From: Parvibaculaceae bacterium
Lineage (GTDB): Bacteria; Pseudomonadota; Alphaproteobacteria; Parvibaculales; Parvibaculaceae
Assembly (NCBI GenBank): GCA_029209985.1
Contig: JARGNZ010000004.1
Span: 1-64,000 of the forward strand
Length of the DNA: 64,000 bases
Reading direction: 5' to 3'
This document shows positions 1-64,000 of this stretch, in pieces (position 1 is the stretch's first letter; each line of letters opens with the position of its first letter). Position numbers and translations under genes: made by a program. Under the pieces are notes generated by a model. That model searched no databases. It worked only from the letters and a program-made list of their open reading frames with translations, and was not told where the DNA came from.

Positions 1-104
1 GCCCGAAATGGGTGTATCCCGCTATTGCTGAAGGCGAATATTGATTCAGAAAAGGCAGTGCTCAACTCCCATCCATTGCGCAGTCGACTGCGTGTTTTTC
101 CAAA
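1..104. other. Window edge, possible tail of an upstream gene
   Basis: No complete gene starts here. Frame 3 on the plus strand reads 13 plausible residues (PKWVYPAIAEGEY) and stops at 42-44, which could be the C-terminus of a gene beginning before the window. Frame 1 is also open up to the Rrf2 gene, so the choice is uncertain. Nothing else is recognisable. Confidence 0.2.
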
Positions 105-129
105 TTGGGATTGGGCTTGCGTTGTGCTG

Positions 130-158
130 TTTCATGTAATATTAAAAGTTACATGAAA
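130..158 (+). promoter_or_regulatory. Inverted repeat over the Rrf2 start codon
   Basis: TTTCATGTAA at 130-139 is repeated exactly as its reverse complement TTACATGAAA at 149-158, with a 9-nt spacer. The right arm contains the ATG (153-155) of the Rrf2-type regulator. Rrf2 proteins bind as dimers to inverted repeats and often repress their own gene, so an autoregulatory operator is the natural reading. The spacing does not fit the NsrR consensus. Confidence 0.5.
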
Positions 159-623
159 AAAGATACCAAACTCTCTGCTGCCCTTCACATCATTCTCCAC
201 ATGGCTGAGGTGGACGGGCCGATGACCTCGGATCGATTGGCGCGTGCTATGCGCACCAATCCTGTCGTTGTGCGCCGTATGATGGCGGGCTTGCGTGAAC
301 GCGGCTTTGTCACCTCGGAGAAGGGGCATGGCGGGGGGTGGAAGCTTAACTGCGATTTGAAGACCACATCGCTTGGCGATATTTACAGCGCTTTGGGCAG
401 TCCTGATTGCATTGCCCTGACGCACCGTGATGAAAATACATCCTGTCTTGTTGAACTGGCGGTCAATGTTGCGTTGAAAAGTGCCTTTGAAGAGGCTGAG
501 GCGCTTCTATTTGCGCGATTTGACGAGGTGATGCTGGCTGATTTGAGTGATGATTTTCACACACGCTTTGCCGCGCTCAAACAAGGAGGCACTCCACATG
601 ACGAAAGTAAATCCGTTTCTTGA
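153..623 (+). CDS. Rrf2-family transcriptional regulator
   Basis: This 156-residue protein has an N-terminal winged helix-turn-helix (about residues 5-65, including SDRLARAMRTNPVVVRRMMAG and a glycine-rich wing, KGHGGGWKL) followed by a helical dimerisation region, as in Rrf2/YwnA-type regulators. The IscR-type three-cysteine Fe-S cluster is absent: only two cysteines (in DC and SC contexts) lie in the second half, so redox or ligand sensing is open. The ATG at 153 was chosen because a TTG 48 bases upstream would add a leader unlike the family. The ATG sits inside a 10-bp inverted repeat. The 3' end overlaps the following methyltransferase by 26 bases, so the two are probably co-transcribed and the regulator may control that gene. 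Confidence 0.85.
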   Translation: MKKDTKLSAALHIILHMAEVDGPMTSDRLARAMRTNPVVVRRMMAGLRERGFVTSEKGHGGGWKLNCDLKTTSLGDIYSALGSPDCIALTHRDENTSCLVELAVNVALKSAFEEAEALLFARFDEVMLADLSDDFHTRFAALKQGGTPHDESKSVS

Positions 624-1296
624 GGCGTTTGAAGACCCAGCCCATGCAGCCAGATATAGCGAAGGTCCCGCAAAGTTTATGCCGGGGTATCGGGATGTGC
701 AACGTATGGCGGGGGTTTTGATGCGGGAACATGCGCCAACTGATGGCAAGGTGTTGGTGCATGGGGCTGGTGGCGGGCTGGAGCTGGAGGCGTTTGCGCA
801 GGAAAACCCGGACTGGACGTTCGTGGGGGTTGATCCTGCTCAGGCTATGCTTGATGTGGCTGCGGAGCGCCTTGGGGCATTTATGGAGCGCACCGACCTT
901 CACCATGGCTACATTGAGACAGCACCAGAGGGGCCATTTGATGCGGCGACGAGCCTGCTCACACTGCATTTTTTGGAGGCGGATGCGCGACGGAAAACTG
1001 TCTCTGAAATTATCTCGCGTCTAAAACCCGGCGCGCCTTTGGTTGTGGCCCATGCAAGTTTTCCGAGTAAGACTGAGGAGCGAGACATTGTGTTGTCACG
1101 TTACGAAGCCTTTGGGGTTGCATCGGGGGTAGAGCCAGAGATGGCGTGTCGTGCACGGGACGCGGTTGCCATCGGCCTGCCGCATCTTGATCCGGTGCAA
1201 AATGAAGAGCTTTTGCGTGACGCCGGATTGGTGGGCGTGTCTTCATTTTATTCTGCGTTTTCTTGGCATGGGTGGGTGGGATATGCGCCGGGCTGA
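598..1296 (+). CDS. Class I SAM-dependent methyltransferase
   Basis: This 232-residue protein has a Rossmann-type methyltransferase fold. Motif I is VLVHGAGGGLELEAFA (the usual GxGxG), followed by the acidic strand end FVGVDPAQAMLD and the post-motif FDAATSLLTLHFL. The long helical C-terminus resembles small-molecule methyltransferases. The substrate cannot be read from sequence. The start at 598 is supported by a strong Shine-Dalgarno (AGGAGG at about 583-588) inside the end of the Rrf2 gene; an in-frame ATG at 547 lacks such a site. Overlap with the regulator suggests one transcript. Downstream lies a convergent arsenic operon, separated by 89 bases that contain a 17-bp tandem repeat. Confidence 0.85.
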   Translation: MTKVNPFLEAFEDPAHAARYSEGPAKFMPGYRDVQRMAGVLMREHAPTDGKVLVHGAGGGLELEAFAQENPDWTFVGVDPAQAMLDVAAERLGAFMERTDLHHGYIETAPEGPFDAATSLLTLHFLEADARRKTVSEIISRLKPGAPLVVAHASFPSKTEERDIVLSRYEAFGVASGVEPEMACRARDAVAIGLPHLDPVQNEELLRDAGLVGVSSFYSAFSWHGWVGYAPG

Positions 1297-1331
1297 TGCT
1301 AATCCATCTGCCTATGGGTATGAAAACCTAC

Positions 1332-1374
1332 CCAGACATTTCAAGTGACGTGTCTGGTCAAGTGACGTGTCTGG
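1332..1374. repeat. 17-bp perfect tandem duplication with hairpin
   Basis: TCAAGTGACGTGTCTGG occurs twice head to tail at 1341-1357 and 1358-1374. The preceding CCAGACA (1332-1338) is the reverse complement of the TGTCTGG ending each copy, so two alternative 7-bp hairpins can form. It lies between the convergent methyltransferase and acr3 genes and may act as a transcript end, but there is no clear U-tract. Confidence 0.7.
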
Positions 1375-1385
1375 ATAGACGTTTC

Positions 1386-2453
1386 TTAGTGTTTGGGGAA
1401 GGCGCCGCGTGTTCGGTTGGCGAGGGCCACCAATGACAGCATCACTGGTACTTCAACGAGAACCCCAACGACGGTCGCAAGGGCCGCGCCGGAGTTGAGG
1501 CCGAACAAGCCAATAGCCACGGCTACTGCAAGCTCAAAGAAATTAGACGTTCCGATCATTGCGCAAGGAGCGGCAATGTTATGGGGAACCTTCCATGCCC
1601 ATGCGGCGGCATAGGTGAGTGCGAAGATGCCATAAGATTGCAGAATGATGGGAATGGCGATGAGCAGAATCAACACCGGTTGGCTAATGACATTTTGCGC
1701 CTGAAAAGCAAAGAGCAGTACGACCGTCGCCAGTAGACCAAGGATAGAGGTTGGTTTGAGGCGGGCTGTAAACTGATCCACAGCGTCGACGTTGCCCTGA
1801 TGGCTGGCGATCACCCAGCGACGTGTAAGGGCACCCGCCACAAGGGGGATGACGACATAAAGCACGACGGAGAGCAGCAGTGTTTGCCATGGAATGGCAA
1901 TATCGGTGACGCCTAATAGAAGTGCTACGATTGGCGCGAAGGCAACAACCATAATGAGGTCATTAATGGACACTTGCACCAGCGTATAGGCTGCGTCGCC
2001 TTTGGTCATTTGCGACCATACGAAAACCATTGCCGTGCAGGGTGCCGCGCCCAGCAAAATGAGGCCCGCAATATATTGTTGGGCGTCGTCGCCGGAAATG
2101 ATGCCGCTATAGAGGTAGTTGAAGAACAGCACTGCGAGCACGGCCATTGTGAAAGGCTTGATGAGCCAGTTGACGACGATCGTAATGATCAATCCTTTAG
2201 GCTTGCTTCCAATGTGTTTTAAGCTGCTAAAATCAACGGCCACCATCATTGGATAAATCATTGCCCAGATGAGTGCTGCGACAACGAGATTAACCGAAGC
2301 ATATTCCAGCCCGGCGATCAGGTTGAAAATTTCGGGGGCGATATATCCGAGTGCCAGGCCCGCTAAAATAGCGCCCCCGACCCAGACGGATAGCCATTTT
2401 TCAAACAGACCTAGCCCAGAATCTGGAGGGGTTTCGAGTGATTGCGTTGCCAT
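1386..2453 (-). CDS. acr3: Arsenite efflux permease, ACR3 family
   Basis: This 355-residue membrane protein has about ten predicted helices and matches the ACR3 (bile/arsenite/riboflavin transporter) family in length and motifs: [15 protein letters not shown] early, [15 protein letters not shown] with the essential cysteine in the middle, and [14 protein letters not shown] near the C-terminus. It exports As(III) using the proton-motive force. It is the last gene of the minus-strand ars operon, three bases after arsC, so arsenate reduction and arsenite export are coupled. It is unrelated to the E. coli ArsB fold, although it is often called arsB in annotations. Confidence 0.93.
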
Positions 2454-2456
2454 ATT

Positions 2457-2963
2457 TTAGACCTCGGCTTTCTGGGTGCCAATGTCTTTGAGGCTATTTT
2501 GCAAGCTCATCTTATCGATGCTTTCAAGTGGTAATGCGAGGAACAAGCTGATGCGATTGAACAGCATGCGATAAGCCTCGGTGAAGGCCGCGCGTTTTTT
2601 TGCTTCGTTTCCCTCTATGGCTGCTGGGTCTGGTACGCCCCAGTGCGCTGTCATGGGCTGGCCAATCCACACCGGGCAGGTTTCGCCTGCCGCATTGTCG
2701 CAAACGGTGAAAACGAAATCGAGTTTAGGGGCATTGGGTACGGCAAATTCGTCCCAATTTTTAGAGCGCAAACCCTCGATGGGGTGGTCCATCGATTTAA
2801 GCAAATCGAGTGAATAGGGGTGGACCTTGCCCGCCGGGTTGCTGCCCGCGCTGTAGGCATTAAAACGGCCTTTGCCTTCGTGGTTCAAAATTGATTCTGC
2901 CAATATTGACCGGGCTGAGTTGCCGGTACACAGGAAGAGGGCGTTATAAGTGCGGTCGCTCAT
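2457..2963 (-). CDS. arsC: Arsenate reductase, LMW-phosphatase type
   Basis: This 168-residue protein reduces As(V) to As(III) in the cytoplasm for export by the adjacent permease. The low-molecular-weight tyrosine-phosphatase signature is CTGNSARS with nucleophile Cys12, and the acid loop is WGVPDPA. Further cysteines in FTVCDNAAGETCPVW (about residues 85-93) are placed to relay the disulphide, as in thioredoxin-coupled ArsC enzymes. The ATG at 2963 was chosen because it overlaps the upstream lyase stop by four bases (ATGA), indicating translational coupling; a longer reading adds 27 residues with no family counterpart. Confidence 0.93.
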   Translation of the reverse strand: MSDRTYNALFLCTGNSARSILAESILNHEGKGRFNAYSAGSNPAGKVHPYSLDLLKSMDHPIEGLRSKNWDEFAVPNAPKLDFVFTVCDNAAGETCPVWIGQPMTAHWGVPDPAAIEGNEAKKRAAFTEAYRMLFNRISLFLALPLESIDKMSLQNSLKDIGTQKAEV

Positions 2964-3466
2964 GACATGGATGCCTTTGATGGAGTGCAGCAGCTTGTTT
3001 CTGATGCGTTGGGGGAGACAGCTGACAATTCGGGAGTGCAGCAACTTGTTTCAGATGCATTGGAGGAAACGGCAGATAATTCAGGGTCGTCGCCATATAC
3101 GACAGAGTCGCCATTGGTATAGAAGGCTTCCCAAACCACGCCGTCGGGGTCGGAGATCCAGCTCTTTTCAGACTGCGCATAACAGCAGGTGGTCTGCCCT
3201 TCTTCGAGCAAAGGTGCGTCGGCCTTGCGCAGGCGTGTGAAGACTTCTTGCAATCCGTCGGAGCTATCAACTTGAATGCCAAGGTGCTCGATGCCTTTTG
3301 TTGCGTGGTTCTCTGATGAAATAGCAAAATTGACACGCGGGTCATCCAGCATCCACTTTGCGTAGTCGCTTTTCGTGACCGTTGGTGCAGCGCCAAAGAG
3401 AGTAGAATAAAACTCTATTGAGGCGTCGAGGTTTTCTACCCCGACGTGAATGTGCATACGCTTCAT
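2960..3466 (-). CDS. arsI: ArsI-like C-As lyase (VOC fold) with duplicated Cys-Cys tail
   Basis: This 168-residue vicinal-oxygen-chelate protein matches the ArsI/CadI group, whose studied members are Fe(II) dioxygenases that cleave the C-As bond of methylarsenite. Visible elements are HIHVGV (His5/His7), KGIEHLGIQV (His61), a vicinal cysteine pair in QTTCCYA (Cys94-Cys95, the trivalent-arsenical site in the family) and WEAFY (Glu113). Beyond the usual end at about residue 127, a 17-residue unit (PELSAVSxNASETSCCT) is repeated twice, adding Cys142-143 and Cys159-160. It overlaps arsR and arsC by four bases each. A plain cadmium/arsenic-induced glyoxalase-like role cannot be excluded. Confidence 0.85.
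   Translation of the reverse strand: MKRMHIHVGVENLDASIEFYSTLFGAAPTVTKSDYAKWMLDDPRVNFAISSENHATKGIEHLGIQVDSSDGLQEVFTRLRKADAPLLEEGQTTCCYAQSEKSWISDPDGVVWEAFYTNGDSVVYGDDPELSAVSSNASETSCCTPELSAVSPNASETSCCTPSKASMS
2984..3085 (-). repeat. Two 51-bp in-frame repeats in the ArsI-like tail
   Basis: Residues 128-144 and 145-161 of the ArsI-like protein are encoded by two adjacent 51-bp units. They differ only at scattered bases, mostly silent, plus one Ser/Pro change. The silent differences show the duplication is not brand-new and that the peptide, including the Cys-Cys pair, has been kept. Confidence 0.9.
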
Positions 3467-3792
3467 TGGCAGAGCCTTTCAAGTTGATTGGTTATGGGGG
3501 CGCAATCTTCGCCGGAGCAACAATTTTCCAGTAGGAATGCCATGAGGGCGTTCATGGCGCTGAGGTTTGCGCGGTAAATGATGAGGCGGCTTTCCCGCTT
3601 TGAGGAGACAAGGTCTGCCCGGGCCAGTATTGACAGGTGGGAAGACATCGTGTTTTGCGGCACTTCAAGCTGCTTGGCGATTTCACCCGCTGGTAAGCCG
3701 GATGGTTCATGCTGAACTAACAACTTGAATACATCCAAACGAGTGTTTTGTGCGAGCGCGCCGAGGGCTTCTATTGCTTTTAATTTATCCAT
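3463..3792 (-). CDS. arsR: ArsR-type arsenic-responsive repressor
   Basis: This 109-residue winged-helix repressor has the SmtB/ArsR fold (LRLDVFKLL, then recognition helix PQNTMSSHLSILARADLV, then wing KRESRLIIYRA). It lacks the ELCVCDL motif of E. coli ArsR. Instead it has ENCCSGEDC near the C-terminus (Cys91, Cys92, Cys97) and a further Cys at 108, similar in arrangement to the C-terminal As(III) site described for Acidithiobacillus ArsR. It is the first gene of the operon and overlaps the lyase by four bases. An inverted repeat lies over its start region and is the likely operator. Confidence 0.92.
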   Translation of the reverse strand: MDKLKAIEALGALAQNTRLDVFKLLVQHEPSGLPAGEIAKQLEVPQNTMSSHLSILARADLVSSKRESRLIIYRANLSAMNALMAFLLENCCSGEDCAPITNQLERLCQ

Positions 3793-3818
3793 AAATCTAT
3801 AATCGTGGATATATGGAT
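3787..3818 (-). promoter_or_regulatory. Candidate ArsR operator
   Basis: ATCCATA at 3787-3793, overlapping the arsR start codon, is mirrored by TATGGAT at 3812-3818 with an 18-nt spacer; TGGATA is also directly repeated within the right half. AT-rich inverted repeats close to the start are typical ArsR sites, but this exact one is inferred. Confidence 0.4.
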
Positions 3819-4027
3819 ACGAGTCAACTCTAACAGCTCTCCTCCCGTCTTATGGGCTGTTAGTAGAGGCGACCGCCCAGGGCGTGCTCACCCAAAATCG
3901 GCTGGGAGAGGGATGGGGACGTAAGAGAGGGGGGCTGCCAAATTCGTCGTCTGGAAAGCCCGCCGACAAGTCCGCCAGCAAGCCCGTAAGTGGGTTGTTT
4001 TGAGCGAACCGGGGCTGTAAGAATGTT

Positions 4028-4897
4028 GTGCTGCATATGGCGAAGTATATTTTTGACGTAGATTTGAGGATGCAATTGGATAAAGTTGATGAAGGCGCTC
4101 GCTTCCAAGAAGAAGTGCGAGACACGGTTACATCTTATCAAACTGAACCCGAGTGGCGCAAAGTGACCCATGATTGGACTTTGCATGCGTTAGACAAGCG
4201 GTATGTTTATAATTTCTCTTGTCTTGGACGCCCGATCATTCAATTTCCACAGGACATGGTGGCCTTTCAGGAAATTGTCTGGGATGTGAAGCCAGACCTG
4301 ATTATCGAAACGGGTATTGCGCATGGGGGCTCTTTGATACAGAGCGCTTCGGCGCTTGCTATGTTGGAATATTGCGAGGCGATTGAAAAAGGTGAAATGC
4401 TGGATCCGCGCGCACCTAAGCGCCGTGTGATTGGGGTTGATATTGATATTCGCGCCCACAACCGTTCCGCCATTGAAGCCCATCCACTTGCCAATCGCAT
4501 TGATATGATCCAAGGCTCATCGATTGATGCTGATATTGTTGCGCAAGTAAAGAAGGCCGCCGAAGGGTATTCCCGGATTTTGGTTTCTCTCGATAGCAAT
4601 CATACGCATGATCATGTGTTGGCTGAGTTGGAGCATTACGCCCCGATGACGAGCAAGGGCAGTTACTGCTTAGTGTATGATACCGTTGTGGAAGATATGC
4701 CGGTTGACTTCTACCCCAACCGTCCATGGGAACCGGGCAACAGCCCAAAGAGTGCTGTGTTCGCTTATCAAGAGGCGTTGAAGAAAAACCCAATCAATGG
4801 GGATGATGGCACACCGCTATCCTTCCAAAATGATCGCACGGTTGAGGACAAATTGTTCATTACTGTGACGCCTGATGGATTCTTGAAACGAGACTAG
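4028..4897 (+). CDS. CmcI/RhmO-like methyltransferase-fold protein
   Basis: This protein of up to 289 residues resembles the CmcI family (cephalosporin hydroxylase/rhamnosyl O-methyltransferase type). Visible motifs are the SAM-site loop LIIETGIAHGGSL (about residues 90-102), the acidic strand end VIGVDIDIRAHNR, the hairpin QGSSID and the metal/substrate segment LVSLDSNHTHDHVLAELE. Members next to sugar genes are usually O-methyltransferases of polysaccharide or glycolipid sugars. The reading frame opens with GTG at 4028; ATG at 4037 (MAKYIF) is equally plausible and neither has a strong ribosome site. A GT2 gene follows 12-36 bases downstream on the same strand, which supports a glycan role. 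Confidence 0.75.
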   Translation: MLHMAKYIFDVDLRMQLDKVDEGARFQEEVRDTVTSYQTEPEWRKVTHDWTLHALDKRYVYNFSCLGRPIIQFPQDMVAFQEIVWDVKPDLIIETGIAHGGSLIQSASALAMLEYCEAIEKGEMLDPRAPKRRVIGVDIDIRAHNRSAIEAHPLANRIDMIQGSSIDADIVAQVKKAAEGYSRILVSLDSNHTHDHVLAELEHYAPMTSKGSYCLVYDTVVEDMPVDFYPNRPWEPGNSPKSAVFAYQEALKKNPINGDDGTPLSFQNDRTVEDKLFITVTPDGFLKRD

Positions 4898-4933
4898 GGC
4901 GGCGCCCATATGGGTGAGGTGTTGGGGAATGTC

Positions 4934-6175
4934 ATGAAGATTAGTGTTGTGGTGCCCACTCGGAACCGATGCGAATTTCTTAAATATTGCTTGGAAAGCT
5001 GCCTTGTGACCGATGATGCGGGTATCGAGGTTGTGGTGAGCGACAACAATAGCGTTGATGACACCCGTGCGGTTGTGGCGGCGTTTGATGATGACCGTCT
5101 CAAATATGTCAATCCCGGACATGACCTGAGCATGCGGCAGAATTTTGAATTTGCGCTGTCCCATGCGACAGGCGATTACGTCATCTTTATTGGTGATGAT
5201 GATGGTGTGCTGGCCAATGGGTTGGCCACGGTACGGTATTTAATTGAGCGCTATCAGGCCGATGTTATTACATGGCGTCACATCACCTATATTTGGCCTG
5301 CTCAAGAGCCGGTGCCAACCGAGGGGCTGTTGAAGTTTCGTAGCAAGGACTTTTGTGGCCCTCTGGTTGAGTTGGATGCGCCAAAAATTCTTGAAGACTT
5401 TTGCGCGGGTGAAAAAACCAATTATCGCGATGGGGCCAATATTTATCATGGCTGCGTTTCGCGTAAAGTGATCGAAAAAATACAAGCGCATGGGGGAGAG
5501 TATTTTCAGGGACAGATCCCTGATGTGAATACGGCGATCTCAAACCTCACCGTTGCACAACGGTATATGTGGATACGTAATCCCGTGACCATTGCGGGGG
5601 AAGGTTCTAAGAGTAATGGCTCGGCAATGAACTCCACCACGAAGGCATCGCAAAAACAGAAAAATATTGTTCAAAACTTCACCTCTCTTGCAGCGGCAGA
5701 TGCGGTGGAGGCGGAGATTGACTTGCGGGTACGTTCTATCTTTGCTTACACCTATGCCAATTTGGATCGAGTGAACCAATCTTATTTGGATGGTAAGCGT
5801 CAGATCAATCATAGGGTTTGGCGGACACTTATTATTGAGGATATGCAAAAGTTCCCGGTAGAGCACAGGTGTTGGGATGTGGTTGAAGCATTTTTTGAAC
5901 GGATGGACCCGGATTATGATAGGCAAGGCTTGGCTGAGCTGAACCGCGAAAAGGATGCGGCAGATGCCAAGGCAACGCCGGGGCCGGTTTCTTATAAAAA
6001 GAAAAAGAAAAGTCTTATTTCCACGCCGCACCTAACGAATGTGGCGACCGTTGCGGTATGGCTGCAGACTGTGACCGGGGCACCTTATTACCCAACTCTA
6101 AATGTGGGCGGTACATTGCTCAAACAGGCGATGCGAACTGTGGGGATGCGGATGCGGGCCGCGTCGTTAGAATAA
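4934..6175 (+). CDS. Family 2 glycosyltransferase
   Basis: This 413-residue protein begins with the GT2 nucleotide-binding strand ISVVVPTRNRCEFLKYCLES, continues with VVVSDNNSVDDT (first Asp), and has the DxD-type motif FIGDDDGVL at about residues 90-98. No membrane anchor is evident until a basic C-terminal part (KKKKKS at about residue 365) followed by a weakly hydrophobic region. The start at ATG 4934 puts the nucleotide-binding strand at the N-terminus; an ATG at 4910 would add eight residues. It ends 24 bases from the convergent reductase/epimerase gene. Donor and acceptor sugars are unknown; the neighbouring CDP-deoxysugar genes suggest the donor. Confidence 0.85.
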   Translation: MKISVVVPTRNRCEFLKYCLESCLVTDDAGIEVVVSDNNSVDDTRAVVAAFDDDRLKYVNPGHDLSMRQNFEFALSHATGDYVIFIGDDDGVLANGLATVRYLIERYQADVITWRHITYIWPAQEPVPTEGLLKFRSKDFCGPLVELDAPKILEDFCAGEKTNYRDGANIYHGCVSRKVIEKIQAHGGEYFQGQIPDVNTAISNLTVAQRYMWIRNPVTIAGEGSKSNGSAMNSTTKASQKQKNIVQNFTSLAAADAVEAEIDLRVRSIFAYTYANLDRVNQSYLDGKRQINHRVWRTLIIEDMQKFPVEHRCWDVVEAFFERMDPDYDRQGLAELNREKDAADAKATPGPVSYKKKKKSLISTPHLTNVATVAVWLQTVTGAPYYPTLNVGGTLLKQAMRTVGMRMRAASLE

Positions 6176-6199
6176 TGACAGACGTTGGTTGACGGTCGG

Positions 6200-7102
6200 C
6201 TATGAGAAATACGAACTCAGGCCGTCTACCAATGTACGCCGCTGCACTTGAGGGCATATGTCATCGAACCTTTGGGTGCTGCCTTGAACACGGCTGGTGA
6301 TTTTTGTGGTCTCCAGCCGATGTCTGTAGGTTTCTGCTAAGGACATTTTTCCCAATTTTAAACTGACCATTTGCGCGATGTCTAAGGGGGTGACCGCCTT
6401 GCCGGAACAGATGTTGCGCGTGCCGGACACATGTGTGTGGGCGAGGGCGACAAGGGCACATGCCACATCTTGAACGTGGATGAAGTCCACTGCACGGCCG
6501 GGGGTTTGAAACGTAGGCTCATTGCCTGCTTGAATTTCGCGGACGATGTGGGAGATGAGTTTGTTTTCATCTTCATCAGGTCCGTAGGGTAAAAAAATGC
6601 GCCCCCAGATGAGGTTGATGTCCTTGGCGATGACCTTTGCCAGCGTGTGAAATGCGTGTTTAGACGCTGAATAGAGTGTTGTGGGATTTACCGGAGAGCT
6701 GTCTTCGTGAAGGACCTCGTTTTCCCATTTGTATTCAGCGCATGTGCCTGCAAGGACCGCAGTTTCGCCACCGGCTGCAACAAATTGTTGAAGCAGGGTG
6801 CTGCTTGACGAGAGCCATTTGAGATTTTCTTCTGAATGCCAAAACAAACCGGGGGTGGCTTCCCATGCTAAGTGGATGAGCGCATGGGGGCGGTGTTTCT
6901 GTATAAAGGTGCTGACGGCAGCTTGGTCGTGTAGGTCTAGGGGGAGATGTTCTAAGTTTGCATGAGTGGGCAGGCCGCTTGCTGTGCGAGACACGGCGAT
7001 GACGGTTTTGCCTTGTTGCAGAAGCTGAGTGACCACGTGGCTGCCAATAAAACCGGTGGCACCTGTTACCAGAACTTTTTGTTCCGTTCCTTCGTTAGTC
7101 AT
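6200..7102 (-). CDS. Extended SDR: NAD-dependent sugar 4-ketoreductase/epimerase
   Basis: This 300-residue extended short-chain dehydrogenase has the NAD(P) motif VTGATGFIGSHV at the N-terminus, the catalytic Tyr-Lys pair in LYSASKHAFH, and a substrate-side strand RIFLPYGPDED. It is the last gene of the deoxysugar unit. In C-methyl deoxysugar pathways a protein of this kind reduces the 4-keto group after C-methylation and epimerisation, so a CDP-4-keto-sugar reductase is the best inference; a plain 4-epimerase is possible. Its start overlaps the end of the RmlC-like gene by eight bases. The ATG at 7102 was preferred to one six codons upstream because it lies close before the nucleotide-binding strand. 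Confidence 0.82.
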   Translation of the reverse strand: MTNEGTEQKVLVTGATGFIGSHVVTQLLQQGKTVIAVSRTASGLPTHANLEHLPLDLHDQAAVSTFIQKHRPHALIHLAWEATPGLFWHSEENLKWLSSSSTLLQQFVAAGGETAVLAGTCAEYKWENEVLHEDSSPVNPTTLYSASKHAFHTLAKVIAKDINLIWGRIFLPYGPDEDENKLISHIVREIQAGNEPTFQTPGRAVDFIHVQDVACALVALAHTHVSGTRNICSGKAVTPLDIAQMVSLKLGKMSLAETYRHRLETTKITSRVQGSTQRFDDICPQVQRRTLVDGLSSYFS

Positions 7103-7631
7103 GGGGCTTGTACCCCTCAAGCTCTCGGTCTCTTTGTGAAATTACTGCTGGCTGGGCTGGCCATGGAATACCAATGGTTGGGTCATTCCACAAAACACCT
7201 GCGTCATGGCCGGGGGTGAAGGCCGGACCCATTTGATAAAAGACTTCCGTGTCTTCTTCGAGGGTGAGAAAGCCATGGGCGCAGCCAGCGGGGATGAAAA
7301 ACGCCCGGCCATTTTTTCTGCTGAGGTTGAGGCCAACCCATTTTTTATAGGCGGGGGAGTTTTTGCGCAGATCTACAGCGACATCAAAAATGTGCCCGGC
7401 GCTACACCGCACCAATTTGGTTTCCTCAAAAGGGGCTTTATGAAAGTGCATGCCGCGTAGAGTGAGAGCACGGGCATTGTACGAAATATTTGACTGAACG
7501 GGCTGAAAGGGAATGCCATTTTCTTTGAATTCAACCTCACAGAAACTACGTGCAAAATATCCACGGTCGTCCTCATGGCGTTGAGGGTCGACGATAAAGG
7601 CACCGGGAATTTCTGTTTCTTGAAATTTCAT
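7095..7631 (-). CDS. RmlC-like dTDP/CDP-4-keto-sugar 3,5-epimerase
   Basis: This 178-residue cupin matches RmlC/RfbC in length and layout: DDRGYFARSF early, RGMHFHKAPFEETKLVRC in the active-site strand (RG-H signature), the GHIFDVAVDLR strand, FFIPAGCAHGFL, and WNDPTIGIPWP near the end. RmlC epimerises C3 and C5 of 4-keto-6-deoxyhexoses. Since the cluster makes CDP-sugars (rfbF, rfbG), this one probably acts on a CDP-4-keto-6-deoxyhexose, like AscE of the ascarylose route, possibly only at C5 when C3 carries a methyl group. The start overlaps the methyltransferase stop by four bases. Confidence 0.85.
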   Translation of the reverse strand: MKFQETEIPGAFIVDPQRHEDDRGYFARSFCEVEFKENGIPFQPVQSNISYNARALTLRGMHFHKAPFEETKLVRCSAGHIFDVAVDLRKNSPAYKKWVGLNLSRKNGRAFFIPAGCAHGFLTLEEDTEVFYQMGPAFTPGHDAGVLWNDPTIGIPWPAQPAVISQRDRELEGYKPHD

Positions 7632-8866
7632 GACAAGACTTTGACCTCTGGAACAGGTACGACGAATTTCCCTCCCCATTCAGATATAGCTGCCATATCG
7701 GTTGAGATCTCTGTCGCTAAATTCCAAGGCAGAATTAATACGTAATCTGGCTTTTCTTCCCAAATCTTTTCTGGGGCGCAGACGGGAATATGACTGCCGG
7801 GTAAAAGCGTGTTTTGCTTTTCCGGGTTTCGATCAACCACAAAATCAATGCTGTCTGTGTTGATGCCGCAGAAGTTGAGAAGCGTGTTGCCCTTTGCAGC
7901 TGCCCCGTAGCCAGCAACAGACTTGCCGTCCTTTTTTGCCGCGTCTAAGAAAGCGATGAGGGAGGTGCGAATGGCGTCAACTTTAGGTGTAAAGTTTTGG
8001 TACCCTGCGAGCGTATCAAGGGCTGCAGCTTTTTCTTTTGTACGCACATTTTTTAAGCCGGACGTTTCAGCGTGCTTTGTGGAAGCGGTGTGGCATGCAT
8101 AGACGCGGAGCGAGCCGCCATGTGTGCCCAGTTCTTCAACATTGAAAACCTTCAAATTGTGTGCGCTGAGAATAGCCTCAACAGATAGCAATGAGAGGTA
8201 GGAATAGTGTTCGTGATAAATGGTGTCGAACTGTGCTTTCTCAATGAGGTTGAGCAGGTGCGGAAATTCGATGGTCAGTACGCCATCCTCTGCTAACAGA
8301 ATATCAAAACCAGCAATGAAGTCGTTGATGTCGGGTACGTGGGCCATCACATTGTTGGCGGCCATCAAATCTGCTTTGAGCCCTTGGGCCGCGAGGCGGC
8401 GTGCGGTTTCTACGCCAAAGAAAGCCACGTCCGTTTTAACGCCAGCTTTCTCAGCGGCCACGGCCACATTGGCTGCTGGTTCTATACCGAGCACGGGAAT
8501 GTTTTTATCGACAAAATGTTTGAGCAGATACCCGTCGTTGCTGGCAACTTCCATCACCAGTGAATTTTCATCAAGCCCAAGTGCCTTCGTTAATGTCACG
8601 CAATATTGGCGCGCGTGTTCAACCCAGCTTGGGGAGAAAGAAGAGAAATAAGCATAATCGGAAAAGATGTCTTCAGCAGGCACCGCATCTGCCACTTGTA
8701 CGAGTTTACAGTTGCTGCAGACACGCGCATGCAGTGGGTAGGATTTCTCAGATGGGATGTCGGCGGCGCTTTTAAGATAGCTGTTTGCCAATGGCGTTGA
8801 GCCAAGGTCGACAAATGTTTGGGTTAGCTCTTGAGCGCAAAAACGACAAGTCAGGGGAGTGCTCAT
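7628..8866 (-). CDS. Sugar C-methyltransferase (TylC3/EvaC type)
   Basis: This 412-residue protein has the three-part build of deoxysugar C-methyltransferases. There is an N-terminal zinc-binding segment (CRFCAQEL at about residues 8-15 and CSNCKLVQ at 53-60), a central SAM-binding domain (LVMEVASNDGYLLKHF at about 105-120, GIEPAANVA), and a C-terminal domain with VAGYGAAAKGNTLLNF, which carries the putative catalytic region. Characterised members methylate C3 of 4-keto-6-deoxysugars. Placement between rfbG and the epimerase fits methylation of CDP-4-keto-6-deoxyglucose or its 3-deoxy form. It overlaps both neighbours by four bases. Confidence 0.87.
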   Translation of the reverse strand: MSTPLTCRFCAQELTQTFVDLGSTPLANSYLKSAADIPSEKSYPLHARVCSNCKLVQVADAVPAEDIFSDYAYFSSFSPSWVEHARQYCVTLTKALGLDENSLVMEVASNDGYLLKHFVDKNIPVLGIEPAANVAVAAEKAGVKTDVAFFGVETARRLAAQGLKADLMAANNVMAHVPDINDFIAGFDILLAEDGVLTIEFPHLLNLIEKAQFDTIYHEHYSYLSLLSVEAILSAHNLKVFNVEELGTHGGSLRVYACHTASTKHAETSGLKNVRTKEKAAALDTLAGYQNFTPKVDAIRTSLIAFLDAAKKDGKSVAGYGAAAKGNTLLNFCGINTDSIDFVVDRNPEKQNTLLPGSHIPVCAPEKIWEEKPDYVLILPWNLATEISTDMAAISEWGGKFVVPVPEVKVLS

Positions 8867-9936
8867 GTATTTGCCTCATATTCTGCAATTTGCGCTAATG
8901 TATAGGCGTGCATGTTTTCGCCGTCACTAAAGGCTTTGTACCATGCAACCGTTTTTTCCAAAGTTTGTTCTGCATTCCACCGTGCCTGCCATCCAAGCGA
9001 TGTTTCAGCAAGGCTTGCGTTTAAGGCGAGAAAAGCTTTTTCAGCAGGCTGCTGGGTGTCGGTTAAACCCCAATCCGCTTCAATACCAAAGGCTTGTTGG
9101 ACTTCCTGTGCAATGTGTCCAACGGTGAGTGCTTCATTCTTGGCGGGGCCGAAATTGAGAGCTCGTGGCAGAGCAGCTGGTTGTTGGGTGAGGGCTTGTA
9201 AATACGTTAAATATCCGGACACAGATTCTAGAACATGTTGCCAAGGACGTGTGGATTGCGGATAGCGCAATGTCACTGGTTGGCCGTTACGTGCGGCGCG
9301 CCAAATGTCTGGGATCAACCGATCTTCTGAAAAGTCGCCGCCGCCGATGACATTGCCTGCACGAGCGGTTGCGATGGCCGCGTTACTTTCCTGGAATAGG
9401 CTTTTGGCGAGAGACGTCGTTGCAATTTCACACACCGCTTTGGACGATGAATAGGGATCATCGCCGCCAAGGGCGTCGGTTTCAACGAAGGCGGTGCCCG
9501 TTTCGTTGTTTTGATATACTTTGTCGCTGGTGATGATGAGGGCGGCTGAAAGATTTTTCAAACCAGCAAGGCTGGTGAGCAGATTGACCGTACCCATCAC
9601 ATTTGTTTCGTAGGTGCCAATGGGGTCCCGGTAGGAGCGGCGCACCAAAGCTTGAGCGGCCATGTGTAGCACAACTTCCGGGTCGCATTTTTTGATGGCA
9701 GCATCCAAAGCATCCGCGTTTCTGATGTCGATGATTTGGGAGCTGGTCGAAAGGTTGTGTTTTAGCGTTTCAAAAAGCGAGAACTCGCCTTCTGGCTCGA
9801 GTGATATGCCGGTTACATGTGCGCCCATCTTATCGAGCCAAAGAGCTGTCCATGCGCCTTTGAAGCCCGTGTGCCCTGTGAGCAGGACACGGCGGCCTTT
9901 CCAAAATGCGGGGGTGACTTGGCTGGATATCAGCAT
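8863..9936 (-). CDS. rfbG: CDP-glucose 4,6-dehydratase
   Basis: This 357-residue extended SDR has the family length. The NAD motif is LLTGHTGFKGAW, typical of RfbG. The catalytic region includes IITSDKVYQN (with the Thr-Ser-Asp-Lys pattern of 4,6-dehydratases) and PYSSSKAVCE (Tyr-xxx-Lys). It converts CDP-D-glucose to CDP-4-keto-6-deoxy-D-glucose, using NAD as a recycled cofactor. ATG 9936 is the proper start: it lies seven bases after the rfbF stop, and the longer open frame runs back into rfbF in another phase. The product is the branch point for the downstream methyltransferase and epimerase. Confidence 0.93.
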   Translation of the reverse strand: MLISSQVTPAFWKGRRVLLTGHTGFKGAWTALWLDKMGAHVTGISLEPEGEFSLFETLKHNLSTSSQIIDIRNADALDAAIKKCDPEVVLHMAAQALVRRSYRDPIGTYETNVMGTVNLLTSLAGLKNLSAALIITSDKVYQNNETGTAFVETDALGGDDPYSSSKAVCEIATTSLAKSLFQESNAAIATARAGNVIGGGDFSEDRLIPDIWRAARNGQPVTLRYPQSTRPWQHVLESVSGYLTYLQALTQQPAALPRALNFGPAKNEALTVGHIAQEVQQAFGIEADWGLTDTQQPAEKAFLALNASLAETSLGWQARWNAEQTLEKTVAWYKAFSDGENMHAYTLAQIAEYEANT

Positions 9937-9943
9937 GTTTTTC

Positions 9944-10717
9944 TCATGACCAAAGACACCATGGGGCGTTGCCGCTTTCCCAAAGTTCTTCGAGAAGGTT
10001 CTTTTCGCGCAATGTATCCATAGGTTGCCAGAAGCCCGTGTGGCGGAAGGCAGATAATTGTTTGTCCCGCGCCAGAGACGCCAGTGGACCCGTTTCCCAC
10101 ACTGTTTTATCTCCTTCAATTCTGGAGAGCACAGAAGGTTCTAGTACAAAAAAGCCCCCGTTGATGAGTCCATTGTCACCTGCAGGCTTTTCGATGAAAT
10201 CTGTGACTTGGTTGTCTTTGATAACAGTTGCCCCAAAACGACCGGGAGGGGCCACGGCTGTTAGGGTCGCCTCCCGGTTTTCCGCTTTATGGAACGCGAT
10301 CAGCTCGGTGATGTTGACGTCAGACACGCCGTCGCCGTAGGTCATGCAAAATGTTTCATCTGGATCGAGGTAGGAGGCAACACGTTTAAGGCGCCCACCC
10401 GTCATGGTGTCGTCGCCGGTTTCAACCAAGGTGACACGCCAAGGTTCTGCTTTTGCCCGATGATAGATGACTTCATTTGTTTCTAGGTCAAAGGTCACGT
10501 CAGAGCGGTGCAAGAAGTAATTCGCAAAATATTCTTTGATGACGTAGCTGCGGTAGCCGAGGCAGACAACAAAATCGGTGATGCCGTGGTGGGCGTATAT
10601 CTTCATGATATGCCACAAGATCGGACGATCCCCAATTTCGATCATTGGCTTTGGGCGTAAGTGCGATTCTTCAGAAATACGCGTTCCCAAGCCGCCGGCT
10701 AAAATTACAGCTTTCAA
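9944..10717 (-). CDS. rfbF: Glucose-1-phosphate cytidylyltransferase
   Basis: This 257-residue protein has the nucleotidyltransferase signature [32 protein letters not shown] in its first 35 residues (positions 2-33; key residues are the Gly-Gly-Leu-Gly-Thr-Arg loop and the Lys of RPKPM). It also has [11 protein letters not shown] for metal and CTP, and NGGFFVLEP for the sugar. It makes CDP-glucose from CTP and glucose-1-phosphate, the entry step to CDP-deoxysugars. The start is TTG at 10717, preceded by GAGGGA at a normal distance. About 170 bases without a gene separate it from the upstream GT25 gene. Confidence 0.93.
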
Positions 10718-10884
10718 GGTCGTTCCCTCGTCAATTGGATGGGGCGATCATTCACCATGGTGCCCGCTTTCGTCGATTTTGAGTGTCTTGCTTATTTCAA
10801 GTACGACTACCTGTGTCAAGGAGGCCTCTGGATTGCTGACTTTGAGGGTAAACTTGGAAGGCGGGCGGACGGGAAGCCTATGCT

Positions 10885-11697
10885 TTAGGTGTATTTGGCG
10901 CTTTTGCGTATATCGCGGACTTTTGTGCGGGCAAAATGGCGGCGTTTAGATAGGCCGCTGGTGAGTTTATACCACAGGCGGAAAAACTTATATTTGAACT
11001 TGGTGAGCGGAGAAGCCTTAAAGCTTTTATCAAACCGATCATCCCCAATGGTCGAGGGCACGTCAAAGTCTGCGACAATGGGGGAGGGCTTGGTTAGAAA
11101 TATATCTAGGCCCGTATCCCAGCACCGGCCAAAGAGGGCGTCGATGGGGAGCCAATTCTTTTCGGTATGCTCAACAATCACTTCGGCTGCGTGGCGGGTC
11201 AGTAAATAGCCGTAGGCTCCGCCGGGGGTGGCAAGCACGCTGGTCAGTTCATAATTTGGTGTTAGGGGGCCGATGATGCGATGGGGCCCTTTGAAAACCT
11301 TTTCCCAATTTACAAATCGGATCATGTCCCATTCTCTGTCACCGTTTAATAGGCTGGTGAGGACATCTGGTAAGTCTGGGGCAAGGAAGGTGTCATCTTC
11401 GAGAACCAACACGAGGGGAATGTCCTCTGCCACCATCTTTTGGGCGATGCCGCGATGAGAGAGAAGACAGCCAATTTCGCCGGGACTTAAATCACGCCCA
11501 AAAAACCGCCGTCTTTTTACACCGTCATATTCAGGGGCTTTGAGGGTGTCAAAGGTGTGGCCGTCAACCGCAGAGAAAAACTCATGGGAGAGGCCAATCG
11601 CATTGAGGCGTTCGGTCATCGCCGCGCGACGTTCAACGTCTTTTTCACGGTTAATGACGAGGATGCGGATTTGGTCGGCAATTTCATTTTTTGACAT
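10885..11697 (-). CDS. Family 25 glycosyltransferase
   Basis: This 270-residue cytoplasmic transferase has the GT25 pattern: IRILVINREKDVERRAAM at the N-terminus, the DLSPGEIGCLLSHRG core (about residues 70-84), and the acidic metal motif LVLVLEDDTFLAPDL. GT25 includes LPS beta-1,4-galactosyltransferases such as LgtB and Lex1. The C-terminal tail is basic (KFKYKFFRLWYK, SKRRHFARTKVRD), consistent with membrane-surface association. It sits between the ATP-grasp gene (54 bases upstream) and rfbF, so it probably extends the same surface glycan. The sugar transferred is unknown. Confidence 0.87.
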   Translation of the reverse strand: MSKNEIADQIRILVINREKDVERRAAMTERLNAIGLSHEFFSAVDGHTFDTLKAPEYDGVKRRRFFGRDLSPGEIGCLLSHRGIAQKMVAEDIPLVLVLEDDTFLAPDLPDVLTSLLNGDREWDMIRFVNWEKVFKGPHRIIGPLTPNYELTSVLATPGGAYGYLLTRHAAEVIVEHTEKNWLPIDALFGRCWDTGLDIFLTKPSPIVADFDVPSTIGDDRFDKSFKASPLTKFKYKFFRLWYKLTSGLSKRRHFARTKVRDIRKSAKYT

Positions 11698-11751
11698 GGA
11701 ATATTATTATCGCTTGGGACGCGGGCCGCGCAAGCCCAAAGACGGATTAGA

Positions 11752-13578
11752 TCATTGTAAGGGCGCGAGCAGGGCTGTCACCTCATTGATGCGCGGGAAG
11801 GGGTCGGTTGTTGATGCTAGGTGGAGGGTTGCTTTATCGATCGGCAGCCCCGTTTCTAAAACATCCGCATTTTGCACAACAAGTATCAGTGCCTCTACAG
11901 TATTCTCAAGCAGCAGGGCTTTTGTCCTGCGGGCGAGAGATTTAAAGGGGTAGGGGCGGAGTGCCTGTTCATCATCGAGTGTTTCTGCGTGGCTGGTGAG
12001 ATAGGCTTGTTGGCCATTTTTATGTAGATTCTTTTGATGTTCTTTGGCTTGGGCCATGGCGCTGTCGCCGCCCACATAGATGTCGACCGGGATGCGTCCA
12101 TCTTCTTCAATGATGCGGCTGAGGTAGGTTTGCAGGTGGCTTCTGGATATTTCGCCACCGCCCAACAATGGGGCGTAATTGATTTCATTTATGATGGCCC
12201 CATTCTCGACCCAAGGCTTCGCGATATCTTCGGAGAGAATGTCGATGCCGGCATTGGATAGTCCGGCGAGTTTTGCGGCTTGGAGGGCAATGCGCAAATT
12301 TTCCGGGTGCACTTGGTGGGTGACCTCAATGTCGTACCCGCCGGAGAGAGTGGATTCAATTTCCCGCAGATGGATGAGCTCCCCTTTGGCGGGGATCGTT
12401 TCCAAGGTGTGCCCCGCCCGGTTGATTTGCTGTAGGGCCTCCTCGTCCAGCTTGCAAAGCGGCTCGCGACGCCAAGGGGGCGTGCTGAGGGTTATTTGAT
12501 TGGCTGTTTCTGCAAGGGCGCGGACAGAGTTTTGACCGTCTCCGATGATCGATTTTGGACAGCGTTTGACAGCATATAGAAGCTCGCCGTTGGAAATGAA
12601 GATGCGGTGGCAGGTGCCGCTGACTTGCTCTTCAATCAGCACTTGCTTGCCGGGGCTGACTTTGAGGGCATCTTGGAATGCTCTTTCTAGGCCCGCGTTA
12701 TTGGTGATGTTGATATGGACGCCTTCGCCGCGTTCTGCATCTGCCGGTTTGACCACGAGGGGCCAGCCGATGGTTTGGGCCGCTTTTTTGGCGCTTTCTA
12801 GAGTTGTGCTGTTGATGTGTTTAGCAGCGGGCAGACCTGCGTCGGCGAGCACTTTGGCGGTTAATCGTTTGCTGTTTGAGATGACGCTGGCCATTGCGGA
12901 ATCAGCCCCGACAGAGCTGCGATCTATTTGAACGGCTTTGCAGCCCCAACCGATTTGATACATGGCCCCAGCACGATGAATGAAGGGGATGTTATTCTCA
13001 TGGGCTGTGCGCAACACCGCTTGAGTGGACGTGCCGCGTGCTGCTTGTTTGGCTATGGGCAGGATTATTTTATTATTGAAGTGTTGATACTCCGCTTGCC
13101 GGTTTTGTGGTGTTAACGGGGTTTTGCTCATGCGGCCAGCGGCAAGCAGGGCTTCTTTATAGATTGCGTAAAGCTGAGCTGGGGTGATGACGTCTATATA
13201 GGGGGGTCTGATTTTGGCTTCATAGTCAGCGGATTGGGAGGTTTCATCTGCGTTGGTGGGTTGGAGACGGGCGAGGTTTGAAAGTTCTGCTAGGTCAAAA
13301 AGGGGAATACGTCCGCCGTCAACGAGTGCTTGGGCGAAAGCCAGTGCGCGGTTGATGAATGCGCGTGGCCCCTTGAGAGCGGCGTCTTCGTCTTTTGGAT
13401 CAGGCACGAGAAGCTGTGCTGTGTCGAGTTGATAGGCTTGCTCTAGCCATTGATCCAAATTGTTCAGGTCGCCTATGAGCGTGGCGGCAAATTTGAATGA
13501 GAATGTCAGTTTCGGTGTGCCCAAACCGATGGCCCCACGAAGTTTAGTTGTTTCTGGGGCGTTTCGTGTTTGGCTCAT
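11752..13578 (-). CDS. Cyanophycin-synthetase-like ATP-grasp ligase without Mur domain
   Basis: This 608-residue protein resembles the N-terminal and ATP-grasp parts of cyanophycin synthetase. MYQIGWGCKAVQID (about residues 206-219) corresponds to the family's LGxG element, followed by the SNSKRLTAKVLADAGLP lid, the nucleotide strand PLVVKPADAERGEGVHI (273-289), QVLIEEQVSGTCHRI (312-326), YAVKR, and the metal motif INEINYAP near 480. There is no Mur-ligase domain after it; the last 110 residues are unlike CphA. The reaction should be ATP-dependent amide or ester formation on a carboxylate, but the substrates are unknown. It is the first gene of the minus-strand glycan unit, so modifying a sugar acid or a precursor with an amino acid is a reasonable guess. 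Confidence 0.7.
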   Translation of the reverse strand: MSQTRNAPETTKLRGAIGLGTPKLTFSFKFAATLIGDLNNLDQWLEQAYQLDTAQLLVPDPKDEDAALKGPRAFINRALAFAQALVDGGRIPLFDLAELSNLARLQPTNADETSQSADYEAKIRPPYIDVITPAQLYAIYKEALLAAGRMSKTPLTPQNRQAEYQHFNNKIILPIAKQAARGTSTQAVLRTAHENNIPFIHRAGAMYQIGWGCKAVQIDRSSVGADSAMASVISNSKRLTAKVLADAGLPAAKHINSTTLESAKKAAQTIGWPLVVKPADAERGEGVHINITNNAGLERAFQDALKVSPGKQVLIEEQVSGTCHRIFISNGELLYAVKRCPKSIIGDGQNSVRALAETANQITLSTPPWRREPLCKLDEEALQQINRAGHTLETIPAKGELIHLREIESTLSGGYDIEVTHQVHPENLRIALQAAKLAGLSNAGIDILSEDIAKPWVENGAIINEINYAPLLGGGEISRSHLQTYLSRIIEEDGRIPVDIYVGGDSAMAQAKEHQKNLHKNGQQAYLTSHAETLDDEQALRPYPFKSLARRTKALLLENTVEALILVVQNADVLETGLPIDKATLHLASTTDPFPRINEVTALLAPLQ

Positions 13579-13906
13579 TGAGTGCTCGTCTTGATTGGGG
13601 CGCGGTGGCAGGTGGTGTTTTTTGAAACCTTATCGCACTTTGTCGAAAATGCACGGTTCAACTTTGAGATGTGTGCTGAAATATGGCTCTCCCCTTAATG
13701 TTTGTGGGGTGCCAAGCTGTTTTATAGGCAGAGCGTGTATCTGCTTATTTTTACAGCACGGGTTTGAGGCGTATTGTGGCTAATGCGGGCGAACTTGGGC
13801 CGATACGGTGCTTTGGGGTTGTTATGGGGACGGGAATTCATTTTTCTATTCCTAAGGGCTGTTGTGAAGGGTAGGTTCCGCCAAATCTTTTATTAGGAGC
13901 AGCCGC
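13579..13906. other. Divergent intergenic region, no gene seen
   Basis: These 328 bases separate the ATP-grasp gene (minus) from the SulP gene (plus) and must hold both promoters. I see no coding region, no strong inverted repeat and no clear sigma-70 pair that I would defend. The only clear site is the ribosome-binding AGGAG at 13895-13899. Confidence 0.5.
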
Positions 13907-15415
13907 TTGCGTAACCTCATGACATTAGACCCCGATTACCTTTTCAAACTTCGGACCGAATGGTTTGGCAATATTCGTGGGGATTTGCTGGCTGGCCTTG
14001 TGGTGGCGTTGGCCCTTATTCCTGAAGCGATTGCTTTTTCCATCATTGCGGGCGTTGACCCAAAGGTGGGGCTTTACGCATCCTTCTCGATTGCGGTGAT
14101 TACAGCCATCGTCGGGGGGCGGCCGGGTATGATTTCGGCGGCCACGGCGGCAACCGCTGTTTTGATGGTGACGTTGGTCAAAGATTACGGACTGGAATAT
14201 TTGCTGGCGGCAACTGTTTTGGCGGGTCTTTTGCAAATCGGTGCGGGCATGTTGAAGCTTGGCACAGTGATGCGCTTTGTGTCGCGGTCGGTCATGACGG
14301 GGTTTGTGAACGCGCTGGCGATTTTGATTTTCTTGGCGCAGATGCCGGAATTGATCGGGGTGCCGTGGCTGACTTATGTGATGTTGGCGGGCGGCCTTGC
14401 GATCATTTATCTGCTGCCGCTTATCACTACTGCGGTGCCATCTCCCCTGATCTGCATCATTGTTTTGACCTCCATTTCTCTTTTCTTTGGCTTAGATTTA
14501 CGCACGGTCGGGGATATGGGCGAATTGCCGTCTACTCTGCCGATCTTTCTCTTGCCAGATATTCCACTGACGTTTGAAACCCTTCAAATCATTCTGCCCT
14601 ATTCTGCTGGTATTGCAGCGGTTGGCTTGTTGGAATCGTTGATGACGGCAACGGTCGTTGATGAATTGACCGATACGACGAGCGACAAGAACCAAGAATG
14701 TGTGGGCCAAGGTGTGGCAAATACGTTGACCGGCTTTATTGGTGGCATGGCGGGCTGTGCCATGATTGGTCAATCTATGATCAATGTGAAATCAGGTGGC
14801 CGGGGGAGGTTGTCGACCTTTGCGGCCGGGATCATTCTGCTCATTCTCATTGTGGGCTTGGGCGAATGGGTGAGCCAAATCCCGATGGCAGCTTTGGTGG
14901 CCATTATGGTGATGGTCTCTATTGGGACATTCAGCTGGTCGTCTCTTAAAAACCTAACCACCCATCCACGGTCTTCCAGCATTGTGATGTTGGCCACGGT
15001 GATTGTTGTGGTGGCCACTCATAACTTGGCGCTTGGGGTGTTTATTGGGGTGTTGCTTTCTGGGATCTTTTTTGCTTGGAAAATTGCACAGATATTCCGT
15101 GTCACCTCCACACTTTCAGCGGATGATACGTGCCGCACCTACTTTGTGGAAGGTCAGCTTTTCTTTGCATCGGTTGAGGATTTCCTTGCCGCCTTTGATT
15201 TCAAAGAGGCTTTAGAGAAAGTCACTATTGATCTGAGCCATGCTCATATTTGGGACATTTCTAGTGTTGAAGCCTTAGATAATGTGGTTCTGAAGTTCCG
15301 TCGAGAAGGGGCAGAAGTTGACTTGGTGGGCTTGAATGAAGCAAGCGAGACAATCGTTGATAAACTTGCCATACTCGATAAGCCCGGTGCGATTGACCGC
15401 ATGATGGGACACTAA
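13907..15415 (+). CDS. SulP-family anion transporter with STAS domain
   Basis: This 502-residue transporter has the SulP fold: [29 protein letters not shown] in the first helices, [13 protein letters not shown] for the substrate-site half helix, ten or more further hydrophobic segments, and a C-terminal STAS domain (about residues 405-500, with [20 protein letters not shown]). SulP members carry sulphate, bicarbonate or dicarboxylates. Pairing with a universal-stress protein is known for bicarbonate-type members, but the substrate is not visible. A TTG start at 13907 is favoured because AGGAG lies seven bases before it; the next in-frame ATG at 13919 is too far from that site. Confidence 0.88.
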
Positions 15416-15426
15416 GGGGATTGCCT

Positions 15427-16281
15427 GTGACAAAATTAATCGCACTGATTGATGGATCTGTTTATTCGCAAAGTGTCTGTGACCATGCCGCTTGGGTTGC
15501 GGGCCGCACGCACGCATCGGTTGATTTGTTGCATGTGCTGAAACAGCAAGGAACGACTACCCAAACAGCCGACCTAAGCGGGAGCATTGGCCTGGGAGCG
15601 CGGACTGCTTTGCTTGAAGAGCTTGCGGAGCTGGATGCGCAAAAGGCTAAGCTGGCGCAGAAGCGGGGACGGCACATTTTGGATGACGCCAAGGGGCTTT
15701 TGGATGCAGCCGGTGTTGGGGAAACTCACACGAAACTCCGCCATGGGGACGTGGTGGAAACCGTTCAAGAGTGCGAAGACGGTGCGGACCTGATTGTAAT
15801 TGGCAAACGCGGGGAGGCGGCTGATTTTAATAAGTTGCACCTTGGATCGAATTTAGAGCGGATTGTGCGCGCGAGCCATAAACCTGTGTTGGTGACATCC
15901 CGTGCCTTCAAGCCGATCGAACGCTTTATGGTTGCTTTTGATGGCGGGGAAAGCTCGCTGAAAGCCATTCAGCATATTGCACATGGGGAGCTTTTTATCG
16001 GGCTTGAGTGCCATATTCTCATGGTTGGCTCGGAACGCCCCGAAAAGCGGGAACAGCTTGAAACTGCTGCCGATTTGTTGCGTGCGCGGGGCTATAAGGT
16101 GCAAGCGGATTTGATCTCAGGCCAATCGGATGTTGTGATTTCGGAACGCATTGAAACGGACGGCATTGGTTTGTTGGTGATGGGGGCTTATGGGCACTCG
16201 CGTATTCGTAATCTGATTATCGGCTCTACCACTGCGGAAATGTTGCGTTCCTGTAAAGTTCCGGTCATGCTGTTTCGATAA
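15427..16281 (+). CDS. Tandem universal-stress protein (UspA, two domains)
   Basis: This 284-residue protein carries two Usp folds. The first opens with TKLIALIDGSVYSQSVCDHA and ends with the ATP-loop VIGKRGEAADFNKLHLGSNLERIV. The second opens with RFMVAFDGGESSLKAIQHI and ends with VMGAYGHSRIRNLIIGSTTAEML, which has the full G-2x-G-9x-G-S/T pattern. Tandem Usp proteins bind ATP or AMP and respond to stress or modulate transporters. The GTG at 15427 has AAGGGGA a few bases upstream, whereas a TTG at 15421 is directly adjacent to it. The 11-base gap after the SulP gene implies one operon and a possible role in regulating that transporter. Confidence 0.88.
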   Translation: MTKLIALIDGSVYSQSVCDHAAWVAGRTHASVDLLHVLKQQGTTTQTADLSGSIGLGARTALLEELAELDAQKAKLAQKRGRHILDDAKGLLDAAGVGETHTKLRHGDVVETVQECEDGADLIVIGKRGEAADFNKLHLGSNLERIVRASHKPVLVTSRAFKPIERFMVAFDGGESSLKAIQHIAHGELFIGLECHILMVGSERPEKREQLETAADLLRARGYKVQADLISGQSDVVISERIETDGIGLLVMGAYGHSRIRNLIIGSTTAEMLRSCKVPVMLFR

Positions 16282-16296
16282 ATCAACATTTCGAAC

Positions 16297-16668
16297 ATGG
16301 GCAGACGCATGGCGCATCAACCTAACTCCATCAATTATATCGAATTTCCAATGGTGAGAAATGCCGAAACGAAGCTGTTTTACGGCGATGTTTTCGGCTG
16401 GACATTTACGGATTGGGGGCCGGGGTATATCAGCTTCGAGGGGGCTGGTATTGATGGCGGTTTTAATGGGCAAAGTGACGGGCATGTGCGGGCGCCGGGT
16501 GTGCTTGTGGTGTTGTATGCATCTGATTTGCTGGCGTGCTGCGCTGCGGTTGAAAAAGCAGGCGGCACGATCCTCCAAGCCATTTACGACTTCCCCGGCG
16601 GTAAGCGGTTCCATTTTGAAGACCCTAACGGCAACGAGCTTGCGGTTTGGTCTGAAGGGCTTGTTTAA
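16297..16668 (+). CDS. VOC-family (glyoxalase-like) protein
   Basis: This 123-residue protein has one pair of beta-alpha-beta-beta-beta modules. It opens with SINYIEFPMVRNAETKLFYGDVFGWTF and closes with KRFHFEDPNGNELAVWSE, the usual VOC ending with its metal-side Glu. The first-strand metal His is replaced (NYIEF), so a complete metal site is doubtful. Members with the YGDVFGW motif are common and functionally diverse. An internal ATG at 16309 could be the start. It lies 15 bases after the Usp gene and may be the tail of that operon. Its end overlaps the convergent PNPOx-like gene by four bases. Confidence 0.78.
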   Translation: MGRRMAHQPNSINYIEFPMVRNAETKLFYGDVFGWTFTDWGPGYISFEGAGIDGGFNGQSDGHVRAPGVLVVLYASDLLACCAAVEKAGGTILQAIYDFPGGKRFHFEDPNGNELAVWSEGLV

Positions 16669-17270
16669 GGTTTTTCCGCCACAAGGGCTTCCAATTCTCT
16701 GATGCGATCTTGCAGGGGTTGTACTGCGGCGTGGACTTCCGCTTCGGTGTAGCGGGGGGTGATGTGTTGCGGGCAATTCCAGTCCATGGCCTCGACGGTG
16801 ATGACAATGGCGCGTTCCACTTTGGCGCGGTAAGTTGGATCTTGGAGTTGTTTGAGCAAGATGGGGTTTTCGTTCTCGTGCACAACGCACGCACGGCCCC
16901 AGATTTTGAGCCGCCTCTGATTGGCATAATCCATGAGGATTAAGGCGACCCGGTCATTGTCTGCCAAGTTGCCTACGCTGATATATTGTACGTTACCGCG
17001 AAAATCTGCGTAACCGATTGTGTGGTCATCGAGGACTTTGAGAAACCCACGCCGCCCTCCTCTAAATTGCACGTAGGGCCAGCCCTCAGAATTTGCGGTG
17101 GCTTGGTAAAAGCCATCTCGGGCTTCAATGAAGGCCAGTTCTGAAGGGCCAATGAGGTCCGGCGTGCCTTCCATTTCCTCAAACCGTTGATTCATGCGTC
17201 TGCTGCCATAGCGTTGTTGGGCTGCTTTGACGGGCAATGTGAAGGTTATGTCTGCAAAAGGGCGGGCCAT
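16665..17270 (-). CDS. PNPOx-like flavin-binding oxidoreductase
   Basis: This 201-residue protein has the split-barrel fold of the pyridoxamine-5'-phosphate oxidase superfamily. FIEARDGFYQATANSEGWPYVQFRGG (about residues 47-72) is the FMN-contacting core, followed by FLKVLDDHTIGYADFRGN and RVALILMDYANQRRLKIWGRACVV. The group's members bind FMN or F420 and reduce small molecules; true PNPOx signatures are absent. The ATG at 17270 gives the family-like start; the longer frame adds 32 basic residues that cross the operator. The gene is divergent from a TetR regulator and has an operator-like site in its promoter, so it is the probable target. Confidence 0.83.
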   Translation of the reverse strand: MARPFADITFTLPVKAAQQRYGSRRMNQRFEEMEGTPDLIGPSELAFIEARDGFYQATANSEGWPYVQFRGGRRGFLKVLDDHTIGYADFRGNVQYISVGNLADNDRVALILMDYANQRRLKIWGRACVVHENENPILLKQLQDPTYRAKVERAIVITVEAMDWNCPQHITPRYTEAEVHAAVQPLQDRIRELEALVAEKP

Positions 17271-17343
17271 GATCTCTCCATTCAGACGGCATGTGGTCGG
17301 GAGGGTCGATATTTGGGGGTGATGTCTCTTGTGTCTATAAGTG

Positions 17344-17355
17344 TACAGATCGGTT
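17344..17355. promoter_or_regulatory. TetR-type operator copy at the PNPOx-like promoter
   Basis: TACAGATCGGTT matches the perfect palindrome at 17472-17483 in 10 of 12 positions. On the minus strand it sits just after TTGACA (17366-17361), a good -35 element, so bound repressor would cover the promoter of the PNPOx-like gene. Confidence 0.6.
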
Positions 17356-17471
17356 CTCTTTGTCAATGTGTTTGCTGGGGTAATTTTATGAAAATATGCA
17401 GATTTGTTGTGAATTTGTGTTCTTTTTGTTATGTAGGAGCCAATTGGCGTCTATTTTTTTCATATATTTAG

Positions 17472-17483
17472 TACCGATCGGTA
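17472..17483. promoter_or_regulatory. Perfect palindromic TetR-type operator
   Basis: TACCGATCGGTA is a perfect 12-bp palindrome 41 bases before the tetR start. The ACCGATCGGT core is common in TetR-family operators. With the copy at 17344-17355 it suggests one regulator controlling both divergent genes, including itself. Confidence 0.7.
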
Positions 17484-17523
17484 TTGATCTGGCCTGGCTG
17501 TTGAATATTAAGGGTGACTTTTG

Positions 17524-18096
17524 ATGCGTCCGACAAAACGGGATGAATTGGTGGCTAAGGCATTGCAGGTGTTCTACCGAAATGGCTTTCATGCCACGGG
17601 TATGGACATGTTGGTTGCAGAAAGCGGCATTTCCAAAACGTCGATGTATAAGCATTTTCGGACGAAAGAAGACCTTATTTTGGCGTCGCTGCGGCTGCGG
17701 GATGAGAATTTCCGTAATTGGTTGTTTCGCCGAATGGAAGAGCTTGCAGACACGCCACGAGGGCAATTAGCGGCTCTCTTCGTCGCTTTGTCTGAGTGGT
17801 TTAGAGAGGATACTTACCGAGGCTGCATGTTTATTAAAGCCTCTGCTGAGTTTCAAGAAGCCGACCATCCCATTCATGCGCAAGCCGCAGAGCATAAGCG
17901 GTTGTTGTTTTCTTTCGTAAGAGATTTGGCCGCAAAAGCGGGGGCTAAAGACCCCACGGGGCTGGCTTATAGTCTTCTTTTGCTCAAAGACGGGGCTATT
18001 GTTACGGCCCACATGGGGTATGCGGATGACCCGGCGGCCGCAGCGGCCCACGCCGCTGAGATATTGCTTGAGGCTGCATTGGGGCCTGTAAATTAA
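17524..18096 (+). CDS. TetR-family transcriptional regulator
   Basis: This 190-residue repressor has an N-terminal helix-turn-helix: KRDELVAKALQVFYRNGFHATGMDMLVAESGISKTSMYKHFRTKEDLI spans about residues 4-51, with recognition helix KTSMYKHF. The ligand domain contains CMFIKASAEFQE, found in a subgroup often beside FMN-dependent oxidoreductases such as NemR partners. ATG 17524 was chosen because a TTG directly before it has no better ribosome site. Two operator-like palindromes lie in the divergent intergenic region. The ligand is probably an electrophile or aromatic that the neighbouring flavoprotein handles; this is inferred. Confidence 0.9.
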   Translation: MRPTKRDELVAKALQVFYRNGFHATGMDMLVAESGISKTSMYKHFRTKEDLILASLRLRDENFRNWLFRRMEELADTPRGQLAALFVALSEWFREDTYRGCMFIKASAEFQEADHPIHAQAAEHKRLLFSFVRDLAAKAGAKDPTGLAYSLLLLKDGAIVTAHMGYADDPAAAAAHAAEILLEAALGPVN

Positions 18097-18169
18097 GGGG
18101 AATTGGGGAAATACCCGATTTTGTTTGCTATTGGCGGGTGGATGTGAGACTTAGCCTCATCTGCTCTGT

Positions 18170-18281
18170 TTTGGTGGGTCCTTTGGAACCCAGATAAGAT
18201 AGCGCGCTCTTAAAAGAGCATAGGCCGGCTATATGAACCGGTGTGGGGAGACCCCGTAACGGTGTATGCCGTTATCTTTTT
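18170..18281 (+). ncRNA. Candidate structured RNA or attenuator before the helicase gene
   Basis: Five compact hairpins lie in a row. TGGGTCC/GGAACCCA is at 18175-18192. GCTCT-TAAA-AGAGC is at 18206-18219. CCGG/CCGG is at 18225-18241. GGGG-AGA-CCCC is at 18245-18255. TAACGG-TGTATG-CCGTTA at 18257-18274 is followed by CTTTTT. The last resembles an intrinsic terminator and lies about 115 bases before the helicase start. It could be a free small RNA or a leader controlling the helicase. I do not recognise it as a known family. Confidence 0.45.
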
Positions 18282-18393
18282 ATCGCTTAATAAGTTTGTT
18301 CACTTCGTCGCTTTCATATCAGTTCTCGCTTTTGCGCATGAACGAGCTGCCGCGAATGAACCCTTATGTAATGTCGTGTGAGATAGCCCCTGT

Positions 18394-20166
18394 GTGGCCC
18401 CGCGATTTAGTGAAAGTTCCCAGTTGACTCAATTTAGTGAGCTAAGTCTCGCCAAGCCTATTTTGAAGGCGTTGGTAGAGGCAGACTATGAAGCTGCGAC
18501 GCCTATTCAGGCACAAGTTATTCCTGCGATGACCGGTGGACGCGATGTCCTTGGTGTCGCGCAAACCGGTACAGGCAAAACGGCTTCCTTTGTGTTGCCG
18601 CTGTTACAGAAGATTGCTGAAAACCCAGCTCAACCTGTTCCCAAAGGCTGCTCTGCATTGATTTTGGCCCCGACCCGTGAGCTGGCCTCCCAGATTGCGG
18701 ATAGCATTAAAGTTTATGGCCGCCATATCCGGCATTCTCGTACTGTTATTGTGGGTGGTGCGAAGCCCGGTCCACAAATTCGTGCCATGGCACGCGGTGT
18801 TGATATTGTTGTGGCAACGCCGGGCCGGTTGATGGACCACATGCAAAGTGGTGCTGTGCGGTTGGACCAAACGCACACTGTGGTGTTGGACGAAGCCGAC
18901 CAAATGATGGACCTCGGGTTTTTGCCTGCCATCCGTAAAATTTTAGCGCGGACCTCTAAGGATCGCCAGACAGTGTTGTTGTCTGCCACGATGCCGAAAC
19001 AAATCCGTTCGTTGGCTCAGGATTTCTTGAGTGACCCGGTCGAAGTGTCGGTTGCGCCGCAATCGACGCCGATTGAGCGCATTCAACAAAAGGTGCTTCT
19101 GGTGCAACAGCCACAGAAGGCACGGGCGCTTCTTGATATATTGAAAAACAATGATGTTGAGAGTGCAATTATCTTTACACGTACTAAGCGCGGTGCGGAT
19201 AAAGTTAATCGGATGCTGCAGCAAGCCGATATTGAATCGGAAGCCTTGCACGGCAATAAAAGTCAGGGCCAACGTACGCGGGCGCTTAATGGGTTTAGAG
19301 AAGGCCGCATTAATATTTTGGTGGCGACGGATATTGCTGCACGCGGTATTGATGTTGACGGCGTGACGCACGTGTTTAACTACGAGTTGCCCAATATCCC
19401 TGAATCTTACGTGCACCGGATTGGGCGCACGGCCCGGGCTGGCAAGAGTGGGATCGCTATCTCATTTTGTGATAGCGGTGAGCGGGAGTACTTGCGTGAT
19501 ATTGAACGCCTTATTGGTATGCGTTTGGTTGATGCCGATGATGATGATGACCCCGATACGCGTGCCCCGTCGTCTTTGAAAGGGCGCGGTGGACAGAAAT
19601 CTCGTGGAAAGTCAAAAGGACCGGCACGGGCAAAACGTCCTCACAAACCTAAGGCGAGGTCCGCAGCCCCTGCTTATCCTGAGGGTGAGCGGGATGCTGC
19701 ACGTGGCAATGCTGAGGGGGCGTCTCGAGGGGGTGCCGGTGGACGCGCGCGGCGTGTCGACGGGGCTGCTGAAGGTGGACGTCGGACTGAAGGAGCTGGC
19801 AAGCCTCGGCGGCAAGGGGCTGGTAATAAGCAGGGGGCTGGTAATAAACCGAACCGCCCTGCAGGCGGTGGCCGGTCAGCAGATGCTCGCTCTGGTGAGG
19901 GGCGTGCCAATGAGGGGCGACCCGGCCAAAAAGGTCGCCCAGAGAGAAAAAGCCGGTCAGGTGCAGGTCGTTCTGAAGGCGGGCGGTCTGATACGCGGGC
20001 ACGGACGGGCGAGAGCAAGCCTGCGGGTGGCCGGGGTAAGCCGGGGGGGCGTAAGCCTTCGACTGGCGGCAAGCCTAAGGCTGGTGGCCGGCCTGGTGGC
20101 TCAGGTGGTCCGGGTGGGCAAAAAGGTGGATCACGGCGACCCACACGTTCGACGCCTGCTCGCTAA
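18394..20166 (+). CDS. rhlE: DEAD-box RNA helicase, RhlE type, with basic tail
   Basis: This 590-residue ATP-dependent RNA helicase has the full set of motifs: Q motif (TPIQAQVIP), motif I AQTGTGKT, Ia PTRELASQ, Ib TPGRL, II VLDEADQMMDLGF, III SAT, then RecA2 motifs IIFTRTKRG, ATDIAARGID and HRIGRTARAGK. Motif order and spacing fit RhlE. From about residue 385 onward the chain is a low-complexity Gly/Arg/Lys/Pro tail of about 200 residues, likely for RNA binding. The frame opens with GTG at 18394; without a convincing ribosome site the start is uncertain. A hairpin-rich leader precedes it, so cold or autogenous regulation is plausible. It ends with a strong terminator. Confidence 0.9.
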   Translation: MAPRFSESSQLTQFSELSLAKPILKALVEADYEAATPIQAQVIPAMTGGRDVLGVAQTGTGKTASFVLPLLQKIAENPAQPVPKGCSALILAPTRELASQIADSIKVYGRHIRHSRTVIVGGAKPGPQIRAMARGVDIVVATPGRLMDHMQSGAVRLDQTHTVVLDEADQMMDLGFLPAIRKILARTSKDRQTVLLSATMPKQIRSLAQDFLSDPVEVSVAPQSTPIERIQQKVLLVQQPQKARALLDILKNNDVESAIIFTRTKRGADKVNRMLQQADIESEALHGNKSQGQRTRALNGFREGRINILVATDIAARGIDVDGVTHVFNYELPNIPESYVHRIGRTARAGKSGIAISFCDSGEREYLRDIERLIGMRLVDADDDDDPDTRAPSSLKGRGGQKSRGKSKGPARAKRPHKPKARSAAPAYPEGERDAARGNAEGASRGGAGGRARRVDGAAEGGRRTEGAGKPRRQGAGNKQGAGNKPNRPAGGGRSADARSGEGRANEGRPGQKGRPERKSRSGAGRSEGGRSDTRARTGESKPAGGRGKPGGRKPSTGGKPKAGGRPGGSGGPGGQKGGSRRPTRSTPAR

Positions 20167-20191
20167 ACTCATTTTAAGCTATACTTAATTG

Positions 20192-20229
20192 AATGCCCCG
20201 TCTGATGTTTCAGGCGGGGCATTTTGTTT
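20192..20229 (+). terminator. Intrinsic terminator after rhlE
   Basis: AATGCCCCGTCTGA pairs with TCAGGCGGGGCATT over 14 bases (one G-U) around a four-base loop, followed by TTGTTT. Confidence 0.9.
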
Positions 20230-20373
20230 GCCCCTGCGCCAATTCGACCTGCGGCGAAGAGGGTGCTGGCTTTACTCAAATGAGTTGATAGGCTGAAACT
20301 ACGCACTTCGTCTTAATGTGTTTAGGATATTACTGGCTCATAATAGGGCGCACTTTTTTGAGGGAATGAACTG

Positions 20374-21777
20374 ATGGAAGCTGATGCACTGATGCTGTCG
20401 CGCATTCAATTTGGGGCTAATATCTCGTTCCACATTTTATTCCCCACCATCACCATCGCTTTGGGGTGGATGCTGCTGTTCTTCCGTTTGCAGTATGCCC
20501 GTACAAACGACATGAAGTGGATGGTTGCGTATTTTTTCTGGACGAAAATATTTGCCTTGGGTTTTGCGATGGGCGTTGTCTCTGGCATCACTATGTCTTT
20601 TCAATTCGGCACTAATTGGCCCGGATACATGGAAACGGTGGGCAATGTGGCGGGGCCTTTGCTTGCGTATGAAGTGCTGACGGCTTTCTTTTTGGAAGCC
20701 ACCATGTTGGGTGTGATGCTGTATGGCTTTAGCCGCGTGCCGGGCTGGATGCATGTGACAGCCACCATTTTGGTTGCGGTGGGGACGCTTGCGTCGGCAT
20801 TTTGGATTTTGGTGCTCAACAGTTGGATGCAAACACCTGTGGGGTATGAACTGCATGACGGTGTTGTGCATGCCACTGATTGGGGGGCTATCTTGTTTAA
20901 CCCTTCGATGCCGTATCGCATTGTTCACATGCTTTTGGCTTCCGCGCTTACGGTTAGTTTTTTGGTTGCCGGACTGTCTGCCTATCGCTGGCTTAAAGGT
21001 GACCGTAGTCCTGCTATGTGGGCGGCGCTGCGCACGGGCATTGTTGCTGCTGCCTTGTTGATACCGGTTCAGATTTTTGCAGGGGATCAACACGGGTTGA
21101 ATACATTAAAACACCAACCCCAAAAGATTGCCGCGATGGAAGGGCTTTGGGAAACCGAAAAGGGGCCGGCTATGGTTCTCTTCGGGTGGCCGGATGAGGA
21201 AACCCGCAGCAATCATTATGCGATCGAAATTCCCCATGGGGCGGCGCTTATTTTGACCCATGAATGGGATGGGGAAGTGCAAGGGCTGAACGACTTTATT
21301 GGCGACCATCCGCCGGTGGCCCCGGTATTCTTTGGGTTTCGTATCATGGTCGGCGTTGGGTTTTTGATGTTGGCGGTGGCATGGTTTGGCGGTTACCTGC
21401 TTTATCGGCACGGGACATTTCCGCTTTGGTTTTTCCGTGTCTGCGTTGGTATGACGTTTTCTGGTTGGGTCGCCACATTGGCGGGGTGGTACGTTACGGA
21501 AATTGGACGTCAGCCATGGCTCGTTTCTGGAGTGCTCAAAACCGCTGATGCCGTAGGCCCTGTGGGCGCGCCGATGGTGGCCACAACTTTGGCGGCTTAC
21601 TTGCTCACCTATGCAGTTTTGCTTGTGGCGTATGTGACCACGCTTTTCTATTTAGCGAGGCAGGCGGCTGAGGCAAGCCAGAGAGATGGGCTGGATGAGG
21701 CAGCGGATCAGGGCGGCTTGCGTATGGCCGTGCGCGGCATTGCCGGACTTAAAGGAAAGAGTGAGGGCTTAAAATGA
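20374..21777 (+). CDS. cydA: Cytochrome bd-type quinol oxidase subunit I
   Basis: This 467-residue membrane protein oxidises quinol and carries the haems of a bd-type terminal oxidase. Haem ligands appear as His20 (ISFH) and His185 (YRIVH). The periplasmic Q-loop has the conserved HQPQKIAAMEGLWE (Lys and Glu for quinol) and is short, with no E. coli-type insertion. GWYVTEIGRQPW near the C-terminus is the family signature. The short Q-loop is typical of the cyanide-insensitive CioA group, so cioA is an alternative name. Its stop overlaps the cydB start by four bases. GAGGGAA precedes the ATG. Confidence 0.95.
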   Translation: MEADALMLSRIQFGANISFHILFPTITIALGWMLLFFRLQYARTNDMKWMVAYFFWTKIFALGFAMGVVSGITMSFQFGTNWPGYMETVGNVAGPLLAYEVLTAFFLEATMLGVMLYGFSRVPGWMHVTATILVAVGTLASAFWILVLNSWMQTPVGYELHDGVVHATDWGAILFNPSMPYRIVHMLLASALTVSFLVAGLSAYRWLKGDRSPAMWAALRTGIVAAALLIPVQIFAGDQHGLNTLKHQPQKIAAMEGLWETEKGPAMVLFGWPDEETRSNHYAIEIPHGAALILTHEWDGEVQGLNDFIGDHPPVAPVFFGFRIMVGVGFLMLAVAWFGGYLLYRHGTFPLWFFRVCVGMTFSGWVATLAGWYVTEIGRQPWLVSGVLKTADAVGPVGAPMVATTLAAYLLTYAVLLVAYVTTLFYLARQAAEASQRDGLDEAADQGGLRMAVRGIAGLKGKSEGLK

Positions 21778-22784
21778 GTGAACTTTTTCAAGGAGACCAA
21801 TGGCTTGCTTATACCTTCGCGGGGTTGATGGGGTTGTCCATGCTGATTTATGCGGTGTTGGATGGCTATGATCTTGGTGTGGGGGTGCTCAGTCGATTTG
21901 CCAATGGTCAGGATAAAGACTTGATGATTGCCTCCATTGGGCCTTTCTGGGATGCCAATGAAACGTGGTTGGTGTTGGGCGTTGGCTTGTTGCTTGTCGC
22001 TTTTCCCGCTGCGCACGGCATGATCCTTTCGCACCTCTATTTGCCTGTTGCCTTAATGTTGTTGGGGCTGGTTTTTCGGGGGGTGGCGTTTGACTACCGT
22101 GCGAAGGCTCCTGCTGAACAAAAAGGACGATGGAATTTTTCTTTCTTTTTTGGATCGCTGCTTGTGGCTTTTGCGCAGGGATTTATGCTGGGTCATTATA
22201 TTTTGGGCTTTGCCGACACGGCGTTGGCTTGGATGTTCAGTGTGCTTGTCGGTGTTTGTGTTGTGCTGGGATATAGCTTGATTGGTGCCTGTTGGTTGAT
22301 CTTGAAATGTGAAGGTGATTTGCAGCGCAAAGCGATTGGATGGGCGCAACGTGCTCTCATAGGCGCGGTGGCGGGTATCGCTTTGGTTTCCCTTTCAACA
22401 CCTTTGGTTAGCGCCCGTATTTTCGATAAGTGGTTTTCTCTGCCTGAGTTTTTCTATCTTTCACCGGTGCCCTTGGTTACAGGGGGATTGGTTATCGGGT
22501 TGGCTGTCTTGTTGTCGCGGTTGCCCAAAGCAGGTGATCGCCATAGCTGGATGCCTTTCGCCATGGTGATTGGTATTTATGTCTTGTGCTTTTTGGGGCT
22601 GGCTTTCAGCTTTTTTCCCTACATCGTGCCGGAGCAAATGTTGATTGTAGAAGCGGCGAGTGCACCGGCTTCTCTTTGGATTATTCTTATCGGCACCATT
22701 TTTGTGCTGCCTGTGTTGGCCGGTTACACCGTTTTTGCTTATTGGGTCTTCAATGGAAAAGCGGGCGAATTGCATTACGATTGA
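21774..22784 (+). CDS. cydB: Cytochrome bd-type quinol oxidase subunit II
   Basis: This 336-residue subunit has eight or nine hydrophobic segments and the family's N-terminal motif YAVLDGYDLGVGVL followed by GPFWDANETWLVLGVG, which packs against subunit I. The length fits CioB/CydB (330-380). It forms the oxidase with cydA. No small CydX/CydY-type subunit is visible in the bases after its stop, and no cydCD exporter genes are in the window. The operon ends at a strong terminator. Confidence 0.94.
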   Translation: MSELFQGDQWLAYTFAGLMGLSMLIYAVLDGYDLGVGVLSRFANGQDKDLMIASIGPFWDANETWLVLGVGLLLVAFPAAHGMILSHLYLPVALMLLGLVFRGVAFDYRAKAPAEQKGRWNFSFFFGSLLVAFAQGFMLGHYILGFADTALAWMFSVLVGVCVVLGYSLIGACWLILKCEGDLQRKAIGWAQRALIGAVAGIALVSLSTPLVSARIFDKWFSLPEFFYLSPVPLVTGGLVIGLAVLLSRLPKAGDRHSWMPFAMVIGIYVLCFLGLAFSFFPYIVPEQMLIVEAASAPASLWIILIGTIFVLPVLAGYTVFAYWVFNGKAGELHYD

Positions 22785-22840
22785 ACCGTATCGACTGGTT
22801 GTGACAATGCGCATCCTGTAACCATCTGAAAATGCTCAAT

Positions 22841-22872
22841 AAAACCTCACCCTTTTAAGGGTGGGGTTTTTT
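22841..22872 (+). terminator. Intrinsic terminator after cydB
   Basis: ACCTCACCC pairs with GGGTGGGGT (one G-U) around TTTTAA, followed by six T. Confidence 0.9.
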
Positions 22873-22883
22873 GTTGCTCGTTC

Positions 22884-22937
22884 TTGACAGATCGCTCGAG
22901 CCTTTATACCATAATATGCGTAGTGAGAATACGTATT
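22884..22937 (+). promoter_or_regulatory. Promoter region of the ferredoxin-P450 operon
   Basis: TTGACA at 22884-22889 is a consensus -35 element; TATACC or CATAAT shortly after could be the -10 with non-ideal spacing. A perfect 10-bp palindrome, AATACGTATT, lies at 22928-22937, 61 bases before the ferredoxin start, and may be a regulator site. The MerR gene downstream is a candidate, but this is inference. Confidence 0.4.
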
Positions 22938-22998
22938 AACTGGGGCGTATGCACGGACGGACGCTGCCGCCCAGCCAAGCCAATGCGCAAGGGAGAGA

Positions 22999-23322
22999 AT
23001 GTTGCCACACGTAACCTTTATCGAAGACGACGGCACTGAACATAAAATTGAAGGCGAGGATGGCCTGTCAGTTATGGAAGCTGCGGTGAACAATATGGTG
23101 CCCGGCATCGATGGCGATTGCGGAGGTGCCTGTGCCTGTGCAACCTGCCATGTGTTTGTAGATCAAGATTGGATGAGCAAATTAGCGCCGCAAGACGACA
23201 TGGAAAAAAGCATGTTGGAATTTGCCGAAGGCGTTGTTGATAACAGCCGATTGGCCTGCCAAATCAAACTCAGTGATGCGCTGGATGGATTGGTTGTGCG
23301 GTTGCCTGAAAGCCAGCACTAA
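22999..23322 (+). CDS. Adrenodoxin-type 2Fe-2S ferredoxin
   Basis: This 107-residue electron carrier has four cysteine ligands in the vertebrate/bacterial adrenodoxin spacing: Cys41, Cys47, Cys50 in CGGACACATC and Cys87 in RLACQ. The acidic region around [15 protein letters not shown] is where such ferredoxins dock to partners. It ends 73 bases before a CYP153-type P450 and is the probable electron donor to it. No ferredoxin reductase gene is nearby, so the reductase must be encoded elsewhere. GGGAGAG precedes the ATG. Confidence 0.94.
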
Positions 23323-23394
23323 ACCCACCGTGTAAGCCGAGCAAAAAATTGCCGGTTGATGATGAATGTGGACATAGCTCTTGAGGAGGACATG

Positions 23395-24651
23395 ATGAGC
23401 CAAGCAGTGAAGACGCCGGAAACCGGCCCTGATGTAGACCCCTATACGGTTCCGTTGGATAAGATTGACCCAGCCCGTGCGGACCTATTCGATTCACAAG
23501 CCCATTGGAAATATTTTGAACGTCTGCGCAATGAAGACCCCGTTCACTTTTGTGCGGATAGTGAGTTTGGGCCGTATTGGTCGATCACTAAGTTCAAAGA
23601 TATTGTGTATGTGGATAGCCATCACGATGAATTTTCCTCTGAGCCAACGATTGTGATCGGGGATGCTGAAGATCCTGAAAACGAATTTCCAATGTTCATT
23701 GCTATGGATCAGCCGAAACATGATGTTCAGCGTAAGGCTGTCACGCCTTCCGTTGCACCAATGAATTTGGCCAAACTTGAAGCCGGGATCCGTGAACGGG
23801 TTTGTAAGATTCTGGATGATTTGCCGGTTGGGGAGACCTTTAACTGGGTTGACCGAGTTTCCATTGAAACGACCACACAAATGCTGGCAGCTCTCTTTAA
23901 TGTGCCGTGGGAAGACCGATACAAATTGACCCACTGGTCAGACGTTTCTACCAGTGGCCCGACTGTTGGGTCTGCAGAATATACCGAGGACGAGCGACGC
24001 GCCGAGCTAATGGAGTGTTTGGAATACTTTACAGCGATGTGGCATGACCGTCTTGAGAACCCTATCGAGAACGACATGATTACATTGATGGCTCATAACC
24101 CTGATATGCAAAACATGACGCCACAAGAGTTTTTGGGTAATCTCATGTTGTTGATCGTTGGGGGGAACGACACTACGCGCAATTCTTCTACTGCGGGTGT
24201 TGTCGCTCTTAATCAAAATCCGGCGGAGTATGATAAATTACGTGCTGACCCGAGTCTCATTCCGAATATGGTTTCTGAAATCATTCGCTGGCAGACCCCA
24301 TTGGGTCACATGCGTCGCAATGCGCTTAAAGATGTTGAGTTGAATGGGAAGCTGATTAAGAAGGGTGATAAGGTTGTGATGTGGTACGTCTCGGGGAATA
24401 GAGACGAAGAAGTGATTGAAAAGGCAAATGAGTTCATCATTGATCGCCCTAATGCACGTCACCATGTTGCTTTTGGCTTTGGTATTCACCGGTGCATGGG
24501 TAATCGTCTTGGAGAAATGCAGTTGCGCATTCTTTGGGAAGAAATCATGAAACGCTTTAAGATGGTGGAAGTTGTGGGCGAACCAGTACGGGTGCGCTCG
24601 AACTTTGTGATGGGTTACTCAGACCTTCCGGTGAAATTACACCGGCTCTAA
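23395..24651 (+). CDS. Cytochrome P450, CYP153-type alkane hydroxylase
   Basis: This 418-residue soluble P450 shows the CYP153 pattern. The I-helix is LIVGGNDTTRNS; the ExxR helix is SEIIRWQTPLGHMRR; the block VVMWYVSGNRDEE is conserved; and the haem loop is FGFGIHRCMGNRLGE with Cys367. CYP153 enzymes hydroxylate terminal carbons of medium-chain alkanes and related aliphatics with ferredoxin and reductase. ATG 23395 was preferred because AGGAGG lies five bases before it; an ATG at 23356 would add 13 unlikely residues. The gene follows its ferredoxin and precedes a MerR regulator, with a terminator between. Confidence 0.92.
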   Translation: MSQAVKTPETGPDVDPYTVPLDKIDPARADLFDSQAHWKYFERLRNEDPVHFCADSEFGPYWSITKFKDIVYVDSHHDEFSSEPTIVIGDAEDPENEFPMFIAMDQPKHDVQRKAVTPSVAPMNLAKLEAGIRERVCKILDDLPVGETFNWVDRVSIETTTQMLAALFNVPWEDRYKLTHWSDVSTSGPTVGSAEYTEDERRAELMECLEYFTAMWHDRLENPIENDMITLMAHNPDMQNMTPQEFLGNLMLLIVGGNDTTRNSSTAGVVALNQNPAEYDKLRADPSLIPNMVSEIIRWQTPLGHMRRNALKDVELNGKLIKKGDKVVMWYVSGNRDEEVIEKANEFIIDRPNARHHVAFGFGIHRCMGNRLGEMQLRILWEEIMKRFKMVEVVGEPVRVRSNFVMGYSDLPVKLHRL

Positions 24652-24704
24652 CACTGAATTTTGTAAATGGGGTTTGCCAGTAATGGCCGCGCCCCGTTAA
24701 GATG

Positions 24705-24738
24705 GGTCGTCCGAATTTGTTTCGGGCGGCCTCTTTTT
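24705..24738 (+). terminator. Intrinsic terminator after the P450 gene
   Basis: GGTCGTCCGAA pairs with TTCGGGCGGCC (two G-U) around TTTGT, followed by CTCTTTTTT. It suggests the MerR gene has its own promoter or is read only by partial read-through. Confidence 0.85.
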
Positions 24739-24754
24739 TGGGATAACGATTTAC

Positions 24755-25477
24755 ATGAAAATGAAAGAATTAGAACAGCGCACGGGAATTGGTCGAGAGG
24801 CTATCCGGTTCTATATTCGGGAAGGCTTGCTGGAGGAGCCAGAGCGCCCCAAGAAAAATGTGGCGATTTATTCCGAGAATCATGTTGAGCGCATTTTGCT
24901 GATCAAAAAGCTCCAAGACGAGCGTTTTTTGCCGCTGAACGTTATCAAGGATATTCTTGAACAAGAGATCACCGGCCAAGGGGATTTGGCCGCTTTTCTT
25001 GGTGTTGAATTTGCGATGTCTCTGGCACCGCGCATCCGTTCTAATGTGCTGGCGGCAACCACGCTGGGCACTCTTATGGACGAGTGCGGGTTAGCCATGG
25101 TTGATATTGAGCAAATGACCGAAGCAAATCTGATTGAGCTTGATACATTCTCTTTAACTTCCGACATTTCGTCTGAAGATGCTGCTCTTATTCGCTTGTG
25201 GGGCGATATGAAAAATGGCGGCTATGGTGCGGTTGGCATTACGGCTAGCGATTTAAAGCCATATGCGGAGGCTGCAGCCGCTATAGCAGCTTATGAAGTC
25301 GATCTATTCTATCGCCATGCAGAGGGTCGGATGGACACAGATGCTGCGGCACGGCTGGCCGCCTTGGGTGTTGAATCTACGAGGGATATGTTTGTTCTGC
25401 TGCGTGTGAAAGCAACGATGAAAGAGGTCGCTCAGCGCACGGCGATTCGTGACGCTGGTTCAGAAGATAAAAATTAA
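24755..25477 (+). CDS. MerR-family transcriptional regulator
   Basis: This 240-residue protein starts with the MerR winged helix MKMKELEQRTGIGREAIRFYIREGLL (residues 1-26), with wing residues near PKKNVAIYSENHVERILLIKKLQ. The effector domain of about 170 residues is helical and has no metal-binding cysteine pair, so it is not a metal sensor; an organic ligand or coenzyme-A ester is more likely. It directly follows the CYP153 gene and may control the ferredoxin-P450 operon. The second half is an unclassified helical domain. Confidence 0.85.
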   Translation: MKMKELEQRTGIGREAIRFYIREGLLEEPERPKKNVAIYSENHVERILLIKKLQDERFLPLNVIKDILEQEITGQGDLAAFLGVEFAMSLAPRIRSNVLAATTLGTLMDECGLAMVDIEQMTEANLIELDTFSLTSDISSEDAALIRLWGDMKNGGYGAVGITASDLKPYAEAAAAIAAYEVDLFYRHAEGRMDTDAAARLAALGVESTRDMFVLLRVKATMKEVAQRTAIRDAGSEDKN

Positions 25478-25571
25478 CCATGCTTGCCTTTATGAGGTTG
25501 ATCGAGATGCAGAGGGGGCTTTTTCTTCTGCCGCGAGAGGCGTATAAGGAGCCGATACACCTACAAAAGGT

Positions 25572-26546
25572 ATGGGAATGTCTAATTTTCTTGTCGCTGC
25601 ACTTTATAAATTTGTCCAATTGCCTGATTTCGCCGAGCGGAAAGCCCCTTTATTGGCGGTTTGCGTTGAAAATGGCGTGAAAGGGACTTTGCTGTTGGCC
25701 CGTGAAGGACTAAACGGAACGATTGCAGGGCCTGAGGCTGGCATTCGGGCGGTATTGGCCTATCTCCAAAAAGACCCGGCGTTTGCTACTTTGGTTCATA
25801 AAGAATCTTGGGCTGAAGAGATGCCGTTTTTACGGATGAAAGTACGCCTCAAGAAAGAAATTGTAACAATGGGTGTGGAGGATGTTGATCCCACCCACAT
25901 CGTCGGCACTTACGTGCAGCCGGATGAATGGAATGAGTTGATTAGCGACCCCAACGTCGTTGTTGTGGATACACGCAATGATTATGAAGTTGAGATTGGG
26001 ACGTTCAAAAATGCACTCAATCCTGCGACCACGACCTTTAGGGAGTTTCCCCAATGGGTGGCGGATCATAAGGATGAGTTGGAAGGGCGCAAGATCGCGA
26101 TGTTCTGCACGGGCGGCATTCGGTGTGAAAAATCTACGAATTACATGAAGCAGCAAGGCTACCCGGAAGTCTTCCATCTTGATGGGGGGATTCTGAAGTA
26201 TTTGGAAACTGTGCCTGAGGAGAAAAGCCTTTGGGAGGGGGAGTGTTTTGTTTTTGACCAACGGGTGTCGGTGACACATGGGTTGGAAGAAGGCACTTAC
26301 GATCAGTGTTATGGTTGTCGGTATCCGATTACGGAAGAGGACAAGCAGTCTGAGCATTATATGGCGGGCGTCTGCTGCCCACGCTGTCATGGAACATTGA
26401 CGGCTGATCAACGTAAGCGCTTCAGTGATCGCCATAAACAAATTGAATTGGCCAAAAAGCGTGGGGAGGTTCATTTGGGGGACCAGCCGGGCGAGCCACT
26501 TGATGCAGGGCCAAAAGACACGCAGTCAATCAATCGAGAGAGCTAA
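25572..26546 (+). CDS. trhO: tRNA uridine(34) hydroxylase, rhodanese family
   Basis: This 324-residue protein matches TrhO/YceA, which makes 5-hydroxyuridine at the wobble position of tRNA using oxygen. The N-terminal acylphosphatase-like domain includes [14 protein letters not shown]; the rhodanese domain starts near [16 protein letters not shown] and has the active loop [11 protein letters not shown] with Cys179. A C-terminal cysteine-rich part ([15 protein letters not shown]) looks like a zinc site, as in the family. The start is ATG 25572; an ATG two codons later (25578) is equally possible. It overlaps the following GST gene by one base (TAATG). Confidence 0.93.
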
Positions 26547-27205
26547 TGGGGCACGTTCTTTATTCTTTTCGCCGCTGTCCTTATGCCATGCGTGGGCGCA
26601 TGGCATTGATGGTGAGCGGTGTCGAGGTGGAATTGCGCGAAGTTGTGTTGCGCAATAAACCTGCGGCGATGTTGGAAGCCTCTCCTAAAGCCACTGTTCC
26701 TGTGTTGATTTGCGATGATGGCACGATTGTCGATGAGAGTTTTGACGTGATGCTGTGGGCGCTTGAGCAACATGATCCTGATCAATGGCTTGCTCCTTTG
26801 GAGGAAGACAAGGCGGCGATGCTGGCTTTGATCGCTGAGAATGACGGCCCTTTCAAACACAATCTTGACCGATACAAATATGCGACCCGCTACGAAGATG
26901 TGGATGGGACAGAGTACCGCACCATGGGGGTCGCATTTCTGGAAAAGCTGAATGACCGCTTGGCGTCGCGCGCTTATTTGTTTGGGGAACGTCTTGCGCT
27001 TGCTGACTTTGCCATCATGCCCTTTATTCGCCAGTTTCGGGTGGCGGATGCGGCGTGGTTTGATGCACAGGATTGGCCGCACCTTCGTCGATGGTTGGCA
27101 GAGCTTATGACGGGACCGCTTTTTAGTGCGGTCATGGCTAAATATGCGCCGTGGACCCCAGAGGATGCTGGTGTGGTCTGTTCTCGTGCCGCTCTTTTAG
27201 ATTAA
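26546..27205 (+). CDS. Glutathione S-transferase family protein
   Basis: This 219-residue protein has a thioredoxin-like N-terminal domain with the RRCPYAMRGRMAL active-site region (a Cys-Pro-Tyr glutaredoxin-like motif), the glutathione strand ATVPVLICDDGTIVDES with cis-Pro and Ser, and a helical C-terminal domain with LALADFAIMPFIRQF. This is the omega/YncG-like type with a cysteine active site, usually acting as a thiol transferase. It is translationally coupled to trhO by a one-base overlap, a pairing seen in other proteobacteria. Confidence 0.88.
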   Translation: MGHVLYSFRRCPYAMRGRMALMVSGVEVELREVVLRNKPAAMLEASPKATVPVLICDDGTIVDESFDVMLWALEQHDPDQWLAPLEEDKAAMLALIAENDGPFKHNLDRYKYATRYEDVDGTEYRTMGVAFLEKLNDRLASRAYLFGERLALADFAIMPFIRQFRVADAAWFDAQDWPHLRRWLAELMTGPLFSAVMAKYAPWTPEDAGVVCSRAALLD

Positions 27206-27217
27206 ATCGGTAGTGCG

Positions 27218-28117
27218 CTAGTCGTTTTTGTTTCGGCGTTGCCAATATTTTATAGGGCGGCGTAATCTCGCGAGGGCTCTCTTGACGGCGGGGGTACGCC
27301 AGCGCTGGGGAAGAGAGGGGAGCGTTGCAAAACTGCCCCCTCGTTTCAGTGTTCTCCAGACAGCCGCCCCATCTGAGCGCCAGTAGCCTTGCACAATTTC
27401 GCGGTAGAGGGCGAGGGACACCAAGATGTTGAAAACGCCGCAGTAAATCACATCAGAAAAGAAGTGTGCGCCGACAGCAATGCGGCACAGGCCCAAGAAG
27501 GCACCAAGGACGACTGCCCATTTCACCCATCGCCTGCGATTGAACGGTGCAATGAGGGCGAAGGCAACGAGGGCAAAGCCAATGGAGGCGTCGCCGGTGA
27601 CAAATGAGCAATTGGACGCGCATTCATTGACAATTTGGAAGGGGTAGGAAAACTCCGCACTGCCGCCAAATTCAACGATTTGGCGTGGGCGGGCTCTGCC
27701 CCAATTTTCTTTGAACAGGGCATTGGTGACCAAGCCGGGACCAACGACAAGAACCGCAAATGTATAAAGCCACTCAATAACCCGTTGGCGTTCGCTCACA
27801 CGGGCGCTTAAAACCCGCCACCCCAGGAAAAGGAGGTAGGCAACGGCAAGAACGAGGGTGACCTTTTTGAAGGCATTTTTATAGAACTGCTCAAACCCAT
27901 TGGCTTTGAAATAGAAGCCAATGTCGGCGCTGTAAAACAGGTTGGTGATCCAAATATCGACTGGGAAGAAAAAGACGATGGGTAAGGCGCCCATGCCGAC
28001 GAAAATGGTGCGCCAGAATATCCATGCGACCAGCGGATCTGATTTCAGTGTCTCGGCTGACCGGGTGTCTAAGCGACCCTCTGCATTTTGTTCAAGCAGT
28101 TCAGGATTCGTGCGCAT
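27218..28117 (-). CDS. PAP2-family membrane phosphatase (second of pair)
   Basis: This 299-residue membrane protein has the three phosphatase motifs of the PAP2 superfamily: KENWGRARPRQ, then CSFVTGDASIG in place of the usual PSGH, and CRIAVGAHFFSDV with the nucleophile His. The GDAS form of motif two is also found in LpxE/LpxF-type lipid A phosphatases. About six hydrophobic segments are visible. It starts inside the end of the upstream PAP2 gene (17-base overlap), so both are made together. A role in dephosphorylating lipid A, undecaprenyl pyrophosphate or phosphatidyl-glycerophosphate is likely; which one cannot be told. Confidence 0.85.
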   Translation of the reverse strand: MRTNPELLEQNAEGRLDTRSAETLKSDPLVAWIFWRTIFVGMGALPIVFFFPVDIWITNLFYSADIGFYFKANGFEQFYKNAFKKVTLVLAVAYLLFLGWRVLSARVSERQRVIEWLYTFAVLVVGPGLVTNALFKENWGRARPRQIVEFGGSAEFSYPFQIVNECASNCSFVTGDASIGFALVAFALIAPFNRRRWVKWAVVLGAFLGLCRIAVGAHFFSDVIYCGVFNILVSLALYREIVQGYWRSDGAAVWRTLKRGGSFATLPSLPQRWRTPAVKRALARLRRPIKYWQRRNKND

Positions 28118-28868
28118 CGGTGGCTCCTGTGTCTACCGCTTTGGGGGCGTGTGTAGGCAATAAATCTAACCAGCCGCGCCGTGAGAAAAGATCGGCTAAC
28201 CAATAAGAGGACATGACGCCGATGATGCCGCCGACAACAACGTCTGAGGCAAAATGTTTGCGAGCAGCAATGCGGGCGACAGCCCCAAAGAACGCCAGTG
28301 CATATAAAATGATATGCAGGGGTTTTGCAGCTTTGCGCCACAGAATGGATAAACCTGCTGCCGCTGCGAGCATTGTGGTCGCGTGGCCTGAAGGCATGGA
28401 ATAATACTTGCCGCTAAAGGTGAAGGGGGACCAGAGGCCGCGTCCCTCTAAGGCCATATACGGGCGGGCGCGTCCAATGATCGGCTTGAGCACGTCTACG
28501 AGAAGGCCGGACACGATGATGCACCCGGCCAGAAACGCGAGAATGAGGGCGAGCTTGCGGGCTTGGGCGGCGCGTGTTTCATCTGCTGTTATGTGGCTAT
28601 AGGCATAGGCGGTGCAGCCCCATGCAATGTAGGTGACGAGAAACCACAGTGAATTTCCAAAGTCATGGGCCGCGCGTAGAGCGTTAAAAAACGCGCCGGG
28701 TTCGGCAATCATGTAGCGTGAGAGTGGAAAATCGACAAACACCATGAGCAGCACCACGGCGCACAGAAGAAGAGCGAGGGTACGGTTTCGAAGGGGATGA
28801 TCTATTAAAACAGCGAGGTAGGCCCCGTCTGGAATTTTCTGTCGCAATTTGCTCAACACGCGCGTCAC
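28101..28868 (-). CDS. PAP2-family membrane phosphatase (first of pair)
   Basis: This 255-residue protein has canonical motifs: KPIIGRARP, YSMPSGHATT and ARIAARKHFASDV with the catalytic His. Six hydrophobic helices are expected, with the active site at the periplasmic face. It shares the general build of undecaprenyl-pyrophosphate phosphatases of the BcrC/PgpB type. It overlaps the second PAP2 gene, which differs in motif two, suggesting different substrates handled in one operon. Confidence 0.88.
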   Translation of the reverse strand: MTRVLSKLRQKIPDGAYLAVLIDHPLRNRTLALLLCAVVLLMVFVDFPLSRYMIAEPGAFFNALRAAHDFGNSLWFLVTYIAWGCTAYAYSHITADETRAAQARKLALILAFLAGCIIVSGLLVDVLKPIIGRARPYMALEGRGLWSPFTFSGKYYSMPSGHATTMLAAAAGLSILWRKAAKPLHIILYALAFFGAVARIAARKHFASDVVVGGIIGVMSSYWLADLFSRRGWLDLLPTHAPKAVDTGATDAHES

Positions 28869-28925
28869 CTCAAATGCCTAAAAAGGTCGCAGGCAGGATT
28901 TCGGGGACTATAACGCTAGAAGGTT

Positions 28926-28963
28926 AAAGACAGAAGGAGGCAATCGCTCTCTCTTCTGTCTTT
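28926..28963 (-). terminator. Probable terminator after the SDR gene
   Basis: AAAGACAGAAG is exactly mirrored by CTTCTGTCTTT over 11 bases, between the minus-strand SDR and PAP2 genes. The U-tract is short, so termination may be partial. Confidence 0.55.
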
Positions 28964-28993
28964 CCGTTTGAAAATTGTCTTTAATTTTGGAAT

Positions 28994-29734
28994 TTACCAG
29001 TTTTCTTTGAAAGGGCGTACGTCAATTTCGTGACTCCATGCGCTGCGTTGCTGAATGTGCAGTGCCCAAAAGGCATCGGCAATGGCATCTGGGACCAAGC
29101 TGCCTTCATCGCCCAGAGCGTCAAGGTATTCAGGTATGCGGGATTTGATGCGATCTCCCGAAATAACCCCATCTACAATCACGTGCCCGACGTGGATGCC
29201 TTGAGGGCCAAATTCGCGGGCCATAGATTGGGCGAGGTTGCGCAAGCCTGCCTTTGCAGAGGCAAAGTGCGCAAATTGGGCTTTGCCGCGCAATGAACCG
29301 GATGCGCCGGTAAAGAAGAGGTTTCCTTCTCCTTTGGGAAGTAATCTGCGAAGGGCTTCTTGGCCCACAAGAAAGGCCCCATAGGTGCAAACGCGCCAAA
29401 AATCTTCGAATATAGCTGGCGTGAGCTCTAAGAAGGGAATGATCGCATTATTGCCTGCATTATAAAGCACGGTAGCGATAGGACCTTTGCGCTCGACGGC
29501 ATCAAAGGCGGCTTTTACATCGGCTTCATTGGTCACATCGGCAGTTTGATATGCTGCGGTTCCGCCAAGGGCTTCTACTTCTGCTGCAATTTGTTTGATT
29601 TTGTCTTCGGTGCGTCCGGTGACAAAAATGGGATGGCCCTCTTTGGCAAAGCGTCTGGCCAATGCGCCGCCTAATCCGTCTGGTACGCCGGCGCCGAATA
29701 TAATAACCCAGCCCTTTTTCTCTACGTCTGACAT
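28994..29734 (-). CDS. Short-chain dehydrogenase with altered catalytic Tyr
   Basis: This 246-residue classical SDR-fold protein has the cofactor motif IIFGAGVPDGLGGALARRFA and YNAGNNAI in place of NNAG. The catalytic region reads FFTGASGSLRGKAQFAHFASAKAG: Ser and Lys are present, but the usual YxxxK tyrosine is Phe (FASAK). A subgroup of proteobacterial SDRs shares this change, so it is probably a real family trait, with either altered chemistry or a non-catalytic role. The substrate is unknown. A hairpin follows the gene. Confidence 0.82.
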   Translation of the reverse strand: MSDVEKKGWVIIFGAGVPDGLGGALARRFAKEGHPIFVTGRTEDKIKQIAAEVEALGGTAAYQTADVTNEADVKAAFDAVERKGPIATVLYNAGNNAIIPFLELTPAIFEDFWRVCTYGAFLVGQEALRRLLPKGEGNLFFTGASGSLRGKAQFAHFASAKAGLRNLAQSMAREFGPQGIHVGHVIVDGVISGDRIKSRIPEYLDALGDEGSLVPDAIADAFWALHIQQRSAWSHEIDVRPFKENW

Positions 29735-29922
29735 GTGGTTCTCCCTATGGCTGTTGTCTTGGCTCGTTGGTTCCTTTTTAGAACTATAATGAATATGGGC
29801 ATTATGGGGTAAATTACACTCCCTAGGCCCAAGTTTGTTGCAAAGAGGCGTGTTTGGGTCTGGGCGTTGTGTGTGGGGAGGCGTACAGACCCTCGGTATT
29901 TAAGTTTCAAAGGAGCATGGAG

Positions 29923-30627
29923 ATGGCAGAGGTTGTGGGGCTGAGGCATTTGGCGTTTGAAGATGCAGGTTTGCTGGCTCCCTTGTTAAGTGCGCGGGGG
30001 CACCGGCTCCGCTATATGGATATGCCGACGGCAGACCTATCGCAGTTCGACCCGCTGTCTCCCGATTTGTTGATTGTATTGGGTGGGCCTATTGGGGCGA
30101 ATGATGAGGTGACATTTCCTTATTTAGCGGTGGAAAAGAAATGGCTTCGACAACGCATGGAGGCAGATTTACCGCTTTTGGGCATTTGTCTTGGGGCCCA
30201 GTTGATGGCAAGTGCTTTAGGCGCGAAGGTTTATCCGGGGACGGCCAAAGAAATTGGCTGGAAGGCATTGTCCCTCACAGAGGCTGGTCGCGCGTCGGCG
30301 TTATGCGATATTTCAGTGTCGCAAAATGTTGTGCTGCATTGGCATGGAGACACGTTTGAGTTGCCGCAGGGGGCAACACTCCTGGCGTCCAGTGATGTTT
30401 GTCCGCATCAAGCTTTTTCATATGGTTCTAAAGCATTGGGGATGCAGTTTCATTTAGAAGCGGGTGGAGCGGATATGGAAAACTGGTTTGTTGGTCATAT
30501 TCATGAGTTGGGCGCAGAGGGGATCGACGTGTCTACATTGCGTAGAGAAAATACGCGATGGAGCGATAATTTGACATGTGCTGGCCGGGCTGTGTTTGAT
30601 AGGTGGTTGACTGAGGTAGGGCTTTAG
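29923..30627 (+). CDS. Class I glutamine amidotransferase-like protein
   Basis: This 234-residue protein has the GATase1 triad in order: Cys in LLGICLGAQLMASALGAKV, His and Glu in GMQFHLEAGG. LIVLGGPIGANDE is the conserved strand before the nucleophile. This set is typical of stand-alone amidotransferases (GMP-synthase-like or gamma-glutamyl hydrolase-like) whose partner is unknown. ATG 29923 has AGGAG seven bases before it; an ATG at 29917 is too close to that site. The next gene, an M19 dipeptidase, follows 55 bases later and may be co-transcribed. Confidence 0.85.
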   Translation: MAEVVGLRHLAFEDAGLLAPLLSARGHRLRYMDMPTADLSQFDPLSPDLLIVLGGPIGANDEVTFPYLAVEKKWLRQRMEADLPLLGICLGAQLMASALGAKVYPGTAKEIGWKALSLTEAGRASALCDISVSQNVVLHWHGDTFELPQGATLLASSDVCPHQAFSYGSKALGMQFHLEAGGADMENWFVGHIHELGAEGIDVSTLRRENTRWSDNLTCAGRAVFDRWLTEVGL

Positions 30628-30682
30628 CTTTCCTATATTGTTTTTGAAAAGTACGTGAAGCGGTGTCGAAGAGGGGGTGGAT

Positions 30683-32005
30683 ATGAGCAAGAGCTTAGTG
30701 GTGGGGGCTGCGACGTTGATGGCAGTAAGCTGCGGGGCGGCATTGCTGGCTGGTGATATTGCACAAAATGCGAAAGCGCAGGGAAAAGCTCAGGCTGCTC
30801 TTGCGGCCTCTCTCTTTGTTAGCCCTGAAGAAAAGCTTCGCATTGCTGCGCTACACGATACTCTGTTCACGTTGGATAGCCATGTTGATATTCCGGCGGA
30901 TTATACATTAACCCCGGCGAGCGATCCCGGCGTTTTGACGGCGTTGCAAGTTGATTTGCCCAAAATGGATCAAGGGCAATTGGACGGCGCCTTTTTTATT
31001 GTCTACGTCAAACAAGATGTGCGCGATGCGGCTGGCTATGCGAAGGCCTATAAAGCCGCGATGACGAAATTTGATGCCATTCATCGGATGACGGAGCATC
31101 TTTACCCTGCAGACATTTCACTTGCCTACCATCCTGAGGATGTTGAGCGCATTCAAGCAGAAGGCCGGAAGGTTGCGTTGATTGGGATTGAGAATGGGTT
31201 TGTGATCGGCACAGACTTATCGTTGCTGCAAACCTATTATGATTTGGGCGCACGATATATGACGTTGGCGCATGTGGGGCACAATGACATTGCAGACAGT
31301 TCCATGCCTAAAACAAATTTAGGGGACAGTGTGTCTGAGCATGGTGGGATTAGTGCTTTTGGTCGCAATGTTATTGGTGAGATGAACCGGTTGGGCATGA
31401 TGGTGGATGTGTCGCATATTTCTACCGATGCGATGATGCAAGCGGTTGCCTTGTCGCAGGCGCCGGTGATTGCATCTCATTCAGCGACGAAAGAATTGAG
31501 AGTGCATCCGCGTAATATGACCGACGCGCAAATGTCGGCGCTTGCTGATGCGGGTGGCGTGATGCAGGTCGTGGCGTTCTCTTCGTATCTCATTTCAAAC
31601 CCGCTGCGTGAGCAAGCTGTCTTTGCGGCTCGTACAAAATTGGCCAATGCCCAGCCAAGTGGGACATTAGATTTTTCTCAGCCTCGTGTTGTTGCTGCGT
31701 ATAGAGCGGCGATGGCAGAACTGTCGGAGGTTTACCCTCCCGCCTCTGTCTCTGATTTTGTGGATCATATTGACCACGCTGTAAAAATTATGGGCGTGGA
31801 TCATGTCGGCATTGCATCTGATTTTGATGGGGGGGGCGGTGTGCTTGGCTGGCAAAATGCATCGGAAAGTGGTGCTGTTACGGCGGAGCTGGTGAGGCGT
31901 GGTTATAGCGATCACGATATTGCGTTGATTTGGGGGGGCAATTTGTTGCGTGTTTGGGGTGAGATTGAAGAGGTCGCCCGCGCCTTACAAGAAGACGCGG
32001 GCTAA
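30683..32005 (+). CDS. M19 membrane dipeptidase (renal-dipeptidase family), exported
   Basis: This 440-residue zinc hydrolase is preceded by a signal sequence (SKSLVVGAATLMAVSCGAALLAGD), which has a cysteine at a lipoprotein-like position but a poor lipobox. Metal ligands typical of M19 are visible: LDSHVD (HxD), the bridging Glu in IGIENG, LAHVGHND, the SHS region in VIASHSATK, and the Asp in IASDFDGG. These enzymes cleave dipeptides, D-amino acid dipeptides or beta-lactam-like substrates in the periplasm. ATG 30683 has GAGGGGG before it; a GTG at 30677 is less likely. Confidence 0.9.
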   Translation: MSKSLVVGAATLMAVSCGAALLAGDIAQNAKAQGKAQAALAASLFVSPEEKLRIAALHDTLFTLDSHVDIPADYTLTPASDPGVLTALQVDLPKMDQGQLDGAFFIVYVKQDVRDAAGYAKAYKAAMTKFDAIHRMTEHLYPADISLAYHPEDVERIQAEGRKVALIGIENGFVIGTDLSLLQTYYDLGARYMTLAHVGHNDIADSSMPKTNLGDSVSEHGGISAFGRNVIGEMNRLGMMVDVSHISTDAMMQAVALSQAPVIASHSATKELRVHPRNMTDAQMSALADAGGVMQVVAFSSYLISNPLREQAVFAARTKLANAQPSGTLDFSQPRVVAAYRAAMAELSEVYPPASVSDFVDHIDHAVKIMGVDHVGIASDFDGGGGVLGWQNASESGAVTAELVRRGYSDHDIALIWGGNLLRVWGEIEEVARALQEDAG

Positions 32006-32029
32006 GAGTAAGTGTCGATTAGATGTGGT

Positions 32030-33316
32030 TTAGGTGGTGGGTCGGTGTCGCGGCTCATCGACAAACAGCACCATAATGGCGATAGACACTGACTTGAACA
32101 GTATTGCCAGCATGAAGATGAGGGATAGGTCGTATCCAAGGGATACGAGACCGCCCAGTAAGGGGCCAAGCGCCATCATTAATGATAGGCCTGTGTTCGA
32201 AACCGCAATGCGCATCGGCAAATCGTGGCGCGGGCCAAATTCCATAACCAAGTTCTGCGATGTGATTTGAAATCCCCCTAAGCCTGCGCCGAGGGCGGCA
32301 AAGACCAATGCGAAAGACCACATGCCTGTGGCGGCAAAAAGCCCCAGAGTTGCCAGCACCCATGTGCTGACGGATAGAATGTAGCCCAAGCGATTGCCTG
32401 CTTTGTCGGCGACAACCCCCCAAAAGAGATTGGTTGCTGTTTGGCATAGGAGGAAGGTGAGGGAGAGCACGGCAATGGTGCTCCCGGATAGGTGTCCGGT
32501 TGGGTCTAAGCGCTGACCAGCATAGATGACGTAAAAGGGGACTGCGATTGTGCCCAACGCGGCGGCTGAACGGGCAATGAAAAAACGTGTGAAGGCTTTG
32601 TCTTCGCGCAACAGTGCGGGAAGTTCTTTAATCCTGTTACCCAGCCGTGAGGGGGTGCGTACCTCTGGGGGTTCGGGCTCAATCACGAGGAAGAGCGTTG
32701 TGAGCCCCAAGCTTGTGAGGATGAATGAGACGAGGAAGGTGCTGGCGTAGCCGTTGCCGAGGGCGTTGGTTTCAATGAAATATTGCCCGCCGTAGTAAGC
32801 CACAGCTGCTGATGTGAGGCCCGCTGAGAAGTTGCGGAGACCTGTGAGGCGTCCTCTTAGATCAACCGGAATGACCTTTGATAAGAGGTAATTGAACATG
32901 ACCGCCTGCATGCCGTTGAATAATCCAAAGAGACATAAGAACACCATGGCCGCAATGAGGGCCCATTCTGGGCCGAGCAGCAGGCCGCTTAAAGCAAGGC
33001 CGAGCACTTGAAGGCGCATCAAGGTGCCCACAATCAAACCAACAGGGAGCACTCGTTTGCGGTGTTCGATGAGGGTGGCACCAAAAATGGAAGAAACGGC
33101 GGCTCCTAAATGTTGCACAGCCAGTGCGAGGCCAACGGCCAAATAAGAGTCTGAGAGTAAAAATATGTAGGCGGGCACAAATGTTGGTGCGTGCAATAAG
33201 CGGAAACCTGTTTGTCCAAGTAGTCCATGGATCCAATGGACAATGAAATTTCTTTTGAGGTTGGTTCTAACTTCTGCTTGATATTTTTCTTCGGCTGTCA
33301 CGTCTTGTGCTGTCAT
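32030..33316 (-). CDS. Major facilitator superfamily transporter
   Basis: This 428-residue protein has 12 hydrophobic segments in two halves, with a cytoplasmic loop of charged residues in the middle (PPEVRTPSRLGNRIKELPALLRED, about residues 217-240). The IEHRKRVLPVG segment after helix 2 resembles the MFS loop 2-3 motif. No substrate signature is evident. It converges with the M19 dipeptidase (24-base gap) and diverges from the RND efflux operon. Confidence 0.82.
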   Translation of the reverse strand: MTAQDVTAEEKYQAEVRTNLKRNFIVHWIHGLLGQTGFRLLHAPTFVPAYIFLLSDSYLAVGLALAVQHLGAAVSSIFGATLIEHRKRVLPVGLIVGTLMRLQVLGLALSGLLLGPEWALIAAMVFLCLFGLFNGMQAVMFNYLLSKVIPVDLRGRLTGLRNFSAGLTSAAVAYYGGQYFIETNALGNGYASTFLVSFILTSLGLTTLFLVIEPEPPEVRTPSRLGNRIKELPALLREDKAFTRFFIARSAAALGTIAVPFYVIYAGQRLDPTGHLSGSTIAVLSLTFLLCQTATNLFWGVVADKAGNRLGYILSVSTWVLATLGLFAATGMWSFALVFAALGAGLGGFQITSQNLVMEFGPRHDLPMRIAVSNTGLSLMMALGPLLGGLVSLGYDLSLIFMLAILFKSVSIAIMVLFVDEPRHRPTT

Positions 33317-33481
33317 GGAGCGTGCTTCTCTTTCGGGCCTGTTGATCAGGCTTGTTATGGCGTGCTTAGTGTGAGCCGTGATGAGAATACCTTATATTTG
33401 CAATGGAATCATCTAGCCAGTGAGGATGGTTGGTGCTTAGGTTGTCGTAGACTTTTAGTTATATCAGCACTGGGGCCTTTT

Positions 33482-34705
33482 ATGTCGTTGAAGCTTCTGT
33501 TTGAACCACTGCGTTTACCTTCTTTTTTATATGGCAATGTTTCTGCGAGACGGCAGCGACCCTCCTCTTCCGGCCGGAAAAAATGGGTCGGCGTTGTTGG
33601 TGCTGGCTGTATGGCGGTGGGGTTAGTGGGATGCGACAATGCACCCGAGCCAGAAATTGCCAAGCCCATTCCTGTGGTGAAATTCCAAACGATCGGGGAA
33701 ATTTCCTCAGGACGTCGATTGCGATTGTCTGGCACTTTAGAAGCTGCGGATACATCTGTTTTAAGTTTTCAGGTGGGGGGGCGTGTTGCTGCAATCCATG
33801 TGCAGGTTGGGGATGTCATTGCAGCGGGCCAACTGTTGGCTGAGCTTGATAAAACGGACTATGAGATAGAGCTGAAATCAGCGAGGGCGCAATTGTCTTC
33901 TTCTCGTGGTGCGCTTAAAGAAGCACGGGAAAACCTCAATCGGCAAAAACAACTCTATGCTAAGGAATTGGTTTCTGCGTCGGCTTTAGAAAGTGCACAA
34001 GCTTCGTTTGAAGCAGCGGCTGGTAATGTTGGGGTTTCCCAAAGTGCGGCCAAAAAAGCTGAAGAAGATTTGTCGCGGACGGTAATGACCGCTCCTTTCT
34101 CGGGAACCATTGCTGCCCGCAAAATTGATCCCTTTATTGATGTCTCAGCTGGACAAGCAGCTTTTGACCTTCAGTCAGAAATTGGCATGGAAGCTAAGGT
34201 TTTGGTGCCTGAAGGGATGATCCGTGAAGTAGATTTTGGGCAGGCGGTTAAAGTGACCTTGCCGACCCGTAAGGGGCTTGAGCTTGGCGGGACTGTTACG
34301 GAAATTGCTTCCAAAGCGAATACGGGCAATGCCTTTGATGTGAATGTAACCATTGGGGATGTGTCCGGATTGGATTTACGTCCGGGTATGACTGCCACGG
34401 TGCTTTTTAATTTCAAATCCTACCTAGAAGGTAAAACAGTTTACCTCATTCCGATGTCTGCAGTTTCAGCTAAAGAGGCGGCATTGGGGAATGATGGGGG
34501 CATGCCGGTGGACCGACGCGCCCCGATATTTGTCTTTGATGCGGCGAGTGGGACTGTGGTGAAAAAAATGATCGTCTTGGGCGACATTCGCGGGAACAGC
34601 ATAGAGGTTTATTCGGGCTTAGAGCCGGGCGACCAAATTGTGACGGCCGCTGTTTCCCAATTGTATGATGGTAAGAAGGTCCGTTTGTGGGCCGGTGAAT
34701 ATTAA
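33482..34705 (+). CDS. RND efflux periplasmic adaptor lipoprotein
   Basis: This protein of 407 residues is the membrane-fusion subunit of an RND pump. A basic stretch (SSSGRKKW) is followed by a hydrophobic segment ending in AVGLVGCDN, a good lipobox, so it is likely anchored in the inner membrane by its lipidated cysteine. The lipoyl-like hairpin VSFQVGGRVAAIHVQVGDVIAAGQLLAELD type strand (about residues 92-120), a coiled-coil region and PFSGTIAARKID are standard. ATG 33482 gives a credible long n-region; an open frame back to 33227 was rejected. The permease starts 14 bases later. Confidence 0.88.
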   Translation: MSLKLLFEPLRLPSFLYGNVSARRQRPSSSGRKKWVGVVGAGCMAVGLVGCDNAPEPEIAKPIPVVKFQTIGEISSGRRLRLSGTLEAADTSVLSFQVGGRVAAIHVQVGDVIAAGQLLAELDKTDYEIELKSARAQLSSSRGALKEARENLNRQKQLYAKELVSASALESAQASFEAAAGNVGVSQSAAKKAEEDLSRTVMTAPFSGTIAARKIDPFIDVSAGQAAFDLQSEIGMEAKVLVPEGMIREVDFGQAVKVTLPTRKGLELGGTVTEIASKANTGNAFDVNVTIGDVSGLDLRPGMTATVLFNFKSYLEGKTVYLIPMSAVSAKEAALGNDGGMPVDRRAPIFVFDAASGTVVKKMIVLGDIRGNSIEVYSGLEPGDQIVTAAVSQLYDGKKVRLWAGEY

Positions 34706-34719
34706 GCGAGGGTGAAAAC

Positions 34720-37700
34720 ATGGGGTCTTTGGCTCAATATGCGATCGCCAATGCGCGGTTCACAGTGTTTGTTTTGGTGGCAATCGTTTTTGCTGGTTTG
34801 AGCGTTTATATGTCGCTGCCCAGTCAAGAAGACCCGGAGATTACGATCCGTACTGCGGGGGTAACAGCAAGCTTCCCCGGGATGTCTGCGGAAAGGGTGG
34901 AGCAGCTTATTACCAAACCAATTGAAGAAGCGATCAAAGAGATGGAAGAGGTCGATGAGATCACTTCTAAATCTATGACTGGCTTTTCCATTGTGACGGT
35001 TACGCTGCATGATCGGTACTTTGACCTTGATCCTATTTGGACCACCTTGCGCAATAAAATGACGGACCTCAAAGGCAGTTTACCAGAGGGGACGTCTGGG
35101 CCGGTTGTTGATGATGATCAGGGGGTGGTGTCTTCGGCCACTTTCGCGTTGACCGGGCCAGATTATTCTTTGGCGGAGCTGCGCACGATTGCCCGCCATG
35201 TGCGCGACCTGATGGGTAGCCTCACATTGGTGAGCCAAGTGGATATTTACGGGGTGCAAGAAGAACGGATTTGGTTGCAGACGGAACCTGAAGTTCTCAA
35301 TCAACTCGGTATTGCCCCAGCCAATGTGATTGCTGCTCTTACAGGACAAAACATCATCCTTCCCGGCGGGACTATTCTTGCGGACGGTATTCAAATTCCA
35401 ATTGAACCATCGGGCAATTTTGAAACTGTCGAAGAAATCCGCAATGTGCCGCTTGATACGCCAGAGGGTGGGTTGGTTTATTTGCGCGATATTTTTGAGA
35501 TCACGCGCGGATATGTAGATCCGCTCAAAAAACCGGTTCTGTTCAATGGCCAGCCTGCGATTGTCTTGGCTGTTTCCATGTCGGATGGGACTAATATTTC
35601 TGACTTCTCTGACGAACTGCTATCGGCTGTGGATATGTGGCGGCACGAATTGCCGCTTGGGGTCTCGCTGGATTTATCTACGTATCAACCCCCCTTTGTT
35701 GAAGAATCAATTGAAGACGCAACCAGCAATTTGCTGCAAACCATTGCGACGGTGCTTGTGGTTGTCATTCTGTTTTTGGGGTTGCGGACGGGCGTGATTG
35801 TTGGCTCCATTGTGCCGCTTACGATTTTATCTGTTTTGATTGGCATGATGGTGTGGTCCATTCCGCTTCACCGGATTTCGATTGCAGCGATTGTCATCGC
35901 TTTAGGCCTTCTGGTCGACAATGCGATCGTGATTGCTGAAAACATCAAGCGCCGAATAGATTCTGGTGTGGAACGGTTGGAGGCGTGTTTGGCCGCTCCT
36001 GCGGAGTTGGGGATGCCGCTCTTAACGTCTTCGCTCACCACCATCTTTGCCTTTCTGCCGCTTTACCTTGCTGAAAATGTGGTGGGGGAATTTGTGCGGT
36101 CTTTGAGCCAGGTTATGATCTTGGCGCTGTTGTCCTCATGGGTGCTGTCAATCGCTGCTACGCCAGCTCTTTGTTATTGGTTTTTGAAGGAAACACCGCT
36201 GGCTCCGGGAGATACTCTGAAAGCGGTTGAAGCGCGGGTTTATGAGGGACGTCTCTATGTCATTTATCGCCGCTTTTTGACGCTGATTTTGTCCCATAAG
36301 TCTATTTTTGCGGGCTGTGTCCTTGGTTTGTTTGCGTTGTCGGTTTACGGCATGGGATTTGTCACAAGTCGCTTGATGCCGGAATCAGACCGGGCGCAAG
36401 TGCTGGTGTATATCGACATGCCAGCGGGCACTGATGTGAGTGAGACCTACCGAGTATCGCGTAACTTTTCTAATTGGTTGATGGATAAGGACCTAAACCC
36501 AACCGTTGAAAATCAGGTGATCTATGTGGGCGATGGCGGGCCTCGTTTTTTCTTAGCCTTGTCTCCGCTCGACGCATTTCCTCATAAGGCGTTTGCGCTC
36601 ATTAATCTTGAAAGCGTTGATGAGGTGGCGCCGATGATGGAGAGGGTCAATCGATACTTTATCTCCCAAGTGCCGGATGCATGGGCGCGGGTAGAAAAAC
36701 TATTCCTTGGACCGTCGGCACCGGGCAACGTGGAAATTCGTATTCTGGGACCTTCCATTCATGAGATCCAAAAAATTGGCGCGCAGGTTGAAGCCATTTA
36801 TCGTACGGTTCCCGGCGTTGAAGGGCTGCGGTCGGATTGGGACAATCCCGTTTTCAAAGTGAAAGTGGAAATTGATCAAGACCGGGCGCGTCGCGCGGGA
36901 GTGACTAGCGAAGAAGTGGCGAATGCTCTTTCTGCGTATTTTGATGGGCTTGTGGCAACCAATTACCGGGAAGGGGATACGGTTATCCCTGTGATGGTGC
37001 GCGCAGACGAGGGCACACGCGGCGCTCTGGATATGCTGCGTTCTATCACTGTCTTTTCGGCGCAACGCGGTGTGGGGGTGCCCATCGTTCAGGTTGCCGA
37101 TATTGATGGGGAAGTTGAGCCTTATTTGATCCAACGATATGGCCAAGAACGCGCCATGACAATTTCAGGCCGAGACCCGAACCTACAAGCCTCGGAATTT
37201 TACGCGCTGATTAAGCCTGCGATCGATGCGTTGGAGCTGCCTTTTGGATACCGCCTGCAATTGGACGGGGAATTGGAATCTTCTGGGGAGGCTAATTCTG
37301 CTTTGTTCCAATATTTACCCCATTGTTTGGCGTTGATCGGGATTATTCTGGTTTGGCAATTTAATTCCTACCGGCGTCCTCTCATTGTGATTTTGACCAT
37401 TCCCTTGGTATTGATTGGGGCGAGTGCAGGATTGTTACTGACCGGTGCTTTTCTTGATTTTATTGGGATGTTGGGCCTTCTCAGCTTGGCGGGGGTGATC
37501 ATTAATAATGGGATCGTGCTGATTGACCGGGTTGATGAAGAGCGCACGCCGGGGCGCGACATAGATGAGGCTGTGATCGCGGCTGCTATGGCACGGGCGC
37601 GCCCGATTATCATGACAACGCTGACGACAATCCTTGGGCTGTGCCCGTTGATGTTATTTGGCGGGGAACTTTGGTTCTCGATGACCATTGTCATTATTTT

Positions 37701-37794
37701 TGGGTTGGCCGTGGGAACGGTCTTTACATTAGGGTTTGTCCCGGTTCTTTATTCTTCCTTTTTTAAGTCCCTTCCTGCATTGCAGCGGAGGTGA
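34720..37794 (+). CDS. RND efflux permease
   Basis: This 1024-residue inner-membrane pump has the RND build: TM1, a large periplasmic loop, TM2-6, repeated in the second half. LGLLVDNAIVIAENI has Asp400 followed by Asn401; AcrB-type pumps have two Asp here, and the Asp-Asn form is common in a separate group linked to two-gene (adaptor-permease) operons. GVIINNGIVLIDRVDEERTPGR is the matching second-half motif. No outer-membrane TolC-like gene is adjacent. Substrates are unknown. A GC-rich hairpin lies just after the stop (37809-37825) but lacks a U-tract. Confidence 0.92.
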   Translation: MGSLAQYAIANARFTVFVLVAIVFAGLSVYMSLPSQEDPEITIRTAGVTASFPGMSAERVEQLITKPIEEAIKEMEEVDEITSKSMTGFSIVTVTLHDRYFDLDPIWTTLRNKMTDLKGSLPEGTSGPVVDDDQGVVSSATFALTGPDYSLAELRTIARHVRDLMGSLTLVSQVDIYGVQEERIWLQTEPEVLNQLGIAPANVIAALTGQNIILPGGTILADGIQIPIEPSGNFETVEEIRNVPLDTPEGGLVYLRDIFEITRGYVDPLKKPVLFNGQPAIVLAVSMSDGTNISDFSDELLSAVDMWRHELPLGVSLDLSTYQPPFVEESIEDATSNLLQTIATVLVVVILFLGLRTGVIVGSIVPLTILSVLIGMMVWSIPLHRISIAAIVIALGLLVDNAIVIAENIKRRIDSGVERLEACLAAPAELGMPLLTSSLTTIFAFLPLYLAENVVGEFVRSLSQVMILALLSSWVLSIAATPALCYWFLKETPLAPGDTLKAVEARVYEGRLYVIYRRFLTLILSHKSIFAGCVLGLFALSVYGMGFVTSRLMPESDRAQVLVYIDMPAGTDVSETYRVSRNFSNWLMDKDLNPTVENQVIYVGDGGPRFFLALSPLDAFPHKAFALINLESVDEVAPMMERVNRYFISQVPDAWARVEKLFLGPSAPGNVEIRILGPSIHEIQKIGAQVEAIYRTVPGVEGLRSDWDNPVFKVKVEIDQDRARRAGVTSEEVANALSAYFDGLVATNYREGDTVIPVMVRADEGTRGALDMLRSITVFSAQRGVGVPIVQVADIDGEVEPYLIQRYGQERAMTISGRDPNLQASEFYALIKPAIDALELPFGYRLQLDGELESSGEANSALFQYLPHCLALIGIILVWQFNSYRRPLIVILTIPLVLIGASAGLLLTGAFLDFIGMLGLLSLAGVIINNGIVLIDRVDEERTPGRDIDEAVIAAAMARARPIIMTTLTTILGLCPLMLFGGELWFSMTIVIIFGLAVGTVFTLGFVPVLYSSFFKSLPALQRR

Positions 37795-38023
37795 TTGCAA
37801 ATTGATTGGGGGCCGGGCTGGCCCCTTGGGAAGGGTGTTCGGCATCTTCAAGGGGGGAAATGTCTGAAATTGAGAGCTATTTGGCTGGACCTGAGAGGGG
37901 GGTCTGTGTCATTTTTTGCCCAGTTTATTTTCACTGCCTCGAATCTATGTTGTGAATGCAACACCCCTTTAAGCCCACCAAAATGGGAGGGCACGGGGAC
38001 AGGGAGGCTGAACGGAGGAAATT

Positions 38024-39457
38024 ATGAAGGACTGCACAAAGTTCTATATCAACGGTGAATGGGTAAACCCTGTAACGCCGAAAACAATGGATGTTATCAA
38101 CCCTGCTACAGAAGAAGCTTTTGCGACCATTTCTATGGGTAGTAAAGCTGATGTTGATAAAGCTGTTAGCGCTGCGAATGAAGCGTTCAAAACCTTCTCT
38201 CGCACAACACGCGAAGAGCGCATTGCGCTTTTGGAAAAAATCATCGCGGTTTATCAAACACGCTATGAAGACATCACAAACGCTATTTCGGAAGAAATGG
38301 GCGCTCCATTGTGGCTTTCTAAGGCTGCTCAAGCGGCTACGGGTTTGGGTCACTTCGCCACTGCGTTGGAAATTCTTAAATCATACGAATTTGAGACAGA
38401 CAAAGGCGCTACCCGTTTGGTGCGCGAGCCTGTTGGTGTGTGTGGTTTCATCACCCCGTGGAACTGGCCTGTAAATCAGATCGCTTGTAAAGTAGCGCCT
38501 GCGCTTGCTGTTGGCTGTACGATGGTTCTTAAACCTTCTGAAGTTGCGCCAATCAACGCACACTTGCTTGCCGAAATCTTCGATGAAGCTGGTGTTCCTG
38601 CTGGTGTCTTCAACTTGGTTGATGGCGACGGCTTGGCTGTGGGTGAAGCAATGAGCGCGCACCCTGACATTGACATGATGTCCTTCACTGGTTCTACCCG
38701 TGCAGGGATTGCGGTTGCTAAAGCATCTGCGGACACTGTGAAACGCGTATCTCAAGAGCTGGGCGGCAAATCTGCCAACATCATCTTGGAAGATGCTGAC
38801 TTCAACAAAGCCGTTGCTGGCGGTGTTGCGGGCGTGATGAACAACTCAGGTCAATCTTGTAATGCGCCAACGCGTATGCTTGTACCTGCCTCTCGTCATG
38901 ACGAAGCTGTTGCTATTGCGAAAGCGACTGCTGAAGGTCTTAAAGTCGGTGATCCAAAAGCAGACGATAGCCGTTTGGGCCCTGTCGTGAGTGACGTTCA
39001 GTTCAATAAAATCCAAGGCCTTATTCAACAAGGTATTGACGAAGGCACAGAGCTTGTGACCGGTGGTACAGGTCGTCCTGACGGCTTGAACAAAGGCTAC
39101 TACGTTCGTCCTACGATCTTCGCTAATGTTACGAATGACATGACGATTGCTCGTGAAGAAATCTTTGGCCCAGTCTTGGCGATCATGCCTTACAAATCTG
39201 AAGCAGAAGCGATCGAAATTGCCAACGACACTGTTTATGGCTTGTCTGGTTATGTCTTCGGTGGTGATTTGGACAACGTGCGTAATGTTGCTTCACAACT
39301 GCGTACCGGCAATGTGCACCTTAATGGTGCGGGCCCTGACTTTGGTGCGCCATTTGGTGGATACAAACAGTCTGGTAATGGCCGCGAATGGGGTGAATTC
39401 GGTTTTGAAGAATTCCTCGAAGTGAAAGCTGTTATGGGCTTTGCTGCAGCGGACTAA
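38024..39457 (+). CDS. NAD(P)-dependent aldehyde dehydrogenase
   Basis: This 477-residue enzyme oxidises aldehydes to acids. The cofactor-binding core is FITPWNWP and KPSEVAP; catalytic residues are Glu245 (SQELGGKSAN) and the nucleophile Cys279 (NSGQSCNAP). Its codon choice differs from its neighbours, with more GCT, GGT, CGT and GAA, as expected of a highly expressed gene. A terminator follows. Substrate range cannot be read, but a fatty aldehyde from the P450/alcohol dehydrogenase route is plausible. Confidence 0.94.
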   Translation: MKDCTKFYINGEWVNPVTPKTMDVINPATEEAFATISMGSKADVDKAVSAANEAFKTFSRTTREERIALLEKIIAVYQTRYEDITNAISEEMGAPLWLSKAAQAATGLGHFATALEILKSYEFETDKGATRLVREPVGVCGFITPWNWPVNQIACKVAPALAVGCTMVLKPSEVAPINAHLLAEIFDEAGVPAGVFNLVDGDGLAVGEAMSAHPDIDMMSFTGSTRAGIAVAKASADTVKRVSQELGGKSANIILEDADFNKAVAGGVAGVMNNSGQSCNAPTRMLVPASRHDEAVAIAKATAEGLKVGDPKADDSRLGPVVSDVQFNKIQGLIQQGIDEGTELVTGGTGRPDGLNKGYYVRPTIFANVTNDMTIAREEIFGPVLAIMPYKSEAEAIEIANDTVYGLSGYVFGGDLDNVRNVASQLRTGNVHLNGAGPDFGAPFGGYKQSGNGREWGEFGFEEFLEVKAVMGFAAAD

Positions 39458-39482
39458 GCGTTGATCTATCTTTGATCTGGCG

Positions 39483-39515
39483 AACGGCGTCTTCCTTTGC
39501 GGAAGGCGCCGTTTT
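39483..39515 (+). terminator. Intrinsic terminator after the aldehyde dehydrogenase
   Basis: AACGGCGTCTTCC pairs with GGAAGGCGCCGTT (one G-U) around TTTGC, then TT. Confidence 0.85.
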
Positions 39516-39973
39516 CCTTTGGGGTTCCCATGCCCCTTGGGAGGCTCTCAATATCAGAATCTATTTGAGGTGCACCAAATGATTGAACAGGACTATTTGG
39601 ATGCAACCAACTGGTCTTAATCTAGTCGCATTATTGGCGGGCCTTGCGGATTGTTTTGTTTCATAAACAAACACTTTACCGGCCCTGAGCACGCTCAATT
39701 TACCATTTTTTAACCTCAATTTTCAGAGCCTGATAGTTTGTCAATTCGGTAACGGCTTGTTAGCGCTTAGCAGCACAAATTGCAGGCTGAACGGAATAAA
39801 TCCTTATTGCGTTTGGTTTGGGTCAGTGAGTTTGTGATGTTGGAAATGCCAACGGAACAGTGTGGAGAATTCCTGTTACGCGGGGTGCCTGTAAGGCAGC
39901 CGTTGCGGGCACAGGCATGGTGTTCTGATGTTTCAGTTCTGCCAACCGCTCGGCTGATGGAGGGATGTTTGTC
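39516..39973. other. Intergenic region with one inverted repeat
   Basis: About 460 bases with no convincing gene. TTTGTTT-CAT-AAACAAA forms a 7-bp inverted repeat at 39655-39671, of unknown role. The promoter of the GGDEF/EAL gene must lie here, but I cannot mark it. Confidence 0.5.
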
Positions 39974-41737
39974 ATGATAAACCGCCTTTTATTGACGTTG
40001 AAAGTACAAACCATTCGCCAAAAAGTTTTTGCCTATCTTGCCGCTTTGGGTGTCATGGGCGGGCTGTCGTTTGCGTGGGTGTGGGGCAGCAGTCTTCATG
40101 ACCGGCTGGGCAGTGCAGCGGGCCTTTCGGCTATGGAGCAGGCTGTTCTTATTCTCGGCGTTGCACTATGGGTGGGGGGTGCTGCATGGGGCATGCACCG
40201 TCTGGTTTTGCGCCCGATGGGGATGCTGAAAGACTTTGCTAGCTCGGCCCTTTTGCAAGAAGGTGTGGCAGGGGCATTGGCCGGGCGCTCGGATGAGTTC
40301 GGGGATGTGGCACGGGCGGTTGTGGGCGCGTTGAAAGAAACCAGCTCGAGCAATGAGCAGTTGCGCACCCTTGCCATGACCGACAGTTTGACGGGGCTTG
40401 GGAACAGAAATCACTTTAAGGATCGGTTGAGCCGGGCGCTGGAGGCGGGGGATGAAAATTCAAACCGTGTTGCGCTTGTGGTTCTCGATCTGGATAATTT
40501 CAAAGGCATCAATGATATGCTTGGGCACGAGATGGGCGATGAGTTGCTCCGTCTTGTGGGGCACGAGCTTCAAGATAATTCTCGCAAAACCGATACGGTG
40601 GCGCGCTTGAGCGCGGATGAGTTTGCGTTGATTGTGGACCCGGTTGAGCGTGTGGAAACTGTTGTGGCGTTGGCGCAGCGTATTTTGGAAGCCTTGTCAC
40701 TGCCGCGTGTGTTGGGGCGGACGGAGGTTCACCCTGGCGTTAGCATCGGCATTACTGTCTTTCCTCATGACGGGCGCGATGCTGAAACATTGATGAAGAA
40801 TGCTGACTTGGCGCTTTATCGGGCGAAGGCGGAAGGGCGTGGGAATATCCAATTGTTCCGTCACGAATTGCAACTGCGCGCTATCGAGCGCAATGCGATT
40901 GAGCGTGACCTCCGTATCGCCCTGCAACAAGAACAGTTTGAGCTCTATTACCAGCCTAAGGTTGATATGCAAACCGGGATGGTGCGGGGCGCTGAAGCAT
41001 TGTTGCGGTGGAACCACCCTGAACGTGGTTTGGTGCCGCCGGATATGTTTATTCCTATTGCCGAGCAAAATGGCCTGATTGTGGACATTAGCCGTTGGGT
41101 GATCCGTCAAGCCTGTGAGCAAAACCGTAAATGGCAAGACGAGGGCCTGCCCAAAATTTCTGTTGCTGTAAATGTGTCGGCACTCGACTTACGCCGCCGA
41201 GATTTGAGCGACTTGATTGCCAACACATTGATACAAAGCCGTCTGTCACCGCAATTTTTGGAAATTGAAGTGACCGAAAGCATGGTGATGCATGATGTGG
41301 AGGCTGTCATTGGCACATTGCGCCGCCTGCGAAGCTTAGGCGTTGGTATTGGGATTGATGACTTTGGCACTGGCTATTCTTCGTTGGCCTATCTGAAACG
41401 CTTCCCTGTGAAATGCTTGAAGATTGACCGTTCTTTCATTCGGGACATGACCTCGGACCTTGATGGCCAAGCCATCCCGCGTCTTGTGATTGACCTTGCC
41501 CGTAGCCTTGGTGTGAAGGTGGTGGCGGAAGGTGTGGAAACACGCTTGCATCTCGACCTTCTACGCGGAATGGGATGTGATGAGGCGCAGGGATATTATT
41601 TTGGTCGTCCGATGCCTGCCGATGAATTTGCTGTCTTTTTGGACCGGGCGCAAGAGGGCCTTATTCCAGACGCAAAGCCTGTTCCTCTCTTGGAAAATGA
41701 CGGACCTGCGTTGCTGGAGAAACCATCGGTTGCTTAG
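39974..41737 (+). CDS. GGDEF-EAL cyclic-di-GMP protein, degenerate GGDEF
   Basis: This 587-residue protein has two membrane helices at the N-terminus, a GGDEF domain, and a C-terminal EAL domain. The GGDEF signature is replaced by SADEF (ARLSADEFALI), so cyclase activity is doubtful, but the inhibitory site RxxD (RKTD) five residues upstream is intact. The EAL domain is complete: EALLRWNHP, NVSALDL, EVTES, DDFGTGYSSL, KIDRSFI and AEGVET. It is expected to hydrolyse c-di-GMP, with the first domain possibly sensing GTP or c-di-GMP. ATG 39974 fits the AGGG site better than ATG 39965. Confidence 0.92.
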   Translation: MINRLLLTLKVQTIRQKVFAYLAALGVMGGLSFAWVWGSSLHDRLGSAAGLSAMEQAVLILGVALWVGGAAWGMHRLVLRPMGMLKDFASSALLQEGVAGALAGRSDEFGDVARAVVGALKETSSSNEQLRTLAMTDSLTGLGNRNHFKDRLSRALEAGDENSNRVALVVLDLDNFKGINDMLGHEMGDELLRLVGHELQDNSRKTDTVARLSADEFALIVDPVERVETVVALAQRILEALSLPRVLGRTEVHPGVSIGITVFPHDGRDAETLMKNADLALYRAKAEGRGNIQLFRHELQLRAIERNAIERDLRIALQQEQFELYYQPKVDMQTGMVRGAEALLRWNHPERGLVPPDMFIPIAEQNGLIVDISRWVIRQACEQNRKWQDEGLPKISVAVNVSALDLRRRDLSDLIANTLIQSRLSPQFLEIEVTESMVMHDVEAVIGTLRRLRSLGVGIGIDDFGTGYSSLAYLKRFPVKCLKIDRSFIRDMTSDLDGQAIPRLVIDLARSLGVKVVAEGVETRLHLDLLRGMGCDEAQGYYFGRPMPADEFAVFLDRAQEGLIPDAKPVPLLENDGPALLEKPSVA

Positions 41738-41869
41738 TTTCCGCAACGACGGCTTTGTCTTTTTGAATGCAGTTTTATAGTCTCTTTTTCTCCCTTGAAT
41801 GTCATTAGTTCGTGTGCCTAACTGTTTGCAATTCTCCCCAGTGAGAAAGTGACTTTTAGGAGGTAAACG

Positions 41870-43093
41870 ATGGACTTGAGCTATGGACCGGAGTACGAGG
41901 CATTCCGGGCAGAGGTGCAGAAATTCCTTAGAGATTTTAAGGATGAGGCACCACGCGGCAATGGCAGCACAGAACAATTGAGTGCGGAAACCATTCATTG
42001 GCAAAAGCTGTTGATTGAACATGGCTATGCCGCGCGTACCATTCCAAAAGAATATGGTGGCTACGGAGCTGAACCTGACATTTTGAAATCGCGTATTATC
42101 TCCGAAGAGTTTACAGCGGCGCGGATGCCCGGTGGGATTGCCAATCAGGGTGTGTCTATGTTTGTGCCAACGCTGCTTGAGCTTGGTACAGAAGAGCAGA
42201 AACAAAAATGGATCCGTCCTACCTTGAACGGGGATATTGTGTGGTGCCAAGGATACTCTGAGCCGGGATCTGGGTCAGACTTGGCTTCATTGCAAACCAA
42301 GGGTGTTGAAGACGGGGATGATTTCCTGATTAACGGCCAGAAGATTTGGACCTCCACAGCCAAGTCAGCCGATATGATGTTCTGCTTGGTGCGCACTGAG
42401 CCGGATGCGCCTAAGCATCAGGGTATTAGCTACCTTATTTTTCCAATGACGACGCCGGGCATTGAAGTGCGCCCCTTGGTGACCATGACGGGGAATGCTG
42501 AGTTCAACGAAGTCTTTTTTACCGATGTGCGCGTGCCACAAAACCAGATTATTGGGGAACGTGGGCAGGGCTGGTTTGTGGCCAATGCGACGTTGGGGCA
42601 TGAGCGCGGCATGTTGGGTGACCCCAATGCGGCTGGTTCTCGCCTAGCAGAAATCACCAAAATGATGATGGAAGAGACGATCGATGGGGAGCGTTTGATC
42701 GACAATCCGTTTTTTCGTGATCGACTGGTTAAGCTGCAGTCGCGTGTTTTGACGATGCAATATCACGGTATGCGGTTGCTTACCTCACGGGTGAAAAAGG
42801 AAAGCACCGGGATTGCTGGACTTATTGTGAAATTGCAGGGGTGTGATCTTAATCACGATCTTGCGGCTTTGGCGATTGATATCATGGGTGAAATTGGCGT
42901 GTTGTATGATGGCAGCCCGATGGAACGGAGCCGTGGTAAATGGCAATGGCGTTACATGTTCGATCTGGGATTGATTATTGGCGGTGGGACCGCCCAAATT
43001 CAGAAGAACATTATTTCAGAACGCGGGCTGGATATGCCACGCGAACCCAAACCGGCAAAACCTGCACAAGCAGCTGCCGCGAAAAGCGCATAG
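41870..43093 (+). CDS. Acyl-CoA dehydrogenase, first of pair
   Basis: This 407-residue flavoenzyme has the acyl-CoA dehydrogenase fold with FAD-site segments YSEPGSGSDLASLQT and WTSTAKSADMMFCLVRT. In the C-terminal motif the usual catalytic Glu region (YEGT) reads IIGGGTAQIQKNII, so the base may come from elsewhere or the protein may act as part of a heterodimer. It is followed nine bases later by a second ACAD gene, an arrangement described for heteromeric ACADs in steroid and branched-chain degradation. A strong AGGAGG precedes the ATG. Confidence 0.9.
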   Translation: MDLSYGPEYEAFRAEVQKFLRDFKDEAPRGNGSTEQLSAETIHWQKLLIEHGYAARTIPKEYGGYGAEPDILKSRIISEEFTAARMPGGIANQGVSMFVPTLLELGTEEQKQKWIRPTLNGDIVWCQGYSEPGSGSDLASLQTKGVEDGDDFLINGQKIWTSTAKSADMMFCLVRTEPDAPKHQGISYLIFPMTTPGIEVRPLVTMTGNAEFNEVFFTDVRVPQNQIIGERGQGWFVANATLGHERGMLGDPNAAGSRLAEITKMMMEETIDGERLIDNPFFRDRLVKLQSRVLTMQYHGMRLLTSRVKKESTGIAGLIVKLQGCDLNHDLAALAIDIMGEIGVLYDGSPMERSRGKWQWRYMFDLGLIIGGGTAQIQKNIISERGLDMPREPKPAKPAQAAAAKSA

Positions 43094-43102
43094 GAGACGG
43101 TC

Positions 43103-44185
43103 ATGGAATTTGCATTATCTGAAGAACAAAAAATGCTGCAAGACAGCGTTGGCCGCTTTCTGGAAACAGCCTGCCCGCTCGATGTTGTGCGTGCGGTAGC
43201 TGAAAAGGGCGCGCTTCAATCTGATGACGTATGGCGGGGTCTGGTTGACCTTGGGGTGCCGGGCATGATGTTGCCGGAAACCTATGGAGGCATGGCCTTC
43301 GGTGTGTTGGAAGCGGCTTTAGTGAGTGAAATGATGGGACGCCATGTTGCTGCTGTGCCTTTCATCGGTGCTTGTGTGATGGGGCCTTTGGCGATTGCAC
43401 GCGGGGGTTCTGACGCGTTGAAAGAAGCGTGGCTCCCAAAAATTGCGGCGGGTGATGTGCGTGTTGGTGTCGCCTTTTCTGAGCACACTGGTGCGCGCGA
43501 AGATGCTGGCATCAAGGTTGAAGGCGGACGTTTGTCAGGTCGTAGTCTCTTTGTCATTGATGGCGGCGGCGCTGATATTTTTGTGGTTGCGGATACGCAA
43601 GGGGGCTTGCACCTGATTGAGGCTGAAGCGGAAGGTGTGGAACGCATTGCGCTTACATCTATTGACCGTACCCGTTCTTTGAGCGAGCTGCGTTTGACAA
43701 ATGTTGCGTCGCAGCCGCTTGATGGTGGCAAGGACGTGTTGGCGTCTTTGATTGATGCAGGCCGTATTCTTTACGCTGCTGACACCTTGGGGGCTGGTTG
43801 GGCGATGATTGATCAGGCGGTGGCTTATGCAAAAGAGCGTAAGCAATTCAACCGTGTCATTGGGTCGTTTCAATCTGTGAAGCATCTGTGTGCTGAGATG
43901 GCGGCCGAGCTTGAGCCTTGTCGTTCATTGGTATGGTATGCGGCGCATAGCCAAGATGCTTTACCAGAAGATGCCCGCCTTACAGCCGGACATGCCAAAT
44001 CGCACCTTTCTGAGGTGGGGCGGTTTGTGGCCCGCACAGCGACAGAAGTGCATGGGGGGATGGGATTTACCGACCTTCTTGGGTTGCACTATTGGTTCAA
44101 GCGGATCGGCGTGAACCGTCAGCTTTTGGGCAGTCCAGAGCGCGTGCGCCAAGAGCTTGCGCGTTTGCAAGGCTGGGCCGCATAG
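43103..44185 (+). CDS. Acyl-CoA dehydrogenase, second of pair
   Basis: This 360-residue protein has the ACAD fold, with DLGVPGMMLPETYGGM early, RKQFNRVIGSFQSVKHLCAEM (the conserved RxQFxxxIxxFQ region) and EVHGGMGFTDLLGLHYWFKR at the end. No Glu is seen at the standard base position. The two adjacent genes probably form one heteromeric enzyme. Its start lies nine bases after the first gene. The acyl substrate is unknown. Confidence 0.9.
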   Translation: MEFALSEEQKMLQDSVGRFLETACPLDVVRAVAEKGALQSDDVWRGLVDLGVPGMMLPETYGGMAFGVLEAALVSEMMGRHVAAVPFIGACVMGPLAIARGGSDALKEAWLPKIAAGDVRVGVAFSEHTGAREDAGIKVEGGRLSGRSLFVIDGGGADIFVVADTQGGLHLIEAEAEGVERIALTSIDRTRSLSELRLTNVASQPLDGGKDVLASLIDAGRILYAADTLGAGWAMIDQAVAYAKERKQFNRVIGSFQSVKHLCAEMAAELEPCRSLVWYAAHSQDALPEDARLTAGHAKSHLSEVGRFVARTATEVHGGMGFTDLLGLHYWFKRIGVNRQLLGSPERVRQELARLQGWAA

Positions 44186-44201
44186 ACTTAATGTCGATGA
44201 T

Positions 44202-44240
44202 TGAATGGTGGGGCCTCTGTTGTGTGGGCCTTACCATTCA
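44202..44240. other. Long hairpin at the ACAD/DUF481 convergence
   Basis: TGAATGGTGGGGCC pairs with GGCCTTACCATTCA over 14 bases (two G-U), spanning the DUF481 stop codon. There is no U-tract on either strand, so it is not a typical intrinsic terminator. It may slow RNA polymerase or protect both 3' ends. Confidence 0.55.
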
Positions 44241-45163
44241 TACCCAAGTTTGAGTGAATAAACGACGTCTTCTTCCGTTGTGCCGATGGCGGGAGCATTG
44301 TTCCAATCAACGTCAACTTCTCCGGTGGCGACAAGGCCTGCATATAGGGGAACGCGTAGTCCCGTTTCGCTTTCCACGATAAAGGCATCTGTTTGGTCAA
44401 GAGGGACCACCAGTCTGTGGTTATGGAACAGGGCAAAGGTACCTTCCCAAATGGATTGCTCATAATTAAGAGACCAGTTCGCTGCGGGGGCGCTGGTGTT
44501 CTCGTCCGATGCATAATCATGATACAGCCAAGATGGGCCAAAGTTTATATCGAGGGTCTGTTCATCTGTTTCAAATATCTGATACCCGAACCCTGCTCCT
44601 AAGTTGCTTCGTAGGTTGAGGTTGGCAATTTCGTCTTGTTTGAAAGCGGCTCGGGAGTAGTAGAACCATTTTGGGGCAAAGAAATAATCATGCTCGCCGG
44701 CCAGAGACCGGTTGTCGATGGTGACCTCGCCATCTTCTTCCCAATAATAATCTACATGGAATTTCGCACGATGTTTTTTCCAACGTGCGGTTGCTTCAGC
44801 ATCTGCGAACAGGGCTTTGGTTTCGCTGTTGCCGCTGGTCATATCGCCGCCAACATTTGCGATACCTGTCCACCGGGCATTCCATAGGCCGGGTTTTTCT
44901 GGTTCATCAGTGGGGACGTCGATCTCGGCCAATTCAGGTGATGGATCTATATCTGTGGGCGTGCTTGGCAGGGCAACAACTTTGGAGGCCGGGAGAGTGA
45001 GTGTACCAAAGTCGGTCTTAAACTCTATACTTTCGGCGGTCTGGGATATGATCTCACCAGTGAGGCGGTCCCCATTGCTTAATTGGATCGTTTCGGCGTG
45101 CGCAGTGAGAGGTGCTGCCAGAATGAGAGTGGCGGAGAGGATGGATCGGGAGGTTTTCATCAT
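44231..45163 (-). CDS. DUF481 (YdiY-type) outer-membrane barrel protein
   Basis: This 310-residue protein has a cleavable signal peptide (MMKTSRSILSATLILAAPLTAHA), a small domain with ETIQLSNGDRLTGEIISQ (an SH3-like repeat), and a C-terminal DUF481 barrel ending in KLGYEW, an aromatic terminus typical of outer-membrane proteins. Members are salt- or stress-induced porin-like proteins of unknown substrate. ATG 45163 or 45160 is the start (MM); an open frame further upstream was not used. Confidence 0.86.
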   Translation of the reverse strand: MMKTSRSILSATLILAAPLTAHAETIQLSNGDRLTGEIISQTAESIEFKTDFGTLTLPASKVVALPSTPTDIDPSPELAEIDVPTDEPEKPGLWNARWTGIANVGGDMTSGNSETKALFADAEATARWKKHRAKFHVDYYWEEDGEVTIDNRSLAGEHDYFFAPKWFYYSRAAFKQDEIANLNLRSNLGAGFGYQIFETDEQTLDINFGPSWLYHDYASDENTSAPAANWSLNYEQSIWEGTFALFHNHRLVVPLDQTDAFIVESETGLRVPLYAGLVATGEVDVDWNNAPAIGTTEEDVVYSLKLGYEW

Positions 45164-45411
45164 CTTGGGTCCTACTGTACGCGATAAATTAACGGCGACC
45201 TGTCGGGTTTCCACGCATGCGCGCACATGGACGCTCACGACAGCGTGGGAGGTGACATGGATGGTATCTCTGTAGTCCCCGAAAAAGCCTATGGCTCTTT
45301 GGAAAGTGAATAGCAAAGCTTGTTTCTGGGGGCAATGGGCGTTGGGTGAGATAGTTAACCCTTGATGCGTAGGGGCCGTTCTGCTTCAATCGCTGAACTC
45401 AATAATATGGA

Positions 45412-45425
45412 TGTACTTAAGTACA
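45412..45425 (+). promoter_or_regulatory. Perfect 14-bp palindrome before the alcohol dehydrogenase gene
   Basis: TGTACTTAAGTACA is a perfect palindrome 20 bases before the start codon at 45446. A palindrome of this length is expected rarely by chance, and its location fits a repressor operator or an activator site. No regulator gene is adjacent. Confidence 0.55.
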
Positions 45426-45445
45426 CTTAGGTCAGGGAGAACAAA

Positions 45446-46531
45446 ATGAAAGCGGCTGTATTTCGCGATGGTGATTTGGTGGTTGATCAGGTTCCAGAAC
45501 CAACGGTAAGCGAGGGCCAAGTGTTGGTGAAGACATTGGCGTGTGGGATCTGTGGGTCAGATTTGCATGCTTTCCATCACGGGGAACGCATGGTCAGCAT
45601 GACCAAGCGTGTGGCCCCGCAAGCGCCTGTTATGGACCTCAAACGTGATGTGGTTTTTGGCCATGAATTTTGTGCTGAGGTTTTGGAACATGGGCCGGGT
45701 ACTGAGAAGAAATTTGCTGTTGGGACCCGTGTTTGCTCAATGCCGATTTCCGTGACTGAAACAGGGTTGAATACGTTAGGGTATTCCAATTCAGCAGCTG
45801 GGGGCTTTGCTGAGCGCATGGCGTTGAATGAAATGTTGATGTTGGAAGTGCCTAATGGGCTTGCCACAGATCATGCGACTTTGACGGAGCCTATGGCCGT
45901 TGGGTGGCACGCGGTCGAAAAGGCTTCTTTGCAAGAGGACGACCTTCCTTTGGTGATTGGGTGTGGGCCTGTTGGGCTGGCTGTGATCGCAGGGCTGAAG
46001 ATCAAAGGTGTTGGGCCAATTATCGCGGCAGATTTTTCACCGGCACGTCGGGAACTGGCTGCGAAAATGGGGGCGGATATTGTTATTGATCCCGCCAAGA
46101 CATCCCCATATGCAACGTGGCTTGATGAGGCAACCCCTGAAGGGTTTGACCCTAATAGCCTTATGACCATGCTGGGTATGGGGCCTAAGCTGCGCCCCGG
46201 CGTTATTTTTGAATGTGTTGGTGTGCCCGGCATTGTGCAGCAAATGCTCGAAGGGGCGCCGAAGGATGCGCGCATTGTGGTTGTGGGTGTGTGCATGGAA
46301 ACGGATACGTTCGAGCCATACTTTGCGATTATGAAACAGCTCAATTTGCACTTTGTGTTGGGATATACGCCTGAGGAATTTGCTCAAACGCTGCATCACC
46401 TTGGGGAGGGGATGATTGATGTCGCTCCTATGGTCACTGGTAAAGTGCCAGTGGAAGGGGTGAAGGAAGCCTTTGAAGCATTGGCGAACCCAGAGGTGCA
46501 TGCCAAGATTTTGGTGGAGCCGTGGAAATAA
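45446..46531 (+). CDS. Zinc-type alcohol dehydrogenase (MDR superfamily)
   Basis: This 361-residue oxidoreductase has the MDR fold: LACGICGSDLHAFHHG with the catalytic-zinc Cys and nearby His, GHEFCAEV, and the cofactor fold LVIGCGPVGLAVIAGL. The four-cysteine structural-zinc lobe (CxxCxxCx7C) is not seen. Members reduce or oxidise alcohols, aldehydes or related compounds. It is preceded by a 14-bp palindrome and ends at a terminator, so it is a single-gene unit. A role in oxidising alcohol made by the P450 is possible but not shown. Confidence 0.87.
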   Translation: MKAAVFRDGDLVVDQVPEPTVSEGQVLVKTLACGICGSDLHAFHHGERMVSMTKRVAPQAPVMDLKRDVVFGHEFCAEVLEHGPGTEKKFAVGTRVCSMPISVTETGLNTLGYSNSAAGGFAERMALNEMLMLEVPNGLATDHATLTEPMAVGWHAVEKASLQEDDLPLVIGCGPVGLAVIAGLKIKGVGPIIAADFSPARRELAAKMGADIVIDPAKTSPYATWLDEATPEGFDPNSLMTMLGMGPKLRPGVIFECVGVPGIVQQMLEGAPKDARIVVVGVCMETDTFEPYFAIMKQLNLHFVLGYTPEEFAQTLHHLGEGMIDVAPMVTGKVPVEGVKEAFEALANPEVHAKILVEPWK

Positions 46532-46572
46532 ATTATTTTTGACGACTGCATGATTCAATGTGACTGAGTGGG

Positions 46573-46616
46573 TAGGGCAAGACGCGTCTTTAATGACCGT
46601 GTTTTGCCCTATTTTC
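46573..46616 (+). terminator. Intrinsic terminator after the alcohol dehydrogenase
   Basis: TAGGGCAAGAC pairs with GTTTTGCCCTA (one G-U) around a 17-nt loop, followed by TTTTC. Confidence 0.65.
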
Positions 46617-46742
46617 ATTTGGTTTAATGCGGGAGAAGTTTAGACAGGAGTTTCTCAAGGTTTTCCTTGGTTTTGCCTCAATTATTTCCCATATTAAGAT
46701 AACAATTTTCGACACCGCCTCATGGGCACAAAGGAGTTTAGT

Positions 46743-47723
46743 ATGTCGGCAGGTACAATCGTTGTCTTAGCCTTGGTGCTCTTGGCAGTATTTTTCTTGA
46801 TCAAAGCCGTTGTAACGGTCCCTCAGGGGGCTAATTACACTGTGGCGCGTTTTGGCAAATATACGAAAACGCTTAAACCGGGGCTTGCGATCATTACGCC
46901 TTTTATCGAGAGCATCGATAATAAGGTCAGCATGAAAGAACGTGTGCTGGATGTGCCAAGCCAAGAGGTTATCACCAGTGATAATGCGATGGTGACCGCA
47001 GACGGGGTTGTCTTTTTCCAAGTGCTTGATGCGGCTTTGTCGAGTTACGAAGTGAACGATCTTGAATATGCTATTCTCAATCTCACCATGACTAACACGC
47101 GGACCGTTATGGGCTCCATGTCTTTGGATGAGTTGCTGTCTAAGCGGGATGACATCAATAAAAAGTTGTTGGTGGTTGTTGACGAAGCCACACGTCCTTG
47201 GGGTGTGAAAGTGACGCGTATTGAGATTAAAGATATTAATCCTCCCCAAGACCTTGTCCAAGCGATGGGCCGTCAAATGAAGGCAGAACGCGACAAGCGG
47301 GCATCTATTCTTGAGGCGGAAGGTGAGCGTCAGTCTGCTATTTTGTCTGCTGAAGGTGAAAAGCAGGCGGCTGTTTTGCAGGCTGAAGGGCGGCGTGAAG
47401 CGGCCTTTAAGGATGCTGAAGCACGTGAGCGTGAAGCGGCGGCGGAAGCCGAAGCCACGCGCCTTGTGTCGGTAGCTATTGCTACAGGGGATGTGCAGGC
47501 GATCAATTATTTCGTGGCCGATAAATATGTTGCAGCACTTAAAGACGTTGCCTCTGCGCCTAATTCAAAATTGATTTTGATGCCGCTTGAAGCGTCGAGT
47601 GTTATTGGTGCTTTGGGTGGGATCAGTGAGATCGCACGCGATGCGTTCGGTGCTAAAGGTGGGGAGAGCGATGATGGCTCTTCTAACCGTGGGTCCGTAC
47701 CACGTACCAGTCAAAGGGGTTAA
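46743..47723 (+). CDS. SPFH-domain membrane protein (QmcA/stomatin type)
   Basis: This 326-residue protein has one N-terminal membrane helix, an SPFH domain (VPQGANYTVARFGKYTKTLKPGL through VTRIEIKDINPPQDL) and a long coiled coil rich in Ala/Glu with EAEGERQSAILSAEGEKQ. It assembles into large rings at the inner membrane and influences proteolysis and membrane order. ATG 46743 has AAGGAG before it. Its partner NfeD-like gene starts two bases after the stop. Confidence 0.93.
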   Translation: MSAGTIVVLALVLLAVFFLIKAVVTVPQGANYTVARFGKYTKTLKPGLAIITPFIESIDNKVSMKERVLDVPSQEVITSDNAMVTADGVVFFQVLDAALSSYEVNDLEYAILNLTMTNTRTVMGSMSLDELLSKRDDINKKLLVVVDEATRPWGVKVTRIEIKDINPPQDLVQAMGRQMKAERDKRASILEAEGERQSAILSAEGEKQAAVLQAEGRREAAFKDAEAREREAAAEAEATRLVSVAIATGDVQAINYFVADKYVAALKDVASAPNSKLILMPLEASSVIGALGGISEIARDAFGAKGGESDDGSSNRGSVPRTSQRG

Positions 47724-47725
47724 AC

Positions 47726-48178
47726 ATGGACGGCTTGATTTCTGATTTGGGTGATTGGCTCTGGTGGGTTGTGGCGATTGTTTTGGCCACGTTGGAGTTG
47801 ATTGTTCCTGGGATATTTCTCATCTGGTTTGCTGGGGCGGCCGCTCTGGTTGGCGTGATAGATATTATCTTCGGCCCCCCCTTGGTGTGGGAACTTGCCA
47901 TCTTTGCGGTGCTGTCGGTGCTGTGTGCTTATTTTGCGCGCAAGATGATTGCGCAGACCTCTGAGGAAACGGACCACCCTACGTTGAATGAGCGCGGTGC
48001 GAGCTTGGTGGGGCGGTTGTTATTGTTGGATGAGGCCATCAGCCATGGGCGCGGCAAGGTGAGTGTGGATGATTCCAGTTGGGTTGCTGAGGGACCTGAT
48101 GCGGAGGCGGGCCAACAGGTGCGTGTGGTGTCTGTAACAGGCACTATTTTGCATGTTGAGTTAGTCGCAAAATCTTAG
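47726..48178 (+). CDS. NfeD-family membrane protein
   Basis: This 150-residue protein has three or four hydrophobic segments (WLWWVVAIVLATLELIVPGIFLIWFAG and following) and a C-terminal OB-fold soluble part (ASLVGRLLLLDEAISHGRGKVSVDDSSW). Short NfeD proteins of this type pair with SPFH proteins. Both genes form a two-gene operon that ends at a hairpin shared with the convergent chemoreceptor gene. Confidence 0.92.
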   Translation: MDGLISDLGDWLWWVVAIVLATLELIVPGIFLIWFAGAAALVGVIDIIFGPPLVWELAIFAVLSVLCAYFARKMIAQTSEETDHPTLNERGASLVGRLLLLDEAISHGRGKVSVDDSSWVAEGPDAEAGQQVRVVSVTGTILHVELVAKS

Positions 48179-48198
48179 CCTTCTCATTGATGCAATAT

Positions 48199-48234
48199 AA
48201 AGGCCCTGACTGTCACCAGCCAGGGCCTTTTGTC
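48199..48234. terminator. Bidirectional terminator between nfeD and the chemoreceptor
   Basis: AAAGGCCCTG pairs exactly with CAGGGCCTTT around a 12-base loop. T-runs lie on both sides, so it can stop transcription from both strands. Confidence 0.85.
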
Positions 48235-48252
48235 TTTGCACAGTCTTGTAAG

Positions 48253-49710
48253 TTAAGCCGTGCGTACTTTTTGCACAAAGCTGACCAATTCATCTCCCAA
48301 TTGCGAGGTTTGAATGCTCAGCTCTTCTGCCGTTTGCGTGAGAACGGTGGCCGCATTTCCTGTGTCTTGGGCGCCGCTCCGCACTGTCGCGATTGTCTGC
48401 GTCACCATGGCGGTGCCTTTTGCGGCAAGTTCAGTATTGCGCGTAATTTCGGCTGTAGCTGCACTCTGCTCTTCTACAGCAGATGCAATGGCTGAACTGA
48501 CTTGGCTCATGGTGGAGATACGTTCACGGATGGACCCAATGGAGGTCACTGCTTCTCCCGTCGCGGCTTGGATGGACGAAATTTGTGCCGTGATTTCATC
48601 AGTTGCTTTGGCCGTTTGGCTGGCAAGGTTTTTCACCTCAGAGGCCACGACCGCAAACCCTTTGCCCGCATCGCCCGCCCGTGCCGCCTCGATGGTGGCA
48701 TTAAGAGCGAGTAGGTTGGTTTGTTCGGCAATGTCAGTGATGAGGCCAATAATCTCACCAATCTTATTGGCGGTTGTGGCCAGCTCTTGCACATTGGCGT
48801 CCGTCGTTTCTGCCTCTGTTACAGCGGCAGCAGACACTTGTGCTGATTGGCTCACTTGCTCAGCAATTTCCTGAATCGATCCAGACATTTGCTGGGCCGC
48901 AGAGGCGACGGTGCTTACGTTCGCTGCTGCTTGCTCAGCCCCATTGGCCACTTCTTCCGTTTGCTGGTGAGAGTGGCTGGCTGTTTCAGCCATGGCCCCA
49001 ACGCTTTGGGTCATATCGGTAACTTTGGCGGCGACTTCGGATACCATAGAGCCAACGCGTGTCTCAAAGTCATCAGCCAATTCTAACATCGCCGCGCGGC
49101 GTTCTTTGGCTGCGTCTTCTTTGATGGAGTCTTGCGTATTGGCCAATCCTTCAGCCGCTTTTAAGGCTTCTTCGGCGCGTTTTGTTTCATGGGCGGCGCT
49201 TTCAAGTGCACTGGTGAGTTGGCGACATGCAAAAACAAGTACGCCAGTCTCAACCACAACAACAGTTGCGTGCACAACGACCCGCACCAAATCAGCCCCA
49301 CCTGGCCAGATGGAGGTGGGTAGGGCGAAGTTGAGCGCAACGTGGTGCACCGCTGCCGTTGCTGCGGCAACGACAATTGTGCGCCAATCAACGAAGGCCA
49401 TGAGCATGGCCAGTGCTGCCATGAAATATAGATGCATGTCGAGTTGTAGTGCATTGCCTTTAAGGACGTGCACCAGCAAGCCGATCATCGCCATAAAGGA
49501 AACGGCGTAGGCATACCGTGTGTTCTGGCCAATTTTTTGTTTCCACCACAGGGCGGTGGTGATGCTGGCAAAGGCACATGCGATACCTGTGGGCACGAGC
49601 CAAGCATTGCCGGTAAACAGGGCAATGGCCGCGATCGCAGGTACGTGTGCCCAAAGATAGGGTAAGAGGTATTTCATGGCCGTTTGGCGAATGTCGTTGG
49701 TCGAGTTCAT
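48253..49710 (-). CDS. Methyl-accepting chemoreceptor with membrane-embedded sensor
   Basis: This 485-residue protein has five or six hydrophobic segments in the first 170 residues instead of two helices around a periplasmic domain, so the signal is probably sensed within the membrane. The signalling domain is standard: [20 protein letters not shown], then the hairpin tip region with [24 protein letters not shown]. No HAMP domain is obvious. There are no che genes nearby, so it is an orphan receptor. ATG 49710 fits the family start. Confidence 0.87.
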
Positions 49711-49738
49711 GTTGCTATCCCGCTCTTGGCTTGACGCT

Positions 49739-50104
49739 CTAAATTTCTTTTGCAAAGGGGTTTGTGCCTTTGCGATTGTCTATACAAGTTGTGGAGCCTT
49801 GGGCTGACAGCACTAGGACCACGCCTGCCTCTCTCAAATTTGACCATGACCATCCCTGGTCAAACTTTGTGATCAAAATATTGTCGAAGGCACCTGTATC
49901 GATTACGTAACCACCCGCATCTGAAATCCGTGTTGCAGCTGTCTCAAAAGATGTGCCGAAAGGGAAAATGGCCACTAAGTCCGATGTTTCGGAAGACGGA
50001 AAAGCCTCTAATCCCAGGAAGGTCAGAAAAGCGGCGCACACCATTGAAATCGGTGTCCAAAGCGTCCCATCGTTCGTTGTTTTCATTTTCTGCGATTTTG
50101 CCAT
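49739..50104 (-). CDS. Small membrane-anchored protein of unknown function
   Basis: This 121-residue protein has one N-terminal hydrophobic helix ([18 protein letters not shown]) and a short exported part with [32 protein letters not shown], a pattern of small strands and glycine turns, and a late Cys (TTCIDN). Short anchored proteins with similar spacing occur in other alphaproteobacteria, but I cannot name a family. ATG 50104 was chosen over 50152, which would add a second hydrophobic start. Its stop lies 28 bases from the chemoreceptor start. Confidence 0.6.
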
Positions 50105-50210
50105 CGCAAACACCCATTTGAGATAACTGATTTGAATTATCAGCGATCTCAATATAGCTAGGAAGTGCTAACATTTGGTTTGGATTTGAATTTAATCTGG
50201 GTAGGGAGCG

Positions 50211-51674
50211 TTAGAGATAGGGCGCAAAGAGTGCGACGCTGGCATCCCGCAGTCGCTCTAGGGTTGAGCGGCTCCTTAATTGCTCTAGTGAAACGGGTGA
50301 GGCACTTGCTAACCGATCATTAATGCGATGGTTGATTTCTTGAGCCAACTCCTCGCCGTAACACTCCAAATTGAATTCAAAGTTGAGCCGGAGCGACCTT
50401 GTATCCCAATTTGCGGACCCAATGAAGGACCACATGCCATCCACGGTCATAAGCTTTGTGTGGTCGAAGGGACCGGTTGAATACCAGATACGACACCCCG
50501 ATTTAATCAGGTCCGGCATTTGCGGTGTCATTGCCCACTGCATATAGGGCAGATTGTTTTTCTGCGGCAGGATAATGTCGATTTCTACGCCGCGCATGGC
50601 GCATAGGGACAGGGCGGCAGATAAGGTTGTGTCGGGCAGAAAATAGGGAGACACAATTTGGACCTTTTGGCGCGCGGTTGATAGGGCGGCGAGGAGGGTC
50701 CAGCGAATGGGATTGCGTTCCATGTCTGGCCCCGCTGGGACGCCACGGACCATAAGGCCGCCTGCTGTTTCCAACTTGGGAAACCACAAGGGGCCGGTGA
50801 GCACTTCATCGGTGGTAAAGTGCCACTCGTGGGCAAAGGTGCCCATCAGGTGGCGCAATACAGGGCCGCTTACCTTAAAATGATGATCCCGGATTGGATG
50901 CTCATTGTTTGGGGTCAGGAGGTTGCCTTCTGAAATGTTCATGCTTCCGGTAAAACCAGTTTTACCGTCGATGACTAAAATTTTGTGGTGGTTGCGCAGG
51001 TTGAGATACGGCATTCGCCACGGCATGAAGGAATGGAGAAACCGTGCGCAGGGGACGCCGAGTTTCATCAGCAAGCTATAGGCTGAGGGAAACGAATAAT
51101 GCGACCCCACGCCATCGATCAGAACGCGCACTTCTACGCCCCTTTGATGGGCCTTGTAGAGCGCATCGATGAATTGTTTGCCTGCGCTGTCATTGTTGAA
51201 AATATAGGTGGACAGAGCAACGGAGTGTTGGGCGTCTTCAATGGATTTGCACATTGCGGGGAATGCTTGGTCGCCATTGTCGTAAATGTCGACTTGATTG
51301 CCCTCAACGTAGGCGACCGGAGAGATTTGGCGGCCCATGATTGACATCTGCGTGAGCTGCCGGGTGGCTTCTGGTGAACGCGTTGTGAGGGCAGATACAC
51401 CAGCAGGAGGCAAAGAAAGGTCCCCTGTTTCATGCCCCCCTGCACGCAAGACTTCCGCGCGGCGTTGAATGCGATTGATGCCAAATAAGAGATAGACAAT
51501 CCATCCCACAATTGGCACGAGGACAATCACCCCGACCCATGCGGATGCAGCTTTTGCATCTTGCTTGGTCAAGATGGCATGTCCAACAGCTGAAACTTGA
51601 GCCACTAGAGAGATGAGGCCGACGACAACAGGCCAAAACTCAGTCGCTATTTCTGGGCCTAATTCCGGGGTCAT
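50211..51674 (-). CDS. cls: Cardiolipin synthase, PLD family
   Basis: This 487-residue membrane enzyme joins two phosphatidylglycerols into cardiolipin. Two N-terminal hydrophobic segments lead into two phospholipase-D HKD motifs: NHHKILVIDGKTGFTGSMN and DHTKLMTVDGMWSFIGSANWD. Length and order fit bacterial Cls (ClsA type). It stands alone, with no clear operon partner. Confidence 0.93.
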   Translation of the reverse strand: MTPELGPEIATEFWPVVVGLISLVAQVSAVGHAILTKQDAKAASAWVGVIVLVPIVGWIVYLLFGINRIQRRAEVLRAGGHETGDLSLPPAGVSALTTRSPEATRQLTQMSIMGRQISPVAYVEGNQVDIYDNGDQAFPAMCKSIEDAQHSVALSTYIFNNDSAGKQFIDALYKAHQRGVEVRVLIDGVGSHYSFPSAYSLLMKLGVPCARFLHSFMPWRMPYLNLRNHHKILVIDGKTGFTGSMNISEGNLLTPNNEHPIRDHHFKVSGPVLRHLMGTFAHEWHFTTDEVLTGPLWFPKLETAGGLMVRGVPAGPDMERNPIRWTLLAALSTARQKVQIVSPYFLPDTTLSAALSLCAMRGVEIDIILPQKNNLPYMQWAMTPQMPDLIKSGCRIWYSTGPFDHTKLMTVDGMWSFIGSANWDTRSLRLNFEFNLECYGEELAQEINHRINDRLASASPVSLEQLRSRSTLERLRDASVALFAPYL

Positions 51675-51733
51675 AGTAGCCTTTAACTTAGATGCACCTT
51701 AGAAGTCGTGAGTATAGGGAGGGGAGGTCGGAT

Positions 51734-53899
51734 TCAAAACCGGACCGTAATACCTGCATTTAATGCGCGATCTTCACCAACAAAATAACGATCCGCCCCT
51801 CGGTTGAAATCTGCGCGCTCCGCATAACGGGTGTCCAAAATATTTGTGAGCGAGCCTGATAATTGTAGGCTCTCATTTAAGTCCCATGACGCGCGGAGGT
51901 TAAAGAGGTCATGGCCCTCATATTCCTCTTGGTTGCCGGGGTCGGTGTAGTATTCGCCCATATGGACCCATTCAAGTTCAAACCGCGCGGCATCTATCGG
52001 TGTGTAGCCAATCCGTACGTTTGCAAGTGTGCGCGGGGCTGTATCCACATCATCGCCTGAGGTGATGTTGCTATTGATGTCGCCAACATCTCGATTGAAG
52101 TCATATTTGTGTATGGCATAGGTTGCTGAGGCGCTTATGTCGAAGTGTTCGCCGAGTGTGCGGAAGGCTTCTAGTTCGATGCCGTAGTGTTTTGTGCGGC
52201 CATTGATGACGTTGTAATTATTGGAATCTCGGAAAAAGTAATTCTTCTTTTTCATATAGAAAGCGGCAACTTCAAATTCAACGCCGCCCAACCGGCCTCG
52301 GCTGCCGATTTCAAGACTATCTAGTTTTTCTGATTTTGCTTCCGCTGCTACTTGGTTGAGCTGCATGCGGTAAAGGTCTGTTGCTTGGGGGGCACGCGCG
52401 CCGCGAGATAGATTAGCAAAGCCGATAAAGTCAGGATTGAATTGATGTGTAATACCAAGTTTGGGCGTCACGTCTGCGAATTGATCGCTGCGGTCTGGTG
52501 CCCTATAGAAACGGTTGGCGGTGCCGAAAAAGCCATCTGCGGTTAGGTTGTCGTATTCGTAGTTGGTGAATTCAAAGCGAACGCCGGTTGTTAATTCTGT
52601 GGCATCGCTGAGTGCCCATGTCGCGTGGAGGTAGGGCGCGATTGTGGTGGCTTGTACGGTGTAATTGTAATGCAAGCCTTGTTCGTAACTGAAAATATCA
52701 GGGTCTGTTTGTAGCTCGCTTAGGTAGCCGTCGGAATATTCAAAATCATTCCCGATGATAAGGGTATGGCCGTCTTGTAAAGGCAAGTTGTAGCTGCTTT
52801 GCAGGCCCACGCTCCAATGACCATTTTTCTCAATGGCTTGGCTCGGTAGGAAGTGCATCCGAAATTCCATCCGGTTTGTACGTGCGTAGGGGGTTAGGGT
52901 GAGGGAAGAGCCATCATTGAAAGCATGTGTCCAATGAACGGCAGAGCGCAGGGACCATGCATCCCGGTAGGCTTCAGGATTGGCGTTGGTTTTGCGTAAC
53001 GCATCGTCCTTATAGGCATCGGTGCCATTTACATAGCCGCCGGTTTCTTGGTTGAGGTTCATGGCGTTTATGGTGGCGACCACTACATTGGCTTGGTTGG
53101 TATAGTCGTATCGCAATTGGCCTTTTTGTTGACCAAAACCTGTGTCGTCTTGAAAGCCATCGTCTTTAGCGGCTGAAAAACTCAATCGCACAGAATGGTC
53201 GTATGTCGGAGCATCTACCCCAGCCGATGCGGTGCCCCAACTATTGAGAACACCGTGCGGGCCAACGCGCACACTGGTAATGGCCTCAGGGGTTATCGTG
53301 CTTGGTAGAGAAATAAAGTTCATCAAACCGTGAACGGCGTTCGAGCCATACAGCGCACTGCCGGGACCTCTGATAACCTCGATAGAATTTACGACATCGT
53401 CAACTGCATCGAAGAGGCCGTTGACGTTGGCAAAGCCTGCAGCGCGCATTGGCACGCCGTCTTCTAGATAGAGGAACGACCCTGCACCCGCCCCGCCGGT
53501 CAAAACGGGGGACCTAATGGCTGTTAAGTTTTCTTGTCCGTTGCCGCGTTGAACATTCACGCCGGGTAAGCGATTGACGATTTGTTCTATATGGTCGGCT
53601 TGAATTTCGATGACTCCTTGCCCATCAATCTGGGCCACATTACCCGGGTGCTTTGCTTTTGGGGTGTTGGCCCGCGTGCTTGTGATCACGACGGTTTCTA
53701 ACAATGTGTGCGGGGAAGTGGCTAGGGGCGCGGGCGTTTGGGTTGTTGCAAGGGGGGCTTCCTCATCTGCGTGCGCGGGGTGCGCGTAGGCAAGGGATGT
53801 GCTCAGCATTAAAGCTGACAAGTACGGGGTGCTTTGTGAAAGGTACCGATGTGATGTCTTCGGCACATTCATTAATTTCCTGTTGGTCGATTTCATCAT
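51734..53899 (-). CDS. TonB-dependent outer-membrane receptor
   Basis: This 721-residue receptor has a long signal region, a TonB-box-like segment (LLETVVITSTRA), a plug domain (AQIDGQGVIEIQADHIEQIVNRLPGVNV, GSALYGSNAVHGLMNFIS) and a 22-strand-type barrel that ends in TVRF. The SRGARAPQATDLYRMQ element is found in the barrel. FRAP/NPNL haem motifs are not clear, so haem is not proven. No Fur-like or cobalamin-riboswitch element was seen before the gene. ATG 53899 (or 53896) follows GGGGAG; the open frame back to 54019 was rejected. The substrate is unknown. Confidence 0.88.
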   Translation of the reverse strand: MMKSTNRKLMNVPKTSHRYLSQSTPYLSALMLSTSLAYAHPAHADEEAPLATTQTPAPLATSPHTLLETVVITSTRANTPKAKHPGNVAQIDGQGVIEIQADHIEQIVNRLPGVNVQRGNGQENLTAIRSPVLTGGAGAGSFLYLEDGVPMRAAGFANVNGLFDAVDDVVNSIEVIRGPGSALYGSNAVHGLMNFISLPSTITPEAITSVRVGPHGVLNSWGTASAGVDAPTYDHSVRLSFSAAKDDGFQDDTGFGQQKGQLRYDYTNQANVVVATINAMNLNQETGGYVNGTDAYKDDALRKTNANPEAYRDAWSLRSAVHWTHAFNDGSSLTLTPYARTNRMEFRMHFLPSQAIEKNGHWSVGLQSSYNLPLQDGHTLIIGNDFEYSDGYLSELQTDPDIFSYEQGLHYNYTVQATTIAPYLHATWALSDATELTTGVRFEFTNYEYDNLTADGFFGTANRFYRAPDRSDQFADVTPKLGITHQFNPDFIGFANLSRGARAPQATDLYRMQLNQVAAEAKSEKLDSLEIGSRGRLGGVEFEVAAFYMKKKNYFFRDSNNYNVINGRTKHYGIELEAFRTLGEHFDISASATYAIHKYDFNRDVGDINSNITSGDDVDTAPRTLANVRIGYTPIDAARFELEWVHMGEYYTDPGNQEEYEGHDLFNLRASWDLNESLQLSGSLTNILDTRYAERADFNRGADRYFVGEDRALNAGITVRF

Positions 53900-54168
53900 G
53901 GTGCTCCCCAGTTTACGTCGCTCAGCTGCTCGTGGCCTTTTGGCTTTATATTCAGCGTGGCGCAAGCATAAGGTGCCAAAACTGATGTGGCGACCCTTCA
54001 GAAGGGCATTTTGGTGCATTCGGTTGGATTGGCGACCTATCTATCCCAAAATATTATGGATATTTTGGCCTATTTCATGCGGATCTATCGGTTTGGATCA
54101 AATGTTATGCTTTGCGTAATAATCTGTCTTTAGCCTGAGACTGAGGGCTAAAATTTTAGGGGATGGAA

Positions 54169-54750
54169 ATGACTATGCCAACGGGCGACTTGACGCCAGC
54201 TTTACAGGAATTTTTTGATTGCTGGAAAGGGGCTTGCCAGCACGGAGATATTCCTGAACGGGTTGCCATTCGTCCAGATATTTTCCCGCGTCAAAGTCTA
54301 GGGTTCCTGACTTACCAAGAATATGTTTCTCCTGGTGTTTTGCTTTGGAAAATAGCGGGCACGGCATTAGTGGATGCATTCGGGATGGAAGTCGCCGGGC
54401 TTAATGCGCTGGATATGCTGCCCTCGGATGGTTTGGAAAATGATATTGCGACCGTTGAGATTGCCATGGCGCACCCTTGCGGAATTATTTACGTGCTGGC
54501 TTTTAAATCAGAATATGTGGAACCAGTTTTATACCGTATTTTACAATTACCCGTTCGAGGGGATGATGGAACGGTTAATAGGTTTGTTGGGATGGCGGAG
54601 CCCTATGTTCGTGTGCCAAATGCATCTGACGTTGACCTTGGTCATTCCGCGGCGCGTCGGGGCGAAGGGGGCTTGGTCGATGTCGGGTTTGGGATTCCGG
54701 ATATAAATACAGAACTGAGCAAGTGGATAAAACCGTCCCCTACTCTTTGA
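54169..54750 (+). CDS. PAS_5-type domain protein
   Basis: This 193-residue protein matches the alphaproteobacterial PAS_5-type group in its N-terminal half: DIFPRQSLGFLTYQEYVSP, LLWKIAGTALVDAFGMEVAGLNALDML, then LYRILQLPVRGDDG. There is no output domain. Such proteins bind unknown ligands or act as partners of sensor proteins. ATG 54169 has AGGGGA about six bases before it. The gene ends 11 bases inside the convergent GMC gene's 3' end, which is unusual but common in compact genomes. Confidence 0.68.
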   Translation: MTMPTGDLTPALQEFFDCWKGACQHGDIPERVAIRPDIFPRQSLGFLTYQEYVSPGVLLWKIAGTALVDAFGMEVAGLNALDMLPSDGLENDIATVEIAMAHPCGIIYVLAFKSEYVEPVLYRILQLPVRGDDGTVNRFVGMAEPYVRVPNASDVDLGHSAARRGEGGLVDVGFGIPDINTELSKWIKPSPTL

Positions 54751-56347
54751 GCTGTCGTTCAATGCTGTCGGCGCATCGCAAGCTTAATGCTGCAATGGTG
54801 AGGGTCGGATTTGCGGTCCCTCCTGTTGGAAATACAGCGCCTCCTATTGCAAATAAATTTGAGTGGTCATGGGTCCGCCCCTCTGCGTCCGTAACGGATG
54901 TTTTGGGGTTCTCTCCCATACGGATCATTCCCATTAAGTGATGGTGCCCATAAAGGGGGGTGACCGTCTGTTCAATGGCTCCGGCTGCTTTTGCAATTTT
55001 TTCCAGATATATTTTCGCGTGGGCCGCACCGGCTAATTCGTACTCTCCCCATTGCCACTGAATATCAATTTTGGGTTGTCCGGCGCGGTCCCTTGCAGAC
55101 CAATCCAAGCGGATGCCATTTGCCTCTACAGGGGGCTGCTCGATCAGCGCGCTCATTGAAATGGTGCGTTCCATTTTCCATTTGAAATGCGCGTCTAATT
55201 CAGGTGGCTTTAAGCCGGTTGCGATTTCTTCGGCGGCGGCAATTTGGAAATCGAGATGGTTGTGAAAGTAAAAACTCCAAGAGGCATGTTCGCTTCTGAA
55301 ACCGCCTTCTCGGAAATTCTCTGCCAAGCGCGTGGTCTCTGGGCCTCGTCCTGCAAAAACGGGTTGTTTCAACACTAAGGTGCTGTCTATTCCGGGATGG
55401 TCAAATAGATTGCGACCGACTTGGGCTGACGAATTTGCGATGCCTGCAGGTGTTGCTTCACCTGCACTCATCAACAGAATGCGGGCGCTCTCGATGCAGT
55501 TGGCACCGAGTACAAACACATCAGCTGATATGCTCTCGCGTGTGCCATCGGGTCTACGGAAGTGGGCGACGCTCACTTTGCTTTTGTCATCTATCTCTAG
55601 GCGGTCCACCAAAGCTTGGTCGAAGAGTTGCGCGCCATGTTCTTGTGCCTTGCGGACATGCACAATGGCAGCGTATTGCGCGGCTGAGGGACAGATTGGT
55701 GAGCAGGTGCTAAAGCCTTGGCATTCGCTTCGCCCATCATAGCCACGTGAATTGCGGGCGGACGGTGCTGGCGAAAATGTGAGCCCTGCTTGCTCGGCAA
55801 AGGGCAGCATGACGGTTTCAGAATATGCTGGCGCTAAGGGGGGCAAGGGGTAGGGCGTGGAGCGGGGAGATAGAGTGGAGGCGTCGTCGTCGCCGCACAC
55901 CCCCATCTCACGCTCTGCTTGGGCGTAATAGGGTTCTAAGGTTGCGTAGTCGATGGGCCAGTTGTGGCCGACCCCGAATTTAGTTTTCATTTCGAAATCA
56001 GAGGGCAGCAGGCGTGGTGTGATGCCGCCCCAATGCCACGTCGTGCCGCCGACAACACGCAGGTACTCGGGCTGCATATTGTCTGGGCCAACGCTTCCAA
56101 AGAATTCATCTTCTTGGGATACCCATTCTGGACGCGGAGCATAATCAGGATTGGGGTAGCCTGAGGTTAGGTTTTGCTTGGCGGTGGCGCGGAAGTTTTC
56201 GACGATGTCGCTTCGTTCTACCGTTGGGCCCGCTTCCAGTAGAATGACGTTGATGCCTTTGGCGGCCAGACGATATGCGCATAGCGCGCCTGCAACGCCT
56301 GAGCCGATGATGGCAACTTGCGTGTGGTGGGTCGGTTGGTTTGACAT
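54740..56347 (-). CDS. GMC-family oxidoreductase, large subunit
   Basis: This 535-residue flavoprotein has the FAD site VAIIGSGVAGALCAYRLAAKG near the N-terminus (positions 11-31), GGTTWHWGGITPR (the GMC signature 1 region) and a C-terminal LFAIGGAVFPTGGTANPTLT with the catalytic His region preceding it. A cysteine-rich stretch (SECQGFSTCSPICPS) at about 210-225 is typical of the gluconate/fructose/sorbitol dehydrogenase large subunits that use a haem c partner. It overlaps the upstream small-subunit gene by one base (TGATG). The substrate is likely a sugar, sugar acid or polyol. Confidence 0.88.
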   Translation of the reverse strand: MSNQPTHHTQVAIIGSGVAGALCAYRLAAKGINVILLEAGPTVERSDIVENFRATAKQNLTSGYPNPDYAPRPEWVSQEDEFFGSVGPDNMQPEYLRVVGGTTWHWGGITPRLLPSDFEMKTKFGVGHNWPIDYATLEPYYAQAEREMGVCGDDDASTLSPRSTPYPLPPLAPAYSETVMLPFAEQAGLTFSPAPSARNSRGYDGRSECQGFSTCSPICPSAAQYAAIVHVRKAQEHGAQLFDQALVDRLEIDDKSKVSVAHFRRPDGTRESISADVFVLGANCIESARILLMSAGEATPAGIANSSAQVGRNLFDHPGIDSTLVLKQPVFAGRGPETTRLAENFREGGFRSEHASWSFYFHNHLDFQIAAAEEIATGLKPPELDAHFKWKMERTISMSALIEQPPVEANGIRLDWSARDRAGQPKIDIQWQWGEYELAGAAHAKIYLEKIAKAAGAIEQTVTPLYGHHHLMGMIRMGENPKTSVTDAEGRTHDHSNLFAIGGAVFPTGGTANPTLTIAALSLRCADSIERQLKE

Positions 56348-56892
56348 CAAAGGGCTTCCGGTTTGCTGCTCCAGCCCCGTGGGCCTGTTGCGTCGATCAA
56401 AGGAATGGGTTGGGTTTCTTTGATTGCATCGAACATCAAGGCATGCTCATAGGCGACGCGGATGGGTTGGGTTCGGTCGTGATAATAGATGCCTAAGTAC
56501 CAAGTGGTGAGAAGATGCTCGGTAAACCACTTTTGACCTTCCCCAAGGGCAAGCTTTGGATTGGATGTGGGGGCGGTCTCTTGGTTGATAAATGGCTTGA
56601 GCTGCTCGTAGCTTGTCAACGTATGTTCTGCCATCCAAGGCTCATCATGAAAGACTTGGTAGATGGTTTCTAAAGTTGGCTCGTGCAGATCGCTTCGGAA
56701 TGTCACGATTTGGCTGAGGGCTTTGAAGGTGTTGAAAAGGCGGCCCTCTGGTTCTGCCTTGTCAGGATCGGTGATGATGAATACTGAACTGTCGTTTTCA
56801 AATACATGCCAGGCCCGATATGAAAGCAATCCAGTGGCACCTGTCAGCAAGCCCAAAGCGGCTGCCCGCCTCGATATTTTTAGCTTACCCAC
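56347..56892 (-). CDS. Tat-exported small subunit of the GMC dehydrogenase
   Basis: This 181-residue protein starts with a Tat-like signal (KISRRAAALGLLTGATGLL) and has a helical chain similar to the gluconate 2-dehydrogenase subunit 3 group. The GTG at 56892 has GGGAG seven bases before it, which decides this start over a TTG at 56937. It is translated with the large subunit (one-base overlap) and should carry it across the inner membrane. No cytochrome subunit gene is present in the window, so the electron acceptor may be encoded elsewhere. Confidence 0.78.
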   Translation of the reverse strand: MGKLKISRRAAALGLLTGATGLLSYRAWHVFENDSSVFIITDPDKAEPEGRLFNTFKALSQIVTFRSDLHEPTLETIYQVFHDEPWMAEHTLTSYEQLKPFINQETAPTSNPKLALGEGQKWFTEHLLTTWYLGIYYHDRTQPIRVAYEHALMFDAIKETQPIPLIDATGPRGWSSKPEAL

Positions 56893-57055
56893 ATGGAGAC
56901 TCCCTGCCTTTAACTCAATGGTTTTAGTGCCTTTCAAACAAAGCCGCCAAAACTCATGCTTTTATATACTTTTTGACTGTGAGAGCAATCGTATAGGCGT
57001 CAGGGAGAATTTTATGTAGGATGCGGCGAATATTGAGTGACGGGGAGGTAAGCAC

Positions 57056-59563
57056 GTGGACCGTGTGCGTACAAGCGGGCGGGGGGATAAGTCTTCTCGT
57101 GCTGACATTATACATGGGGATGCGATGCTGGATGTGCAGCGCTATCCTGTTACCTCGCAGATGCATGACCGTTTCCAACGCCGGCGTATTGTGCGCCGGG
57201 TTGCGACCCTTTCTTATGTGCTTGTGGTTGGTGCGTATCTATGTTGGCGCTATACGGTCATTAATGATCAAAGCCTTACGCTTTCTCTGTTCTATTTTGT
57301 GTCGGAAATTTTCGGGTTTATTCTGGGGCTGACAGCACTTTTTGCGAGTTGGACCTACCGAGAACGCACCATTATACCGGCCCCCAAGGGGCTTGATGTC
57401 GATGTGGTTATTCCGGTTTATAAAGAGCCTGGCGATGTCATTCGTCAAACCCTCATTGGGGCCAAGGGCATCACGTATCCGCACGACACATGGGTGCTGG
57501 ATGATGGCCGTCGTCCCGAGATTAAGGCGCTTGCGGCTGAGCTTGGCATTCATTACCGCGCGCGTGAGGAAAACCTCCATGCGAAGGCGGGCAACCTTAA
57601 TTTTGGACTGACCCAGATGACGGGTGATTTTGTGATGGTGTTCGACGCTGATCACATTGCTATGCCGCACGCTCTTGATGTTTTGTTGGGACAATTTGAT
57701 GATCCGTCGGTTGGTTTGGTTCAAACGCCGCAAGAGTTTTTCAATACGGATGCATTTCAATATGTCAATCCCCGCAAGGGCGGGGGGCGGTGGCATGACC
57801 AAACATTCTTTTACAATATTGCTGAGCCATGCCGGGATGCTTTGGACGGTGCAACATGCGTGGGAACCGGTTCGCTTTATCGTCGGGCCGCGCTGGAAAC
57901 GATCGGCGGGTTTCCCACTGAAACGGTGACGGAAGATTTTCACACGTCTGTTTTGTTTGGCAAGACGGGGATCCAAACAGCTTATATAAATGAGCCTGTT
58001 GCAGCTGGTTTGGCTGAAGAGTCAGTTGAAGATTTTTACGCGACACGCCACAGATGGGCGCATGGTAACTTGCATGTCTTGCGTCATGAAAATGCGCTCT
58101 TTTCTAAAGACCTCACGTGGCGCCAACGATTATCTTATTTAACTCTGGGGACCATCTATCTTGAGGGATGGCAACAATTGATCAACTTCTTGATTCCCGT
58201 TGTCTCGCTCATGTTTGGCATGCCTCCCTTTGAGATCAGTATCTTTAATGTGTTGGTCGTCCTGCTCTTTCCGTTCTTGAGTTATGCTTTGATGCAAGAA
58301 GCTGGATGCGGCTATGCGCGGTTCTGGGTCAACGAGATTTTCTCAATGTTGAGATGGCCTATCCATCTTGTTGCCTCGGTCGGTTTTTTCAAAGTTCGGG
58401 CGCCGTGGCGATCTGCGAACAAGGCGGCAGGCGGGCAAGTACAATGGGGTTTGCTTGCGCCGCAATTTTTCATTTTGGCGTTAAGCTTGGTGGCCTTGAG
58501 TGTTGGTATCTGGCGCATATGGGATGATTTCGAAGTGGGTCCCATTGGGCAGGCTGTGATGCTCTTCATTGGGCTGCCGATTGGCGACATGATTATTATT
58601 GATCTGTTTAAGCCTTTGCCAGAAGGCTATACGGCTGACTTGGTGATGATTGCTGGATTCTGGGTGTTGTATAATTCGACGCGGGTTTTGTTTTTAGTCC
58701 GAAAAGTTTTGCGCAATGCGGGGAGCACACATGCTTATTTCCGTTTCAAGTTGCCGATTCCCTTTTTTGTTAATGCAAAGCAGGGCACGGGCTTGAGCGG
58801 GATGCTGTTGAGCAGCACCTCCTTGTCGGAAGTCTGGATGGCCTTTGATGTGCCCACAAACGAAAGCGCTGACGAAGCGGGCAAATGGCACGTGGGGGAT
58901 GTTGTGTCGTTGACGTTGAGCTTGCCGGCGGGGGAGCTTGATGTGGAGGCTGTTGTCGATAGGGTGGCGCAGGGAACGGCGGGTGCTTGTGACCGCGTTG
59001 AGGTTTTATTTTCGTGGGAAACGGCGCAAGCGAAAGATCAATTAGCTGCTGCGCTTTATTCCGTAGACTGGCAAAAGGAGTTTCAGGCCCATAACTCCTA
59101 CTTCCTCACGTTGTGGGATATGGTTGCTTGGCTCTTTGGTGAAAGTCGAAACGAACGAGTGGTTACGCGGGCAGACTGGACACCTCTTTTAGTTGAAAGC
59201 AGTGCGAATGACGACGCGACTTCCCATTTTGGAATGCTCTCTTGCCCTCTCGATGAGAGTGGGGAGGCTAGCCTGATCGCTTTTCGACCCTTTGCTTTGG
59301 GGCAGGTTGTGAGCGGTCATATTCTAAGCCCCGAGGGATTGGTCGGGTGCCGGTTGGAAATTACAGGCGCTGAGCCTCTTTCTACGTTGGCCACGAAAGG
59401 TGTGGATGGGGCTGTTCTTGCGCGGTATTTGGTGCAGGTACGCGCAGAGCAAGGCGGTTTGGGTGCGCCAGTGCCTCATCGCCGTTCTGAGAGCCATTCA
59501 GATGCAAGTTCTTATCAACTTAGAGAAACAAAAAATTCATCTTCAGGCGATAAAACGGCCTGA
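57056..59563 (+). CDS. bcsA: BcsA-like membrane glycosyltransferase
   Basis: This 835-residue synthase has a GT2 core in a membrane scaffold: DVDVVIPVYKEP, VLDDGRRPE (first Asp), VFDADHIAMP (DxD), CVGTGSLYRR, VTEDFHTS (TED) and ATRHRWAHGNLHV, which is the QxxRW motif but reads T-R-H-R-W. The C-terminal part (about 560-680) resembles a PilZ fold, but the RxxxR arginines are missing, so c-di-GMP control is doubtful. Seven or more helices are visible. GTG 57056 follows GGAGG at a normal distance. A bcsS-like gene follows; bcsB and bcsZ are absent here. Product may be cellulose or a related glucan. Confidence 0.85.
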   Translation: MDRVRTSGRGDKSSRADIIHGDAMLDVQRYPVTSQMHDRFQRRRIVRRVATLSYVLVVGAYLCWRYTVINDQSLTLSLFYFVSEIFGFILGLTALFASWTYRERTIIPAPKGLDVDVVIPVYKEPGDVIRQTLIGAKGITYPHDTWVLDDGRRPEIKALAAELGIHYRAREENLHAKAGNLNFGLTQMTGDFVMVFDADHIAMPHALDVLLGQFDDPSVGLVQTPQEFFNTDAFQYVNPRKGGGRWHDQTFFYNIAEPCRDALDGATCVGTGSLYRRAALETIGGFPTETVTEDFHTSVLFGKTGIQTAYINEPVAAGLAEESVEDFYATRHRWAHGNLHVLRHENALFSKDLTWRQRLSYLTLGTIYLEGWQQLINFLIPVVSLMFGMPPFEISIFNVLVVLLFPFLSYALMQEAGCGYARFWVNEIFSMLRWPIHLVASVGFFKVRAPWRSANKAAGGQVQWGLLAPQFFILALSLVALSVGIWRIWDDFEVGPIGQAVMLFIGLPIGDMIIIDLFKPLPEGYTADLVMIAGFWVLYNSTRVLFLVRKVLRNAGSTHAYFRFKLPIPFFVNAKQGTGLSGMLLSSTSLSEVWMAFDVPTNESADEAGKWHVGDVVSLTLSLPAGELDVEAVVDRVAQGTAGACDRVEVLFSWETAQAKDQLAAALYSVDWQKEFQAHNSYFLTLWDMVAWLFGESRNERVVTRADWTPLLVESSANDDATSHFGMLSCPLDESGEASLIAFRPFALGQVVSGHILSPEGLVGCRLEITGAEPLSTLATKGVDGAVLARYLVQVRAEQGGLGAPVPHRRSESHSDASSYQLRETKNSSSGDKTA

Positions 59564-59727
59564 AGCCTTTATAATTTTACTTAAATTGCAGGCAGTTAAG
59601 ATTGGCTCTCAACTGAACTGCGGGATTTGCTCGGTTGTGGCAGTTTTGCTACATCCTTTGCATTTTAATAGTGACATATTCAACAATGAATTTAAGGCTA
59701 TTGAGCCTGAGGAACGAGGGACAAAAG

Positions 59728-60432
59728 ATGAAAAAACTTCTACTGAGCACAGCACTTGCCACTGGTACAATGGTAATGGCTGCAATGCCTGCACACGCTG
59801 AAAGCAACACTGTTTGGACTGGCGTTAGCGTCATGGAAGACAGCTACTACGCTTACATTGGCGGCGTAAAAGCTTTCAATGGTGATCTGGACAAAGACGG
59901 GATCTTGATCCGCGGTAGCTTTGGTTTCGGTGCATACCAATATGACACTGTCGCTGTTGCTGGCGGTGAAGTTGAAGCTGACCAGCTTTCTGGCGACCTG
60001 ATGATTGGGTATCAGTGGGTTGGTGATTCTGATCGCTTCGCAATCTACGTTGGTGGTTCTGTTGAAGATCACGACTTAGAGCAAAAAGATCCAAACAATG
60101 GCGTTCACGGCAGCGAAGGCGGCCTGAAAGTACAAGCTGATGGTTATCTTGACCTGATGCCAAACGTGAAGTTGAGCGGCTTGGGTTCTTACTCAACTGC
60201 ATTTGAAACTTATTACACCAACGCTTCTTTGACATATGATTTCGGCATGTTCGAATTTGGTCCAGAAGCTGGTTTCTTGGGTAATAAAGGCTTCAACCAA
60301 AACCGCTATGGCGCGAAGCTTGGTGTGGACTTGGGTAATGTTGACCTGACACTCAATGGTGGCCTTGCTGTTGGTGGTCGTGATGACGATGATAGCGCAT
60401 ACGGCGGGCTTTCTTTGGCATTCAGCCTTTAA
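59728..60432 (+). CDS. bcsS: BcsS-type outer-membrane barrel
   Basis: This 234-residue protein has a signal peptide (KKLLLSTALATGTMVMAAMPAHA) and a small beta barrel with alternating short strands: YYAYIGGVKAFNGDLDKDGILIRG, SYSTAFETYYTNASLTYDFG, VDLTLNGGLAVGG. The pattern and place beside a BcsA-like gene match BcsS, an alphaproteobacterial outer-membrane protein of cellulose loci whose exact function is unknown. Codon use is biased towards GCT, GGT and GAA, as in a well-expressed gene. A strong terminator follows. Confidence 0.75.
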   Translation: MKKLLLSTALATGTMVMAAMPAHAESNTVWTGVSVMEDSYYAYIGGVKAFNGDLDKDGILIRGSFGFGAYQYDTVAVAGGEVEADQLSGDLMIGYQWVGDSDRFAIYVGGSVEDHDLEQKDPNNGVHGSEGGLKVQADGYLDLMPNVKLSGLGSYSTAFETYYTNASLTYDFGMFEFGPEAGFLGNKGFNQNRYGAKLGVDLGNVDLTLNGGLAVGGRDDDDSAYGGLSLAFSL

Positions 60433-60479
60433 GCGGATCTAAGCGATACGCCTATTAGGCTACTGGCGACGTTTTAAGA

Positions 60480-60512
60480 GCCGCTGCATCTTTGATGCGG
60501 CGGCTTTTTTGT
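60480..60512 (+). terminator. Intrinsic terminator after bcsS
   Basis: GCCGCTGCATC pairs with GATGCGGCGGC (one G-U) around TTT, then six T. Confidence 0.92.
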
Positions 60513-60548
60513 GTGTGTTTTTCAAGGAATTCAAAAAAAATCACTTAT

Positions 60549-60590
60549 TGCGAATAATTCTCATTGCTATTGATAATCGTTCTTGTTATC
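60549..60590 (+). promoter_or_regulatory. Tandem Fur-like boxes before hmuS
   Basis: TGCGAATAATTCTCA at 60549-60563 matches the 7-1-7 Fur consensus in 11 of 14 fixed positions. GATAATCGTTCTTGTTATC at 60572-60590 matches the 19-bp Fur box in 13 of 19 and has perfect GATAA/TTATC ends. They lie 64-105 bases before the hmuS start. Iron-dependent repression is inferred. Confidence 0.65.
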
Positions 60591-60653
60591 AAGATTGCAC
60601 AAGGCGCGACGGACGCGACTTGGTAACCGACCAGGCGATAAAGGAAATGGCTC

Positions 60654-61748
60654 ATGACTGTGGGTTTGAATGTTGAAATGGCTGCACGCACTCCTGCTGA
60701 ATTGCAGGCAGCAGTTGCAGAATTGAAAACCGCTGAGCCGAATTTGCGCGCTCGCGATATCGCACACAAGCTGGATGTCAGCGAAGCCGAATTGGTTGCA
60801 ATGCGGGTGGGTGACGGGGTCACTCGGCTCGATACAAAATGGACAGAATTGGTCAAGGCTCTCCCTCTGGTCGGTGAGGTGATGGTGTTGACTCGGAACG
60901 AGCACTGTGTTCACGAGAAGACAGGGACCTTTAATAAGGTTCGTGTGTCTGACCGTGGTGGCATAGTGCTCGATCCGGAAATTGACTTGCGTATTTTCTT
61001 CTCTCATTGGGCGCATGCTTTTCATGTGACTGAAGCGCTGGAGAGCGGTATGCGTCAATCCATTCAGATCTTTGATCATGATGGAACGGCGGTACACAAG
61101 ATTTACGCACGTCCAGAGACGGATATGAAATCGTTCGAGGCGCTGGTCGGTGCGCATCGTGCGGTCGGTCAGGGAGCTGGTGTAGAGGTGACTCGTCATC
61201 TTGGCACCGCCCCTGACCCCAAAACTCGCTCTTCTGAAGAGCACACAGAGGCCGATGTTGCTGAATTGAAGCAGCGTTGGTCGCAGATTAAAGACACCCA
61301 TGACTTCTTCCCAATGCTTGCGGACTTGAAGTTGGAGCGGGTGGAAGCTCTTACGATGGTAGAGGGCACTTATACGACACCGGTTGCGCCTTCAAGCTTT
61401 AAGCGCGCATTGGAGTTGGCGGCAGATGACGGCTTGGAGATTATGATCTTCGTGCCTAATCCCGGTGTTATTCAAATTCACACAGGCCCTGTGAAGAATA
61501 TTAAAGAAATGGGCCCGTGGATTAATGTTCTGGACCCGCGTTTCAACTTGCATTTGAAAATGGACTCTATCGCGAAGGCTTGGATCGTGCGTAAGCCATC
61601 TGTTGATGGGGATGTAACGTCGCTAGAGATTTTTGATGCGGACGACCAGCAGATTGCCTTTATGTTTGGTGCGCGTAAGCCAGGGGATCCTGAACTTACT
61701 GCGTGGCGGGCCTTGGTGGCAGCGCTTGAAGTTGAGTGTGGCCAATGA
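60654..61748 (+). CDS. hmuS: Haemin-degrading factor HmuS/HemS
   Basis: This 364-residue cytoplasmic haem protein has two related halves of the HemS fold, with VMVLTRNEHCVHEKTGTF in the first and EIMIFVPNPGVIQIHTGPV in the second. The candidate haem-ligand His lies in the LVGAHRAVGQ segment between them. It accepts haem from the HmuUV transporter and degrades or stores it. An AAAGGA site precedes the ATG. Its stop overlaps the hmuT start by four bases. Confidence 0.94.
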   Translation: MTVGLNVEMAARTPAELQAAVAELKTAEPNLRARDIAHKLDVSEAELVAMRVGDGVTRLDTKWTELVKALPLVGEVMVLTRNEHCVHEKTGTFNKVRVSDRGGIVLDPEIDLRIFFSHWAHAFHVTEALESGMRQSIQIFDHDGTAVHKIYARPETDMKSFEALVGAHRAVGQGAGVEVTRHLGTAPDPKTRSSEEHTEADVAELKQRWSQIKDTHDFFPMLADLKLERVEALTMVEGTYTTPVAPSSFKRALELAADDGLEIMIFVPNPGVIQIHTGPVKNIKEMGPWINVLDPRFNLHLKMDSIAKAWIVRKPSVDGDVTSLEIFDADDQQIAFMFGARKPGDPELTAWRALVAALEVECGQ

Positions 61749-62710
61749 GTTCTCTGATATCTCTGGCGAAGACGCGCCCGGTACGACTTTTTAGTGGATG
61801 GTCGACGAGTTGCTTGTTGACAGCAGCGACACTGCTTTTCTCTTTTGGTGTTGTCCATGGAAGTGTGGCTCAAGCCCCTGCTGCGAGCTTGGACTCTGGA
61901 GCTGAGATTCAGTCTGAGCGTATTTTATCCTTAGGCGGAGCGTTGACAGAGATCGTCTATGCTCTCAATGCTCAAGATCAGTTGATTGGTGTGGATATGA
62001 CCAGTCAATACCCTGCTGCTGCACGGGAATTGCCGGATGTTGGCTATTTCCGTCGTCTATCTGCAGAGCCGATTGTGGCACTCTCTCCGACGCTCGTTTT
62101 GGCTTCAGACCAAGCAGGGCCTCCTGAGGTGTTGGAGCAAATCGCAGGTGCGGGCATTCGTGTTGTGCATGTGCCCGAATTGAAGTTGGGCGCGGACATT
62201 GGTGAGAAAGTGCGCCAAGTGGCGGGTGTGCTTGATCGTAAGGCAGAGGGCGATGTGCTTGCTGCGGACATTGATCAACAAATGTCTACTTTGTTGCGGG
62301 ATGTGGCGGCTGCTACGAGTGCAAAGCCGCGTGTTGTGTCATTGATGTCGATGGGTAACGGTGCATTTCAAGCAGCAGGACAACATACAATTGCGAACCA
62401 CTTGATTGAGTTGGCGGGTGGTGAGAATGTTTTTGCGGAGATGGAAGGGTATAAGCCCATTGCACAAGAAGCGATGATTGCGGCTGCCCCTGATATTATT
62501 CTTGTCCCGTCGCATTTGCTTGATCGGACAGGCGGGCTTTCTGGGTTTAAGGAAAACCCTGGCATTGCGCAAACACCTGCTGGAAAGACGGATAAGGTGC
62601 TCGTTGTGGATAGTGGTAGTTCCTTGGGCTACGGACCGAGATTTCCACAGGCAGCAAGAAATCTTGCTCACATTTTTCATCCAGAGATCCCAGAAAATTC
62701 TGCTGAATAA
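61745..62710 (+). CDS. hmuT: Haemin ABC transporter substrate-binding protein
   Basis: This 321-residue periplasmic protein has a signal sequence (LLTAATLLFSFGVVHGSVAQA) and the class III binding-protein fold: RILSLGGALTEIVYALNAQD, VGYFRRLSAEPIVALSPTLVLAS, and a C-terminal part with LVVDSGSSLGYGPRFPQAARNLA. It delivers haem to HmuU. ATG 61745 overlaps the hmuS stop (ATGA), showing translational coupling. Confidence 0.93.
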   Translation: MSSLISLAKTRPVRLFSGWSTSCLLTAATLLFSFGVVHGSVAQAPAASLDSGAEIQSERILSLGGALTEIVYALNAQDQLIGVDMTSQYPAAARELPDVGYFRRLSAEPIVALSPTLVLASDQAGPPEVLEQIAGAGIRVVHVPELKLGADIGEKVRQVAGVLDRKAEGDVLAADIDQQMSTLLRDVAAATSAKPRVVSLMSMGNGAFQAAGQHTIANHLIELAGGENVFAEMEGYKPIAQEAMIAAAPDIILVPSHLLDRTGGLSGFKENPGIAQTPAGKTDKVLVVDSGSSLGYGPRFPQAARNLAHIFHPEIPENSAE

Positions 62711-62751
62711 CGGTACGCCGCACAGAATTCGATCTGACGAAAGTTGTCTCA

Positions 62752-63864
62752 ATGTTTGATCATGTGATGTCTGTTTTGAACATTTGGGGATCATTGAAGC
62801 GCTTCCTCGCACAAAACCGTGAGCGGTCTGGCTGGCTTATGTTGGTCTCGTCGCTTGCGGTTTTGTTTGGTGTTTTAGTGATTGCCGCCGGTGCGGGCGC
62901 TATGCACATTAGTGCCTCTAAGATCATTCAAATTCTTATGAACTTAATTCATCTCGGTGACGTTGACATGGTTAGCCAAGCTGAGACTGCTGTGTTTCTC
63001 AATATTAGATTGCCTCGCGTTTTGTTTGGTGCGATCGCGGGCGCTGCCTTAGCGGCTGCAGGGGCTGCAATGCAGGGTCTGTTTCGCAACCCCCTCGCTG
63101 ACCCTGGATTGATTGGTGTGTCGTCTGGTGCTGCTTTGGCGGCTGTTGCCACAATCATTTTTTGGACAACGATTGCGTCGGGTGTTTCTGCGGACTTTCT
63201 CCCCTACGTCTTGCCTGTTATGGCCATGGTAGGGGGCATCTGTGCGGTCTTCATTGTGTATCGATTGGCTGTAAAAGATGGGGTGGTGCATGTCGCGACT
63301 ATGTTGCTTGCGGGCGTGGCGCTGAATGCTTTGGTTGGTGCTTTTATTGGCCTTGCCTTTTTTATGGCTGACGATCAGCAATTGCGTGACATCAACTTTT
63401 GGATGTTGGGGTCATTAGCCTCGGCGCGGTGGTCTATTATGTTGCCGGTCGTTATATGCGCGCTCATTCCCTTGGTTTTCATTTCGATGCAAGCACGTAC
63501 GCTGAATGCCTTTTTGCTGGGCGAGCGGGAGGCTCATTATTTGGGCTTTAATGTTGAAAAGTCGAAACGCTTCCTTCTTCTTTTGGCCGCGGCGCTCACC
63601 GGTGGGATTGTCGCTTTTGCGGGCATGATTGGGTTCATTGGACTTGTGGTGCCCCACATCATCCGAATGATTATTGGTCCTGATCATCGCTGGCTGCTGC
63701 CGAATGCGATGGTTCTCGGCGCTACGTTGATGGTGCTGGCGGACTTGTTGGCGCGTACGGCGGTGGTGCCGGCTGAATTGCCTCTTGGTGTTGTGACCAG
63801 CGCTTTGGGTGCCCCGTTTTTTATCTGGTTACTCTCTAGCGGAAAGGCTCGGATGTCAGGATGA
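62752..63864 (+). CDS. hmuU: Haemin ABC transporter permease
   Basis: This 370-residue FecCD-type permease has about ten helices, the RLPRVLFGAIAGAALAAAGAAMQ helix, the NPLADPGLIGVSSGA loop, and GMIGFIGLVVPHIIRMIIGPDHR, where the cytoplasmic coupling helix meets the ATPase. It forms the channel with HmuV. It follows hmuT after 41 bases; its stop overlaps the hmuV start by four bases. Confidence 0.94.
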   Translation: MFDHVMSVLNIWGSLKRFLAQNRERSGWLMLVSSLAVLFGVLVIAAGAGAMHISASKIIQILMNLIHLGDVDMVSQAETAVFLNIRLPRVLFGAIAGAALAAAGAAMQGLFRNPLADPGLIGVSSGAALAAVATIIFWTTIASGVSADFLPYVLPVMAMVGGICAVFIVYRLAVKDGVVHVATMLLAGVALNALVGAFIGLAFFMADDQQLRDINFWMLGSLASARWSIMLPVVICALIPLVFISMQARTLNAFLLGEREAHYLGFNVEKSKRFLLLLAAALTGGIVAFAGMIGFIGLVVPHIIRMIIGPDHRWLLPNAMVLGATLMVLADLLARTAVVPAELPLGVVTSALGAPFFIWLLSSGKARMSG

Positions 63865-64000
63865 TTGAAGCTCGCCAAATCTCAGTAAGCCTGGGTCAAC
63901 GCCCAGTTCTCCACGATGTTTCCGTTGAAGTGTCTCCGGGGGAGGTGGTGTCACTGCTTGGTCCCAATGGTGCCGGCAAATCAACTCTGTTGAGTGTTTT
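63861..64000 (+). CDS. hmuV: Haemin ABC transporter ATP-binding protein (cut by window end)
   Basis: Only the first 46 residues are present: the start MIEARQISVSLGQ, then the Walker A motif LLGPNGAGKSTLL. The ATGA overlap with hmuU and the operon order hmuSTUV support the name. The rest, including the signature and Walker B motifs, lies past the window. Confidence 0.9.
   Translation, partial: MIEARQISVSLGQRPVLHDVSVEVSPGEVVSLLGPNGAGKSTLLSV

Follow-up and report, generated by a model that had tools for sequence, protein, structure and literature searches.

What does a ligase of the cyanophycin-synthetase type make when it lacks most of its Mur-ligase half and lies beside glycan genes? The products known from the CphA group are cyanophycin and small protective peptides. 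The question arises from one gene in a 64,000-nucleotide stretch of a Parvibaculaceae genome (hereafter the window), for which an earlier note had proposed, as a possibility, the attachment of an amino acid or similar group to a sugar acid or lipid precursor. The explanation that we favour, with a probability of roughly 0.45, is that the protein belongs to a clade of CphA-like enzymes with a single active site and is an amide ligase working with a GT25 glycosyltransferase, probably for a surface-glycan building block, or for a small amide that GT25 would glycosylate.

An open frame on the minus strand

The ORF check of the window gives a 608-aa open frame from 13578 to 11752, and the plus-strand translation of the same interval is riddled with stops. 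The gene is the first past a divergent SulP-type transporter gene. Its orthologue is known from two species, both as draft assemblies: the window genome and a sister species, G001 (public record NVSO02000047, a Rhodobiaceae MAG). Both have the SulP start upstream of the ligase; the sequence upstream of the ligase shows no conservation between them.

The two ligases are 71% identical, with dN 0.18 and dS 1.64 (dN/dS about 0.11). Third-position changes exceed those at positions 1 and 2 in all three parts of the protein, and the ATP-grasp (G) domain is 80% identical. This pattern indicates that the ligase gene is real, working and under purifying selection over its entire length, in agreement with the coding gene first proposed here; its strand is minus.

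A CphA-like protein with a decayed Mur domain

Residues 172-584 match cyanophycin synthetase, the best family match (NCBIfam PRK14016, E 1.4e-68), at 231.9 bits against a family cut-off of 877. Sequence search of the PDB returned CphA1 (7lgm, 168 bits, E 2e-48) and CphA2 (8fxh, 123 bits; 7ta5, 121 bits); profile search returned CphA1 (7wac, 233 bits, E 4.8e-68) and CphA2 (8fxh, 198 bits). Profile-profile comparison with CphA by hhalign covers residues 72-586 (E 4.5e-60), spanning the N domain, the G domain and the start of M. A multiple alignment with cousins and full-length CphA1 resolves an N domain, an ATP-grasp domain and the first third of a Mur-ligase domain (Table 1), with MYQIGWG (residues 206-212) aligned to the -QxG-G- element of CphA. 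The CphA-like first half and ATP-grasp region of the earlier note, with their IGWG element and ATP-grasp motifs, are thus recovered, except for the first ~70 residues, whose likeness to CphA is poor. A structure model built from two sequences reached a mean pLDDT of 34 and was discarded.

The Mur half had been described as missing and followed by about 110 unfamiliar residues. Its ATP loop is indeed lost: GTNGKT is GGDSAM in the window ligase, and profile alignments running from the CphA N domain to residue ~586 pair RIPVDIYVGGDSAMAQ with RIPIAAITGTNGKTTT at the former Mur P-loop. The tail, on the other hand, is the first third of the Mur domain; the same alignments pair ALILVVQNADVLETGLPID with AVLESARGGLLRRGLGYE in this remnant. 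Because they continue to residue ~586, we consider the Mur domain truncated and decayed, not replaced.

Table 1. Features of the ligase, of its neighbourhood and of two related loci. Positions refer to the window unless a locus is named.
Feature	Position	Strand	Basis
CphA-like ATP-grasp amide ligase (putative), 608 aa, Mur-truncated	11752..13578	-	frame, profile and PDB matches; intact in G001 (L002), 71% identity
N-terminal part, residues 1-171, CphA N-domain-like from about residue 72, without HxxEH	13066..13578	-	hhalign
ATP-grasp (G) domain, residues 172-475	12154..13065	-	PDB matches, alignment
Truncated, decayed Mur-ligase domain, residues 476-608, without GTNGKT ATP loop	11755..12153	-	profile alignments
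G-domain phosphate loop KPADAERGEGVH, residues 277-288; CphA1 His267 = Arg283	12715..12750	-	alignment
EINYAPLLGGGEIS, residues 465-478; Mg ligands E465/N467 kept; CphA1 Arg458 = Gly473	12145..12186	-	alignment
GT25 glycosyltransferase, 270 aa, 54 nt downstream of ligase	10885..11697	-	Pfam PF01755, E 2.7e-26; partner conserved
rfbF, glucose-1-phosphate cytidylyltransferase	9944..10717	-	TIGR02623, 453.8 bits, cut-off 300
rfbG, CDP-glucose 4,6-dehydratase	8863..10119	-	TIGR02622, 430.9 bits, cut-off 278
C-methyltransferase, RmlC-type 3,5-epimerase, NAD-dependent epimerase/reductase	6200..8866	-	family matches
RiPP-like triad, G431	L059 7518-10562	minus	
RiPP-like triad, G894	L087 8036-11252	plus	

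The catalytic residues are kept and the substrate residues are not

The features of an ATP-grasp carboxylate-amine ligase (two lysines, Mg-binding D/E/N, substrate arginines) are all present. The alignment keeps the ATP-grasp ligands K237, K277, R325, R339, D446, E465 and N467, the first six of which are K220, K261, R309, R323, D431 and E450 of CphA1 (numbering and roles from PMC9427784). An ATP-dependent joining of a carboxylate to an amine would follow from the family and these kept residues.

In CphA1, the catalytic His267 helps the acyl phosphate, Glu215 binds the Arg side chain of cyanophycin and Arg458 recognises aspartate (PMC9427784). His267 and Arg458 are substituted here (Table 1), and the Glu215 column holds Val232, with no Glu. 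The N-domain Cx19HxxEH is the primer-making site of CphA1 (PMC9262961); HxxEH is absent from the stretch that hhalign aligned with CphA. Because the cyanophycin- and aspartate-binding residues are replaced, the substrates would be other than those of CphA1: acyl phosphate and amide formation should persist, but cyanophycin and aspartate should no longer be the reactants.

A separate clade of CphA-like ligases

Among 1,776 genomes, we found 12 further proteins sharing the signatures KP-D--RGEGV, LR-I-[ST] and NE[VI]N--P--GG. Together with the window protein they form a 13-member clade, apart from the CphA1 proteins in the tree (support 100/100), whose members are spread across Pseudomonadota in several families. 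Arg occupies the His267 position in 13/13 members and the Mur loop is found in 0/13, while CphA K220, K261, R309, R323, D431, E450 and N452 are kept in all members long enough to score. The nearest relatives outside the clade are other Mur-truncated CphA-like proteins. Scans of genome contigs by peptide pattern recovered the sister species and one remote ATP-grasp protein, nothing else, and the CphA-type proteins of a plasmid collection are all distant (<34% identity).

The clade is apparently an undescribed branch of the cyanophycin-synthetase family, and its members probably ligate amino acids to a partner that is not cyanophycin. Our literature search returned no paper joining CphA-type ligases with GT25, LPS or HExxH RiPPs; an amidoligase survey lay outside this search, and earlier notice of the clade is possible. 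The signature KP-D--RGEGV / LR-IEST / NEVN-P-LGGGEIS of the clade lets such genes be recognised, which so far match cyanophycin-synthetase models alone, far under the cut-off.

GT25 is the conserved partner of the ligase in two species

Of 40 genomes from the order, the ligase and GT25 genes occur together in two, and neither occurs in any of the others. They are separated by 48 nt in G001, against 54 nt in the window, and the GT25 proteins are about 92-93% identical, with dN/dS about 0.03 against about 0.11 for the ligase. At similar synonymous divergence, GT25 (L002 2161-2973 in the sister species) is far more conserved than the 71%-identical ligase.

The DNA of G001 diverges right after GT25 and carries no rfbF there, so the connection between GT25 and the CDP-sugar genes is not preserved. 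The unit proposed earlier, headed by the ligase and leading through GT25 to these genes, is reduced accordingly: GT25 follows the ligase in 2/2 species of the genus, and rfbF does not follow GT25 in G001. The evolutionarily kept unit is the ligase with GT25; the CDP-glucose genes of the window are possible further members of it. Scanning for promoters and terminators did not decide whether GT25 and rfbF share one transcript. No sugar-acid gene was seen near the ligase/GT25 pair.

As for these sugar genes themselves, 6200-10717 of the minus strand is a CDP-glucose-derived sugar cluster, and 4028-6175 of the plus strand holds an O-methyltransferase-like gene and a GT2; together they probably serve a branched methylated surface sugar. 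The true rfbG start is probably further in, since the TIGR02622 match begins at residue 72 of the frame.

A model for the reaction

In the reading that we favour, ATP would be bound between the two halves of the ATP-grasp domain, and the ligase would phosphorylate a carboxylate held by R325. An amine would then attack the acyl phosphate to give the amide, with R339 holding a second carboxylate by analogy with CphA1. As the Mur half is cut back to a structural remnant, neither a second ligation nor cyanophycin is expected. The ligase is probably co-expressed with GT25 in this genus, and the two would most likely decorate a building block of the surface glycan with an amino acid or small peptide in amide linkage. 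Alternatively, the ligase may build a small amide that GT25 glycosylates. Of the attachment first suggested for this gene, the association with glycosyltransferases is partly supported, by the GT25 pair and by two relatives (G1428 and G1370, below); nothing identifies the substrate as a sugar acid or lipid.

Gene neighbours across the clade

A glycosyltransferase adjoins the ligase in 3 of about 11 independent loci of the clade, for which the chance probability is 0.001 to 0.015 with an assumed, not measured, background adjacency rate of 2-5%. In G1428, the homologue opens a series of four glycosyltransferases, with a 4-nt overlap between it and the next gene. In G1370, it is fused behind an AMP-binding domain and flanked by a GT4 and a sugar epimerase, with a DUF6492 gene next. 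Other homologues are found after a porin gene (G802), beside a PKHD-type dioxygenase (G437) and amid housekeeping genes (G1426 and the second copy of G894). The earlier note held that random neighbours in other genomes would speak against a glycan role. Glycosyltransferases do recur, in G1428 and G1370, but most other relatives keep company with AMP-forming ligases, a second ATP-grasp, a peptide beta-hydroxylase, a porin or housekeeping genes: the linkage is recurrent but not general in the clade.

The AMP-forming enzymes bear on the most serious alternative, which we nevertheless judge somewhat unlikely: the product may be a soluble pseudopeptide or acyl-amino acid of specialised metabolism, glycosylated by GT25, with the surface-sugar genes a coincidence. 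Three clade members are linked to AMP-forming (acyl-activating) enzymes. In G1370 and G726 the two are one protein; the G726 fusion (PF00501, E 8.8e-48) has a TPP enzyme and a second CphA-like ATP-grasp as its neighbours. In G1107, the AMP-forming enzyme, the ligase and a second ATP-grasp are three adjacent genes. Linkage between ATP-grasp ligases is an accepted indication that peptides are ligated step by step (PMC4431377), and the absence of CDP-sugar genes after GT25 in G001 also suits a soluble product. Against it, no AMP-forming enzyme or second ligase is seen beside the window gene, and most of what is known of GT25 enzymes concerns LPS synthesis, as their Pfam name has it.

The module of AMP-forming enzyme and ligase thus recurs at L057 (G726, 8258-13761, minus), L089 (G1107, 4997-10365, plus) and L099 (G1370, 1509-4829, plus). 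Its second CphA-like ATP-grasp, in G726 and G1107, differs from the clade ligase.

Two further relatives suggest a role on ribosomal peptides, in which the ligase would add an amino acid to the C terminus of the peptide or close an amide ring. In G431 and G894, a small peptide gene comes after the ligase, and behind it a gene for an aKG-HExxH peptide beta-hydroxylase (TIGR04267, 75-76 bits against a cut-off of 40). The peptides, of 43 aa or of ~77 aa with two repeats, have in common the motif K/N-L-F/Y-G-F/Y ... S-x-K-I/L-G-x-K. A RiPP role is likely for these two ligases, which probably modify peptides in this way; for the window ligase we find it improbable. Its genome has no HExxH enzyme over the cut-off (best sub-threshold match 11 bits) and no related peptide gene (the best hit, at E 0.27, falls within a long frame), the sequence upstream of the ligase is unconserved, and the G431 and G894 proteins belong to another sub-branch of the clade. 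A precursor-peptide model built from the G431 and G894 sequences matched these same sequences strongly and revealed no cognate peptide gene elsewhere in the genomes of the clade members and G1427.

It is very unlikely that the window ligase is a CphA2, polymerising beta-Asp-Arg. The domain anatomy (N, G, shortened M) and the length are alike (608 aa against 629-642 aa in 7ta5 and 8fxh), but the sequence match favours CphA1 (168 bits) over CphA2 (121-123 bits), and His267, Glu215 and Arg458 are replaced. The window genome (99.8% complete) has no CphA1, with one CphA-like gene alone at E 1e-5, and CphA2 is described as cyanobacterial (PMC9262961). An inactive, decaying CphA, to which the truncated Mur domain and lost ATP loop might point, is scarcely credible and was set aside on purifying selection (dN/dS near 0.11, 80% identity of the G domain across the two species), with every ATP-grasp ligand kept and the same truncation across several families of the clade.

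A broader proposal, which we regard as doubtful, is that the whole clade left storage-polymer synthesis to become a general-purpose aminoacyl or peptidyl ligase, acting on surface glycans with glycosyltransferases in this genus, G1428 and G1370, alongside AMP-forming enzymes in small-molecule pathways in G726 and G1107, and in G431 and G894, together with HExxH hydroxylases, on ribosomal peptides. If true, the ribosomal-peptide branch would be a RiPP class built by the cyanophycin-synthetase fold. With its altered substrate residues and such neighbours, the clade provides well-defined candidates for amide chemistry that would be new: glycans decorated with amino acids and, possibly, a family of RiPP ligases.

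CphA-like ligases also cluster in other settings. In G009 (same family), two adjacent ones of about 600 aa overlap a nucleotidyltransferase gene (L061 7588-12158, minus) read by eye as GalU/galU, with a ManC-like gene, likewise read by eye, nearby; this setting counts in favour of the glycan reading. A pair in G894 (L088 1269-19000) clusters with sulfotransferases, glycosyltransferases and TIGR03032, and a pair in G1427 (L102/L103) with sulfotransferases, glycosyltransferases, rml sugar genes and a type I secretion set; both lie beside a giant repeat protein.

Comparison with known systems

The earlier note had taken the attachment role that it proposed to be undescribed for this family. Mur-truncated CphA relatives as such are known already in CphA2; in the literature searched, we found no CphA-type ligase assigned to amino-acid-decorated glycans. 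CphA2 (7ta5, 8fxh/8fxi) resembles the window ligase in its N domain, single ATP-grasp site, truncated Mur domain and lack of Cx19HxxEH, and the G009 cousin aligns with 8fxh over residues 151-576 of the latter, Mur remnant included. The window ligase differs in scoring lower against CphA2 than against CphA1, in its proteobacterial host and in its place beside GT25.

With CphA1 (7lgm, 7wac, 7lg5) it has in common the N and G domains and the residues K220, K261, R309, R323, D431 and E450. Identity with CphA1 is ruled out by the missing GTNGKT Mur ATP loop, His267, Glu215, Arg458 and HxxEH, and by a score of 232 bits against 877. N-acetylglutaminylglutamine synthetase (TIGR03103), a CphA-like ATP-grasp making a small peptide, was rejected likewise (115.3 bits, curated cut-off 569).

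The architecture of the window ligase is shared by Mur-truncated CphA relatives of another clade, found in distant bacteria (G077, L062; G970, L090; G1427, L102) and grouping next to the clade of the window ligase in the tree (branch support 95/72). These differ in having Gly at the His267 position, another motif replacing LR-IEST, and an adjoining gene of one SAM methyltransferase family. Graspetide and other RiPP ATP-grasp ligases (MvdC/D type, pheganomycin ligase) share the ATP-grasp amide chemistry, and two clade members adjoin a peptide gene and an HExxH hydroxylase; however, the graspetide and other RiPP ligases are of another ATP-grasp family, whereas the window ligase, in a locus without a peptide gene, is of the CphA type of about 600 aa.
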